From: Chondrosia reniformis
Taxonomy: Eukaryota > Porifera > Demospongiae > Chondrillida > Chondrillidae
Length of the DNA stretch: 64,000 nt
Direction of reading: 5' to 3'
Assembly (NCBI GenBank): GCA_947172415.1
Contig: OX359198.1
Span: forward strand, 2,697,401-2,761,400
Below are positions 1 through 64,000 of this stretch, piece after piece. Under the pieces are notes generated by a model that worked only from the letters and a program-made list of their open reading frames with translations, searched no databases and was not told the origin of the DNA. Made by a program: the position numbers and the translations under genes. Each line of letters opens with the position of its first letter. Position 1 is the first letter of the stretch.

Positions 1-108
1 CTTATCATATAGTCACTGTCTTGTTTCGATACTTTTTGCAAATGTATTAGTGAACCCTGCCATTCCTACTTTCAACATCATTTTTGTCAATGATTTTTAT
101 TTACTTCA
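1..108 (+). repeat. Foldback repeat, right arm only
   Basis: This stretch matches the right arm of the palindromic repeat at 51621-51990 (shared words include CTTATCAT, TGTCTTGTTTC, ATGTATTAGTGAAC and ACATCATTTTTGT). The left arm must lie before the window. Other family members are at 14217-14603, 17011-17320 and 18416-18730. There is no coding potential. Confidence 0.75.
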
Positions 109-427
109 TATATAGCTATATATATAATACGGGTTGCTATGCAACTATTATTATGAGCGAATGTAATAAGCGAGTTTCCTGATTCAGTACTTCCTATGCA
201 GAGCGTAGAGCAAACTGACCTTTTCCAAGATGGTGTCGCTTCTTCGGGTAACAGTTTTTATATTTTAGGCTATGGGGAACAAGCATCAACAGACCGTTGC
301 TCATGGTGCGAGCTATGTCTAGCTAAATTCTCACGTTACAGAAACTGTGCTACCTAGCGCTACCTTCCGCTGGAATGCCTTCAGCTTAGCTTACACTGCA
401 ACAGTGACATCAGTGAATATATGAAAC

Positions 428-661
428 CTAAATTTCCAAGCCTTTCACCCTCAACAAAATTGCTATCAAAATGACAATCGGCTCAAAACATTCTTTAAAT
501 GATTTTTCAACTTTCCCATTAGATAGTTTTTTCTTTACAGGGCAATTGCCACAGTAGTTATCGAATCTGTCATCAGAGAGCTTAATAGTTTGGAGCCATT
601 TTATTTCACTGATGTCATAAATATGGTTCCTTGTAAATTTGTAAAGCCTTCGAAGAAGAGC
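428..661 (-). CDS. Possible exon, unidentified
   Basis: On the minus strand an open frame of 77 codons follows an acceptor-like CTAGCAG at 662-668 and ends at a stop at 428-430. It contains four cysteines, including YCGNC, followed by a Lys/Asn-rich stretch. The spacing faintly recalls the YGxCG region of GT10 fucosyltransferases, which would fit the exon at 1797-2358 upstream on the same strand. However, the splice phases do not match directly (phase 1 leaving, phase 0 entering), so an extra exon would be needed, or the link is wrong. It may also be chance. Confidence 0.2.
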   Translation of the reverse strand, partial: ALLRRLYKFTRNHIYDISEIKWLQTIKLSDDRFDNYCGNCPVKKKLSNGKVEKSFKECFEPIVILIAILLRVKGLEI

Positions 662-845
662 CTGCTAGTTGATTCTTTTTGGTCTTCTATTACTGATTTT
701 AAGCATTACTAGAAGACCATACTTCAAGAATGTATATATAGTTTAGGACCTTAGACCAAGCTACTTCATTGTATATAACAAGTTAAACGTTTCTATCATA
801 CGGATATAAAGAATTGTACAAACTTCGCATTACCCACACATCAGT

Positions 846-1493
846 TAGTCTCGCGTAGCTCAGACCGCTATCTCGCCTCCATATTTATATTATGACGTCA
901 CACGGTCGGCGAGATAGGGTCTGGTCAATTGCCTATACCATTTTTGTTCTGGCCCGAAGTGTTCCGGAAGTGGTAGGCGATGATAAACGCACTTCTAACG
1001 CATACGCTCTGATCAATCCTAACCGATGTCAGAGGGCTAATGCAAACTGTAATGCTCCCTTTTCGGGTTAATAAACGATCAAAAATAATCGGTAGTGCTG
1101 CGTAGATGACGGATTTGCCATAACCCGTCGGCAGAGAAACAAAGGTATCCTTCCCGCTTACAAAGGCCTTAAAGGCTTCGATTTGCTTGTCCTTAAAGCT
1201 CCCAACACCAAACAATTTAGCAACGTCCACAAGAATTCCCGTAAGATCACTAGATTTAGAAGTACTCATCTCGTACGTAGATCGTATATGACGATTTGCG
1301 GAGTTCACGTTACATACGCGTATCTCGTATGAATATAATTATTTCCATGGTAACTGCATATTTAATGAGCCCCCAACTTCCGGGGGCCAGAACAAAAATG
1401 GTATAGGCAATTGACCAGACCCTATCTCGCCGACCGTGTGACGTCATAATAAAAATATGGAGGCGAGATAGCGGTCTGAGCTACGCGAGACTA
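846..1493. mobile_element. DNA transposon with 110-bp TIRs and 9-bp TSD, carrying a RecQ fragment
   Basis: The terminal inverted repeats 846-955 and 1384-1493 differ at about one position in 110, so the copy is young. The ends begin TAGTCTCGCGTAG. The element is flanked by a perfect 9-bp direct repeat CACATCAGT (837-845 and 1494-1502). Each TIR folds on itself (CAGACC...CTATCTCGCC against GGCGAGATAG...GGTCTG) and contains a full TGACGTCA palindrome. The interior (minus strand) encodes a RecQ-type helicase fragment rather than a transposase. Nine-base duplications and long TIRs around a host gene piece resemble Pack-MULE elements, although Merlin also makes 8-9 bp duplications. A second member lies at 10811-11473. 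Confidence 0.85.
925..1308 (-). pseudogene. RecQ-family DNA helicase N-terminal fragment inside transposon
   Basis: The 127-codon frame contains the start of a RecQ helicase core: a motif 0-like FKDKQIEAF, the Walker A motif LPTGYGKS, and a motif Ia-like ISPLTS followed by DQS. RecQ helicases unwind DNA 3'-5' using ATP, but this piece lacks the DEAH box, motifs III-VI, RQC and HRDC, so it cannot be a working helicase. The last residues are encoded within the left TIR. It appears to be a host gene segment captured by the element, or the remnant of a helicase that belonged to the element's autonomous parent. Confidence 0.7.
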
Positions 1494-1628
1494 CACATCA
1501 GTATGGTGATATTGAAAGTAATCCTGGACCTACCTATGTTTGTGGAAAAAAACATACTTAGAAAGTACCGTATATGCCGTGCAAATTACGAAAATAAAAC
1601 GGTAAATTCATGCTTTTTAATTCTAACC

Positions 1629-1678
1629 TTTCGAATTAGCGGTAGCCCCACGAGTTTTTAAACTCGAAATACTTGTTT
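1629..1678 (+). repeat. tRNA-Ser-like SINE, 5'-truncated
   Basis: The sequence GCGGTAGCCCCACGAG followed by a B-box-like GTTTTTAAACTCG and the tail ACTTGTTT matches the copies at 2713-2781 (minus) and 45102-45167 (plus). The 5' A-box part is lost here. Confidence 0.55.
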
Positions 1679-1796
1679 ACGTATAAATATTATTTATCTA
1701 TCATATAGGTGAACAAATTAAAGGCAGGCAGCATATATATGTACATTTCATACATTATTTCATTCATTATAGGCAGTGCATATTATATTCACATAC

Positions 1797-2358
1797 CAAC
1801 TGCTTCCGATTCTGTGTTATGACTAGCAACAAGTTGAAAATCATGGTAGCGCAGTGGAAATTTCTTTTTGTTGTACCAAAAGGTGAATCTAAAAACTACA
1901 TCTGTGGTTTCAAAGTTAGAATCCTGTATTACACATTTCACTCCATCGCCTAAAGGGCACAATGTATGAATCCTTTCCATCTTTGACCACCACTCTCCAC
2001 CAAAAAAGGAGTTAACTGATTTTGCTTCCTCTACGCCAATACTGAGTACACTGGAATTGTATTTCATACAATACTTGTCAATAGAATCATTCCTCTCTAA
2101 TGAAGAGCTTGAGGGTATCGAAATTGTATCTGTCAGTGTAAGTGTGGTATCCGTAGTTTGTTTTTTCATTTGAAATTTTACCGTAGACTCAATGCTTCTT
2201 CCATATTGGTGACTTGAAGTTCTAGAATTATAAGCCATCCATACTAAAGAAATCGAACACATTATTAAGAAGAATACTAAAATTACTAATAGACACTTGC
2301 GACGGATTATCATCATTGGCAATGGTCTGATTTTGGCACACATCGGCGCTGCAAACAT
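1797..2358 (-). CDS. First exon of a type II membrane protein, possibly GT10-like
   Basis: This is a 187-codon open frame with an ATG at 2358 and a good donor (G|GTATGT) after 1797, leaving in phase 1. The N-terminus has a basic segment (residues about 20-24) followed by a strongly hydrophobic stretch of about 20 residues, a signal-anchor typical of Golgi enzymes. A Ser/Thr-rich stem follows, then a globular portion with WW, two cysteines (LCPLGDGVKC) and TDVVFRF. The order stem, CP, NCV-like, xDVVF, then Q..A...ESE is reminiscent of the donor end of alpha-1,3-fucosyltransferases (GT10), but similarity is weak and no catalytic block is visible. Later exons would lie toward position 1 or outside the window. 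It sits between inverted SINE copies. Confidence 0.5.
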
Positions 2359-2712
2359 TGATCCAAAACTGTCACCATTGGTGTCGTAATATTGTGATTT
2401 TAGTGTTAATTTACGTCATGGGTCTGTCATAAAAACGCTGTAACTAAATCGAGTTGTGCGTATAGGGAAACGGAAAATTTTCCTTGTCGCAGTCTTAACT
2501 GGTATATCAAAGGATCATTCGATTAAATGATAAATTATATCACTGAATTTTGTAAAGTTGTCTATACATGTTTTCAGTTTTAAAAGAATTCCAAGACGAT
2601 TTTTAGTTTAAGATGTGTGGAGTTACGTGGGTATAGTTATATGAAGGAATTGGGAGTGCTTGTTGCGATCAGTATAAGAGATGAAGGTGAGGAAATACAA
2701 GCCAGTTAAATA

Positions 2713-2781
2713 GACAAGTTTTTCGAGTTTAAAAGCTCGGGGGGCTGCCGCCCCCCGAATTAACTCGAACTACTTGGCCGC
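2713..2781 (-). repeat. tRNA-Ser-like SINE
   Basis: Read on the minus strand it begins GCGGCCAAGTAGTTCGAG and ends AAACTCGAAAAACTTGTC. The head resembles tRNA-Ser (GGCCGAGTGGTTAAGG) and the A and B promoter boxes are recognisable. The G-run in the middle has expanded. The orientation is opposite to the copy at 1629-1678. Confidence 0.6.
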
Positions 2782-2914
2782 ATCGTTGGGCTTTAATATA
2801 TATATTCTTAATCCTAACGATTGAGGACGCTTAAGTGTCCTGAACAGTATAAATAGCGACAGAAAAGCTTGGTTAACTAAAGCTTCCTGGACGCCGCCAT
2901 TTGCAAAAACGATG

Positions 2915-3025
2915 TATTGACGTATAAATTAAGTGTTTTAATAGTTGCGTATGAACTCGTATTACACATATATCGACGTATAAAATAAGTGTTATAATAG
3001 TTGCGTATGAACTCGTATTATATAT
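2915..3025. repeat. Two-copy tandem duplication, period 56 bp
   Basis: CGTATAAA(T/A)TAAGTGTT.TAATAGTTGCGTATGAACTCGTATTA occurs at 2921 and again at 2977. The copies are close to identical, so it is a recent local duplication. It abuts the following repeat. The preceding 2782-2914 shows nothing recognisable. Confidence 0.7.
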
Positions 3026-3780
3026 ATATATACAGTACAAGTTACAATATACTAAGTTACAATATACTAAGTTAATCAAATATACTAAGGTAATATAATA
3101 TATATAATTAAATAATTCATATGGCTCCAAGAAAGGACCTAGAAACAGAATGGGTGTATTCATAAAGTTTAGGGTATAAAACTCATTTTAAATTAAGGGA
3201 TTTTTTATTTAGGCCTCCGTTTGGTAGAAAACGGAGGACAAAGTCTGCATATAAACTGCCATTAGACTATAGAAAACCTATAGGAAGTTTATATTGAAAC
3301 AATGTGTTATATTGATTAAAAATATCAATTGGTCAGATCACTGTGAAACCGACATATATCATGGTACGTGTGTATGACAAACGTCTGGCGAAATATTGCT
3401 TATTAATGATTGAAGTTGCAAAATAATCAAGATATAATGAAGAATTCAAGGTTACGATTGTGCAATCAGGTGATGTATTGTGATGTTTCTCTAGTGCGTC
3501 ATCAACACCTTTGTATGTCGCTCCGTACACACTTAGTGAATCATGTGATGTTGCAAAAACGTCACCACCTCGTTGCTAAAGAAGATCATCCCTTTAGTGA
3601 ACGGCTATGACAAGTCGACACTCTCCTACGAGAAGGAGCTACCGAATAAGCGAGTTGTAGCAAAGGTTAGATAAAGCGTATTTTTTGTATACATTCCCGT
3701 TAAGTTTGAGGCAGAATTGTCCCTATATTGATGCAAAAGAAATTCGTTTAGTCGACCGTATTAAAACTTTGGTAATTTAA
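3026..3780 (+). repeat. Unclassified interspersed repeat R1, copy A
   Basis: This stretch of about 750 bp is repeated at 30955-31615 (plus) and 32512-33103 (minus). Landmarks shared by at least two copies are ATTCATATGGCTCCA.GAAAGGA, ACCAAACGGAG (minus in this copy), ACGGCTATGACAAGTCGAC and CTCCTACGAGAAGGAGCTACCGA; the last is a small hairpin. No open frame is conserved among copies, so this is a non-autonomous element of unknown class. Short tandem copies of TTACAATATACTAAG lie at its start. Confidence 0.7.
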
Positions 3781-3786
3781 TTATAC

Positions 3787-3969
3787 CTTATTGATTGGAT
3801 CAGCTGAACTTGGAACCACAGTAGCTCCTACATCTTCAACTCTTATTGCATCCTCTTCAACTCTTAATGCATCCTCTTCTACATCCTTTTCAGCTGGACA
3901 TCGGGATTCACTGCAAGCAGATCCTGCTTGAATTGGAGATTCATTTAATTCTTGAACTTCTGGGTCCTT
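3787..3969 (-). CDS. Exon-like acidic segment with a short protein repeat
   Basis: On the minus strand an open block of exactly 61 codons is bounded by TTTTAAACAG at its 5' side and AAG|GTATAA at its 3' side, both in phase 0. The translation is acidic and contains two tandem copies of VEEDA(L/I)R. There is no similarity I can name. It abuts the end of repeat R1. It could be an internal exon of a host gene whose other exons I cannot find, or a captured exon. Confidence 0.35.
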
Positions 3970-4199
3970 CTGTTTAAAATATTTTTACTCCATAATTAAA
4001 TTGAATTTAGATGCATTGCAAAACAACATGGAACTTTATTTTATTCATATACTTCCATATGTGGTAGGCAAGCATAGCTATATTCACACATATATGCATG
4101 TCCCAGTTGTGGGATTTGGCACATGTATAATGGGATAGTATATAATATAAATACAGTGTGTAAATTAGTCACATATACTTAGAATTATCTAACTATTAT

Positions 4200-5375
4200 A
4201 TCTAAAAAGGACTCTCCAAATCCGCCTGGGACATTTGTATACGCAATGCTGGACATCACTCACAGCTTCACCCTAATTGCAACACACCTCTTCTCAGCAG
4301 CCCATTCAAGTGGGAGCATGTCCATCTCCATCTCCAATGAAAACTATAGGATGGTGCCTATTAACACCCAGAAATACCTTAAACCCCCCTTAAGCTGCAC
4401 CTGTTCCCAGCACTGCCTGCACTGTCTTGCAATAACCGTGCATATTTTCACCCCATAAAGTAAAACAAGAGTCTATTTAGGTTTTCATTAAATTCCTATA
4501 TAAATGCTCCATCTTTCATTAACACAGCATACTCTCAAACTATATACTGAGGGCATTGTTACTTGCTTTTGCTCTTGCCTCCACCTCAGTCTCAAATCCT
4601 GGACATTCTTCTCCTTCTGAAATGCATAATTCCATATTTAGGGACATTGACCTGCACTGACCAAATTTTATACCACTCCCCTAACATTTCTATAAGCTTT
4701 TGCTTAAGTCATTCTCACTCTCTGCCAGCAGTATCATATCATCAATTGCAACATACAGAAGGACTGGAACCAACCTACCCCTACACATTACTCCAATCCC
4801 CTTAATTCTCAGCTCCTCCAGGCTGTTCATGTACAAAGAGAAAATAATAGGTGACAAGACACCTTGTCTTAAGCCTCTTAACATGCACTTGAAAGGCCTA
4901 CACAGATCATCTCCTATCTTCACTTCACATATAAGGCCAGGCAAATTCGATACCCAGTTTACCGTCCCCGCCTGCATGCTTTTTTGGGCACGCCGTCCAA
5001 CTTTCATTTTTCATTATAAAAATAGGTGCCAATGACTTCTGGTTACAACTTGCTTCTGTGCTCCTTTATAATAAGTATTCAACTTTAATACTGTGTGTTC
5101 TACTTTAATATGTACAACTTACTGTTGTTTCATTATTAAAAATTCAACTCAGTGAGTTTTGTATGTCTGATGACTGATTGCATTTTTAATGAATAATGGA
5201 AAATGACCTCCCTCCCTCATGCTATTTTCGAAACTGCTGGACGATAAACTGTTAATCAAATTTGCATGGCCTAACGTACGCTGCTGTGTTAAAGTTCTTC
5301 CAGATACACCTGTGGCCTCAACATTTTTACTGTCATATGCCTTGCTGAAGTCGATGAAGGCCCCAAACATGCACC
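4200..5375 (-). mobile_element. LINE reverse-transcriptase fragment, decayed
   Basis: Minus-strand pieces match the palm of a non-LTR reverse transcriptase: FIDFSKAYD (motif A, near 5350), then LRQGVLSPIIFSLYMNSL (motif B region, about 4870), then a disturbed YADD box (YVAIDD, about 4760) followed by MILLAESE. Motifs A and B-C are in different frames with a non-coding gap between about 5010 and 5148, and an indel sits in the YADD box, so it is dead. The part nearer 4200 gives short similar pieces in another frame. Subfamily is uncertain (CR1/L2-like or RTE-like). Confidence 0.7.
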
Positions 5376-5890
5376 CTCTCCTTTGAGTCAGTCATCTTTA
5401 CCTGGCCTAGTAGATACATTGATAATATCTGATTATATATAATCTCTATTATAGGTCCAACTTAACATTGAAAAAGCAAGATCCAAAGATATTCTATTAA
5501 GTCATTGATGATTAAAACAAGCACTTATGACAAAGTGTATCCTTGTTCAAATCTAGTGACATGTGTTAACCAGCAGGGACAGTGGTATGGGTTAAGCTAA
5601 GCTATATAGGTGCTGCTGTCTCATTGAAAGAGTAAATGTCTAGTCTTTGCAATATGCATAGTCCCTTGATTGTCGACGGATACTTTGAAAGTGTACGTCT
5701 TTACCCATTGTATGACGCGTCGTTTATCATCATTATCTAACCCATGCAATGAAGTTTAAATTTGCCGCTCCGAGTTTAATGGTGACGTAATCCGCGTGAC
5801 ACCAGGTCTAATGGGAGCTCACCATTGAAAGAATCAGTCTTTCGTCTGAGTGTTAGCTTTGAAAGGACCTGGTTCAAGGATAGGACACCC

Positions 5891-5962
5891 ATGACAACCG
5901 TAAGCGTAAACATATCAGGCGTAAACATGGAAAATCGTCGTTTCGATCAGTCGAAAACCGAT
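5891..5962 (+). CDS. raf: raf exon 1 (residues 1-24)
   Basis: The exon starts at the first ATG of the open frame and ends before a strong donor GTAAGTGG in phase 0, which agrees with exon 2. The sequence itself is not conserved, so its assignment rests on phase, donor strength and position upstream of the BRS exon. A second in-frame ATG is at 5927. Translation could also begin in exon 2 at 11743. Confidence 0.6.
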
Positions 5963-8900
5963 GTAAGTGGTGGTTCGGTGTTGTTATTACACTGTGTTTT
6001 AGCTTTTCTTGCTACATCAATATACAGGAGTACTGAATGCGTATTTGTTGCAGAGTGATTATAGTTAGAGCCCAATATGTTGTAGCATATTTCCTAGAGA
6101 CGCCATTTTGTTCATGTTGATTTTGAAAGTGTGCTTAATTTTAGTTGGTCTCTTCAAGGGACTTTTTAAGGGAAGGTAGATGTAGCTGTCTTAGCGGAGT
6201 TCCTTGTGTTGAGTTTTCAAGTGGTTACTTCGGCTGAAAATTCGCCCATTTAAAGCTAAATTTAGTGACTGCTTCTATGTGACACAATTAGAACCTGCTA
6301 TTTATCACTGTGTGCCCTAATAGAACACATATTTTGTATATACGTGCGTACGTTGTATTAAGGGTCAGCGTTGTTGTGTGTTAGTCAGTTGTAGCTTATG
6401 TCCTCATTAGATCTGTAACTATTTGGTAAGTTGATCAAAAGGAATATATAAGTTTTAACAATACTTTACCACCAAGTCATGTGGCTAGCCCAGGAACTGA
6501 AGTTCTACTAAAAAGCATGATTTGTAAACATTTTTGTTTTTCAAGGTGGGTGGAGACAGCTGTTCCTGATAGAGCTACACTTTAGTATTCATTAAGAAAT
6601 CCTGAATTGTGTATAGCTCTCACAGTAGTAAACAGCAAAGTCACGACTGTTGCTAGCAGTGGTCACTCTTAAGAGTATCTATTTAAGTTTTGTTAGGGTG
6701 CGATACTTTTTGTCGTCAGTACTATTTTAATGACAGACTACTGATCTACTGTAGGTGTATTTTGTATGGGTTCAAACACTAGATAAATCTGTCTTTCGGA
6801 ATATGTACGTAGTTAACCTATTTGAAATATGTGTACGTATGATACTGTACATGCTATATATGAGCCTATGTACATTGCATGCTTATGTATGAATTCTAAT
6901 TGTTTTACTTAAATCCAAAAGGATGTTGCATACTGTATTATCATGAAATGGCTGATTAACTACATATATATATATAGACTAATATACACCTAATGATTTC
7001 TGAGTATGTGCCAAGCCAGTAAGCTACATGCATAAATACTTATGCATGTACACATGTAACAAAATCAGTTATCTTAGATTTTCTGAAGACAGGTAATCGT
7101 TCAATTATTTTCTACTGGGCCAGATAGCTGGTTCTTTGAATCAGTAACACTCGTGGTCGTTGACATCTTGTCCTGAGAGGTGTGTCCTATCAAAGTTTAT
7201 AATTCTGTAAACCTCCTTAGTAACAGCTAGCCTGGGAATTGTCAAGCAAAAGCAATGTATGACTTTGGTAATTTCAACTATTTAGGTGAAATGGATTTTT
7301 TCATAACTTATAACAATCCAATGCTTATATTGTCTGCGTAGAAGCCTTATAAGATAAACACATGTGTTTATATATTATGTTGTAACTTCCAACTAAAAGG
7401 ATGTAGTACTTACAATTGTGTATAAACCTACATTTGCATCCTGTTGATGTAACATATACCTTTCTCTACAATAGAGCCTACAAAATGTAGTTACTTTTAT
7501 GTCTTAATAAGAAGTCATCTTTACATTGAATTTACACTTTAAGTAATATGTATATTATATAATCAAATGTTGGAAGTGAAGAGCTCAGCCTGTGTGTTCA
7601 TGTTTGACTTGTGAATTTGTTGTGCTCATTTGACCAAAAGTTTCAAAATAGGTCAAAATGTACTAAAACTGATTATTTTTCCATATTTTGTTATATGACT
7701 AACAAACTACTTATAAATGATTTGAAGGACTATGCCCAATCAGTGCAATATAACCCTAACCTGACTAATAAACACTATATGCAGTTGATAATTGTTAAAA
7801 TTTTGAAGTGTCTTCATGTAGGAATAATACGTATATTAACTAAAAACTGAATGGCATATTTACCTATCGATAAGCTCTGCAAAGTAAAGAATTCTGGGAA
7901 GTAGCAAGTCTTAACTATTAAATTGTAACCTGAAAAACGTATATCTAATAATTGCTAAGACAGTATTGTCTGTCTCTCCTAGGCATACCTCACAAAGCCA
8001 TTTTGTTTGTGGATAAGCCACATGGCAGACTTTTGTATATATCAAACCTTGGGCATTACTCCACCAAGAGGTGCAAGTAATAAAGTGTGATTTTCTGTCA
8101 CACAGAGCTCACCAAGCTACCTGTTATAAGACACATACATATGTATGTATGCATCTACTTTCTTACGTATATAGCAAAAGCCTTTATAATTGGTATGTAC
8201 TTCTTTTTCCACTACTACACTTGATTATTGCTTCCATAGAACCCCAGAAGTCCTAGCCGGTAGAAATACCAAGTAACAATAACCATTCTGGACAGCACCT
8301 GCTTGCATATATGGCCTACATACGTATGTACGTAAATCCATTAAATTGAAATAGCTTCTATTGTGGCTAAGATAAAAATTGACATTTTGATGTATAAAAT
8401 TATACTGTGTACGTAAATACATGTATGTGCACAAAAAGTGCTCAAATTGTCAGTAGAAATATGCAGAGCTCTGATGTGTTTCACAAATAATCTGGGTAGC
8501 CTAGCAACTACGTACATACCTGCTTGGTGTTGCTGCAAGAACACTCTTGTGTAAATGCACATTTTATTTTCCTAAATTATGGCTTGTAGTACAGTGATGA
8601 CTGTGAGTTGTGTTGCTTGTAATGTAAATATCTACGTGCATTAAAGGCTTGTGTATGTTATTTGGATCTGTTTCTAACATTTAATATTTCAGAAATTATA
8701 TAACCTTCATACGTACTCTTTAGCATATATTAAGCTGATATTTGACTAAACTTACATACTTATGAGTGAGTAATGTGTTACAGTTTAGTTACTTGAAGAA
8801 TAGGGGCTTTGGAGTAATTGCTTGAGTTACCAAGTTTGCTACGTATGTCTTTAATATATATACATACGTTTTTACAGTACTAACTGTTGGAAAGTTTGAG

Positions 8901-11900
8901 CAGCACACTTACATATATGCATCCTTAGGAAAAGTTGGTATTTTTCTTCCATATACCCAACTCCCTATGAGCTACGTATGTACATATGTATATGTGTACT
9001 TTACTTTAGTTAACTACGTATAAAAACCAACCTGTACTGATCAAGGCCAACCAAAGCCTCCTCCCTCTCTTGAGTTGTGAAAAAGAACTGACTGAGTTTT
9101 AATCTTATTATTAATGCTCCTTAAATTAATATATACAACAGATTTAACAAGTGACATACTTTATGCAGGAAAAGTAATTTAAGAGGAATAAGTATGTTCC
9201 ATTGTTTACACTATTAGTATCTGTGTATAGTATATATATTTTCTTTGCATAGTTTCTATCTGTTTATGTACGTACGTATGCCTGTGGCTGTCTGTATACA
9301 GGATTGTTACATATGGTGGATATATCATGTGGCAACTTTTATATTGTACATTGTCATGAAGCTATTATATATGTACGTATGTAAATAGGTATTTTGATTA
9401 TAATATTGTACTGAAGAGATACGTATGTGGAATACATGAGATAATGCTTTTATTTACATATGTACTTAATACATATTTAATACCTACGTAAGTGGATTTA
9501 TAGATATTTAAGAAAACACATTGCTATCTTACATATACATATACATGTACGTGTAAGAACTGAATTTTAGACTTCTGCAGCAGAAGCAGGTGGTGTTGTA
9601 CATACGTATGTACATATGTATGTGTAGTGTACGTTTCTTATAAATGGAATTATGCATATTTACATACATATGCTAATAATGTGTATTTCATTGTCAGTAT
9701 GCCTTAGGGTATTCCTTTACCTCTGCACTCCCAACCTCAGTGGCCACACCTTAGCAACCTGATTAACAAACAAGTGGTTGATAAGCACAAGTTAGGTTTG
9801 CAACTAATAAAGGTGATAGCTGTTTAACTTCCAGCACTGCTGAATTAACATATGGCTTCAATTTTGAACTTTTATAGTGTGTAACCACCACACTGTGTAT
9901 TCAATAGAGCCTGTTGTTAGGGTTGTGTTTCACAGCACACCTTGGTGATATGATTTGTATGCCATATGCCAGTATGAATATTTTTTCTCTAAAAGGCATT
10001 TATATCATTAACATTGGCCAGTAAAATTGGTATTGTATCAGAGAACTAAAAAAGGTGTATATACCTATATTCTTGTTTAGCTTACTGGAAGTATAGATTC
10101 AGATGTGCAGTTTTTCTTGTTTCACACTGCATCAATTGTAGTACTATGTACATAAGTTACACTTTTTAGTTGTATTGTTTTTAGAGTGGTTTAGTAAACA
10201 ATGTACCTGGGTACATTGTTTTTAGTTGCCTCTTATATTGTGTGTGAGCCTTTGTTAAGTACGTATATACGTATGTGCATAAGCAAGTACAAATGTGCAT
10301 ATGCTGACTATGAAAGGAATATACTTATGTACGTAGCTGAATATTATTACTACTTGCTTATGATTATGTATATTTTTGCAAACAACTCAAGTTGTAGTTT
10401 GTCCTTTCAAACTATTAATTTCATTCTGAGAGTGTTTAATTTTGATACCAATCCTAAAAATATTTAACTAAACCAAGTTTAACTATGAAAGACATTGAGT
10501 ACAACTTTTGAGGTCACATTGTTAGGTATGTATGTGATACTTCAGGCTATGGTATCAGAATGGATGTGAAAGTGACCATTTGTCTGATGATAGCAGAGTT
10601 GCTTTGTGACACTTTGTATGTTTACATAAGATATACCTTGTTGGTTAAGAAGATGTGTTACTTGATATCTGGTGCATACTTCTGTTGCTAGTTTCCATAT
10701 ATAGTAGTCACTATATTTGTCACAGTGAGGTATTTGTTAGGAGACAAAGAGTTGATTGACCTGCATGGCGTGTAAGCCTACTGGGTATGGATAACCACCC
10801 GGGTGTCTAGTAGTCTAGCGTAGCCCAGACCACTATCTCACCTCCATTTTTTATATGATGACATCACGCTTTCAGCAAGATAAGGTCTGGTGAACACTCT
10901 ATACCGTTGTTGTTCTGAGCCACCAAATGTTGGTGGCTCATTAGTATGTATACAGTTACCATGGAAATAGTGATATTCATACTGAGTGACACATTGTAAC
11001 CGGGAAAAGTGCAAAGAGCTATAAGTGGCTATATTATCTAAAAGTTGATCAATGACCAGAGACAATAGCCCATAAATCACAGACTTATTGTATCCAGTCA
11101 GCAAAGAAATGAAAGCATCTTTTCCACTAAGGAAGGTAAGTATAGCCTCTTCTTGCTTGCTTCTCTGGATACAGAAGGTTCGTGATCTATGGGCTATTGC
11201 ATCTGGACTTCGATCAACTTTTAGGTAAGATACCTTTGTATCCTGTACCATAACCTCTTATACATGTAGTTCGTTACACCTTTCCCTGGTTACAATGCAT
11301 TATTCAATGTGAATGTCATTTTTTCCATGGTAACTGCATATTAATGAGCCACCAAGTTCTGGTGGTTCAGAACAAAAACAGTATAGACTGTTCACCAGAC
11401 CCTCTCCGCCAACCCTGTGACATCATAATATAAAAAATGGAAGCAGGATAGCGGTATGGGCTTTACGAGATTAGGTGACTAGACCACAAGCCTTTGAGAT
11501 ATTGGTATCCTCTCAGATATAGCTGCAGTGTAAACCTGTAAGATATGGGTGGTGTTTGAAAGATCACTGAGTTTTATTCACTGTCGAATGTGGGTTGTAA
11601 TTCATATAACTAACAACTAATAGGTATGTACATACAATTTTCAGTATTGTTTGGATTTTCGTAATATATCTTATATTCATTGTACCTTTATCAAATGTTA
11701 CTGTACATACGTATGTAGGTTGATATCGTAAGAGATGTTATTATGGAATATCAGATGAGTTTAAGAGCCCTTGTAACATTGTTTCGGGATGAAGTGAAAC
11801 GTCCATCATTTGTTGAACAAGTAAGTTTACTACAACTATATGTGTGTAAGTGTTTCTCCACTACTCTTAGGCTTTATGTTAGTTCAAGTTCTGCTATTTG

Positions 11901-14900
11901 TACCTACCCAACATATATTAATGCATATGTACCTGACACCATGTTATATATGCATGTGCCTCCCCTGGATTATTTTAAGGGAACAGAATACTTTAGTCTG
12001 TCCAAGTTGTTATCATAACTGAAATTGTGTGAAATATGGACATCTCGTAAAAAAATGGGCATCGAACACTTGCACAATCAGTAAACAGAGAAAACGGTTG
12101 GCAAGCGAACTTACGTACATTCGATTAGCACTTAAGCCACGCACCTAATCACCGTTTAATTGCCCCAGCTATTAGAGCTGAAGAATCATGGCTATAGGCT
12201 GCAGCTGGTCTTCTGATGGATGATCTTGCTACTCTGATGTACATGATCAAGAAATCAAGTAGTAAAAAGGACAGTTTCCATCAGATCACAGTCATCATCA
12301 CTGAATAGTGGATGTCGGATTTTTCTGCTAGGAGTGATGCTAGTCTTTTGACAGTGACTGAAGCCAAAAGGCTCCATTCCTCCACTTGTGGACATAACAA
12401 ATGTAGTGAACATCCCACGCTCAGCTTCGATTCAACAAATGGGCAATGATCTGCTAGTAAATCTCAGATTTTGTTGTGTCTGATGACGGAGAATGCACCC
12501 TTTAGGCAACTGAATGCGTGATTAATGCTAAAGGGGACGCCACAGACACAGTGAGACAGAAGGCAGCTGAGGAGCCATCCACAGCATAAACATAAAGCTT
12601 CATGGAATGCCTGCTTGTACAGGTTGAAGTCAATTTCTGTGATTGGAATGGCTGTAAGTCCTGACGATGCCCCATATTCACAGCTCTGTTTAATAGCAGC
12701 CTGAAGATACTGTGGAAGGCACTGGATCTGATTTCTTTGGCATGACATGACTGGTAATCACCTAGTGGTTGGAATGGTGCACTTCTGCTTAAAGCTCCTT
12801 TTGGGCAAGGTGGGCCTGCTCTGCATCTTCATCTGTAGGGTTCTGCATTCTACTGATCAGCGGGGCTGGCACCTTTTTACTGGAAACATCAAGTTGAGAT
12901 TTACTCGATTGTGGCTCCAATTCCACCTAGCTTGCTTGGGAGTGATAACAGCTCCCTTTCCACGTCACTGAAAGCCTGTCTGCCAATTAGTACATGTAGG
13001 AATTTGTATCATAACGCTGCTTCAAGTTGGTTCCAGGAGTCACATCGCCACTAGCAACTCTCATTAGATATGTCCATTTGCTTGGGAAGCCGTATGTCAG
13101 TACTGTGAGGGGGCCAGGTGGTAACACTGTGCTATCTCATAGATTTGTGATCTATTCCTGCACATCCCTCACAAACTGTTTGTTTCCAACATATTCACCA
13201 AAGTACTCCTTGCCACTGGTTATAACTTGTAGGTTGGTTCCCACAATAGTCTCTTGGGCTTCACCTAAGAGATGTGCTTTCACCAAGATTTGATTTGGAT
13301 CCGTTTGAAAAGTCCTGGCCAAGAACATTGATTTTGTCGCACCATGCACACAGGGGGGATAATTTACTTGCACCTGCAGCATCATCTGCATACCAGACTC
13401 ATAGTATGTCCTGCTTTAGCTTGTCGATCAAGGGGATGGTAGGTATGGTATAAAAAGCCATTGCCAAGAGTCCCTGGGGGTCACCCTGAGTTATCCATAC
13501 TCTTGACATAATGGATCCCCCCATTGATGAAAAGACTTGAAGGATTGTGATAGGTGTTGATGATCATGGGAGAGAGGAGAGGGTATATCTGCTGAATGTT
13601 TTGAATAGCAACCTGGTGATTTTCTGCATACCATCATACCTTTCTTCGACGCCGCGATGGCGAGACTAAGTGAGTCCAATGTACGTAGGTGTTAAAACGG
13701 TTAATAATTTCCTTGTTCAAACCTGGTGATTTATTGAGTTAAATGCGTTTGATGAATCAACATTATGTACAGTATATACGTACTTCAAATAACATAATAA
13801 AACATTTACGTCTCTGTAAAGGTTTATAATGTGTATAAATGTACCTTAGTTTATGCTTCGGTCTATCTAAGAAATAATACAAGTCTGGCAAGCAAAAATA
13901 TTTCTGCAGTGTGTTTACTATTTATGGGATATCACTGACATGCAGATGAGGAGAACTAAAATAAATCAATACTAATAGGGAATATTTATGAATATACTAG
14001 GTACGTATTAATCTAAGTAGGTTTGTTTAACCTCGGGTAAAGTTTCTTCCTAGTGCTGACCGTCGTACATAGTAAAATTTAAAAGAAATTGAACATTGGT
14101 TGAGCAGCAGAAGGTTGTTAGGCCAAAACTGGACAAGCTGGACTGCTTCCTACACCCTGAAATGAATGGACACAAGTACAAAAATTATATTATTCGTACG
14201 CCTTTCCAAATACTTATACAAGTTAAATAAACACATTCAAAAATGAAGTTAAAAGTAGGGATGGCACTATGACAGTGATTGGCACATCTAGAAAAAGTAA
14301 CGAAACAAGACAGTGATCAAATGGTAAGGCTAACATTGCAGAAGTAGCATATTGAAACGTAACTATACACATCACTTCTATGTTTGGGCGTATCATGGAT
14401 ATACTAGAAGTAGGGATCGATGCACCCAAGCATAGAAGTGATGTGTATAGTTAAGTTTCAATATGCCACTTTTGCAATGTTAGCCTTACCATTTGATCAC
14501 TGTCTTGTTTCATTACTTTTTCTAGATGTGTCAATCACTGTCATAGTGCCCTCCATCCCTACGTACTTTTAACTTCATTTTGGATGTTTTTATTTAACTT
14601 GTATTGCCCCATTTTTCTTGTTAACATTTGTTTTGAAGTTATCTTGGAGAAAACTCGAAATAAAGTAACAGAAAGGACGATATAATCGACAGCTCTAATT
14701 AAAAAATGGCGTCCAAAAAGATCCCTAATTTGTCAAATAAGTTGTCTACCGTTGGTTAACATTCAGTTTAGGATATTAAAGGATCCATAATCATTAAGAT
14801 GACGACTGCCCCAGCAAGCGACTAAGTAATTCGATTGGGGGGATGGCAGTACCACCGATTTTTTAAGCTCCAGATACTTAGCTACCGTACTCTAGGAATT

Positions 14901-17900
14901 GCCGGAAAAAAATGGCCGCTCTATCCTATGTATTAGCAAGCAACACCTCCATAAATCAACAACGATAGGATATTCGGTCGAATTCTACTGTTTGTAGTCA
15001 TTTTTGTATTCTTTTCAGCTGCTTTTCTAAATGCCAACATATGTTTCGATGCTCTACCACCTTAGCAAAGTGTTTAAACCAAAATCGGCCAAATTCTGAA
15101 ATTCCTCGTTTTTTTCTTCTTTTTTAAATGAGTTAGCGCTAACATGCAAACTTACGCAGGTACATACAAGTATTAAATCATCATTAATGTTACCAAACTA
15201 GGGAATAGGCTACCCTAGATTTCAATGCGCCCTATCCGAAGCATGTTACTTTTGAAGGTGGCAAATAGAAGGCCTCTTCAAACACCATTTTTAATTTAAT
15301 TTCAAATTCTCTGTATATAAAAAGTAACTCGAGTTAAAAAAATTGATGGTACTGCCGACCCCCGCGACAATTACTTAGTTGCTTTGTAGGGCTTGTATAC
15401 AGGGGTGCCGGAATTGCCAGACCAATGTTTGGCAGAAACAAAAATTCTAAAAATCAAAGCTAAGCATTTTGAGCAAACTTTCACACTTGGAGGGTGGTAC
15501 AACCAGAACTTTAGCCATGGCCTTTGCACTCAGATAAAGGATCAGAGAAGACTTAATAGTTGCAAGGAATAGGTAAACACTAACAGAATCCCACCTTTGG
15601 TGATGGTAACCAATTATCATACTGCAAAACCAGCAACTACGGTATTACGGAAATGGCATTTCCATTCGTAGTTTTGAACTTCACAAGTGAACTCAGCTCA
15701 AACTTCAATTACACTTCGCTCAAACATCCATAGTAATAGGAATTTGTTTGTAACTTCGGTCGGACTTCTGCCATTCCAATTTCTAACATCATTTTTGTAA
15801 ATGTTTTTTATTTACTTGTTTACATACAGAGAATTTGAAACTTAATTAAAAAATGGTGTTCGAAGAGGACGTGTATTTGGCATATTCAAAAGTAGCACAC
15901 TTCAGATAGAGCACATTGAAATCTAGGGTAGCCTATTCCCTAGTTCGGAAACATTAATGACGGTTAGGTACTTGTATGTACCTACATAAATTCGCATGTC
16001 AGCACTAGCTCATTTGAAAAAAGAAGAAAAAGAAGAAATTTTAGAATTTGGCCTAATTCGGTTTAGCCACTTTGCAAAGGTTGGAGAGCATTGAAACATG
16101 TTTTGGCATTTAGAAAAGCATGCAAAAACGACTGTAAACACTCAAATGCAAACGAAAAACCTATCGTTGCTGATTTATGAGATGTTGTTTGATAATACAT
16201 TGGATAGGGCGGCCATGTTTTTTTAGGCCATCCCTACTTAGAAAGTACTACCGTACTCTCTCTGATATCAAGGTTTATGTTAGCGATTTCCATTCTTTAG
16301 CTGATGTATTTGTTCTTCAAGCAAACTCCTCTGGACACCATCTCTATCTTTCAGATGAAATACTGTAAACATTAGGACACTGTTATCTGTTCCTGTTAAT
16401 ACATATGTAGTTATAATGATTTGAGGACCTTTAAGCGAATTTAGCTACGTATCAGAGAGTACGGTAGTACTGTCTAAGTAGGGATGGCCCGAAAAAAATG
16501 GATGCGGTATTCAATGTATTATGGGTAAACACCTTATAAGTAGGCAGCGAATGCGTTTTTACCTCTTTTAAACTCGTAATGTGTCTTTTTTGTACAATTT
16601 CAATTGAGGGAAGCTGTTTTCAAGGGCGCATAAAGGCTCCAAGTTTGTAAAACGGTTTCAGGCCTACTTCCGGTTTTCCTCACTTGCTTCTTCTTATTCT
16701 TATTCTTATTCTTATTATTATTATTCCTTTTATTTCACACTAGTGCATTAACGCGCTTGTAGATAAATACATTTTAGGGGCATATCGTCTAAAGGTTTTA
16801 GCAACTAGGGAATAGGCACCTTTCTGTCTTCAAACGATTTGTGCAAAGACAGTTTTCTGTGGCGCGTAAGAAAATTGGAACCTTTTTGTCACCATTTTCT
16901 AATTAGGAGTTCTGGGTCATATCCTCTTTATCTTCGACTACGACGTTATTTTGAAAAAAAACTTACAAACTAATTTTAATAAGTATATAACATTACAAAA
17001 AAGAAGGAATACAAGTAAATAAAAACATTTAAAAAATGAAATGAGAAGTAGGGATGGCAGTCCCTGCAACAGTACCTATCACATCTAGAAAAAGCAATGA
17101 AACAAGACAATGATCATATAATAAGGCTAACAATACACAAATGGAATATATACTGCCTCAAATTTCAGTGACTTAACAATACACATGTTTGGGCGCACTA
17201 TCCCTACTTCAGCCATCGTGGTGCGCCCAAACATGGAAGTGGTGGTAGATGTGATAGGTACTGTTGCAGGGACTGTCATCCCTACTTCTCATTTCATTTT
17301 TAAGATGTTTTTATTTACTTTACGTTTTAGCTTTAATGTAGACGATTTTTTTTGAGACCACTCTAGTAAAGCAAGCGGCCACCATGACTTTGAGGCATAA
17401 GGTATACCAGATCGCTATCCGAAAGGTCCTAGGGAGAACATTACATCTATGTATATACGTACTTGCATACAATCCAGCAGTTAGTACTGTTCAACTGTGT
17501 TATGTACAGTCTCAGACTCTGTGATCAAACTTGCAATAATGCATATGAATTGGTTAAGATTTGAGCATCAGCAACACTTCTTATTAATCAAAGAATTAAG
17601 ACGTTTCGACCTGTAGTTCTTCAGTAATAAATGAGGAGGAAGGCTTACAACCAGTTTTAATAGAGGAAGGTGACATGTGATGAGTTGTAATGTGATATTT
17701 TAGGTGTTGAATAATGAGTATGAATTAAAATTAAAGTGTTAATAATGCTGTAAGTCGTTCTAAATGTGGTCATCTGTATTCCCTGGTCCATGTTAAGACA
17801 CTGGTGTGTGTTCTGGATCCTCAGTGCTTCCCTGATCTTCCCCTTTATCTTGCTGTTCTCACGCTCAATAGCTTTTGCTATGCTGTATGTGGTATTGAGC

Positions 17901-20900
17901 ATGAGAATAACTAGATGAAGGGGAAGATCAGGGAAGCCCTGAGTATCCAGACCACACACCAGTGTCTTAACATGGGCCCTGGACAAGTACCCTTTATTAC
18001 ATAATGCATATGTATGAAATTAAGCTACAAAAGTCATCTGTATACCTAAACACATTAGGAGGAGAATGATTTAAAGGTGAGAATAGAACAGTTGAAGTTG
18101 AAGGAGAGGGAACTGGAGCAGAATGGTCCAGAAGTGGATACCACAGCAGTACACCAGAAATGTGAGTGTCTATTAAGGAGGCTAGTTTTTATAGAATAAA
18201 TGTGATCACATGTGTACAGTTCCTATGGCCTTATTCTTTCATAAACAAGTTTAACACAAAGTTCCTTCAGTGTTTCATTAAAGCTGTCTTATAGTTCCTT
18301 AATATAATAAAACTTTATATGGAATCCATTTGTACTGTACATACACACACACACACACACACGCACACACACACACACACACACGCACACACACACACGC
18401 ACACACACACACACAGAAAAAGTAACGAAACACGAAAGTGATCATATGGTTAGGCTAACATTGCAGAAATGGCATACTGAAACTTAACTGTACACATCAC
18501 TTCTATGTTTGGGCACATCATGGATATACTAGAAGTAGGGATCGATGCGCCCAAACTTAGAAGTCATGGCAGTGCTTCCAATAGTCACTAGCAAATCTCG
18601 AAAAAGTAGCAAAACGAGAAAGGGATCATGTGACAAGGATAACCATACAGAAGTGGCTGAACTTTAACCATACACATCACTTTCGTGTTTGGGCACTCCA
18701 TCCCTACTTTGGTTATCCCGATGCGCCCCGATGGGGTGGATATGATGTCCCAAGCCTCTAATATGCATTTCTCATACCAATGGTGGTTGTAGTCAATGGA
18801 TGTGGCCTCATCCCAGCCAATGGAGTGTCCACTGTTAAAGTGGTGTAAGGCTAGGACAGAGGAGGCAATATCTAATGTGGATACTACTCTCTTGTGTTCT
18901 TTGATCCTCATTGTCTGGCCAGTGTACATAGCAGTAGTTACAAGAGTTACAATGGGTGTTATAGACCATACCAGCCCTGACTGCTGGTTGTACTGGTCTT
19001 AGGATGGGACAGCAACTAGAGTGTATTTAGGTGATGTAGGGGTGAAAGCATACCTCGATTATGACATGAGACAGAACCCTTCTTAGTTGCTCAGAGGTCC
19101 CCTGAATATGGAGACTTCCCTGAGTCAGTCTGTAAGTGTTTATGTGTAATATGATCTATGTAAATATATGTAGGGCCATTTGATGATGAACCTGTTGCAC
19201 CCGAAGTAGAACAAATACAGTTTCCATATGACAATCCACCTTCACTGGTGTCCCATTCCATTAGCCTGACTCCACCTAGCCCATCTGTTGAACCTGGTAG
19301 TCCACTGTTCAACCAAGAACCCAGTCTTACTGCCACCCAAATCAGTCACCCCCCTCATTCTCCTCTCCCCACCTCAAGCAATGGGCTCATTAGAGCACAG
19401 CTACCTCACGACCAACGAACAATGGTAAGTGTACATAATTAGACACTGGTAGGCATACTTGTATCTTTCCAAGTCACGGCCGCTTAACCTTGTAAGCATT
19501 ACTGATAAATTAATTATAGGATAACACATTAACCCTTTATGTCCTTAGTCCACTTCAGTGGCTGTAATATGTTGTGACTGGTAGTTATGAAACCTCACTT
19601 AATTTCAGCTGAAATTTATATGAATCGATAGCATATTTTATGTACCAAACATAATGCTAAACAAATAAATAGCCTTGCAGTTTTGTAATAGGGTAATAGA
19701 TGAGTGTAAAAAATGCTAATGTACAAATAACAATAATAGGCATACAATACAGTAGTTGCTGAAAAAAATGGCATCAAGAAATACGAAAATATATCTACAA
19801 CTTTTTTCAGTTTCAAGGTAATCATAGGTAGAAAAGATTGTCTAAAGCATAGACAAGTTTATTTACATCCTGGTATGATTAAGTGGTATATAACAGGCTT
19901 CAATTCCAAAATGATGTCACAATTGCATTCTGATGTGCATACACATCACGTTTGCCAGGTATCAAAAGGTGCTATAATTTGAATTTGAATCTTTCAAATC
20001 CATGATCCTGCAATAGACCTGTAAAATGACCGATTTCTGTTTGGAGATGACTGACTTTTTAGCATCATACAAAACATGCTACTCAAATGAGCATTGGTTA
20101 TTGATGTGATCCCAGTGATCTCTGTAATGGAATTAGATATCATCTGGCTATTTACATACAGTGGTGCTCAAAAGAAACTTTCCACTCGGATAAAATGGCA
20201 ACATCGCGTAACATTGCATTTCAAAAATCGGCCTGGAAATCGTACAAGGAAAAGGCAGAAATAAATGAAAACTGGCGATATAATAGAGAATATTATAAAC
20301 AAATTTGTAAACTAATATTTAGTGTGTGCACCTTTTGATTTAATTACAGAGTCTATTCTTTTGGGCATCGAATTTAACAAATTTACTAAATAGTCTTTCG
20401 AAGTGGGTGTCCATGCTTCTTGCAGGTAACGGTACCAAATGTCCAAACTTGAACAACGGTTTGTTGCAGCCATCTTCTTTTGTGTGACTCGGTCCAGTTC
20501 GTCCCATAGATGCTCTGTGGGATTAAGATCTGGCAATTGTGGTGGCCATTTTATTATCTTGATGCCATTGCTAACAGAAAGGACGACGTTACTTTTGCAG
20601 TGTGAACTGGAGCATTGTCTTGCTGGAAGACTCTTTCCCCTGGTGGAAATTCCTTAAGGAATGGCAAGATATTGTCCTTCATCAGTTGGATATAGCCTTG
20701 TGCATCTAGACGATAACTGATTCTCAGTAGAGTCGACAATTTCAAAAAAGGAAACGCTCCCCATACCATAACACTTCCTCCACCATGTTTAACGGTTTGC
20801 TGAATGCAACAGGGATTCAATGCCTCACTTGAGTTTCTACGAGCATAGGTACGTCCGTCGCTCTTATATAAATTGAATTTTGATTCCGCTGAAAAAATGA

Positions 20901-23900
20901 TTTTACCCCAGTCTTCGACCATCCAATCTTTGTATTCAAGGGCAAATTGCAGACACTTTTTTCTGTTAGGTGCGCTAAGAAAGGGTTTCCATTTTTGCAA
21001 TTCTCCCATGCTTCCCAGAGTCAGCCAATGTTCTCTTTACTGTTGACACGGAAACAGAAATGCCATAGTTTATGTTCAACTCATCTGTGATGGATGTAGC
21101 AGGGTGAAATCGATCTTTCTTGCTTAAATGTAATATTGTGGTCTTTGCTCTGTCAGTGAGCTTTTTTGGACGTCCACATTTGGGTTGATCTTCCACTGTG
21201 CCTGTCTTCTCATATTTTAGGAGCACATTTCTCACACAAGTGTGGCTACAGGCAACCTGAGCAGCAACTGGGTGTTAAGAAACACCCTGCTCCATAAGGA
21301 CAATAATACGTGCTCTGTCAATGAGAGTTACGTTTACCATGATTTCACTCTAATGTTTCATAGCAACTCTATATAGGCGGGAAAACAGTTGATAGCATAT
21401 ATTCATTTGCTTTCGTGGGTATACGTAAATATAACATAGCGATTTTCTCAAAGGGAACAAAGAGTCTTTACCAACGCCATTTCAAATATTGCTAAGTGGA
21501 AAGTTTCTTTTGAGCACGTGTATATTGTCAGATGATAACTAAGATATCATCCAGGGGACAACTACCATGTTACTGGGGCAACCAAGGCAAATTATATTTC
21601 ACAACCGTTGTATAACTATAATAAGAGGCACTTTGGCCTCTTATTATAGTTTTACAATGTGATAGCATAGTTATACAATGCGATATCACGCCGATACCTC
21701 AGTAAACACCAAAAAGCCTAGGGGCGGAGTGCATAACAGTTATACACTAGATTCCTATGATCCACCCATGCACGGGGAGAGAAGTAAATATATGTAAGAT
21801 ACATTTTGAGTTATGTGCTACTAAAGTGGTCTGCAGGACAAAAGGGAGGGCAAAAAATTGTAAAGCAAGGTGTAAAAGATTAAAATCCCATTGCTGTGAT
21901 AGAAAGCTATATGTTTACAGGTATTATGCTCTTCCTGCTTTTTTCCAGTTCCAAGCAACAAAAGGTACAACTTTGTTGAAGGCCTTAGAAAAGCCTATGA
22001 GACAAAGAGGTCTTGACCACAAAACATGTGTAGTGTACACCACAAACCCCAGACAAGTTGTTGATTGGCAAACAGATACCAGCAAATTGGCAGGCAGAGA
22101 GGTTGTGAAATATTTTCATATGTGGTATATTTGCCCTTACATACGTACGTACCTGAGTGTCCTATAATTATTTCATTTAATGGTTATAATGGGTGTACAA
22201 TATGTGAAGTTCCTTATAATATGTAATGAATGTCTTTTGCAGATTCTCGTTGAATATCACACTGCATTTCGAAAGAGCAACACAATTAGACATAACTTTG
22301 TAAGTATTTTGAGGGGATACATGTGCATACATACGTACATACATATATACACCATTACCAATCATATGGTGGTCAAAAAATCAGACCCTTTTAATGTAAT
22401 TATTGCTCCAGAAAGGGTCTGACAACTTATGCCTCATCTTAGAGGGGTAAACCCCATTTGGATTAATATTTTACATGTATTGTAAATGATTACAGAAGAG
22501 GGAGGAAAACTGGATCTTAACGGAAATCATGGAAGGGTTAAGCCAGCTATTGGTTGTCTGATCCTTTCAGGAGCAGTTACTATGCACTGTAATACTCTGA
22601 AGTTTTACCCAAGCAATTGCTAATGTCTCTATCACAACTTCTGTTTGAATACTGTGTTGGACTAAGAGCAATATATGTAGCCTTCAAATTGTCTCCATAG
22701 ATCAAACTCCTCCTAGCTACATATGTTTAAAGTAATTTTATAAATTAATGACTCAAATTTCTTCTATTTAGAAACCACAAACATTTATCTTAGGGAAGTG
22801 TGATTGTTGTAAAAAGAATTTGTTTTCCGGTTTCAGGTCAGTTGGAAGGTCACAGGTTGATCATTATGTTCACCTTGGCATATGCAACAATCAGGTCTTA
22901 GGTTTTGCATAGAACCTGTGTTAAGGAGTCCCCATATGTATACTAACTGATAGGCTCTGATTTTATTGTATATGTTCGTACGTACTTACATAGAAGTATT
23001 AAAATTTATATGTTAAGCAGCCACTGTATAAAGTACAACAGAACAGAATACGTACACTCATGCTCACCAATTAGTTTTGGTCACCACAATTTTTAGCTAC
23101 ATACAACAAGAGGTTCTTCAGGAAGGCTATGCATTAGCATTTCCAAACCTTATATTAGCTGCTTTGTTATGCACATACATAGGCTACATATAACTTGCAC
23201 ATGACATGACAATTCATTGTAATAGATACTACTAATAATATATTCATAAGCTACCAACTAAAGTATTCCACACCTACGTATGAACGTATGCAAGTATAGT
23301 ATTTAACATACTTCATTGCTAATTAGGTTGATTGTAATACTTTTTCCCTTAGAAGTACGTACACCTCTGTACAACAGCAATTTTAGGTCCCTAGGGTGAC
23401 TGTCTTATACAGGTTTTACTATGCTTAGTTCTTTTCATTTTACCTGTCTTACTCTCTTCCTTAGGTGTGTAAACTGTCGTGTGAGATTCCACCAGAGATG
23501 CAGTGCCCAGGTACCTCAACATTGTAATTTGATGCACAGAGATAACTTTTTGAAATTGTAAGTTGACAATTCAACGAAATGATTACTGTATATTTTATAT
23601 ATTTTTGATAGTTTGTAGGTGTCTGGATAGCCATAATAAACATTTTCGATCATTCTATTTCATAAGAATCGGTTATGTCTGTATAGTATATTATTTAAAA
23701 GGGCTAACATTGGTTATTGTCTGATGCAATATTATTAACATGTTGTTGGTTTGACTAAGCAGCCAGTATAATAATATGTGTTAATTAGTGTAAATAGTTT
23801 TATAGGAGTAGAAATAGTTTCTGATTATTTTCATCTACTTTTGGCATTTCACATCTTTGAGGAATTCTGACATTAAAAGACAGTTTTGGTTTAATCATCT

Positions 23901-26900
23901 TGCTAATATGGTACTTACTCATTGCTCTTACTGCATATTGTTTGGACAAACATCCAACATCTTACCTGTTCTAGTTGAACGAATGGTGTTCCTCTTACTT
24001 GGCTTTAACCTTATTAGGATGAAAATCGTCTTACTTCTTTTACTGATTACATATAGCCTGGCACTTTACTTGTCTACTGGACAAAGTATCAGTATATGAT
24101 AGTAATGCAGGCAAACAAAGATTTGGGTTGGATACGACAGATAATGTAAAGTTTATCATTATCTGCTCAGTTGGGCCCGAACAAACGTAATTTTTGTTAC
24201 CATAGAGTGAGACCTACATACAGTACACATGAAAATTTAGTTTACATTCGAAGATTGTAGTACCCAAAATTGAAGTAATTTAAGAACTTCAGTAGGCAGC
24301 ACTGACCAAACTTCGATTAAAGTGTTTCTCGTAGAGTCGAGGGTATTTGATACAAAGTTTAAACTACCCATAGCCATGCAACTACCCTTCTGAACAGGTT
24401 GTTAAATTTCTTTTAGTTATCAAATCACTAGGTGTTATTAAATGGTAATTCTTTTGATAGAGAACAGGAAATTCCTCGATTTAACACCTTTAGTTACCTT
24501 AGCTACAGAAGTTTCAGTCTCATCAAAGCTTAAATTGAGAAATTCATCATCTCTAAGAAGTTACTGATATATCATTACAACTCAGGTCTTTCACTCCTGG
24601 CATCTTGTAAAGTTTTTCTCTCAATACCTCTGAAGTAATTAATGTATGGCTGAAATTGATACGTACCTCAGTGGATTCTTTAGCTAATTCTTTCTTGATT
24701 TGGCCATTAGAATAGGCATATTCTTTCACGAAAACTACAATATGTTGTCAATCATAAAGGGATAGTCTTGGCATAGCAGCTTCACTTTTGAATTTCAAAT
24801 TTCTCACCTAAAAATAATTCTTTTTTGGTGAGAAATTCAAGATTTATTGCCAACATATTTACCCCACGATTAAGCAACTTTAAATTGAGGTATAGTCAAG
24901 TGATGCTCAAGATTATTTGTCCCCACAAAGAGGAATTTACCCTCATTTCTAGAAATAGTCATCTAAACCTGTCGATTTACATTACTCAATTTACCCCACA
25001 ATGGATACCTTTAAGATTATCACTCGTCTCATCAAGGCACTCAAACTTGAATCTTGTGAGTGTGGGCATTACTTTTGATACTTACCCTAAGAGCAGAATA
25101 GGACATAATTTAGGAATTGTAATTTTGTTTCTAATAAGAAAATGAGACATACAGTAAATATTTTAATCCAAAATGTACTCTAATTATGGTAGCTCCGAGA
25201 ACTGAGATGCATCCTGGTTACCCAAGTTTAGATGCGTTTTTCTGTCCTTTAAGGCAGCTTTGACCATATATGTGTACTTATATGTGTACTTACCAACATA
25301 CAGTGAGTTAAGCCTCTTTAATACCTACACTATTGCCCAGTAAAACCAGATGTTGCCATCCACAGGTGCTTACTTTCTAGAAATCAGAAGTATTTGCAGG
25401 TCTAGCTTAAATGTACTTAATGTGAACATTTTATGCAAGTCCTTATTCTCCAAAGAATGTGTTTATTCACTTTATGAGTTATAGTCTGTAGATTCTTCAA
25501 AAAAGGGTTATGTCAGGCTAAATGCAGTATTCTGTCCTTGCCCCAAAAGCAATTCTGATAGTTATGTTGAAACGAATAAAGAACTAGAGAGAAAATTATA
25601 TTTACAATTCCTAAATGTTGTGTCTAATAAGTAATTCTAAAAATAATTACAGTAGAACCTCGCCAATCCATATCGTGTTAATCCGAACCCTCACAAATCC
25701 AAATGACGAATAACTAATCATACGTCCCCGCCAATGCCTAATATTTTGGCCTTACGCAGACGATTCCAGGTTAAGTACATGTGATGGCATCTATAACAAA
25801 GGCCAAGAGAGCGCACAAGCCTCTAACTGTCGATCGCAAACTGAAGCTGCTTGATCAGATCGAAAAGAAATCCTATGCTGTGCTCTGGGACAAAAATTGA
25901 GTGTTAATTAAGACTATATTTGTACTTAATCACATTTTGTGAAACCTTTACTAATCTGAACAAATTCACTAATTTAAACTCATTCCTGTAGCCTTTGGGA
26001 CAATGCTATCCAGATTGGCGAGGGTCCACTGTACTCATTTTCAAGGTCTTCTGTGCCTTTGTTGACTAATAGAACCTATTGAAGTATCTTTGTCTTTGGT
26101 GTAATCTTCATCATTATGTGTACACATGTGACTTTACCAAATACAGCGAACCCAGGGACATGTTATAATGTTGTGGCGCTTTCCTTATTTTAAAGCATGT
26201 TAGCTGACCAGAAGTATGGCTTGCAGATAATTGTGAATGATGAACGTCCTGACCCAAAGAAGAATCTAACACAAAGGGATAGATCAGTGTCATCCCCAAA
26301 TGTCTATCAGCAGGACACCAATGGAGCAAGAATTACAGGGAGAGAAAAAGGTACAGTTCTTGACTTAGCATCAAATTAATTATATTTAACAATATATGTG
26401 TATCATAAGACCAATTAAAGTAATTCAAAGGCTGGCAAAGTTTCATTTTATATGTATGTAGGTAAATATACCTTTAACAAGCGTCTGGCACTACATATTT
26501 ACCTGACACAGGTTTCTTGCACTATTGCATGTGCATTACATACATACGTACTTGTGTGTATTATATGTATAGTACAAAGAGGAAGTGTATTTTTATACAT
26601 ATATATCTGTCACGAAATAGGCTGTAGCTTAGGAACTTGTTTTTAGCTTTAAAGAGATTTTTAGTTACACCAACTGTTGAACCGTCGACAAGCCTTTCAA
26701 AACGATTGTTAATAATACCAACATAAAACCCTCCCAAAAACATTTTTCAGGGGCTGCCACAGGCAACACCAATATTGTTTTCATTCTTGCTTCCCTTTGT
26801 TATTTTCATCTCATAGATACGTTTGTATGTATATATGTAGGTATAATATGGTTTGTACGCTACTATCATAACACTTGTTTATACCTAGTTGCATATTGTG

Positions 26901-29900
26901 TCATTCTTTAAGCTTATGTTGTTTCCTTTTTTGCCGTTTCTTATGATTCCTAACGGTCATATTTGTTAAGATAATGGCTACGTATAATCCCAACATTGCA
27001 GCTCCATGAGCTTTTTTATTCTAATTGTAGTTCCTTCAAAGGAAAGAAGTCCATCAGTATCAGAATTTATTCAACAAAACACAAGTCTTCAAATAGAAGG
27101 TGCTGATGTAGAAAGAAAGACTAGTATAATAAGGAATGAATTTAGCCGAAGATCTTCTCACAGCTTTGACCATGAAAGAAGAATGTCACGAGTGATGGAA
27201 CCTCAATCAACTACGCAGCGATCTAAATCATTAGAAAGACCTGCTCCTACACCCTCTCCAACTCAAAGCACTACTGCTTCACGTAAGACACCACCAGCTC
27301 CAGACGGTTCCATTGCAGATTCAACCATTACGAGTAGTCACTTCTCTGCTGCCAGAAGACGCACGAATCAAAAGATGACCAGCTCCTCAAATGATCTTAA
27401 CTTAACCACACCAACAACTTCTGCAAACACAAGAAGTAAAGATGGACAATTTCATACTATGCCAAATATGAAGAAATCAAGGAAACTTAACAAAGCAAAT
27501 GTAAGTTACTATTTATTGTGTTAAACGTTTGCCTCATAATACCATTCCTTCCTTGAATATTTGGGAGAGCAGTAGTGTATTATTATGCATACACTGCCAA
27601 TAGCCTGCCTTTCCTGGTTAAAATAAATGAGTAAATAAAAATAAAAAATACACTCAATCCTCCCTTATCCGTGGCACCTTGGGACCGGGCATTGTCCGTA
27701 ACTCAGAAAACTCGAAGAGTATAGCTGTTTTATATACAAACTAGCATAGAAGCCGCTACGATAAAACAATATAAAATGGCGTCTCTCCCCTTACATAAAT
27801 TTGAGACTGGACGCTCTTCTCTGCAGCGGCGAATTTTCATAAATAAAATACTTCAGGTCACTTCCCAAGTGATACTCCATTATCCGTGAGAGTTAGATTA
27901 TAGATCGAGTAAGCTGTGATGCTTGCTGTGCGAAGAAAATTAATTTCAAAATCGACTTAAACTTCACAGCTGAACTAGTTAACTATTATTCACATTCTTG
28001 GTGATCAATAAGATCAATAAACATGTTTGCCTTCAAAAATCGCCTTGAACACAACCATTGTCATTGCCATTTTGTGTACTTGCTGACTCAGCAAACACTT
28101 CATGCAGCCCATTAGAGGGACGTGCCTGTATCTGGGGAGTCCGGATAAGGGAGGATTGAGTGTAGCTGCTGAATTGTGGATATAATTTTTTTCTTGTTTT
28201 TATATAACTGTCACAAGTGTCAGTTATGTACTGATATGTATTGTCTTTTTAACACCACACTATTTGTTTGCCATCCATTTTTGTAAATTTACAGCTTCAA
28301 GCAAAACGAGATAACTGGGAAATAGATTACAATGCTGTTAAAATCGAAGAAAAAATTGGATCAGGTTCTTTTGGGACAGTATATAGAGGGGAATGGCATG
28401 GTTAGTTATGCCCATAAACATTTAACCTAGAACGTTGGATTTTGCATGTATACTAGAATACGAACTAATCCTTTTGTTCTATTTGCAATGGCCAGTCTAC
28501 ACTTTAAACTGTTTTAGAGCACACCCCAGTGATTTTCTACTGTTCTGTGTGTACATTCTTTTGTTGGTGATGTACGTATTACACCGTTTTGTATTAAATA
28601 TGTCTAATAGGTGCCTGTGCTGTTAAGATGCTAAATGTGACCAATCCAAGTGAATCTCAATTGCAAGCTTTTAAGAATGAGATTGATGTACTCATGTAAG
28701 TATATGTATATCAGTTGCTTGTTTTGTATATGTACATGTACCATTGACTGAATGCTTTCCCTATAAATGAATTATCTTATGAGACATTTTAAAGAGCCAC
28801 CAATCACCGCCAAGGGACAAAAGAGAGGTGAAAATTTAGCTATAGCTGAAACATTTATTTCTTCATTTTTACATAAATGAGTCAGGGTAACTAAATTTTA
28901 CAGCATTTTTGGTAAATCCATACTTTGTACATCAGCTATATTTATACAGCTTTTAACAGGAATTCACTGCTCTCTGCAATTTGCTTCCTTCCAACAGGCA
29001 AACAAGGCATGCCAACATTTTGCTATTTATGGGGTGGACTGAGAAACCGTTTACCATAGTAACACAGTGGTGTAGTGGTGATAGCCTATACAGCCATATT
29101 CACATTAGAGAGACTATGATTAACATGTTTGATCTTATCAAAATTGCAAGACAAGTTGCACAAGGAATGGAGTGAGTTGTACAAATTTTCAACTTTTGGG
29201 CCATAGTGGAAATCCGAAAATTACTCTTTAGTTAATTTTATGTGTATCTATTACACGTTTACTAAAGAGCATATACAGTACACACATGCAATAGATTTAA
29301 ATTCATTTTATCATTGTGAAGAATGTTGTTACTAGCAGATCTGACAAAATGCTTGCATATATGTATACTGTTATGCTGAAGTATATACAGTATATGTCAC
29401 AAGCTCTTAATGATAACTGAGTTGGGATTTCTTCTATTCACGTTGAACTTATAAATTTGGATATACCTTATTGAGAAGCTTAAAAATCAAATTCTTAATG
29501 GTATTTTAAGTACGTTATTTATTTATGTACCCTCTCAAAAGATAAACTTGGCGCAGAAGAAATTCTTATCATCTACATTGTAATTTCTATTTAATCCATA
29601 TTCTTATTATCAACTTAGTAAACCAAAGAGGCAATTTTGGAGCCTCTGAGAGCCATTTACAGTGTTGCGTATGGTAGTCAGAGGGTCCTTATAGTATCTA
29701 AATAAGGATGGCCCAAAAATATGGCTGACCTTCAGTATGTTGTCAATTGTCACCTCTTAAGTCAACAACGAAATGATATTTGGTTACATTTGACATCCTG
29801 ACAAGTTATCATTAAATCCGACAAAATTAACTATACAAAACATGGCCAGACGTTTTGAGACACTAGTATGTGTATGTATATGTATTCATTTATTTATGAA

Positions 29901-32900
29901 TCCTTTCTGAACCCATACTGTACGGTTTTGGGTAATACTTTACACTACTTATGCTAAGCCATATCACAAATGACTAAATCTTATTGAATAGGAACTCTGA
30001 CTCTGGGTAATCCATAGAAGTGTTGTAAAACTTTTGACATGTTCTGTAGCTTTATCCATCATCTTTGAATTCATATAGTTATCTTCATGCAAAGAACATA
30101 ATTCATCGAGATCTGAAATCTAACAGTATCCTCTGCTTTATGTTCCTATATTAATCTGAAGCATGTGTATAAATTTACTGCATATGTATGTACGTAAGTA
30201 ATCACATGTGTAAAATTCTTTGAAAGCCATTTTGAACTCACCATGATAACAGAACATGTACATGCCTATTTATTTGATCATATCCTGGACATTTAAGTGT
30301 ACAGTGGTGTTGCCGCACTTCACAATGTTGCTGTTGTTCCTCCTACAAGGCCTTGCCGTTAACACCTTTCATGTCTACACTCTCAGGATCTAGGATTATG
30401 TCAGGTATTCACCCATATTACTAAGTTGTAAAAATGTTTGAGGTGGACCAGTAGAAGTCAATGTTTATTTATACTGTGAAGAATCCTCAAATAATGTGAT
30501 AGGTATTCTAGGCTAGCAAAATCTACAAAAGTTATCTGTTACCTGTTAACCAGTTTACTTACATAGGTTAATGCACTATGGGGAGAGTAGTAACTTTTTG
30601 TAAGGGATGATACAAAAAGTGCAGAAACAAGAAATGACTTTACACAGTGAGGCGTTAGCTGTGCATGAATCATACAACCAAGGGTGTTGCAACATATCCC
30701 TGCATCTGGCAGCATTTTGCATGGTGTGCTTCCCACTAGAAAATGCCTGATGTGTACTCTTATTACCCTTGTACATAGGTAATACCACCATTCAGGAAGC
30801 CTTTGTCTATGTCCTACTTTCCTATACTTATTTGCAGCCTTTACCCTTGTTTCACTGCATGTCATTGTGTGGAGTATACATGTTAGGGGGACTGCAGCTT
30901 CATCTGCCCCAGTTCCTATGCCAATACTGACTATTACATACTGTGTATATATAGCTATATACGGTACAAGTTACAATATACTAAGTTAATCTAATATAAA
31001 TTAAAATATATAATTAAATAATTCATATGGCTCCAGGAAAGGACCCAGAAACAGAATGGGTATATTATCACAATGTTTATATCATATAACGAAGGAAAAA
31101 ATGCCATAGGACTATAGAAACTGTAGGAAATTTATATTGAAACCATGCGTTATATTGATAAAAAAATTCAATTACTCTGAAACCAACATATATTATGGTA
31201 CATGTTTATGACAAACATCTGGCAAAATTTTGTTTAATTAAAATTGCGAAGTAATCTAGATATAATGAAGAATCACCAACACCCTTATATGTTGCTCCGT
31301 ACATACACATTTTGTGAATCTGTAACGTTGGAAAACATCACCTCATTGTTGCTAAAGAAGATCATCCTTTTTTGAACGGCTATGACAAGTCGACGCTCTC
31401 CTACGAGAAGGAGCTACCGAACAGCCGAGTTGTAGTGAAGGTTAGATAAAGCATTTTTGTACACGTTCCAGTCAAGTTTGAGGCAGAGTTGTTCCTATAT
31501 TGATTCGAAAGACTAAATTCATTTGGTCGACCGTATTACTTTGGTAATTTAAGCTCTCTGTCTTCTATTCTTAACGTTATCTGTTAATATGTTTACTTAT
31601 CCATGTGTATCATTATGAGAATAAAGCCTTGTTGAGTGCCAGCAACATGAATTTACTGATTTCCTATTTGTACTGACTTGTATTCCCATTCCTCATGTAT
31701 TGCTAATGAAGACCTCTGGGTCGAAACATCCAGAATTAGTAAATTCATGTTAATGACGTTCAACAAGGCTTTATTCTTATCCAGGTGTGTACATTTTCCA
31801 TGTTTTCCATGTGTATCTCATAACAAAATTGCTCATAGTGAAATACGTCACTAGCTAATTACACTCAAGTACACTACACAGTACATGTTACTGGCAAATA
31901 TATAAAATATTAAAATTACAATCATGTACTACACAGTACAAGTTACAAATTTAAGAGATCCAAGTGAATATATAATGTTAAAATTACAATCAAGTACTAG
32001 CTACACATTGCAAGTTACAAATTTAACGGGATCCAAGTAACTCCTAGGATAATCAGTATTTTACAGAGTATAGTTGCATTCTTTGAAATCCTCAACTACT
32101 GCATAGAGAGTAGTAGTTGATACAGATCATCCAATTGCAAGGTAGAATGCATGGCCTACCAATTACCTTTTTATACCTCAGCATACACTGAATATGATCC
32201 ATCTGCATGCCATATATCAACAAAGGTTCCACTCTTAAAGGGGTCTCAGCTAATAACCACAGCAGATTTGATTTGCCTTTTTAGGGAGCTAAGAATGTTG
32301 ACGGTTGGTTGCATGTATTTGCATAATCAACAGGGTTAGAGACCATTTTGTAACTTGTATACAAGGACATAAGGACACTTGTTGAATGTCAGTAACATAA
32401 ATTTACTAATTCTGGACATTTCAACCCGGAGGCTTCATCAGTAGTACAGGAATGGGAATATCCAGTAGGAAATTAGTAAATTCATGTTGCTGATGCTCAC
32501 TACAACTCACTTATTCAGTAGCTCCTCGTAGGAGAACGTTGACTTGTCATAGCCGTTCACAAAAGGGATGATCTTCTTTAGCAACAAGGCGGTGATGTTT
32601 TCGCAACGTCACAATTCACTAAATGCGTACGGAGCAACATGTAAAGGTGTGGTGGCTCACTACAGAACATCATAATACAGCACCAGATTGCACAATCATA
32701 ACCTTTCTTCATTATATCTTGATTATTTTGCAATTGTAATTAAGCAATATTTTGCCAGGCATTTGTCATACGCATGTACCATGATATATGTCGGTTTCAC
32801 AGTGATCTAACCAATTGATAATTTTTTCAATATAACACTTAGTTTCAATATAAATTTTCCATAGTTTTTCTGTAGTCCTATGGCATTTTATATGCAGACT

Positions 32901-35900
32901 TTGTCCTCTGTTTTCTACCAAACGGAGACCTAAATAAAAAATCCCTTCATTTAAAATGTGTTTTGTACCCTAAACTTTATGATACTATGCCCATTTTGTT
33001 GCTAGGTCCTTTCTTGGAGCCATATGAATTATTTATATTATATTTATTGTATTATTTATTTAGATTACCTTAGTATATTGAAACTTGTACTGTATATATC
33101 CTTGACAATATGCAAGATATCTTCTTACATGAAGATCATGATGTTAAGATTGGTGACTTTGGTTTGGCTACTGTGAAGACTAGAAGCGGCAGTGAGCAAG
33201 GAAAGGCCCCAACAGGCTCCATTCTTTGGATGGTGAGCTTAGTTACTTTACTTCAGAGTGGACCCATACTATTGAGAAAACATAGTAGCACCTATGGCCT
33301 ACATTGGTACTTGAAATACCCCTTTGTAGGACCAGGTATGAGCCTAAATATAGGTTTATGGTACTGACATATGGAATGAATGTTACAATGATTAATGTTC
33401 ATGTTAAAGAGGACAATGGCATAATCAAAATATGGAAGTGAGCACCATCTTCTGTGTGTTGAATCATGATAGCCACAAAAATTATGTTATCATGCACAAG
33501 TTGGTTCTTTGCAAACTTCACCTGGACTTAAAATGAATTGAGTACAAATTTGACCCAAATTTTGTACATAGTTTTCTAGCGAACTTTGCTTTGAAAAGGT
33601 AACATGTTTTCTGTGTATACCCTATCTTCTTATAAATCAATTAAGAAAAGATGATGAGGACTTAGAATAGTTCATTGATTCTGTTCCCTCTTTATAGAAG
33701 CAACTACCAAAATATAAGGGGATAATATCTTAAGTGTAAAATAATGTGTATGAAATATCAGTATGCCATTTCTGAAAGATTAGCTGTATCACATGAATCA
33801 CGTCTTGTTTTGATGCTTTTTTTTCAGATATGCAAGTCCCTTTTGCAAGCATATCCATTCCTGTAGATGCACTTGTCTAACAAATTTAATAGACTGATTG
33901 AATTGTATTCACAGCATGTACGTATAACTATTGGAATTATCCTATATACGTACGTAGCATCATTTAAGGGGAAACTTAAAATAGATTGATGGATGTAGTA
34001 CATTATGACTGAGCTATGGTTACTAAGGTAATACCTCTAATCTTGTGTCCCACTTACTCAAATAATCTCCTCCGATTGCATGGGTCAGATGTTTAAATTA
34101 TCCAAAACAAGTTGGCTACCCATCCTTCTAAGATCTTTTAGTGAATCAATATATGTTTTTGCTACATTGTTTAAAGTCAATTCCTTGTGTTTTTGATACC
34201 TATAGGCACCTGAAGTGATTAGAATGGATGAAGCTGACCCTTACACATTTAAAAGTGATGTCTACAGTTTTGGAATTGTCCTTTATGAGCTGATCTGCAG
34301 ATCACTTCCTTACCCTCATGTTAGAGATAAAGAGCAGGTAGGTGTGGTAATAGTTCATATTTAAACAGTTTACAAGGCTGATTTTAATATTGTTTATATT
34401 CTTAAGAAACCTCCTTTGCCCATACATACATATGTTGATCATTATTTCATTACTGGATTCTACTCTTTTAAACTAGGTTGTCTGTATGCTATACAGGTGA
34501 TTCTATTTTTTATTATATACCTATGAATACCACTGTAATCTCTTAATGTGGTTATAAAGAATTTTGCATTAATAATCCTTGCTTGGCTTGTCTCAAGGGA
34601 ACATTATATTGGCCAGATACATTCTATGCCAGAATATGTAAAACTCAATGAAAACCATGATTACTAACATGGAGTGGATATTTCAGTGCAGGGTTACAGA
34701 ATATACGTACATACACACACATACGTAAACATTAATAGAAAAAGGAGAATCAAGGACTATAAACTTAAACTGACATTGACTGTACATGTTGTTCAATGTA
34801 GTTAGCATGTAGCATGTACGCAATATCATTGTCAATTTGGGATTGGGACTCAAAGCTGCCACATCTTGTAGTTTACTTAAATATTGGTAATGAATTTGTG
34901 GTGTATACATCATACTGTTTAAACATACTAAAGTACGTATGTGTATCCAGCATATCCACATTTTTGTTTTGGTAGTACTTGTGGTGGATTTGGTTCATCT
35001 TAATCGGACAAGGTCAGATTGCTTGCAAAGTTGCTAAATGTAATCATCTGAGAACAGTGGATATGCAGTGTCACCTCTATTTTTTGAACAGCTGTTGATA
35101 TTTCCTTTAGAGAAGTTGCTGTTAAGTTCAAAACAAATTCCTCGGGTGATGTGCCACTATGAAATTTATCATTTGGTAAAATGACTGCATCAGCATTGTT
35201 GTTATAGAGAAGATTGTACCATTAATTGGCCATTGTTGTAGTTGCAGCATCATCCCAAACTTTGCAAACAATATTTTATTTAGAGATTGAATGACTGAAA
35301 TCTGACATTCTTATTCTTCTTTACTTCTGTACCTTGTTTTCAAACCCACCAAAGCTCCTTGGTCCGTCAGCTGTTGAGGGAGACAAGAATGTTGCTTTGG
35401 TATATCCCTTCCTTGGTCACATGAGAAGGGTATTTGCTCTAGGAGGTGCAGGGCAGTATCCAACAAATATTATACCTTAACTAGTGAGTGCCTTGCCTTT
35501 TTACTGTTGACAACCAATACAAAGATTTGATGAAAAATAAAAAGAGTGTATATCAACTTGTGCACTTTGATAATATTTAACTTGCAAGGCAGCTATGTAT
35601 AATAACATTATCGTATCAATGAGTTATTGAGCATCAGTAACATATTTAACAAATTTGGATGTTTCTCCCCACAAATCTTCGTCAGCAGTGATGAGGAGAT
35701 ACAGAAACCAGTTTAAATAGGGAAGGTATGACATGAGATGATGTGTGTTGTGTGCATCAAAGAAATTGAAAAATGCATTTCCAGTTTGGAAACAACCTTT
35801 ATGAACAAAGGGAAGAAGCAGCCATGGGATCTCCACTATCTCCCACACTGGCCAACCTGTATATGGCGTGTTTGAAGACCTAGAGATAACCTCTGCCACA

Positions 35901-38900
35901 CTGAAACCCACTACATGGTTACCCTTGCGTAGCCAGACCGCTTTCAGTAGGAAAGGGTCTGGCTAAGCGAGACTACTACATGGTTGCAATATGTGGATGA
36001 CACATTTGTTTTTTGGAAACATAGAGATGACCATCTATACTCATTTCTGAACCATCTCAATTCCATAAGACATACCATAAAGTTAACCATGGAGACCATG
36101 CAGTCAACTGAATATCAGAGTATTCACAAAACCAGTAACACACTCAGATCGATCCTAACCAAAGTAAACACATGAACTTCACAAACCAGGTGTGAACTAT
36201 CAGATACCTTACCAATGTGGTAAGGTATATATTATTGAAACTGGATAATCATCGAACCAAATAATGAGTGAACATAAGAGAGCTGTCAGGATATCTGACA
36301 ACAACAGCTCCCTTGCTATCCATGTACAGAAGACACTACCTGACATAGACTGGGACAATGCAACTCTCTCCAATCAGAGCAACACAGGGTGAGAAGGAAA
36401 ATTAAATAAGCCATGTTCATCAAGACAACACCATGCATGAAGAATGAACCTGGATGCCATATGGAACGACATTAATATTGCCTATTAAAACACTCCCACT
36501 CAACATTAACCATATTCATTTTTCAATTTTTTTGATGCACACAACACACGACTAATGTCACACCTTCCCCTATTTAAACAGGTTTCTACATCTCCTCATC
36601 ACTGCTAACCAAGACTTTCAGGTCGAAATGTCCAAATCTGTTAAATATATTTTGCTGATGCTCAATAAATCATTGATAACCATACTGATCACAACAAGTA
36701 CTCCCAATTACTTCAATAACATTATTGTAGTAATGCTGATTAGTGTTGTTACTAAGCAGTTTTTGAGAGCAAATATTCTGGAATTGGCCATTATTGTGAC
36801 CTTGTCATTTTGAGTATATTGTTGAAAAGTGAGCCATATGCTCACTTTTCTGGTCTACCAATAATCGTCTTTTCGAAGTGCTGTATTGTATTCCTGTTCT
36901 GTGAGTTTCAGCAGCTTATTTTTAAATTCTTAATGGGCATTGTAGGCTAGTAGTAGTTTCTCCTCCAACAGTTAACTATCCCAATCCATAACAATTATAA
37001 CCTTCGAATGTGAAGTTAAGGTAAATATTTGCCATATGCTACATCCCTAAATTCCTTTCACCATCACAGCGGAAAAGAGTAGGCTGTGACCCCAACTTAT
37101 GGGCTAAGATACTGTAAATGTCTTAGAAAAGTAGGCTACATACTCACAACCATGATACCCAGTTCTACTGATGAGGAGAGGTATATATTTTCCAAAAAGG
37201 CCGTCTAGCACAATGGTATCTTAATTGTGAATACGAAGTATACTTATCTATGTCATTTTACAACATTCAAAGCCAGCTTATTTGCTTGGAGGGACCGCAT
37301 GGTCTACAGCTGTACAGAATTAGGCCACTTGATAGTGTTTTAAGGCTTTTTGCTGAATAAAATGGTAGAAAATGTCATCTTTGTTTATTTTCAGTCTGAT
37401 GCATTGCAGGTTTCTTTGGTTCATAAATATATTTATCCATCCAAAGTAGGAACAAGCACAATTTTTTCTTTTTATCAACAACCTTTGACTAGTCAAGGCA
37501 ATATTACTAAGCTATCTTAGGTTGTGATTTGCCTTTAGACAAGCAATTTAAATACTCTGCATACCCTCATAAAGCAAAACTACTCTCTTCCTCAGTACAT
37601 ATGTTTGGAGAGAAGAACCAATTTTACCAACATTAGGTACATTCAGACAAGATAAACAAGGGTGTACTGTAAATCAAAACCTTTCAAAAAAACTCTGGAT
37701 ATGTCCCCCATCTTTTTGGATTGCATAAGAGTGCAGTTTGAGGGTAGGAATTTATCACATCTCTTTCCATTCTGGGAGTCTACCTCATGACTCACTCAAT
37801 GCATTCTGTCTACCTACTCATTGTATATCACATATTTATTCTGTTATTATAAAGCTACCAACTTCACATCTATTGCATATTGTGTGTTTTTATAATTCCG
37901 TGTCAGTCTATTAATTCTATTTCTAAATTCATAAATTTCTGTCTACACAAATATATGTATTATATATAATACAGTTGATTAGCTTACAACATTTACTTTT
38001 GACCCTAATTTACTACCTTAGATGTAGATTTAGTTTTCTGTTAATGTTGAAATGAAAAAAATACTCTAATGTAGTCTTTTTAATCTCAATGGTTTATTCT
38101 TTACTTACTTTTCAATTTAGATATTTTTTATGGTTGGTTTGGGTCTCCTGAAGCCAGACCCTGTCACAGCTAGACATGACACCCCAAAAAGATTAAAAGC
38201 TCTCTGTTTGAAGTGCAGTCGTTTTGAGAGACGAGAAAGACCATACTTTTCTGAAGTAAGCAGTCTTTTCCCACTACATACAAATATTTCCATTATTTTG
38301 CATGATTCTAAATGGATAGTATGCTAATTAACAGACATTCCGTATTATTTAAACTAAAGGTAATCTGTTAGAGATTGCTTTGAGTGTCTGCTTTGCAAAT
38401 TGAAGAATTAATATGAAAGGAATCTCGTAGAAACCGAAGGCACAGTGACGTCTGTCCATTCTGTTTGTAGAGAATGGGTAGATGCAACTGTTGGCAGCCA
38501 TTGTAATTAATATCTTAATCGTAAAATTCAAATTCAATTTGGATCGAACCATGCCACATGGCACAATTTGATCTCAGATGATATTTGGGTTGAACCCTAC
38601 TCATGACCTAGATGGAGTTAAAGATGACAGAGAGTTGAGCTACTTGGGGTGAAAACAAAGTAGAAACTCTGTTAGACGTTTGGTTGGACAAACTAATACA
38701 AGCAGAGCTCCGAGGTTTGTATAGGTACAAATACATATTTTGGATAGTCTCCAAGGAGCTTAAACATTGTGGAATTTTATGCACAATTAAGCAATGTTGA
38801 GACAATATGTAATCATTGAAGAAGAAATATAGAGAATACACCGACAAGCTCAGAAGGAGTGGTGTGGGCATAGACTCTGATGAAGAATTTGGAAATGGTT

Positions 38901-41900
38901 TGATCTGATTCATTGACTGATGATGAGACGTTCATCTGTAAATCCTGTAAACCTGTTGGATTATGGGGCATCCTTCCCAACCGCTTGGCACTCCATTATC
39001 ATTTACCAGTGCCTCAGTAGATCTGCAACTGGACACCCAAGTCAGCATTGATAGTGGGAGTGGTTCCTCTTTTTTGGCTGCTAGTTGGACTGAATATAGT
39101 GTTCAGCTGCAAGTAACCAATAACACAACACCACAGAAGCACCTCCTACTACCATATTGACACCAGATGACCCTCCAGTGGGACTGCATGGTCATGCCTT
39201 GATTGAGTTTCTTGTACAGCTGTACAGAATTTGGCCACTTGATGGTGATCCAAGTTTTTCCATAACACTGTAGATATAAATTGTAGCAATTATTAAATCT
39301 ATATGGTAGCACATCTTTACCATGTCTTTCTCAGTCTTCCCCTTGATCATTTTCCTGGCATATTCTCCACAAAATACCTTCTTTAAAAGTCTGTCCGTTG
39401 TCATTTCTTTCTTTTTTTCAACCACTCTGATTATTTCTTCTCCACTCTCAAAATCGCTACTACCTTTCCACGTATCAACCTGATAACCACATTTGTTTCT
39501 TTGTCCAGCGTAGCCACTCCTTCAACTTTACTTAGGAATCTTATTTCAAAGGCTTGCACTTTGCTCTTATGTCTATCTTGCTGGGTCTAGGTCTTGCATT
39601 CATACACAACAGAGTTGGCATTACATTCTGTATCTCCACCCATTCACTGTGATATCACATGTGCTCTTTTCACTAACATTGTCTTTGTCTTTCCACAATT
39701 TATTTTCATTTTCCATTTTGTTATCACTTCAACCAGCACCTTTACATTTATTTCTCTATCCTCTTCTCTCTGTATCTAGCATTAGCTAATTAACAAACAG
39801 GAGGAGCTGTACTATTCCTGTTTCTATCTTGACCCCTCCACCAAACCTCTTCCTTGCCTCCCTGACAATGTTGTCAATTTGTTAAAAACCCATTGTTACG
39901 TACATAGTGCATTCCTTCCTCACTCCTTGCCTTAAACTAGACCATTCCAAGTTGTGCCCTTAAACACTGACACACAGCTTTCCCTTTTGATATATTGACC
40001 TCATTGCCTCATCAGTTTGCCATTTTCTTCATATATGTCAAGCAATCTCCACAGTAACTCTATATCCACCCCGAGTTACACCTTTTCTAAGTCCACACAA
40101 ACCATCGTCATCTTATTATTCTTTTCGGTGATCTTCTCTCCTAAAACAACTGGTCCGCACAGCTTCTTCCCTTCCGAAAGGTAACCCTGTTTATCCAGCA
40201 CATTTTCTTCAGTGATTGTCCTCATCCTCTTCTCCAACACCCAGGCATACACCTTGCCAGGTAAGCTGAGTACACTAATGCCACTGTAGCTCTAGCATTG
40301 TGTTCTGCTCCCTTTTTGGGGATTGGGACAATAAGTGCTTACTGCCAGTCAGTTGGAACACTCCCATTCCTCCATACTATACTAGATCTATGCTTTTGTG
40401 TATGAATTGTACAACTACCTCCCTACCGCCTTAAGCATCTCTCCAGTGATCCTACAAACTCCAGGTGCTTTCCTATTCTTACACTTAGTAAATCACCATA
40501 TACTTGAACATACTTCCTCCACACCTACAGTACCTTCTCATGTCTACATTCCTCTGCTAGTGCCTCTTCTGCATTCCTCATTCCACAGAACAGAGTCATA
40601 ACATGATAATCTATTAAATGCTTTTATTTTTCAGAGTAGTGTTGCCATGGCTTTATGTTTTTATGGCAATATTTAGACTTTTTCTTGTAGTGAAATAAAT
40701 CTTCATATTCAGTGAGGACATAAAAGTGCCTACAGCTGAGCTTGCAAAGCTACTTCAACTAAATATGGTAATCCGTCTTCCTTAAGTACACCATTCAATC
40801 AGTAGCAGAACCATCTTTACCCTGTGTTTATTTGTAACTTCTGTTTCCGATTTCAATGTTTAAGTAAACATATTTAGTTTGCACTAAGAATTTGGCAAGC
40901 ATGCTGATCATGAAATGCCTTTCCTAACTTTAGTAAATTATAGAAACATTTTGTGTTAAAATTCTACAGAACGGGCAAGATAACAAGAGATTATGGTCTT
41001 GTTTTGACTACCATGTTATTTTTCGTATATAACTTTAATGGCGTGCTTTATTATTAACACTTATTAACACATGCAAAATCTACTGTATATTAGTAGATGT
41101 CCTTTTATCTACTTACATTACACTAAAACACTTAAAACTTGTGCATTCAGTTTTGTTTAAGTTGCTGCTGCTATTACTATATTATTAAGTGTGTGTGACA
41201 GTAATAACTTGAGAAAACACAAAGATTAAATCTTCAAACTGTTTCATTTACTGTATATGATACTAACTAGTACTTCTTTGGTAATAAGTAGTGACAGCAG
41301 TTACACTTATAATTAGCAGCAACAGTGCAAAGCAGTGTTTGATAGTACAATGCTGAACATGAAGTATATCTGAATGATCCTATGTCAAACTTCCTACTAT
41401 GCTCATGAATGAATCATTTGCACTAGTGAAGTGATGCGCCACTAGTTTAATGTCCAGACTATATATAAATCAAATATTGCTTTACCGTAGACAGTCCTGG
41501 GACATGGTACTCTTTAAACATTTTATCCTAATCGCTGGTGTTGCATTTAGCGCTAACAAGCCAGATAAATCATGTTGTTAAGTACTTCAGCTGGCATATT
41601 AATGGATGGATGGATGGTCATTTCTTCTCTATGAAGTTTATCTACAGTTGTATATGCCTGCAGATCACAACTTTTTAGATCCTCTCGAGAAATTTTACAT
41701 ATAAAAACCTTCCCATGAGGGACAGGGGACATAACATACGTATATAAAGGCCTTGGCCTTTTTTGTCCTTGTGTACAAGTTACAAAATGGTCTCTAACCC
41801 TGTTGATTATGCCAATGCATGCAACCAACCGTCGGTGTTCTTAGCTCCCTCACAAGGCAAATCAAATCTGCTGTGGTTATTAGCTGAGACCCCTTTAATA

Positions 41901-44900
41901 CTGGAACCTTTGTTGATATATGGCATGCAGATGCATCATCTTCAGTCTATACTAAGGTGTGAAAAGGTAATTGGTAGGCCATGTGTTCTACCTTGCAATT
42001 GGATGATCTGTATCAACTACTACTCTCTATGCAGTAGTTGAGGATTTCAAAGCCTGCAACAGTACTAGTGTGACTAAAGTCTTGTACTGTTTAAAATACT
42101 GATTATCCTAGGGGTCACTTGGATCTCTTTAAATTTGTAACTTGCACTGCATGTGTAGCTAGTACTTGATTGTAATTTTAATATTGTACAGTCACTTGGC
42201 CCTCTTAAATTTGTAACTATATATATATATATATCGGTAATTTAAGCTCTGTCTTCTCTTCTTATGTTTTTTGTTCATATTTTTACTTGCAATTGTCCAT
42301 GTTTAGGAATAAGGAGTGTTATATATTATGCATGTTTAAATACAATCAAGTACTACACAGTGCAAGTTACAAATTTATGCACGGATGCAAGTGACTCCCA
42401 AGATAATCACACTGAGGTAGATAATATAATACAGATGGAAATGACTCCCAAAATAATCACAATCAGGTATATTAAACGCTACAAGACTTTAGCCACACTG
42501 AAATTCTCAACTGCTGCATACAGAGTAGTAGTCTCTACAGATCATATAAGGTTAAACACATGGCCTTCCAATTACCTTTTCACACCTTAGTATAGACTGA
42601 AGATGATGCACCTGCATGCCATTATCAGCAAAAATTCCAGTCTCATGCAGGGGGTCTCAGCCAATAATCACCGCAAATTTGACTTGCCTTGAGTGTGAGC
42701 TAGGAGTACCGTTGGTTGCTTTCATGCATTCACATAAACAACAGGGTGAGAGACAATTTGGTAACTTGCACACAAGGGACATGGTTCATGAAATAAATTA
42801 AAGGCCCCAGCCTTTATGTCCCTTGTGTGCAAGTTACCAAATTTTCTCTCTCTTCTCTCTTCTTTCTTATGCTGTCTTTCAAGCCTGCGCAGACATTTTT
42901 CCTCTTCCTTCTGTACTCATTCTTGCTTTTTTGCTTTCAACTCTTCTAAAATTCAGTGTCAGTAATACATTTTGCCTTCGAATTAACAGCCTGCCTCCTC
43001 TTTGTGGTGTTTTTGGTTTAGGTAGTGAGAGTATATCACTAAGTATGCTGCTTTTCGTGCTAATACTACCACGATGTGTGGAACACAATGATTTACCTGC
43101 AAAAAAGGACACTAACTGTATGACTAATATTTTGAGCAAGACAAAAGCTTATATAGTTCATTTACATGCATGCATATTTATTCAGGTGTGCATGGTCAAA
43201 AATATTAATGTACATGTACTTGCTGCTTGCATTACTATTCTGATGGCTGTCACCACTACAAGTGGAGGAGACATCTCCTGTCATATGGCTCAGTGATTTG
43301 ATGTTTTCAGACTCAGGGTGATGACGACGACGAAGCCAAGTAGCATACTCTTCATCATCTAAATCATAACCCTCTTGGTAACACTTCTGAAAGAGGGATT
43401 CACGATCAGGATCAATATCATGAGATACATGTTTCTGTGACTCCAATGATGACATACTAACACTATCTGATTTTTCCATCAAACGAACAGCTTTTGATGG
43501 TGCAATTTGACAATCGGTGACTTCTCCTGGATTCAAAGGATACACACCACACTTCTTAAACCCTGCCATTATGTTGACTGGAGTGACTGACTGAGGCCAT
43601 GCGACTGTAAGAAGAGAGGTAATGACTTCTGTTGTGATTACTCTTCCTGTATGATCAGTCATGTACTTCTTGCATGCTTTGTAGTATTTAGCCTTTACAG
43701 ACTTAAAACCCCAACATCTATTGGCTGCAGAATATGGGTTGTATGGGTAGGGAGGCAGAGCATGTGGACGTCATTACTTCTGGCCAGTTCTATTACCTCA
43801 ATTGAAACATGTGAGGCATGGCCATCAAGAAGCAACAAAACAGGCCTAGATGGTGGGATTGTTTTCACAAAAAATTCAAACCACTTAGAGAACAGATCAC
43901 TATTGACCCAGCCATTGTCGCTGCAGTGAAAGGAAGTACCAGGCACTGCACCAACCTTTAGGTTGTCTGTAATTTGTTTTCTTGGAAAAATCATAAATGG
44001 TGGCAAAGCATACCCAGAAGCTGAAACGCAGGTCAGTATTGTGTGAGTTTTCCTTTCTCAGCTGAGGTAATGTCCCACACATTTTGCCACCCTAATTGAG
44101 TCAGCACCCTTCCAGGCTTATGAACAATTGAAAGCCCTGTCTCATCCATGTTGAATATCTGCATGGGTTTGTTGAGTAGGTTTAACTTTGTACATATAGC
44201 TCCCAGCTTGGAGAAGTAATCACTAACTATCTCTTCACTTGCACAAGCTGCAACAGAGTGTGGGAGTGACTGAGCTAATCTTAAAGTAAGATATGCATGA
44301 TGAGATCTGAACCCGCCAAACCATGCAGGCCCAGTTGCTCCCTTTGTAAAGGGCTGCTTCCTGCCTGAACTCTCTGCTATTTTGAAAGCTGTCAGCATCA
44401 CATCATCCCGCAAAAGGCCAAACCCCATGTCAGCCATTTTATTGCAGTAAGAAGCTAACTGTTCCTCTTCTTCATCTGTTAGCACTGTTGGAGGGCCAAG
44501 CCTACAATTTATGCTTACATCATGATTTACTCTCCGTCTCAGACTCAAATATGGTATTTTGTAAAGCCTAGAAGCCTCTCTGATTCCCATTCCAACCTCT
44601 ATATTCTTTAGAGCTGTAGCCATACTCTCCTTAGACGAATGTTGACGTTTCGTGACGTGAGGCTTGGATTGTGCCATTATCTGCAAAAAGCATGTACCCA
44701 TTACATAGTTTGCCAAATGTATGAAGATAAAAATCTAGATAAAAGGCTAGTCAGCTCCTTTAAAGCAAAGTGACTCATTTTCAGGGAATAGCGGGTTACT
44801 CGGGTCTCACCTGGATGAATCTGAAGTGGACACATGCCGAAAAATTAACAGTAGAAATCCTAGTCCAAAGTTGAAGTAGGTATGTTGAAAATCTAAAAAT

Positions 44901-47900
44901 CGAAACTTCAGTTTTGCGCACATGGGTGATTGCGCAATCATTGAAATATCGCTCACTTTCCAGCAGCAAAAAACGCCAGTATGTAGCAGTGGATCATCCC
45001 TACATATACCGTGAATTTCATTAAATTACATAAAACTAACTCATAAAACCCCCTGACCCATAACAGAAACATCTACCTTATATATATTAAATCCCAACAA
45101 TGCGGCCAAGTAGTTAGAGTGCAGTGGACGGCAGCCCCACGAGGTTTTAAACTCAACATACTTGTTCAAAACTGTGGTAATAACACCTTTTAGAGTCATT
45201 AGATATGATTTTGGGGTTGTTTAAGGGATGATCATACAGTACTGTCATTCATATTACACCAATTTCTTCCAAGATGAGACCTCTTCAATTCAATATTCAT
45301 TGTTTTACCCTGGGAATCTGACGTACAGTACACAACAAAAGAAACATCATCTTGATCGAAATTGGCAAGGGTTACACTTGGTGAGATCTCACAAAATCTC
45401 TACTAAAGCCTTGCTAGATTCTTAACTAAAAAATCGCCTAATGAGTGCTACGTAATCACACTATCGAGTGTTAAAATCGTCACTAAAAGGGTGGCAATCC
45501 TATTAGAATTTAGTAAAAGTGTGCGCAAGCTAAGGAAGAAGGATGTCAAGATTGTCAGAATATACTAGAAAACGAATCATTTCTCTACGGTCTCAAACAT
45601 GGTGAAATCAAAGCTGATGTGACCACAGAATCGATCGATATATAGTGGTAAACTATTTCGACACCTCTTTGTCTTATTAGCACTCGTCATTAACACGCTT
45701 GCCAATGGAGGGGTGCCTCGAGCCACCACTCGACAAAATCTTGAGCGAAATACCACTCATTTGCACTCGTCTCGATCGAGGTAGCGTTTCTTTTGGCGCT
45801 TACTGTACAATAGCCTAAGGTTTTCTCCAAGAAAATCGTTTGCACACTCACTTACACTTAAGTCCAGTGGCTGCAGGCCATTAGTGTTTCCTTCAGGAAA
45901 GAACTCAAAGTTTCACTTTGTGGTTAGCACTCAGTAGTGTATTTTATGGTGCCCAACAATACATTGCAGTGACTGAAGGTTCCAACTACTAAATTAAAGT
46001 TTAGTATATAGTAATAGTAGTTTAGAAGAAAAAACCTAAAAGCAAGGATTAAAACCCACTGTCCAGCTAACCAACCACCAGACCATATACCGTATATCGG
46101 GAATTGATTGCAAGGTTGAAAGATTGCGATTTGGCCAAATTATGGATATAAGTAAAACATTACGGTTAAAAGAATGCGAGATGAAGAAAGATGGATAATA
46201 TATAAACACATTGTATTGTATGGTATGGTAATCATGCATACATTATAGTCCAGCATAGTTAACTACAGAAGTAACTATCAACCGGTCTAGTCCAAATCAG
46301 CGAATGGATCCTCATTAGAAAATTCAGCTGACTGGTTCTGGTCTTCTAGTGCAGCAACAATTCCTGCTTCCTTGAACCAATTTGTGATTAGTTCTGGGTG
46401 ACCTCTGAAGTTGTCATACAAGGCAGTGAGCCACTGGGCACTAAGTTCCTTCATCAGTGTTGTACTCAAGTTGACTTGGATGTTCTTGGGGTCCTCATGA
46501 TCCTGAAGCTGTTTCATGACTTGTTGGCCGTACCAGTGGCAAAAGCGCTGTCAGAGAAAATCTTTTGCAGCCTTATTGTGACACTAAGGTTAAGTGGCTG
46601 CAGTTTGTCTGTTGTGCCTGCAGGCACAACAACAACCAGAATCTTCTTGTCCTCAAGATTTTCCTAGACTGGTGCAGTCATCTGGCCTCTGAATTTATCC
46701 ATGATCAGGAGAGCTGGCTGATCAGGACTGTCCATCTCCTTGCGAATTCTTGTGATGTATGGGTTGAGGATACTCTCAGTGAAGCGAATGCATGTACCTT
46801 TATTTGGCCAGTGGTTCGGGGTGTGGATTACATCAAACTCACAAGGGAAGCTGAACTTAAGGTGGCAACGGTTGGTCTTTCCTTGGTATAGCAGTTGCAT
46901 GGGAAGGAACTGGCCATCAAGAGTGGCTGCAAAAGTGGCTGTTATCTGGCGCTTATCTCCCAAGCCAGCAAGGTCGACCCTTTTGCTTCCTTTTCCATTG
47001 TCCACTCCCCATTTCATGCGGACTAGTATACGGAATTGCTAAAGTGTAAATTCAATGCGCATCAAAAGATTGCGCATGCTGGAAAACTCGCAATGTTGCA
47101 TTCTTTAAACACACGCATTCAATTCCCGATATACGGTATACTCTAATCATCCAAATGTTAAATGTAGCCCTATATATAAACTAAATCAGCTATCCATTGT
47201 GATTAAAGTGGAACTTTAATTATCCAAGCAATTGGGGAATCACAATACTGTTTTAGCATAAATTATCGATACAAGTCGTTACAGTAGTGTACTATATATA
47301 CTTAGCCTAGTAATTTAGCTAATACCATAGAACTGTGATTTTAGTTATGTCCATAAGTTAAGTAAAAATTGTTAGCTGTAACTAAGTTTGAGTTGATAGT
47401 CTCTTTTCCAGCTGATTCTTAAACTGAAACAGGTGTGCTGCAGTACTGTCTGGCAAAATATTCTAGGGAAAGAACTATTCTTTTTCTCTTCCTTTGGTTA
47501 ACATTTTACGATTGTGCAACAAATTAGCCTGTCTGACAATCAACATTTCCCTGTATATAAATTTGTGGACAGACATAACAAATATCATATTCCCCTTAAC
47601 TCAATTACAATTACACAGCATAATGAAAAAAAATTGCTACCTCCCATGAGTTCATTGGGACATCCTGAACATACTGCCTAACTAACTCTTATATTACTGT
47701 GCCAATGCCACACATTTTATCAAAGTAAATCACTGTACATTTAGACCATCTAGTCGTGTTTAGTATTTGAAGCTTATCTCCGATACATATATCCGTACAT
47801 ATATGGGAAAACCAAGGCCTAATAAAATCTTCTATTAAAGTAAAATCCCCTTAATTTAGCAGCATTAGGGATATTTGCTGTCACATGATTGTTCTAGAAT

Positions 47901-50900
47901 CCATTTTATATTAATGAACATTTAATTGCTAAAGATTAATGTAGTATGCTTGAACTGTCCATGTATTAAGTTAATAATTAGAGAACATTTCAAGCTGTTA
48001 TTATAGCTTGAATCACCAGCATGACATGCTTTACTTAATTACTAAGGTCACTATAAGACATATTTATACTGGTTGAAGTGTAAAAGATCTGCTACCATAT
48101 AGATATAACTGCTACTGTTATTATATCTGCAGTGCTACGAAAATCACCCATAAACCGAGAAAAACAATATAAGGGCTATGAGAGGTGCCCATAGTTATTA
48201 GATGCGACAAAAAAGCTTCAGTTTTGCTAGCAGTGTTGGTCAAAATAGAAGATAGTGATTGACACATTTTTAGAGCGATTTAAAGCCCCTTTTGAAAATC
48301 ACTAGCTATATCGGCATATAGGTATATTGTAACCCACCAATTTAAGTGGATGTGAGCCATGTTGGTCAAATATATAGTAGTTGGCATAGAGATTTAATGA
48401 AGCCTGTGTTTCTCTCTGTTGTTCCTTTGAGCGATTGTAACATAGCAAAGAAGACTTTTTTGTTGATCATATAGAATGCTGAAGCTTGTGCAATCATAAA
48501 AGGTGTCCAGATGTGAGAAGGAAGGATATATGTAATATTATATAATATTACATATATACATTAATATAATTTAATATGTTAAGAATTCATGTGATTTGCT
48601 TAAATGGCTCAAGAAATTGCGGGTATTTAAGAAAATGAAGGTGTAATATTTATTTTTGTATAGTGCAAGTCACCATAATTGAGCAACTTTCTTTTATGGC
48701 ACTTCTACGTTATATATTTTGTAACACCTTCATGTTCGGTGAGAAAGAAAGAATTTACATTATGGAATCCGGTTTTACGATAGCTCATACCATTTAGCAG
48801 ACACACCTTATTGAATGACCATACCTGTTTTAGCCAATCAAATCACTTAATTCCATCATATTTGCGTATTAATGAGGTGAAAACTAGTCATCACTCAGTT
48901 TAAATGCGTGTAATTTTGATCACAAAATGGTTGCCATAAAATAAACAAACAAAAAGCCTATACATTTTAAGCTTTTTTACAGTATATATAGAAGAATTTA
49001 AGGCTGACAACGCTTTATTTCAAGGTGAAGGTACATAACATTATTACGAAATGAAACCCTTTAAAGCTTATTTGGACTAGTATTATGGCTGAAATTGACC
49101 AAAATACAGCAGAAATCGGAAATCATGAGTATAAAGATGTGCTTAGACACAGAAAAGATGACATCAAAAAAAGGATAACTAGAACAAAGGGAATAACTGC
49201 TTATCCTTATTCCAAATGTTATTCGCTGATGAAGAGGTGATATTCACATATTTTCAAATACTGAAAAGATAAATATTTAAAATTACAAATGTTGTTGAAA
49301 TAAACATATACCAAACCAAAGTGTTAGTAGAATATAAATAATCCAACTGCTAGGATAAGTTCTTGTCCTTATTATACCCTACAAAAAGTGTTAGTAGAAT
49401 ATAAATAATCCAACTGCTAGGATAAGTGCTTGTCCTCATTATACCCTACAAAAAGTGTTAGTAGAATATATTTAATCCAACTGCCAGGATAAGTGCTTGT
49501 CCTCATTATACCCTACAGTAAGGGAATACGATGTAATACATGCCCATGCTGGTGTAGCCCCCATAACCAGTTTAGCAGGCTCACTTTTACATATATTGTA
49601 ATAACCATAAACTTCACATTAACAAAACTGAAGGTTACATATACATTGAAAAATAATTTGAATGATAATTAAAATAATATATACTGTAAATCCCATTAAT
49701 ATGGAGTCCCTTTTATTTAGCCATGTAATGGTATGAGTAGAATAGTGGCCTTTAAATATAGCGATCAGGCTTTACAAGTATTTATCGACAGCAGCTTTGC
49801 TGCTAGAGAAAGCGGCAAACTTGTTAATCTTCACGCAAAGTTCAGGATGGTGTGAGCTTGGTCTCTTCCTTCGCAACTCTACCAGTACCTTATTATTTAC
49901 TTCTCGGACCTCTGCTTCTCTGCGACTCTTTACCTCTGACAACCGATACAAGCACATCTTGACAGTGACGTGACGTGACTTACGTACATACGTACCATTA
50001 ATTACACAATTCCATACTATACGCGCAACTCGCTTTAATAAAGGGACCACTTTAATTTTGGGATTTACAGTATGTTGTTTACACATGTTTCGAGAAACTA
50101 TTAAATCGAATATATATCTCATTTTAGAGGCTAAATTTAAGACAGACTCATATATATAATTTAAAATGATTATTCAGGTATCACACAGTAGTGTTGGCAA
50201 GTTAAGGGACAACAGGATAATAAAATTTAGATCGTAGCGTGACAAAATAAACAATGTGCATTAACCGTTTTAAATAGCTGATTATTTAACTTTCTGAAGG
50301 AGACTTTCAGTAAAGCTTTCTAAAAATATCAACTCTTAGAGTACCACCACATCGGCTAAATTGTAATTTGTTATCTATATGAACTTTTATCTCAAACAAG
50401 GACCGTAAATGGGAAAAACATTCTATAGCTTTAAAGGCCATATATTAATTTACAAAGAAAAGGGACTAGCTAACAAAAAAGATATTTTACGAAGAGATTA
50501 ATTAAGATGAATTGTAATGAAGCAATTTTACGGGAAACGTCAATATCTTACGTAAGGCATTGGCTACAAGCTTATAGCTTTTCTAAAGTATATTTCATAT
50601 AGCGCCTAAAATATTTGCGACATTTCGTGGAGGTTGCTTTCACCTTACCTTAATAATTGTCATCTCCTTCTGAAAATGGTTTATTCCTTCACTTTTCAGA
50701 TTGTATAATAATTATCGCCCATGGTAACCTATGTCGCAATTCTTTTCCTACTGTTGACTCGACAAATCCTTAACTAATTCTTTTCTGTGTTCCTAGAAAT
50801 CCACTTTCTTTCATTCATCGCTTTTTTCAACCTTCATCACCTACCTATTTGACTGTAAAAATTGCTCATTTATGCTGATTTGCACTATACACTAGAAATT

Positions 50901-51483
50901 CTCACTGTGTAGCAATGATAATACCCCCATGATCAGTTATTGCCATGGTAATGGGATTAAAATATGTGTAATAATTTTAACCCTTGAGCAAAGACTCTAT
51001 ATAACCGAAATATAATTATGAGGCCCAAGGTGCAGCCAAGGCAAGATTATTATATATATTTTGTGTATATTTATCAAACGATAGTAACAAATAATGAGAA
51101 AAGCTGTATAGGAGCTGCCTGTAGAAGCCCCTACACTATTACACTCACTAACCTATGTAAGCTCTTTTGACAATGTGATACATAGATTTTTGCGGTCAAA
51201 ACCTTATCAGTTACTACAGTGTGTTTAACTGTACAACCTTAGCCTTAGTAGTTAAACAAGTTAACATTGAGTGAAAATTTTGTTTCTTTATCTCCTTTAT
51301 TACTTATAGGACACGTCTGGTAGTATATTAGAAGAATTGGAAAACATTCATAATGCTCATCCAAGATTTCAGAGATCAAGTTCAGAATCTAGCATCAGTA
51401 ATCTGTTGAGAACTTCAGCTCATGACACCTTCTACCATAGAACGGATAGTCATACTTCTCGAACACATTTAAATGACTACTAA
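5891..51483 (+). CDS. raf: RAF-family serine/threonine kinase, BRAF type (18 coding exons)
   Basis: This is the RAS-activated MAP kinase kinase kinase that phosphorylates MEK at the membrane. Exons are 5891-5962, 11719-11820, 18077-18161, 19174-19424, 21949-22101, 22243-22299, 22772-22836, 23465-23557, 26196-26350, 27031-27500, 28295-28400, 28611-28695, 28998-29171, 30079-30125, 33117-33232, 34206-34337, 38121-38255 and 51310-51483. Together they make 2472 nt, 823 residues, open throughout, each bounded by AG and GT in matching phase. Domains: BRS-like 25-58, coiled coil 59-75, RAS-binding domain about 157-226, C1 zinc finger 238-282, 14-3-3 motif around Ser325, Ser/Thr-rich hinge 345-495, kinase about 513-770, C-terminal 14-3-3 motif around Ser791. 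Catalytic residues Lys542, Glu560, Asp634 and Asp652 are all present. The BRS-like segment argues for BRAF-type rather than CRAF-type ancestry. Human BRAF is 766 residues. The start codon is the least certain point. Confidence 0.93.
5963..10810. other. raf intron 1, first part
   Basis: I see no gene here. The sequence is AT-rich and strikingly full of the palindrome TACGTA and its extensions (for example near 6340, 8300, 8985, 9275, 9370, 9605 and 10265). Open frames are short and have no features of protein. Confidence 0.6.
10811..11473. mobile_element. Second RecQ-fragment element, older copy
   Basis: It has inverted ends about 110 bp long beginning TAGTCTAGCGTAGCCCAGACC at 10811 and ending at 11473, diverged from each other by many substitutions. 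It is flanked by 9-bp direct repeats with one mismatch (GGTGTCTAG 10802-10810, GGTGACTAG 11474-11482). It is the same family as 846-1493 in the same orientation and also has a RecQ fragment on the minus strand. The TGACGTCA site of the younger copy is TGACATCA here. It lies in raf intron 1. Confidence 0.82.
10838..11251 (-). pseudogene. RecQ helicase fragment inside the second element
   Basis: The frame contains [20 protein letters not shown] then [20 protein letters not shown], aligning with the fragment at 925-1308. The Walker A glycine has become Asn (GYNKS). There is no downstream motif. It is decayed, with N-terminal residues altered by frame changes. Confidence 0.65.
11719..11820 (+). 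CDS. raf: raf exon 2, BRS-like segment (residues 25-58)
   Basis: The exon begins after GTATGTAG and ends before GTAAGTTT. It encodes VDIVRDVI...[17 protein letters not shown], which aligns with the BRAF-specific N-terminal helix (VWNIKQMI...IEALLDKFGGEHNPPSI). In BRAF this region contacts KSR/MEK partners; CRAF and ARAF lack it. Confidence 0.8.
12440..13690 (-). mobile_element. Reverse-transcriptase-bearing retroelement relic
   Basis: On the minus strand, pieces in several frames show [13 protein letters not shown] (RT motif B type, about 13480), WYADDA (motif C, about 13390), then [12 protein letters not shown]...[10 protein letters not shown] and [20 protein letters not shown] with a Cys-rich [13 protein letters not shown]. 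From memory, this domain order belongs to a retroelement group common in sponges, cnidarians and other invertebrates, but I cannot assign its class. It is broken by several lesions. It sits in raf intron 2. Confidence 0.6.
14217..14603. repeat. Palindromic foldback repeat
   Basis: Arms of about 170-190 bp face each other around 14410; the left arm begins TACAAGTTAAATAAACACAT and the right arm ends with its complement. Internal words are AAGTAGGGATGGCAC, AAACAAGACAGTGATCA and GGCTAACATTGCA. It is a member of the family with the copies at 17011-17320, 18416-18730 and 51621-51990. No coding frame is conserved; it is a non-autonomous element. Confidence 0.85.
14881..16260. repeat. Large inverted repeat, arms about 435 bp
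   Basis: The left arm 14881-15316 pairs with the right arm 15826-16260. Shared words include GAATAGGCTACCCTAGATTT and its complement, CTCTGTAT at the inner edge, and GGCCGC.CTATCC at the outer edge. The inner loop 15317-15825 contains another piece with the right-arm end of the foldback family (TAACATCATTTTTGTAAATG near 15785). It sits between two foldback copies. Parts of the same sequence appear at 52080-52320. Confidence 0.8.
16160..16550. repeat. Nested inverted repeat sharing the right arm above
   Basis: TAGGCCATCCCTACTTAG...AGTACTACCGTACTCTC (16225-16265) is mirrored by GAGAGTACGGTAGTACTGTCTAAGTAGGGATGGCC (16453-16488), and the arms extend outward for roughly another 60 bases. The loop 16270-16450 has nothing recognisable. 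The right arm of 14881-16260 thus serves two overlapping palindromes. Confidence 0.75.
16690..16730 (+). repeat. Simple repeat (TTCTTA)n grading into (TTA)n
   Basis: Tandem CTTATT units follow CTTGCTTC. The surrounding stretches 16551-16689 and 16731-17010 have no identifiable features. Confidence 0.8.
17011..17320. repeat. Palindromic foldback repeat
   Basis: ACAAGTAAATAAAAACATTT opens the left arm and ATGTTTTTATTTACTT closes the right arm; the centre is near 17205 (TTTGGGCGCAC). GAAGTAGGGATGGCAG and its complement lie near both ends. The arms are diverged in part, so it is older than the 51621-51990 copy. Confidence 0.8.
17570..17985 (-). mobile_element. Penelope-like element, 3' end with an inverted tail
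   Basis: The minus strand contains [15 protein letters not shown] followed by QCLNMDQG, the C-terminal signature of Penelope-like polyproteins. Downstream, around 17640-17575, is ACTGAAGAACTACAGGTCGAAACGTC, a hammerhead-type core as found in the terminal repeats of this group. In addition 17783-17847 and 17925-17985 form an inverted repeat of about 65 bp (TTAAGACACTGGTGTGTG). The copy is broken. Confidence 0.7.
18077..18161 (+). CDS. raf: raf exon 3, coiled coil (residues 59-86)
   Basis: The exon is too short to stand out alone but lies after TTTAAAG and before GTGAGT. It encodes [15 protein letters not shown], comparable to KLDALQQREQQLLESLG of BRAF. It ends in phase 1 with T, which joins GG of exon 4 to make a Trp codon; without this exon the exon 2/exon 4 phases would clash. 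It sits between two Penelope-like remnants. Confidence 0.82.
18341..18415 (+). repeat. (CA)n microsatellite
   Basis: About 75 bp of ACAC with regularly spaced G interruptions (ACGCAC). It directly abuts a foldback repeat and lies 180 bp after raf exon 3. Confidence 0.95.
18416..18730. repeat. Foldback repeat, rearranged copy
   Basis: Two half-copies in series rather than as a clean palindrome: AAAAAGTAACGAAACACGAAAG...TATGTTTGGGCAC (18418-18520) and AAAAAGTAGCAAAACGAGAAAG...TTCGTGTTTGGGCAC (18600-18695), separated by GAAGTAGGGATCGATGCGCCC. Confidence 0.7.
18715..19030 (-). mobile_element. Penelope-like element, GIY-YIG endonuclease fragment
   Basis: The minus strand encodes [14 protein letters not shown], then [20 protein letters not shown] and [12 protein letters not shown], a match to the Penelope-type GIY-YIG nuclease. 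The first GIY part is out of frame or lost. It lies between raf exons 3 and 4 and is separated from the 17.6-18.0 kb fragment by exon 3, so it is a distinct insertion. It is broken. Confidence 0.75.
19174..19424 (+). CDS. raf: raf exon 4, linker and start of RAS-binding domain (residues 87-170)
   Basis: A Pro/Ser-rich linker is followed by [12 protein letters not shown], the first beta strand and turn of the RAS-binding domain (compare VRVFLPNKQRTVV). The acceptor is ATATGTAG and the donor is GTAAGTGT, leaving in phase 0. Confidence 0.9.
20159..21520 (-). mobile_element. Tc1-type DNA transposon, full length, inactive
   Basis: The inverted ends CAGTGGTGCTCAAAAGAAAC (20159) and GTTTCTTTTGAGCACGTG (ends 21520) are bordered by TA on both sides (20157-20158, 21521-21522), the usual Tc1/mariner target. 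The length of 1362 bp and the single transposase frame on the minus strand fit the family. It lies in raf intron 4. Confidence 0.92.
20312..21340 (-). pseudogene. Tc1 transposase (DD34E), decayed
   Basis: The frame starts at 21340 ([19 protein letters not shown]). Visible parts are an N-terminal helix-turn-helix region, the basic GRPKK linker, then the catalytic domain with [23 protein letters not shown] and [14 protein letters not shown]. Lesions: a stop shortly after the start (EQGVS* where Gln is expected), one frame change in an A-run near 20990 and another near 20560. In addition the first catalytic Asp is Ala (FSAESKF instead of FSDESKF). The element is therefore dead on at least four counts. 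Confidence 0.9.
21608..21657. repeat. Near-perfect 21-bp hairpin
   Basis: AACTATAATAAGAGG (21614-21628) and its complement (21637-21651) flank an 8-base loop CACTTTGG; TTGTAT/TTACAA extend the stem with one mismatch. It lies in raf intron 4. It may be the remnant of a small MITE. Confidence 0.8.
21949..22101 (+). CDS. raf: raf exon 5, core of RAS-binding domain (residues 171-221)
   Basis: The exon begins after TTTTTTCCAG. It encodes the helix and strands of the RBD, including [19 protein letters not shown] and [14 protein letters not shown]. Arg190 aligns with CRAF Arg89, the residue essential for RAS binding; Lys185 and Arg188 align with Lys84 and Lys87. The donor GTTGTG is weak. Confidence 0.95.
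22243..22299 (+). CDS. raf: raf exon 6, end of RBD and first C1 ligand (residues 222-240)
   Basis: It encodes [19 protein letters not shown]; His238 is the first zinc ligand of the C1 domain. The acceptor is TTTTGCAG and the donor is GTAAGTAT. Confidence 0.93.
22378..22424. repeat. Small inverted repeat TCAGACCCTTT/AAAGGGTCTGA
   Basis: An 11-bp stem is separated by about 21 bases. The AGACC/GGTCT core recalls the hairpin ends of the 9-bp-TSD family, but the outer TAGTCTCGCGTAG is missing and no flanking duplication is evident. It lies in raf intron 6. Confidence 0.45.
22772..22836 (+). CDS. raf: raf exon 7, C1 domain (residues 241-262)
   Basis: It encodes [21 protein letters not shown]; Cys250 and Cys253 are zinc ligands. 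The spacing from His238 to Cys250 is 11 residues, one fewer than in human RAFs. The donor GTCAGT is weak; phase 2. Confidence 0.92.
23465..23557 (+). CDS. raf: raf exon 8, second half of C1 (residues 262-292)
   Basis: It encodes [21 protein letters not shown]. The pattern C-x2-C-x4-H-x2-C-x7-C (Cys263, Cys266, His271, Cys274, Cys282) completes the cysteine-rich domain that binds phosphatidylserine and contacts RAS. The donor is GTAAGTTG, phase 2. Confidence 0.95.
24100..25640. other. raf intron 8, remainder
   Basis: I see no gene or identifiable repeat apart from a short inverted repeat near 24790-24835 (AATTTCTCACC / GGTGAGAAATT). The longest open frames have no protein-like features. Confidence 0.5.
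25650..26031 (+). mobile_element. pogo/Tigger-type MITE retaining the transposase N-terminus
   Basis: Inverted ends CAGTAGAACCTCGCCAATC and GATTGGCGAGGGTCCACTG are flanked by TA (25648-25649 and 26032-26033). At about 25783 the plus strand encodes [20 protein letters not shown] then KLLDQIEKK, the first helix of a CENP-B/pogo DNA-binding domain, which stops soon after. The catalytic domain is deleted. It lies in raf intron 8 just before exon 9. Confidence 0.85.
26196..26350 (+). CDS. raf: raf exon 9, CR2 14-3-3 site (residues 293-344)
   Basis: It encodes [10 protein letters not shown], the inhibitory 14-3-3 docking motif (compare RDRSSSAPNV of BRAF around Ser365 and RSTSTP of CRAF around Ser259). 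Ser325 is the expected phosphosite. The acceptor CTTATTTTAAAG is pyrimidine-poor. Phase 1 at the end. Confidence 0.93.
27031..27500 (+). CDS. raf: raf exon 10, Ser/Thr-rich hinge (residues 345-501)
   Basis: This is the largest exon. It encodes a low-complexity Ser/Thr/Pro/Arg-rich linker with basophilic-kinase-like motifs such as RRSSHS, RRMSR and RSKSLE. It corresponds to the hinge between CR2 and the kinase, is poorly conserved between animals and longer than in human BRAF. The acceptor is TTGTAG and the donor is GTAAGTTA. Confidence 0.9.
27651..28162. mobile_element. TA-flanked MITE, pogo/Tigger-like ends
   Basis: Inverted ends CACTCAATCCTCCCTTATCC and GGATAAGGGAGGATTGAGTG lie between TA dinucleotides (27649-27650 and 28163-28164). 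About 512 bp, with no open frame of interest. It lies in raf intron 10. Confidence 0.88.
28295..28400 (+). CDS. raf: raf exon 11, N-terminal acidic region and Gly-rich loop (residues 502-537)
   Basis: It encodes the start of the kinase: KRDNWEID then [15 protein letters not shown]. The Gly loop is complete. The four residues before Trp509 are KRDN where BRAF has SSDD. The acceptor is TTTACAG; phase 1 at the end. Confidence 0.96.
28611..28695 (+). CDS. raf: raf exon 12, catalytic lysine and alpha-C (residues 537-565)
   Basis: It encodes [11 protein letters not shown] and [12 protein letters not shown]. Lys542 is the ATP-binding lysine and Glu560 its alpha-C partner. The acceptor is TCTAATAG and the donor is GTAAGTAT, phase 2. 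Confidence 0.96.
28998..29171 (+). CDS. raf: raf exon 13, hinge and alpha-D/E (residues 565-623)
   Basis: It encodes [14 protein letters not shown], with gatekeeper Thr587 in IVTQWC. Arg568 aligns with BRAF Arg509 at the side-to-side dimer interface, while the neighbouring RK is MQ here. The acceptor is TTCCAACAG and the donor is GTGAGT. Confidence 0.96.
29640..29870. repeat. Decayed half of the 14.9-16.5 kb inverted repeat family
   Basis: TATGGTAGTCAGAG, CTAAATAAGGATGGCCC, AAAAATATGGC and TCAACAACGAAATGATATTTGG follow one another in the same order as in the arms around 14890-14980 and 16450-16540. It lies in raf intron 13. Confidence 0.55.
30079..30125 (+). CDS. raf: raf exon 14, catalytic loop (residues 623-639)
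   Basis: This 47-nt micro-exon encodes [15 protein letters not shown], with the catalytic aspartate Asp634. The acceptor is CATATAG and the donor GTATCC is weak; it ends in phase 1 with A, which pairs with AT of exon 15 to make Asn639. Confidence 0.93.
30955..31615 (+). repeat. Unclassified repeat R1, copy B
   Basis: It aligns with 3026-3780, lacking the ACCAAACGGAG block and part of the middle. It contains ACGGCTATGACAAGTCGAC and CTCCTACGAGAAGGAGCTACCGA near 31375-31430 and ends GGTAATTTAAGCTC, a junction also seen at 42236. It lies in raf intron 14. Confidence 0.75.
31617..31785 (+). mobile_element. Penelope-type terminal repeat with hammerhead-like core
   Basis: ATAAAGCCTTGTTGAGTGCC at the start is mirrored by GTTCAACAAGGCTTTATTCT at the end. 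The centre has GCTAATGAAGACCTCTGGGTCGAAACATCC, close to a hammerhead core (CTGATGA, stem, GAAA). It splits the R1/R2 repeat, since the two flanks are joined directly at 42236-42310. Confidence 0.6.
31786..32365 (+). repeat. Unclassified repeat R2, copy 1
   Basis: It matches the right arm at 42310-42783 and, inverted, 41758-42200. Landmarks are TACAATCAAGTACTA, GCAAGTTACAAATTTA, ACCTTTTTATACCTC, CATCTGCATGCCAT and GGGGTCTCAGCTAATAA. The end CAGGGTTAGAGACCATTTTG then TAACTTGTATACAAGGACAT is shared with the other copies. Confidence 0.75.
32366..32510 (-). mobile_element. Penelope-type terminal repeat with hammerhead-like core
   Basis: On the minus strand it contains CTGATGAAGCCTCCGGGTTG followed by AAATGTCC, with the invariant CTGATGA and GAAA core. 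AATTTACTAATT upstream and AATTAGTAAATT downstream can pair as stem I. It starts GAGCATCAGCAACATGAATT, like the other Penelope tails here. Confidence 0.6.
32512..33103 (-). repeat. Unclassified repeat R1, copy C
   Basis: It is an inverted copy relative to copy B and runs from GTAGCTCCTCGTAGGAGAACG to GTATATTGAAACTTGTACTG. It retains the block with ACCAAACGGAG. It ends 13 bases before raf exon 15, so it supplies most of the 3' end of intron 14. Confidence 0.78.
33117..33232 (+). CDS. raf: raf exon 15, DFG and activation segment (residues 639-677)
   Basis: It encodes [19 protein letters not shown] and, at the end, GSILWM. Asp652 binds magnesium; Thr657-Val658 align with BRAF Thr599-Val600. The loop between is one residue shorter than BRAF's. 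The acceptor AATATGCAAG has a poor pyrimidine tract because repeat R1 ends 13 bases upstream of the exon. The donor is GTGAGC. Confidence 0.94.
33233..34205. other. raf intron 15
   Basis: No gene or recognisable repeat. CATATACGTACGTAG-type palindromes recur near 33950. Confidence 0.5.
34206..34337 (+). CDS. raf: raf exon 16, APE motif and alpha-F (residues 678-721)
   Basis: It encodes [20 protein letters not shown] and [19 protein letters not shown]. It completes the activation segment and the hydrophobic core of the C-lobe. The acceptor is CCTATAG and the donor is GTAGGTGT. Confidence 0.97.
34338..35617. other. raf intron 16, first part
   Basis: I see no gene, RNA or repeat that I can name. 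Minus-strand open frames near 34700-34960 look like chance. Confidence 0.5.
35618..36665 (+). mobile_element. Penelope-like element with inverted terminal pieces
   Basis: The plus strand encodes [16 protein letters not shown] (RT motif B, about 35820), [18 protein letters not shown] (motif C, about 35978) and [19 protein letters not shown] with MSEHKRAV and DIDWDNAT (GIY-YIG nuclease, about 36190-36365). The 3' end (36527-36665) holds AAGACTTTCAGGTCGAAATG, a hammerhead-type core. The 5' end (35624-35767) is an inverted copy of that 3' end, a known Penelope arrangement. The element is short and broken, and carries a 56-bp insertion. It lies in raf intron 16. Confidence 0.85.
35920..35975. mobile_element. 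56-bp hairpin mini-element with 9-bp TSD
   Basis: TA(CC/GT)CT(T/C)GC(G/T)TAGCCAGACC and its complement, GGTCTGGCTAAGCGAGACTA, are separated by a few bases (centre AGTAGG). The element is flanked by perfect direct repeats CTACATGGT (35911-35919, 35976-35984). The ends match the RecQ-fragment elements at 846-1493 and 10811-11473. It interrupts the Penelope reverse transcriptase just before YVDD. Confidence 0.85.
36666..38120. other. raf intron 16, remainder
   Basis: No gene is seen. A segment at 37281-37345 (GGACCGCATGGTC... GCTGTACAGAATTAGGCCAC) repeats at 39178-39262, the 3' end of a LINE, so it is probably an isolated LINE tail. Confidence 0.5.
38121..38255 (+). CDS. raf: raf exon 17, C-lobe (residues 722-766)
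   Basis: It encodes [13 protein letters not shown] and [12 protein letters not shown], matching IIFMVGRGYLSPD and KRDERPLFPQ of BRAF. The conserved kinase arginine of subdomain XI is present. The donor GTAAGC opens a 13-kb intron full of transposons. Confidence 0.96.
38660..38905 (+). pseudogene. Myb/SANT-like DNA-binding relic of a Harbinger-type element
   Basis: In one frame, with stops, the plus strand reads [33 protein letters not shown] and [20 protein letters not shown]. The spacing of aromatic residues and the terminal LRRSG.G.DS match the Myb-like accessory protein of PIF/Harbinger transposons. No transposase or clear TIRs were found nearby. It lies in raf intron 17. Confidence 0.55.
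39178..40590 (-). mobile_element. LINE, 5' and 3' parts decayed
   Basis: The minus strand shows the N-terminal fingers/palm of a non-[27 protein letters not shown], then [20 protein letters not shown], then MVCVDLEKV (motif A) and [20 protein letters not shown]. Closer to 39190 are short charged pieces ([20 protein letters not shown]). Many stops and frame changes are present. It may be related to the fragment at 4200-5375 but motif choice differs. It lies in raf intron 17. Confidence 0.7.
40600..41750. other. raf intron 17 segment without features
   Basis: No gene or repeat is seen. There is a short GGAT run near 41605. A minus-strand frame at 41560-41740 ([20 protein letters not shown]) is open but I cannot link it to any family. 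Confidence 0.45.
41758..42200 (-). repeat. Unclassified repeat R2, copy 2 (left arm of a long palindrome)
   Basis: It is an inverted counterpart of 42310-42783. The outer end reads TTGTCCTTGTGTACAAGTTAC, as at the end of the other copies, preceded by AAAGGCCTTGGCCTTT. Confidence 0.75.
42230..42783 (+). repeat. Unclassified repeat R2, copy 3 (right arm), with R1 junction
   Basis: It begins with CGGTAATTTAAGCTCTGTCTTC, the end of R1, showing that R1 and R2 are parts of one longer element. It then matches 31786-32365. With 41758-42200 it forms a palindrome of about 450-bp arms. An AT run at 42219-42233 lies between them. Confidence 0.75.
42758..42842. repeat. 25-bp stem hairpin
   Basis: TTGGTAACTTGCACACAAGG (from 42758) is repeated inverted as CCTTGTGTGCAAGTTACCAA (ending at 42840), with AAAGGCCCCAGCCTTT in the loop. 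It looks like two element ends meeting head to head. Confidence 0.75.
43165..44677 (-). pseudogene. pogo/Tigger-type transposase (DDD), two frameshifts
   Basis: The frame starts [14 protein letters not shown] at 44677. Residues about 15-60 form a psq-type helix-turn-helix ([18 protein letters not shown]), followed by a CENP-B-like second domain ([12 protein letters not shown]) and the DDE domain: [10 protein letters not shown] (first Asp), [10 protein letters not shown] (second Asp) and [12 protein letters not shown] (third Asp). All three acidic residues remain, but the frame shifts once near 44045 (in GGAAAAC) and once near 43705 (in a T-run), so no full protein is made. It resembles jerky/tigger proteins. 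I could not find convincing TIRs on both sides. It lies in raf intron 17. Confidence 0.85.
45102..45167 (+). repeat. tRNA-Ser-like SINE
   Basis: It reads GCGGCCAAGTAGTTAGAGTG then CAGTGGAC and, after GGCAGCCCCACGAG, GTTTTAAACTCAAC. The first 28 bases resemble the D-arm half of a tRNA-Ser. It is the best preserved of three copies in the window. Confidence 0.65.
45326..45805. mobile_element. TA-flanked MITE, 480 bp
   Basis: Inverted ends CAGTACACAACAAAAGAAAC and GTTTCTTTTGGCGCTTACTG, extending to the GATCG at about 35 bp, lie between TA dinucleotides (45324-45325, 45806-45807). CAAAAGAAAC is also found in the Tc1 copy at 20159, suggesting Tc1-like ancestry. There is no coding content. Confidence 0.82.
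46090..47136 (-). mobile_element. Internally deleted pogo/Tigger transposon
   Basis: Inverted ends CCGTATATCGGGAATTGATT (46090) and its near-complement AATTCCCGATATACGG (ending 47136) are flanked by TA. The minus strand retains the later half of a transposase: [43 protein letters not shown] (second catalytic Asp, 47017-46664) and a C-terminal tail (46517-46287). The first Asp block is deleted, and the third catalytic position reads LQPLN, Asn for Asp, in another frame. It is dead. It lies in raf intron 17. Confidence 0.85.
47137..49316. other. raf intron 17 segment without features
   Basis: AT-rich sequence with no gene, repeat or RNA that I can support. The palindrome TATAATATTACATATA near 48535-48560 is low-complexity. 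Confidence 0.5.
49318..49517. repeat. Tandem repeat, three copies of 67 bp
   Basis: GTGTTAGTAGAATATA starts at 49321, 49388 and 49455, an exact period of 67. Copies 2 and 3 share CAAGTGCTTGTCC-like changes (GTGCTTGTCCTCATT against TTCTTGTCCTTATT in copy 1). Each contains CTAGGATAAG. Confidence 0.93.
49684..50070. mobile_element. TA-flanked MITE, 387 bp
   Basis: Inverted ends CTGTAAATCCCATTAATATGG and its partner TTGGGATTTACAG, with AGTCCCTTTTATT / AATAAAGGGACC just inside, lie between TA pairs (49682-49683, 50071-50072). The minus strand has an open frame of 116 codons from outside the right end to 49772 ([20 protein letters not shown]); I do not recognise it. Confidence 0.8.
50071..51309. 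other. raf intron 17, last part
   Basis: No gene or named repeat seen. Confidence 0.5.
51310..51483 (+). CDS. raf: raf exon 18, C-terminal tail (residues 767-823)
   Basis: It encodes the last kinase helix (SILEELENI) and [12 protein letters not shown], the counterpart of the activating 14-3-3 site RSASEPSLNR. Ser791 is the expected phosphosite, but the proline two residues after it is Ser here. The stop TAA is at 51481-51483. The acceptor is ACTTATAG. Confidence 0.93.
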   Translation, partial: DTSGSILEELENIHNAHPRFQRSSSESSISNLLRTSAHDTFYHRTDSHTSRTHLNDY

Positions 51484-51586
51484 TAGCTGATTCTAACACA
51501 TGAACTAAAATACCTTTCCCATGCAAAGATGTACTTTTCTATTCTGAATTAATGTATACTGCATTTTTCTTGTGCAGTTCTTTTTT

Positions 51587-51620
<34 letters not shown>
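51587..51620 (+). repeat. (TA)n microsatellite
   Basis: About 34 bp of alternating TA, directly before a foldback repeat. Confidence 0.95.
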
Positions 51621-51622
<2 letters not shown>

Positions 51623-51990
51623 AGTAAAAAAAAAACATTTACATAAATGATGTTAGAAGTAGGAATGGCTGAATACATCGGCAAAAAGTATCGAAACAAG
51701 ACATTGATTATATGATAAGGCTAATCATACAAAAGTTGCACATATACTGAAATTTAAGTAACTTAACCATACACTTCTGTGTTTGGGTACACCATTCCTA
51801 CTTCAGGTTTGTGCGCCCAAACACAGAAGTAAATGGTTAAGTTACTTAAATTTTAGTATGTATGCGACTTTTGTATGATTAGCCTTATCATTTTAAACAG
51901 TGTCTTGTTTCAATACTTTTCGCAGATGTATTAGTGAACACTGTCACTCCTACTTCTAACATCATTTTTGTAAATGTTGTTTAATACTTA
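51621..51990. repeat. Palindromic foldback repeat, best-preserved copy
   Basis: Left arm 51621 to about 51795, right arm about 51806 to 51990, each about 175 bp and highly complementary, for example ACTTAACCATACACTTCTGTG against CACAGAAGTAAATGGTTAAGT. The centre is GGTTTGTGCGCCCAAAC. It begins 138 bp after the raf stop codon, so it may fall in the 3' UTR and give the transcript a long hairpin. Confidence 0.88.
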
Positions 51991-52330
51991 TATTCCCCCT
52001 TTTATTCTTAATATTACTTGTTTTAAATTGATTTGAAGTTTTTTTGGCAAAAATGTCAAAATATCACCTTAGACAAGAGAAATATGCCGAAAACCATGAT
52101 CTCTTAATTAAAAAATGGTGTCCAATAGGACCACAATTTTCACTTTTCACAATTAACATGCTTCTTGTAGGGCACATTCAGATTTAGGGCTGTCTATTCC
52201 CTAGTTTGGAAATATTTTCGACGATTTATAACTTGTACGAGCCCGCATAAGTTCACATATTAGTGCTAGTCTATTCAATCAAAGAAGAAGTACAAGAAAA
52301 ATTGAATTTTGGTGAGGGGTGCGACACGTG
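51991..52330 (+). repeat. Body sequence shared with the 15.8-16.1 kb repeat arm
   Basis: TTAATTAAAAAATGGTGTCC, GGGCACATTCAGATTTAGGG, CTATTCCCTAGTTTGGAAATAT and AGTGCTAGTCTATTCAATCA occur in the same order as in 15840-16060. So foldback ends and this body are parts of one larger element. Confidence 0.65.
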
Positions 52331-52339
52331 AGAAATCTC

Positions 52340-52506
52340 ATACACTGTCTCGGAAATCCAGCCCGAAATCCAGAAATCTATATGAAATCCAAGCAAATTC
52401 TGAAAATCCATGCGCAATTCAGAAACCCATGTGAAATCCGCAAATCCACTTGAAATCGAGTGTGAAATCCACAAATCCATTAGAAATCCAGAAATCTCGA
52501 CTGAAA
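52340..52506. repeat. Degenerate minisatellite of GAAATCCA units
   Basis: About ten imperfect units of 15-19 bp built on GAAATCCA(C/G)AAATC. On the minus strand they read as repeated DFxIS/WISE codons, but this is not a gene. Confidence 0.8.
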
Positions 52507-52659
52507 CCTAGTCTCGTTCCCATCCATTCGCAATGTTTCTGTTGGGGAAAATGGCGGCCTGGCTAGCACATGCTAGCCCCTTCGACCGAGCTTACGAGCC
52601 AATTTGTAGCGCTAAGGGGGAGATTGTTGTATACATATACTATCAATTGACTAACACCA

Positions 52660-54575
52660 ATGAATATTACAGGAGTTGATGGGTAGAATATCTTATCAAG
52701 ATATCTATGATTTGATCACTCGTTTGATTGACAGGTGTCACCTCGTCAAGAATCTCATGTTCAAAGTCATGCTCGACTTCCATCGCTACACAGTCGCTAG
52801 CTCCAGTTTTCCAGCTGCAAGATCTTTGCTCCATCTTCAAGTCAGACAGTATATGTTGCATAATTGCAAGGTTTATACAGTGTTCATCAACATAAGGTAA
52901 GATTTTATTAATTCCTAGTTAGCCATACATATAATAGCTATAGCTAGTAATTGATGACCATTCCTAATTAAGGCATTTTATTGGCTACTTCTAAATGCAG
53001 CATTAATGTTTGCAATAATTGTTTTACTTGAAATGGATGCAACACATTATAATGTATGTATGTATGCAGCATGGAGTCTGGCAGGTAAGGGGAAAAAGCA
53101 GAAACATACGACTCCCGTACAACGCAGCCATTAGTATAATGAAAAGAAAGCTTCCTGGGTATGTTTTTGAATGCCTGATAGCTGCAGGGTATGACACACT
53201 TGAAGCAATAGCAAATATGATCATCAGCCATGAAGCAGGAAATACCTTGCAAGTTATTGAGGAGTATATCAATAGCACACACCCAAATGACCCCAAATTT
53301 ATGCAAACTAATGTGACTGCTAGCATGTTCAGGTTTCCTCCTGGCCGCCGTCAAACTATCGAATCATTTGTGAAGGCAATAAAACAGCTTGAGGGATGAA
53401 AAAACAAGACAGGTCAGAAAGAGGGTTACTGAGGCTACCACTGGGCCTAAAGCAAAACTCCACAAAGCGAAGGAGATGCCCACCTACAGGGGTGATTCCA
53501 GTACCTCAGTAGATGCAGCTCCTAGGACTCAAGCTAGCACCTTTCTTACATTTGTCAGCAAGTAGCGAAGTGGCAACGGTTGCAGAAGGACATCAAGCTA
53601 AATGGACTAAAGGAGTATGAACAGTATGAGGTACATGTTCAAGCCCATGAAGTAGATAATATGTTTGCTGCAAGTGTGCCTTGCAAGGTTTGCAACAGAA
53701 ACTATGCCCTTGGACAGAAGGCAGGCGAAGTTATGATTTCAAATTGGACAAAGCACATAAGCAAATGCATTCAGACTTCTAAATGTCACATGGGGGTTAC
53801 AAGAACTATTTGTGACTACTTGCAAATAAGTGAGGCACAAACCTGCTCACTCCCTTCCAGTCCTAACGCAACTGCATCGGTTACGTATACTTCGCCATCT
53901 CCCTATCCCTCCCCTCCATTAGTGCAAGAGTCAAACTTGGTTGCGGTGGAAGAACAACATTTTCGACTTTCCCCTCCCACGTAAAGGGAGGGGGATCAGT
54001 TTTCCATTCTAACTGCACACAATCCACTATAGTTTGTACCACACAGCACAAACCTATTCTTCACTCTTCATCTTCACCACATGACAATCCAGATCTTAGT
54101 CTGCCCCTCTCTCGCACACCCACTGCTGGTACTGCCAGTCCCAGTCTTGGACCTGTTGTGGAACCTAGCCCTAACCTTGGCTTGAAAGTCAACACTAATT
54201 GGTCCCATACAACAACGAAACATATGGCTTTGCTCACTTCAGCATCTGGCCCAAACAATCAAAGATCACTTCTTTCTTCCAGATAGTTAATGATGTGACA
54301 AAGCTGATTGAAGGAACACCTGAAGTAATGGAAGTCTTCCAAGCTGCCCAGTCCCAAAGGCAGGTTGCCAACCTGCATCCATTGTTAAAACATTTGCTGT
54401 TAAATACAGAGAGGAATGCTGAAAAGCTACCCCAACAAAGGAGACATGAGGAGTTGTTAAAGAAGTTTTCCACATCACTCTTCATATATGCTGGTCCTAT
54501 GGCATATGACTTTCCCCCGCAGGTAGGACATGTGCACATAGCAGCCGTAAACAAAATAGCGGCTAAAAAGTAAGC
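52660..54575 (+). pseudogene. Uncharacterised multi-domain repeat element, N-terminal part
   Basis: Several adjoining open segments. 53074-53399 has a SAM-like helical stretch (GYVFECLIAAGYDTLEAIAN). 53410-53565, in another frame, is basic (KTRQVRKRVT). 53580-53984 has a C2HC/BED-like zinc finger (VPCKVC...NWTKHISKC) and a Pro/Ser-rich tail. 54199-54573 has LHPLLKHLLLNTERN, KLPQQRRHEELLKKFSTSLF and GPMAYDF. From memory, proteins with this order are annotated as uncharacterised in sponge and coral genomes. Frames change between segments, so it is a relic or a multi-exon gene. I do not know its function; a transposon-borne gene is likely, given the transposase-like part at 58815-60922. Confidence 0.5.
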
Positions 54576-55319
54576 CTATAATTAACCCATAATTCCTCAC
54601 TTTGTTTTAGAGCGAACATCAAAGCAGAAGATTTAAACAAGAATTAGAAATCTTAAAATTTATGATTTTGTTTTTATTATCCTTGTAAGTTATTTATAGA
54701 TCGAAAAATTAAATAGTCAGTTGGCCATACGAAAAAATGCTTCCGTTGAAAATACGGAGATCTAGATGTCAGTTAAAAGTCTCAGTATTAGTCTCAAAAT
54801 ACTCTTAACATTAAAATAAACTTGTCACCGCGTATACTTTTGAAAGAATACTTTGTTTGTGAAATATGCACTATTTAAGAAATACATTGAAATTTGCGCA
54901 AACACCTGCACATGTCAATAACGGAACAAGCTATCAAAAGTATACACGGTGAAAAATTAGTTTTATCTTTTGTGAACATGTCATTAAATTTTGGGAACCA
55001 AATACCTTTGTTTAGATCTTTGCAATTTCATGCAAGTTCAGTCATACAAAAATTTCTTCATCTGGCTGGTGTCACACTGATGTCATGAGGTTAGAAGGAC
55101 GTCGTCATGAAACATTAGTAATGTAATTTAAATACGTAACCTTACACGTTCTTGATGGTCTATATAATATTTGGAGGGAATTTCGAAGCTATTACACTTA
55201 GAAAAAGTTGGATTGTTGACATCTAAGCCGCCATATATTATAACTTCAAATCATTATTAACTGTAAGTTGTAAATCTTGATATAGTCAATGAAGCTGAAT
55301 AACACTGTTCTCTCTTTAG

Positions 55320-56013
55320 GGTAATCTTTCAGTAAGTGCAGGACGTGTACTGAACTGTGGGTATGCCCGTACAGCTATTAACCCTTTACCGCCCGAAGAC
55401 CACATTTGTGGCTTGAAATTCTTTCAGACCGTTACCGCCCAATAAGTTAAATAATCATACGATCTCTTCAAAATTTATATGTATCAATAGCGCTTACGTA
55501 TAAAAATCTTCGTATAAAATATTATAGGTTTAAACCATAGTATAACTGTATTATAAAAGGAAGAAATTTGTATTATAGGTATACAAATTACGCAAGCGTT
55601 AACGAAAAACGCAGTTTTAAAATGGCCGTTCAAAAGGAGGACCTATTTCCTTGGCGCTTTTTGGTTTTACAGTATTTGTTGCTCTTAATAACTTGAGCAA
55701 AGGTTAGTTGGAGGATTTTATAATTATTAAAGATGAAAATGGACCTTTAAAAGGTTAAACTAGGCAGTTGTTACTCTCGAGCCACAAAAGTGGTCATTGG
55801 GCGGTAAGGGGGGTAACAATTATGCTGTAACGCGGGCGGAAAAGGGTTAACCAGCTTTATGGGAAAGGCCCAGCACAACCTGAGGAAATAAAAAAACAAA
55901 CACAAGGTGATTCTAGTGATGAGTGCAAAAAGACGTTAATACCACTTTGCAGTCCAGATGTGAACCTACTGAGTGTACTAATACAGTAGAGACTGAACAG
56001 ACCATAGGTAGTA
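55320..56013 (+). pseudogene. Uncharacterised element, segment interrupted by two insertions
   Basis: Reading AGT at about 55332, the plus strand encodes SAGRVLNCGYARTAI; after the piggyBac-type MITE (55382-55846) the frame resumes as NQLYGKGPAQPEEIKK. Further on, in another frame, it reads LQSRCEPTECTNTVETEQ up to the insertion point of the IS630-like transposon. Removing one copy of each target duplication leaves the flanks in register, showing both inserted into coding sequence. Between 54576 and 55319 I see no features. Confidence 0.5.
55382..55846. mobile_element. piggyBac-type MITE
   Basis: Ends CCCTTTACCGCCCG and GGGCGGAAAAGGG are bordered by TTAA on both sides (55378-55381, 55847-55850), the piggyBac hallmark. 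Subterminal inverted repeats GACCACATTTGTGGC and GAGCCACAAAAGTGGTC are visible. 465 bp; no transposase. Confidence 0.9.
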
Positions 56014-58812
56014 CGGTGCACCCAACCGTAAACTTCCTAAAAATATTTTAACAATTTTATAGTACTATATTTTCCTAGGTTACCATATATTAAAATATAG
56101 CTTACAATAGCATTTGTTTAGAGATCGAAAAATCGACTCTATCTGCTCAAATTTTATCCGTTGCTATGAAGTACCCGATTAGTTGTCTAGTTCAAGTCAC
56201 ATGACACACGTTACTAGGCGTTATCACGCAGTCAGGAATGTGTTAACGCATTGCTATAGTACGTAGTATAAACAAATAAATTTATCTCAATTCGCTGATT
56301 ACTGCTTTGGAGCAGTAATGCCAAGAAAGAAGAGAAGATCGATTCAACTAAAGGATGCCAGACAAGCCAAACAATCTTGCACAGGTTTGGATGAAAATCG
56401 TTCACAATCGGAGGAAGAAAACGATGCCGATTTTGACGGGAATCAAGACGACGAAATCGTTCTTCACGAGATGAACATTACTCCTCAGCGCACAGAATCT
56501 TGGGAAGAGCATTCCAGTGAAAATCGCCCTCAAATTGAGCCAGAAGTTAGTGAATCCGAAAGTCGCCTAGAAGAAGAAAAGGCCAACATCTAGTAATCAG
56601 CCTGTACCTAATACAACAGAGGAAATGATCAGGGATTGGGCTACTTCATTGGATCGAAATGACAACATGACTGTTGCAATTTGTATTCAGCATGTATTAA
56701 CAATGTATGGAGGGCTTAAGAGAGCAGGAGATGTACTGGGGTACTCAGACAGGACTGTGAGGGAATGGAGACTCAGTCTCACAGAACAGGGATTTCCAGA
56801 TAGCTACCAGGGTAAGTATCAAAGAATACTTCTATGGAGTGATGAAGAGCTTAACCAGAAGGCCACTGAATTCATTCGCACAAATGGAAAGGCAAAAGGC
56901 AAACCCAATTTGACCACTCTTACTTTTTGTGAGTGGGTTAATAGTGACCTGTTGCCCTTCTCCAGTCTGGAGCCACATTACCCTCGAAAGGTTGGCGTGG
57001 AGACTTGTCGCAGATGGATGCATGAATTAAGGTTTGAAATAGTTGATGGAAGGAAGGGGATTTATATTGATGGGCATGAGCGCAAGGATGTGGTAGAGAG
57101 TCGACAAAAGTTTTTTCGTAAGATGATAGTCTTGGGTTTCATCATCAAGAGGAAGCAGAAAAGTCTAAATTAGGATTTCCTGAAGACATTGAATCACCAC
57201 CTTTGGAAACCATTAGCAACACAGTCTTCATTTTCCACGACGAGTCAACCTTTAATGCTAATGAGAATCAAGGTAAATTTTGGGGTGATAGTAGTAGCAA
57301 TTTTATAAAGACTAAGTCCAGAGGGTCTGGTATTAATGTTACTGATTTTATTGAAGAGCATGGGGGGTTCCTAAAGCTTACTATGGAGGAGTATGATCAG
57401 GCTAAGCAGTCCAATCCTAATATTAAATTAGTTGCCAGGACACTTTTAGAGTATGGAGAAAATAGAGATGGGTTTTGGACATCCGATAAATTTTCAAAGC
57501 AAATTCATGAAGCCATAGATATGGCAGAGTATAAGTATCCAAGACAGAGGGGGTATAAGCTGGTGTGGTTGTTTGACCACAGTGGTTGCCACACAGCAAT
57601 GGGTGATGATGCCTTAGTGGCCAAGAGGATGAATTTAGGACCTGGGGGTAAGCAGCCTGCAATGAGGGACACTATTTCGAATGGCCAGGTACAAAAGTTA
57701 GTTGATGAGAGTGGAAGACCTATAGGAGCCCGAGCCTTGCTACAAAAGAGAGGAGTTGATACTAAGGGGTTGAAGTTATCTTTGGGATGGTACATCCCAA
57801 AGATAAGTTCGACGCAGTTATAAGGAATCCTTATTCTATTAGGGTTGAAGTTAGATAACATGCTTGATATTATTAGCAAGTTTCCCGATTTTGCTGGGGA
57901 AAAGTGCCGGTTAGAGCATATACTAAATAATCGTGGTCACGTGTGCATATTTATTCCTAAGTTGCATTGTGAACTCAACCCCATTGAACGTTGCTGGTCA
58001 CAAAGTAAGAGGTACACAAGGGCTTATTGCAATTATACTATAATGGGCCTCAGAAAGACCATTCCAAAGGCCTTAGAAAGCATTATCCTAGACAACATTA
58101 GGAATTATTTTGACCGAGTTAAGCGATACATGTATGGATATTTAGAGGGTCTTCAGGCTGGTACAGAACTTGAACTTAAGGCAACAGAGTTTAAGAAAAC
58201 TTATAGGTCCCATAGGAGGGTTGGTATTCACTCTTAGTTTTTTTAAGTTAAAATATATTTTTTGTAATTAACTAACCATTGTTTACATTAAAAACCACAA
58301 ACAATTTTTTATATATTTTATTTACATTGTGTTTTAAAACTTAGGACGTTTTTCTTTATTTTGGCTCTGTAACTTTGTAGAGGAATCTTTTAGCTATATT
58401 GAACAATGATATCTAATTATTTAAGTGCATTTTCATAGTTCTGAAAATTTTCCAAGAACCCCATATTGTTCTTACAGTGAAAGGAATATCTTCAGAATAG
58501 CACAATGAATCGAAAAAAGCCTCTGTAATTTTATAGGTATTGTTATGGGCAATTGATATATAAAATGATTCTGTTTATATTATAAACAACGCGGTAGTTG
58601 AAATATAAAATACGAAAATGGCCGTTAACTGTATTCAGGGAGATCGCTCTTGAAGATGGTTTATGGTAGCCTGACCAATCGATTTCCACCGTGATGTAGA
58701 TATACTAAAGCTTCTTCGCTGTAAGTTTCAAATCTGTATCTTATTTCTTTCTCGAATTATAGCCACAAAGACGTTGGCGGCCATTTTAGGAAGTTTATGG
58801 TTGGGTGCACGG
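56014..58812 (+). mobile_element. IS630/Tc1-like DNA transposon, 2.8 kb
   Basis: Inverted ends CGGTGCACCCAACCGTAAAC (56014) and GTTTATGGTTGGGTGCACGG (ending 58812) are followed by CTTCCTAAAA / TTTTAGGAAG. TA borders both ends (56012-56013, 58813-58814). It carries one transposase gene and is inserted in the uncharacterised element. Confidence 0.9.
56318..58237 (+). pseudogene. DD-E transposase of the IS630/Tc1-mariner group, three frameshifts
   Basis: Open segments run 56318-56593 (basic then acidic N-terminus), 56625-57173 (helix-turn-helix: GGLKRAGDVLGYSDRTVREW), 57203-57823 and 57845-58237. The catalytic core shows FIFHDESTFNANENQ (first Asp), LVWLFDHSGCH (second Asp), a Gly/Met stretch MNLGPGGKQPAMRDT, and FIPKLHCELNPIERCW (Glu). 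Thus the DDE residues are intact, but frame changes near 56585, 57130 and 57790 break the protein. The HCELNPIE form is typical of a lineage shared by fungi and animals (family knowledge). Close to 600 residues in all. Confidence 0.85.
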
Positions 58813-58814
58813 TA

Positions 58815-60922
58815 AGCCAGTTAGTCAAGTTAGTGCAGACCCATTATTAACATTTAAAGAGCATTTTGGCAAAATTTGTAATCTAAAGAAGTCAGATTTT
58901 GAAAAGAAGAATGTTAAAACCCCATCACTATTTGACAGACATGTTAAAAGGATAATAGCTGCTTTCAACTCTAAATGGGATCCTTCACAAGCCCGAAAAG
59001 AATACATTAAGACTTTTTCATTTAAGAAGTGGCTAGACCTTGATCAATATCACAGAAGGGCCACTCAGTCTCAAAATGTATTGCTTGTACCATGAACCAT
59101 CCAGATCTGCAAGCAGCTATAACTCTCAAAGCGATATTCAACATTGCAGATCAAGAAACTATGGAACTATGGAACACAAAAAGTGACAGAAGAAGAATTT
59201 GTAAAGTGTCACTATCAACTCCTTCTGCATAGCTTCAACTGGTAAGCCTTTTGCTGATATAGCAGTCAAAAACATAGGCATATTTAGAAAAGCTCTAAAA
59301 CAAAAAGAGCAAGCAACAATGAAAATGTGTAAATGGAATGGAACTTAGAATTAGCAAAAAATGCTGTAATAAATGCCCATTCACATGATATAAGCTATTC
59401 TAAACATAAGACTCACTACATACTTCGATAAACCACAATCAATCCCAAGCAGGGTTATGAATAGAACACCCCTCAGTGAAAAAGACTGCCAAAGTTGTGA
59501 AAAGTTTTGTGAAATTGGTGACAAGCTGCATAATTGGGATGCAGCAGATAAATTTTCAGCTACTAACATAGCCAAGCAATTCAATATAAAACGTACAGAT
59601 GCCAGTCACAAAATGTAGCTGCTAGCTTTAGACCTTGAGGCAAATATACCTGATATAAGCCTAAAAGCACCTTAAAGAAATTTGAAAACTCACGGGTGAC
59701 TATGCCAGCACCCTGAATTGCAAAACATTAGAGAAGCAAGGAAAAGAACTGATATAAACCAATGTTATTAGTATTGGAACACCTTGCTGTCCACTACCCG
59801 TTACATACTATAAAAATGGTGAAAAGTGTGCAACTGGCCGCAAGTTTTCCCTCCTTGAAGTTAGAGAAAAATTGCTAGCCAAGGATATAGAACTAATGAG
59901 ATTATACCAGGATAATGAAATTAACAAAATGACCGAGGAGGATATACTGAACTTGATATCAAAAGTAGCTCCAACTGCAATTAGTGACTTTAAAGATTGG
60001 AATTCAGAAGTAATGAAAAGAAAACTGAGGCAATGTCAGCGAAAGTGGGCACTGTGGGTTTGGTCAGACCACTCAGTTCTTCAGGGCTATGTTTTAGTGC
60101 TTTTTGTAGTAGGGATATGATCCCCTTGTGTTCTACACTGACTCAGAACTAGCGGAATCCCACAAAACAAAAATGAATGTACAGGAATTAGTTGAGCAGG
60201 GTGAAATATACATTATGACTCATTGCTCATCATCATCAGCCGACCAAGCTGGATTAACTCCAGAAAGGGTGGCTTGCCTAGACACTTTAAATGATCCTAT
60301 TTTCACTGAAATTGGGATTAAAATCCTTGACACAATACATTTTTTCAAGGGTGACCAACAGTCTGCCTGGTTTGAAGCAGGCATTCAGAGAGATGGTCAC
60401 TATTGTTGCATTGCATGTCATTGCCACACCAATAGCTTTACTAACTACACAAAAGCACATCACAGTAAATTGAGGAGCTTCATGGACATTCAGGAAAAAG
60501 CTACTAGTGGAGTGTTTGGTAAGATTCCAAATCAAGGTTAATTTTTTGGATCACTTAATAGTGAAGAATTGAAAAGGGTATTATTGATCAGAGGTGTATT
60601 TGATTTCCCATCTACCAAAAAGGGGATGGTGGAGGAACTCAAAAGCCACCTACGTGGTGTGCAGAGAGTTCCTGCACTTTTGTTGTTGAATCTCTATGCC
60701 CCCCTAGAGGATATGAATCTGTTTAACTATGAAGTGTTGCCATTTGAGCCCCTTCACGACCTCAAAGGTCACATAGCAAAGTTATTAGATCAACTCCCTA
60801 GTGTAATCACAAATGCTGAGCCATTGTTGTGGAAGAAACAGATTCTACAGTTGACCAAGAAGCAACTAATTCACTGTCAAATGATAGTGAGTTTCGATCT
60901 AAACTGGCAATGCATTACTTAA
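58815..60922 (+). pseudogene. Uncharacterised transposase-like protein, interrupted
   Basis: Segments in several frames: 58815-59095 (FDRHVKRIIAAFNSKWD), 59872-60120 (KRKLRQCQRKWALWVWSDHS), 60128-60541 (VFYTDSELAESHKTKMNVQE, GDQQSAWFEAGIQRDGHYCC, CIACHCH) and 60569-60922 (LRGVQRVPALLLLN, FEPLHDLKGHI). The succession of an aspartate in WSDHS, a Cys/His cluster and the EPLHDLKGH box looks like a DDE-type transposase of an uncatalogued superfamily; the last motif recalls DxxH boxes in Plavaka/KDZ transposases, but I cannot prove it. From memory, homologues are common and unnamed in sponges and corals. It probably belongs with 52660-56013. Confidence 0.5.
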
Positions 60923-61750
60923 AACTGTAGGTTACTATCCATAGTTAAATGACCTGGATGGATTAACAGTGAGTGAAAACACCACCTCAGATGCCTATAA
61001 ACCTTTAGTTTGCTTTTTTAGACAAAAGCTACTGCAAGCTCGTACCAAAATACAACTCCAAATGGTACAATTAGAAAAAGATAAACGTAGAAATCCACGG
61101 AATACAAAACGCTAAAAACAGAATTAAAGAATGCTACCATTCTACTAACACTTCTCATTTAATCACATCGATAGTGCAACTAGCTATGACGCTAGTATAA
61201 ATAATCCAAAATCCTGGTGAATTGAACTATGTAGTTGCACAGATTTGTACAATTTTACCTAATACATGAATGTCATGTTGATTGTGACACCTTTGAATGG
61301 GGGAACCTACTGAATCAGTGTCAGAGACATGCTGAGATTGATTGTGCCCAGTTGGCTTGAATATATCCCCCTCATTGAATAGTCAGCAAGTGGCACTCTG
61401 AGTATCTTAGAAAGTGGTGCTCTTGACACCGCTTTGAATAGTAGGAGAAGTAATTTTGACAAAGATTTTTCTCAAAACAATTAAGCAAACAACAGACTAT
61501 ATCACTAAGCTAAGAGATTACCTCTCCAATGCTAAACATTCCAATTTTTCTAAAAACCATTAAGGCAATAAAAGATTTCACCACACATCTAAGATTAACC
61601 TCGACTAAATAATTACTGCTGGTATTCCTAGTTCAAACCTTCTAATGAATATAATCTACATATATAGTCATTCCAAATTTTTACCTACTTCCTAATATAT
61701 TCTGTAATGTTGTATAACTATGTGAAGTCATATCTATTAAGTCACTAGTC
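60923..61750. other. Region without clear features
   Basis: No gene is seen. A charged open piece near 61020-61110 may be the tail of the preceding element. Part of the LTR of the following retrotransposon may lie here. Confidence 0.4.
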
Positions 61751-64000
61751 AGTTACAGATAATCACTTAAGTGTACTATATATATGTGTGTTTTTATTGT
61801 AAGAGCAAGTTGATTGATTGAGTTACTGCTGTGCACAAGTGATTTCTATGCTGCACGTTTGCCACGGCATTATAGTGAACCCACGATATTACATTTGGCG
61901 ACGGGGATGGCTACCATTGGAAGCTTGTAGGAGTTTGATCCAGAAGTAGAGTCAGTATCGTCCTATTTAGAGCGGGTCCAGTTCTTTATGGCCGCGAATA
62001 GAGTTGTCACAGAAAACAGAGTCGCTGTCTTACTAAGTGTTATTGGCAACAAAGCGTATGGGTTACTACGCAATTTACTTTCGCCTAACAAACTAGCTGA
62101 ACAGAGCTACAATACCCTGGTTAGTGCCTTACAGAAACATTTCGAGCCCAAACCGATTGTCATTGCCGAACGATTTCATTTTTATCGGCAGGTGCAAGGG
62201 TCAGGAGAGTCAATCGCCGCTTATCTTGCAGAACTTAAAAGATTAAGCCGTGATTTTGCCTTTCAGGGTCATCTAGAGGAAGCGTTACGGGACCAACTTG
62301 TGTGTGGCTTACGGTCGCCCAGTATCCAAAAGCGCCTTCTAGCTGAAGCTGACTTGACATATGCCAAAGCGGTCGATCTTGCCTTGGGAATGGAAGCTGC
62401 AGATAAAAATTTGCTCCATGCAGCTTCATCAACCTGATAGCAGTAGTGTCCATGTTCTTGCTGGTCGCAGGACATCAGGTCCACGTTTCATTTGGACAAC
62501 AAGGCATGGAAAACAATCAGCAGCATGGAAAACAGGCACCCAAGGTGGCTTCAGTGAAATCATGTCAGAGATGTGGAGCCACTAATCATTCTGGATACCA
62601 AAGTAAATTCCAGCAAACAATATGTCATTACTGCCACAAGAAAGGTCATTTGGCCAAGGTGTGTAGGTCCAAAAAAGCTGGCTCCCAAAAGTCTGGTCAA
62701 CAACGACATCATCATGTGGTGATAAACTCATTACAGCAGCAAGGGGAGGCCAATTTGAGTGAGTCAAGCCTCCCACTCCTTCATCTAAAGGAACCTCAGC
62801 ATGCAGCAACGAAGCCCCTCACCATCGATGTCCAGATTAATGGAATTGATATAACCATGGAGGTGGACACAGGAGCAGCTGTATCTGTCATGTCCTGGAC
62901 ACAACAACTGGAATTATTTCCCACAGCTCAGCTAAAGAAATCCAGCCTCGTTCTCAGGACATACTAGCTGAGCCACTTAGAGTTGTTGGCGAAATGACGG
63001 TGAAGGTGACTTACAATAACCAATTGTATACACTCCCACTACTTGTGGTAGAGGGAGAGGGCCCAGCATTGTTTGGACATGATTGGTTTGCGCACATAAG
63101 ACTGGACTGGGCACGAATTGCACACGTCTCACCCTCACCAGAGTTGCAACAACTTCTGGAACAGCATGCAGCCCTTTTCAAGGAGGAGTTAGGGACAGTC
63201 ACAGGGAAGAGAATATCCCTCAGAATCAAGGAGGGAGCCCAGCCAAAATTTTTCAGGCCACGCCAAGTACCTTTGGTAATTAAGGGTGCCATCGGCAAGG
63301 AGCTTGAGCGCTGGAGTCCAGTGGCATCCTAGAAAGAGTGGACCACAATGAATGGGCAACCCCTATTGTACCAGTTCCAAAGAGGGATGGTACAATTCGT
63401 ATTTGTGGAGATTACAAGGTCTCAGTAAATCCAGCATTGATAGTTGATCAGCACCCATTGCCCAGTGCTGAAGAAATTTTCGCATCACTGTCAGGTGGTC
63501 AAAAGTTCACAAAGCTAGATCTTTTACAGGCATACCACAACTTTTATTGACGGAGGAGGCTAAGTCAATATTAACCATAAACACCCACAAGGGGTTATAT
63601 AGGTATACACGCCTACCATTTGGAATTGCTTCAGTCCCAGCCATCTTTCAAAAGACGATGGATATCCTGTTGCAGGGGGTACCAAATGCCTTATGCTACA
63701 TTGATGATATCATTATCACAGGACAAGATGATAAGGCTCACTTGCAGACTCTGCAGGAAGTCCTCAAAAGGTTGCATTCACATGGCTTCCGTTTGAAGAA
63801 ATCCAAATGTGTTTTCTTGGGGAAGGCTGTGGAGTACCTAGGGCACCAAATTGATGCAACTGGAATTCATCCTACAGTTGACAAGTTGGTTGCCATATAT
63901 GATGCACCCTCTCCACAAAATATCACTGAACTACGTTCATATTTGGGACTTCTCAATTACTATGGGAAGTTTGTGCCTCATCTGGCCACCTTGGTACAGC
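61751..64000 (+). mobile_element. Ty3/gypsy LTR retrotransposon, 5' part, broken
   Basis: The 5' LTR probably ends near 61893, where TTTGGCGACGGGGAT begins, a primer-binding/leader sequence typical of many Ty3/gypsy elements. Parts in order: gag with a capsid-like helical domain (about 61.9-62.4 kb), a zinc-knuckle region (about 62.55-62.7 kb), an aspartic protease (VDTGAAVSVMS, about 62.85 kb) and the reverse transcriptase (about 63.3-64.0 kb, with YIDDIIIT). The rest lies beyond the window, so the 3' LTR and age cannot be judged. It is a fossil with a handful of breaks. Confidence 0.88.

Follow-up and report, generated by a model that had tools for sequence, protein, structure and literature searches.

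The window analysed, 64,000 nucleotides of the sponge Chondrosia reniformis (contig OX359198.1, positions 2,697,401 to 2,761,400 of the forward strand), contains at positions 846-1493 a 648-bp element made of two inverted arms and bounded by a 9-bp flanking duplication (Table 1). The arms, which are separated by 428 nt, are 99% complementary, with a mismatch at 1 of the 110 bases, and the flanks, when compared over lengths of 3 to 12, match exactly at 9 alone. The near-identical terminal inverted repeats (TIRs) and the perfect target duplication described in an earlier note on this DNA are thus confirmed, as is its statement that the TIRs fold on themselves: the left TIR strand has a DNA minimum folding energy of -17.2 kcal/mol (z = -2.89), a value reached by 3 of 200 shuffled sequences. 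An Rfam search of the window returned 0 matches. As the note had also stated, the interior encodes the start of a RecQ helicase only. This fragment matches the DEAD profile PF00270 (E = 7.4e-8), its best matches among solved structures are the Bloom helicase (E = 2.6e-7) and RECQ5, and it contains the motifs GYGKS (Walker A) and SPL (motif Ia), whose names were assigned by eye. The stretch at 956-1007 is kept in other deletion derivatives, which then continue differently.

Table 1. Features of the 648-bp element and of a related element in the same window (positions of the window).
Feature	Position	Strand	Description
Left target site duplication	837..845	+	CACATCAGT; identical to 1494-1502
Left TIR	846..955	+	110 bp; starts TAGTCTCGCG
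Hairpin in left TIR	861..923	+	Self-complementary, 16-bp stem
Remnant of the parent's opposite (transposase-side) end	956..1007	+	Runs to the internal-deletion junction at ~1006-1008
RecQ-type helicase start, first ~85 codons	~1008..1269	-	ATG at 1269-1267
Leader, right TIR to helicase start	1270..1383	-	From sequence
Right TIR	1384..1493	-	110 bp
Mirror-image hairpin in right TIR	1416..1478	-	Deduced as the complement of 861-923, not from its own fold
Right target site duplication	1494..1502	+	9 bp, CACATCAGT
Second related element	10811..11473	+	663 bp; flanks GGTGTCTAG / GGTGACTAG, one mismatch
RecQ fragment in second element	11039-11164	-	Same kind as in the window copy

The genome (117,379,552 bases in 15 contigs) was searched for further copies; since these searches scored the best candidates only, the copy numbers given here are lower bounds. 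The full 648 positions were matched at no fewer than 7 other places with 95-99% identity (best 40 of 157 candidates scored), and, when up to 2 mismatches were allowed, 111 occurrences of the 21-base terminus were counted genome-wide, as compared to 0 for a reversed-pattern control. Most elements whose ends were set have the terminal bases TAGTCT...AGACTA. Among 21 elements with set ends, 6 of which come from a sister family (whose TIR matches that of the window family at 90% identity across 91 bases at one side and at 86% across 104 bases at the other), 18 are flanked by exact 9-bp duplications, 2 by duplications with one mismatch and 1 by a duplication with two, and the duplicated sequence varies from element to element. 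Copies with 9-bp duplications, for which the earlier note proposed to search, are present in the genome. This set of 21 leaves out the window copy, retrieved again as L001; repeat fetches of included places (L009, L010, L012-L017, L026, L028, L033); loci where a single TIR was found (L022, L024, L049), where the arms were nested (L025, L030) or where the ends were unpaired (L027, L040); and loci without a match to the window-family TIR (L029, L031, L036-L039, L044-L048). Two of the last group (L039 4671-5312 and L044 4704-5351) represent further families with 9-bp duplications (GGGATAGCT and AGAGTACGG, respectively), RecQ starts and termini that both start with TAGTCTCGT; they do not constitute independent support because the filter by which they were selected included the duplication.

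The genome also contains mini-elements of 63-146 bp, barely more than one TIR palindrome. Eleven were paired by eye from 100 listed matches out of the 111 terminus matches, some short pairs being left unfetched: 5 have exact 9-bp duplications, 3 have one mismatch and 3 have at least four. Between the window copy and its nearest sibling, 3 of 638 aligned bases differ, and there is a 10-bp deletion. Along with the single difference between its TIRs, this supports, in relative terms only, the recent activity claimed in the earlier note: the window copy appears to have moved relatively recently. In one sibling (L011 1324-2402, i.e. C6:3320817-3321895), several hundred extra bases are inserted close to the inner end of one of the TIRs; visual inspection showed a similar GGGGCTGCC-rich stretch at about 2730-2830 of the window.

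The earlier note asked whether the 9-mers are duplicated relative to an empty site; empty sites turned up for two siblings, and no exact one for the window copy. For 13 sibling insertions, the two flanks were joined through a single 9-mer and used to search the genome (best 40 of 1238 candidates scored). At least 2 of the 13 have uninterrupted empty sites: that of L011 is present at 7 places (162 bases unbroken, 96-99%), and that of L003 at 3 places, which span the junction at 88-92% identity. For each of the other 11, the matches listed comprised its own two halves only. In the case of the window copy, the genome search found no exact empty site. A paralog at C8:1326500-1326760 has both of its flanks in order (54 bases at 89% and 73 bases at 82%) and lacks the element; it does not qualify as an exact empty site because 74 bp of other sequence lie at the insertion point. 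Next to the insertion, at 1508-1531 of the window, lies the sequence DIESNPGP, which resembles a 2A ribosome-skipping motif, with TYVCGKKHT after it. This motif and the C8 paralog suggest an insertion into a decayed retroelement-like repeat.

The earlier note left two origins open for the helicase piece, a host gene captured in the style of a Pack-MULE or the remnant of an autonomous helicase-bearing parent. Comparison of 14 copies revealed five classes of internal-deletion junctions (7, 1, 2, 3 and 1 copies, the window copy being in the first). All five classes break inside one helicase gene, and the sequence rejoined to it is the same opposite end in 13 of the 14 copies and a recognisably similar end in L018, the most diverged one. 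L018 retains a longer, disabled stretch of the helicase gene past the window's junction, and L049 (C3:5387000-5392400) extends this gene on the minus strand, with pieces that correspond, by eye, to later RecQ motifs. This pattern is that of repeated internal deletion of one parent and not of a single gene capture, and the fragment is more likely the element's own gene than a captured host gene. Of the two origins, the remnant is thus upheld by the five junctions, by L049 with its DUF6589 gene and by the RecQ-DUF6589 linkage described below; the captured host gene is not supported. Identity alone is compatible with a host origin: the fragment is 44% identical to the host Bloom-like helicase (L046) over 68 aligned residues, as compared to 38-58% for the element helicases over short alignments (54% for L029 and 58% for L038 (over 40 residues), both DUF6589-linked; 43% for L032 of the sister family; 38% for L045, also DUF6589-linked), and a helicase tree on such short fragments is weakly supported. 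Because identity is insufficient, the argument for an element-own helicase is built on the junctions, the longer copies and the linkage.

L049 also provides a candidate for the second gene of the parent. Convergent with the helicase gene, on the plus strand (2710-3021), lies a match to DUF6589 (PF20231; E = 1.4e-9, above the cut-off), which is decayed (2 TGA) and covers profile positions 307-410 of 410 only. The right TIR of L049 is that of the window family (97% over 70 bases); its left end was looked for and not located. The earlier note had proposed that a longer copy with either a MULE or Merlin transposase or a full helicase plus a nuclease would settle the type: L049 is a longer, decayed relative with more of the RecQ gene, and its second gene encodes part of a DUF6589 protein, a combination that points away from the Pack-MULE reading. 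A 3,607-bp copy of the sister family (L043), flanked by an exact 9-bp duplication, has a RecQ start at one end and, at the other, the convergent start of a zinc-finger-like protein (zf-AD E = 2.5e-4, below the cut-off), the next exon of which matches, besides itself, 2 places, both at DUF6589 loci. Genome-wide, 4 of the 6 DUF6589 loci (8 hits) have a RecQ hit no more than 6 kb away, as compared to 0.03 expected, with 43 RecQ loci obtained from the 82-residue fragment as the only query; the 6-kb limit was chosen once the distances were known, and a limit of 5 kb gives 3 of 6. The loci on C2 (RecQ-linked) and at C1:4714722 (unlinked) score below the Pfam cut-off; among the four above it, three are RecQ-linked. 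The two genes are convergent at C2 and C3 and in the same direction at C14, their order at C5 being unclear. The DUF6589 loci include C14:2988650-2992518 and C3:5389709-5390020. Paired ends were not found around L029, L038 or L045, nor was an intact autonomous copy of the window family found in the genome search.

The MULE or Merlin type suggested in the earlier note did not withstand this comparison. MULEs have long TIRs and duplications of about 9 bp, which the 110-bp TIRs and 9-bp duplications found here resemble; MULE transposase domains (PF10551) are present in the genome (8 hits), and the host Bloom-like helicase is at least as close to the fragment as L032 and closer than L045, so that a MULE could have picked up a piece of a host RecQ gene and multiplied it. 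However, none of the 8 MULE loci has a RecQ hit within 6 kb, other linked helicases (L029, L038) are closer to the fragment than the host one, and several families with related termini carry the RecQ start, with L049 combining RecQ and DUF6589. The MULE or Pack-MULE type was rejected on the basis of the 0/8 count and of a helicase that appears to be the element's own, and a capture of this kind is highly improbable. The same low probability attaches to a non-autonomous Merlin (IS1595-type) element that gained a helicase piece. Merlin duplications are 8-9 bp long, IS1595-type domains (PF12762) are common in the genome (92 hits) and one of them, on C5, is separated from a RecQ hit by 1.3 kb and shares this stretch with a DUF6589 locus; however, 0 of the 92 hits are inside an element with both ends set, and of 87 IS1595 loci just 1 has a RecQ hit within 6 kb, with 0.38 expected, a count on which we rejected the Merlin type.

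Other transposase-related observations were made in passing. Three equal-scoring IS1595-type hits, about 11.55 kb apart at C6:3252244-3275771, suggest a tandem duplication. The window itself has, at 44033-44716 on the minus strand, an ORF with an HTH_psq domain (E = 1.1e-6), perhaps a pogo-like transposase, and at 56625-57823 on the plus strand two adjoining ORFs, perhaps another transposase, the second of which matches DDE_3 below the cut-off (E = 0.0046).

Taken together, the junctions, L049 and the RecQ-DUF6589 linkage therefore point to a non-autonomous derivative of a RecQ+DUF6589 transposon. The window element is very probably a non-autonomous cut-and-paste transposon that arose by internal deletion from such a parent and is a probable AcademH, a lineage of the Academ superfamily reportedly described by Kojima in 2020; taken by itself, the AcademH label is likely, with a lesser degree of confidence. 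The parent would have had a transposase-like gene, with the zinc-finger-like start and the DUF6589 region, and a RecQ-type helicase gene near the other TIR. Internal deletion would have removed nearly all of the former and most of the latter, so that, besides the two TIRs, about 50 bp remained on one side and the beginning of the helicase gene on the other. Proteins supplied in trans by a full element would then recognise these TIRs, and the derivative would be cut out and inserted at a 9-bp staggered target. In this scheme the DUF6589 protein is a putative transposase, and the helicase may assist transposition.

The retained helicase start might have been kept by selection, for instance if it repressed the full element in a dominant-negative way. 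Several families do have derivatives of about 620-750 bp that keep the RecQ start, a retention that is over-counted because most families were found by RecQ search. By contrast, the unique changes in the nine closest copies are 1 synonymous and 10 nonsynonymous, as against the 24-28.5% synonymous changes that neutrality predicts for the 82-codon frame; two of the nine are frameshifted and one has its Walker A lysine changed. Over all 14 copies, the counts are 12 and 24 (P = 0.58 or 0.24, depending on the mutation model), with 10 of the 12 synonymous changes held by the diverged L018. Moreover, the hairpin-only elements of 63-146 bp transposed as well, as recognized by the exact 9-bp duplications of 5 of the 11, and among 9 terminus pairs of the L044 family, matched up by eye, 6 have a spacing of 397-475 bp and are absent from the 45 RecQ hits. 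A selected repressor was rejected on account of the substitution counts, the frameshifts and the transposed hairpin-only elements, and we consider it very unlikely. As the nine closest copies show no sign of purifying selection, the fragment is probably a passenger in recent copies.

These results link, in one genome, DUF6589 (a protein of unknown function), a RecQ helicase and 9-bp-duplicating TIRs, which makes a transposase role of DUF6589 testable. Our literature search found no report of DUF6589 together with a transposon and, in its listings, no account of these families in Chondrosia reniformis; transposon libraries, e.g. Repbase, may catalogue them. The results also provide a clear case of a helicase that looks captured and, as several deletion junctions indicate, more likely belongs to the element itself. 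If confirmed as AcademH, the family would add a sponge with many recent non-autonomous copies.

The window element cleanly illustrates a type of transposon that is already known and is not new in principle. Internally deleted derivatives and MITEs share TIRs and include independent internal deletions and tiny TIR-only forms. The present elements likewise have common TIRs, several independent internal deletions and tiny TIR-only forms; unlike MITEs generally, the smallest of their forms observed are single palindromes, because the TIR itself holds a hairpin. With MULEs and Pack-MULEs they have in common the long TIRs and the 9-bp duplication, and differ from them in that the MULE domain is absent within 6 kb of RecQ hits. 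KolobokH is, like the parent proposed here, a DNA transposon with a RecQ helicase, found in fungi; however, Kolobok makes 4-bp TTAA duplications according to the relevant section of PMC9587614, as against 9 bp of varied sequence here, and was rejected by this rule. In a passage of PMC10799480, DEAD and Helicase_C domains are assigned to AcademH, KolobokH or Helitron as a group. A less favoured reading, unlikely though deserving consideration, holds that the RecQ+DUF6589 transposon is a separate superfamily, not AcademH, which gained RecQ independently, as KolobokH did. The Kolobok lineages that also have RecQ, as the section cited of PMC9587614 describes them, indicate that helicase acquisition is recurrent, and the Academ identity of DUF6589 is putative; however, a helicase along with a 9-bp duplication is the combination that PMC10045372 reports for AcademH where it treats this lineage. 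Somewhat less likely again is a separate superfamily in which DUF6589 is the transposase, RecQ is encoded by a gene of its own, and the combination of a helicase with 9-bp duplications was reached independently of AcademH. As for the AcademH assignment that we prefer, the passage of PMC10045372 on duplications gives 9 or 10 bp for AcademH and 3 or 4 for AcademX, and ties this difference to helicase versus nuclease. The window family resembles AcademH in its 9-bp duplications, which fall within the 9-10 bp given there, and in having a helicase as part of the element (a RecQ-type fragment whose gene continues in longer copies); it differs from AcademH in that the window copy is non-autonomous, and may differ in that the helicase and the DUF6589 protein of its relatives look like separate genes.
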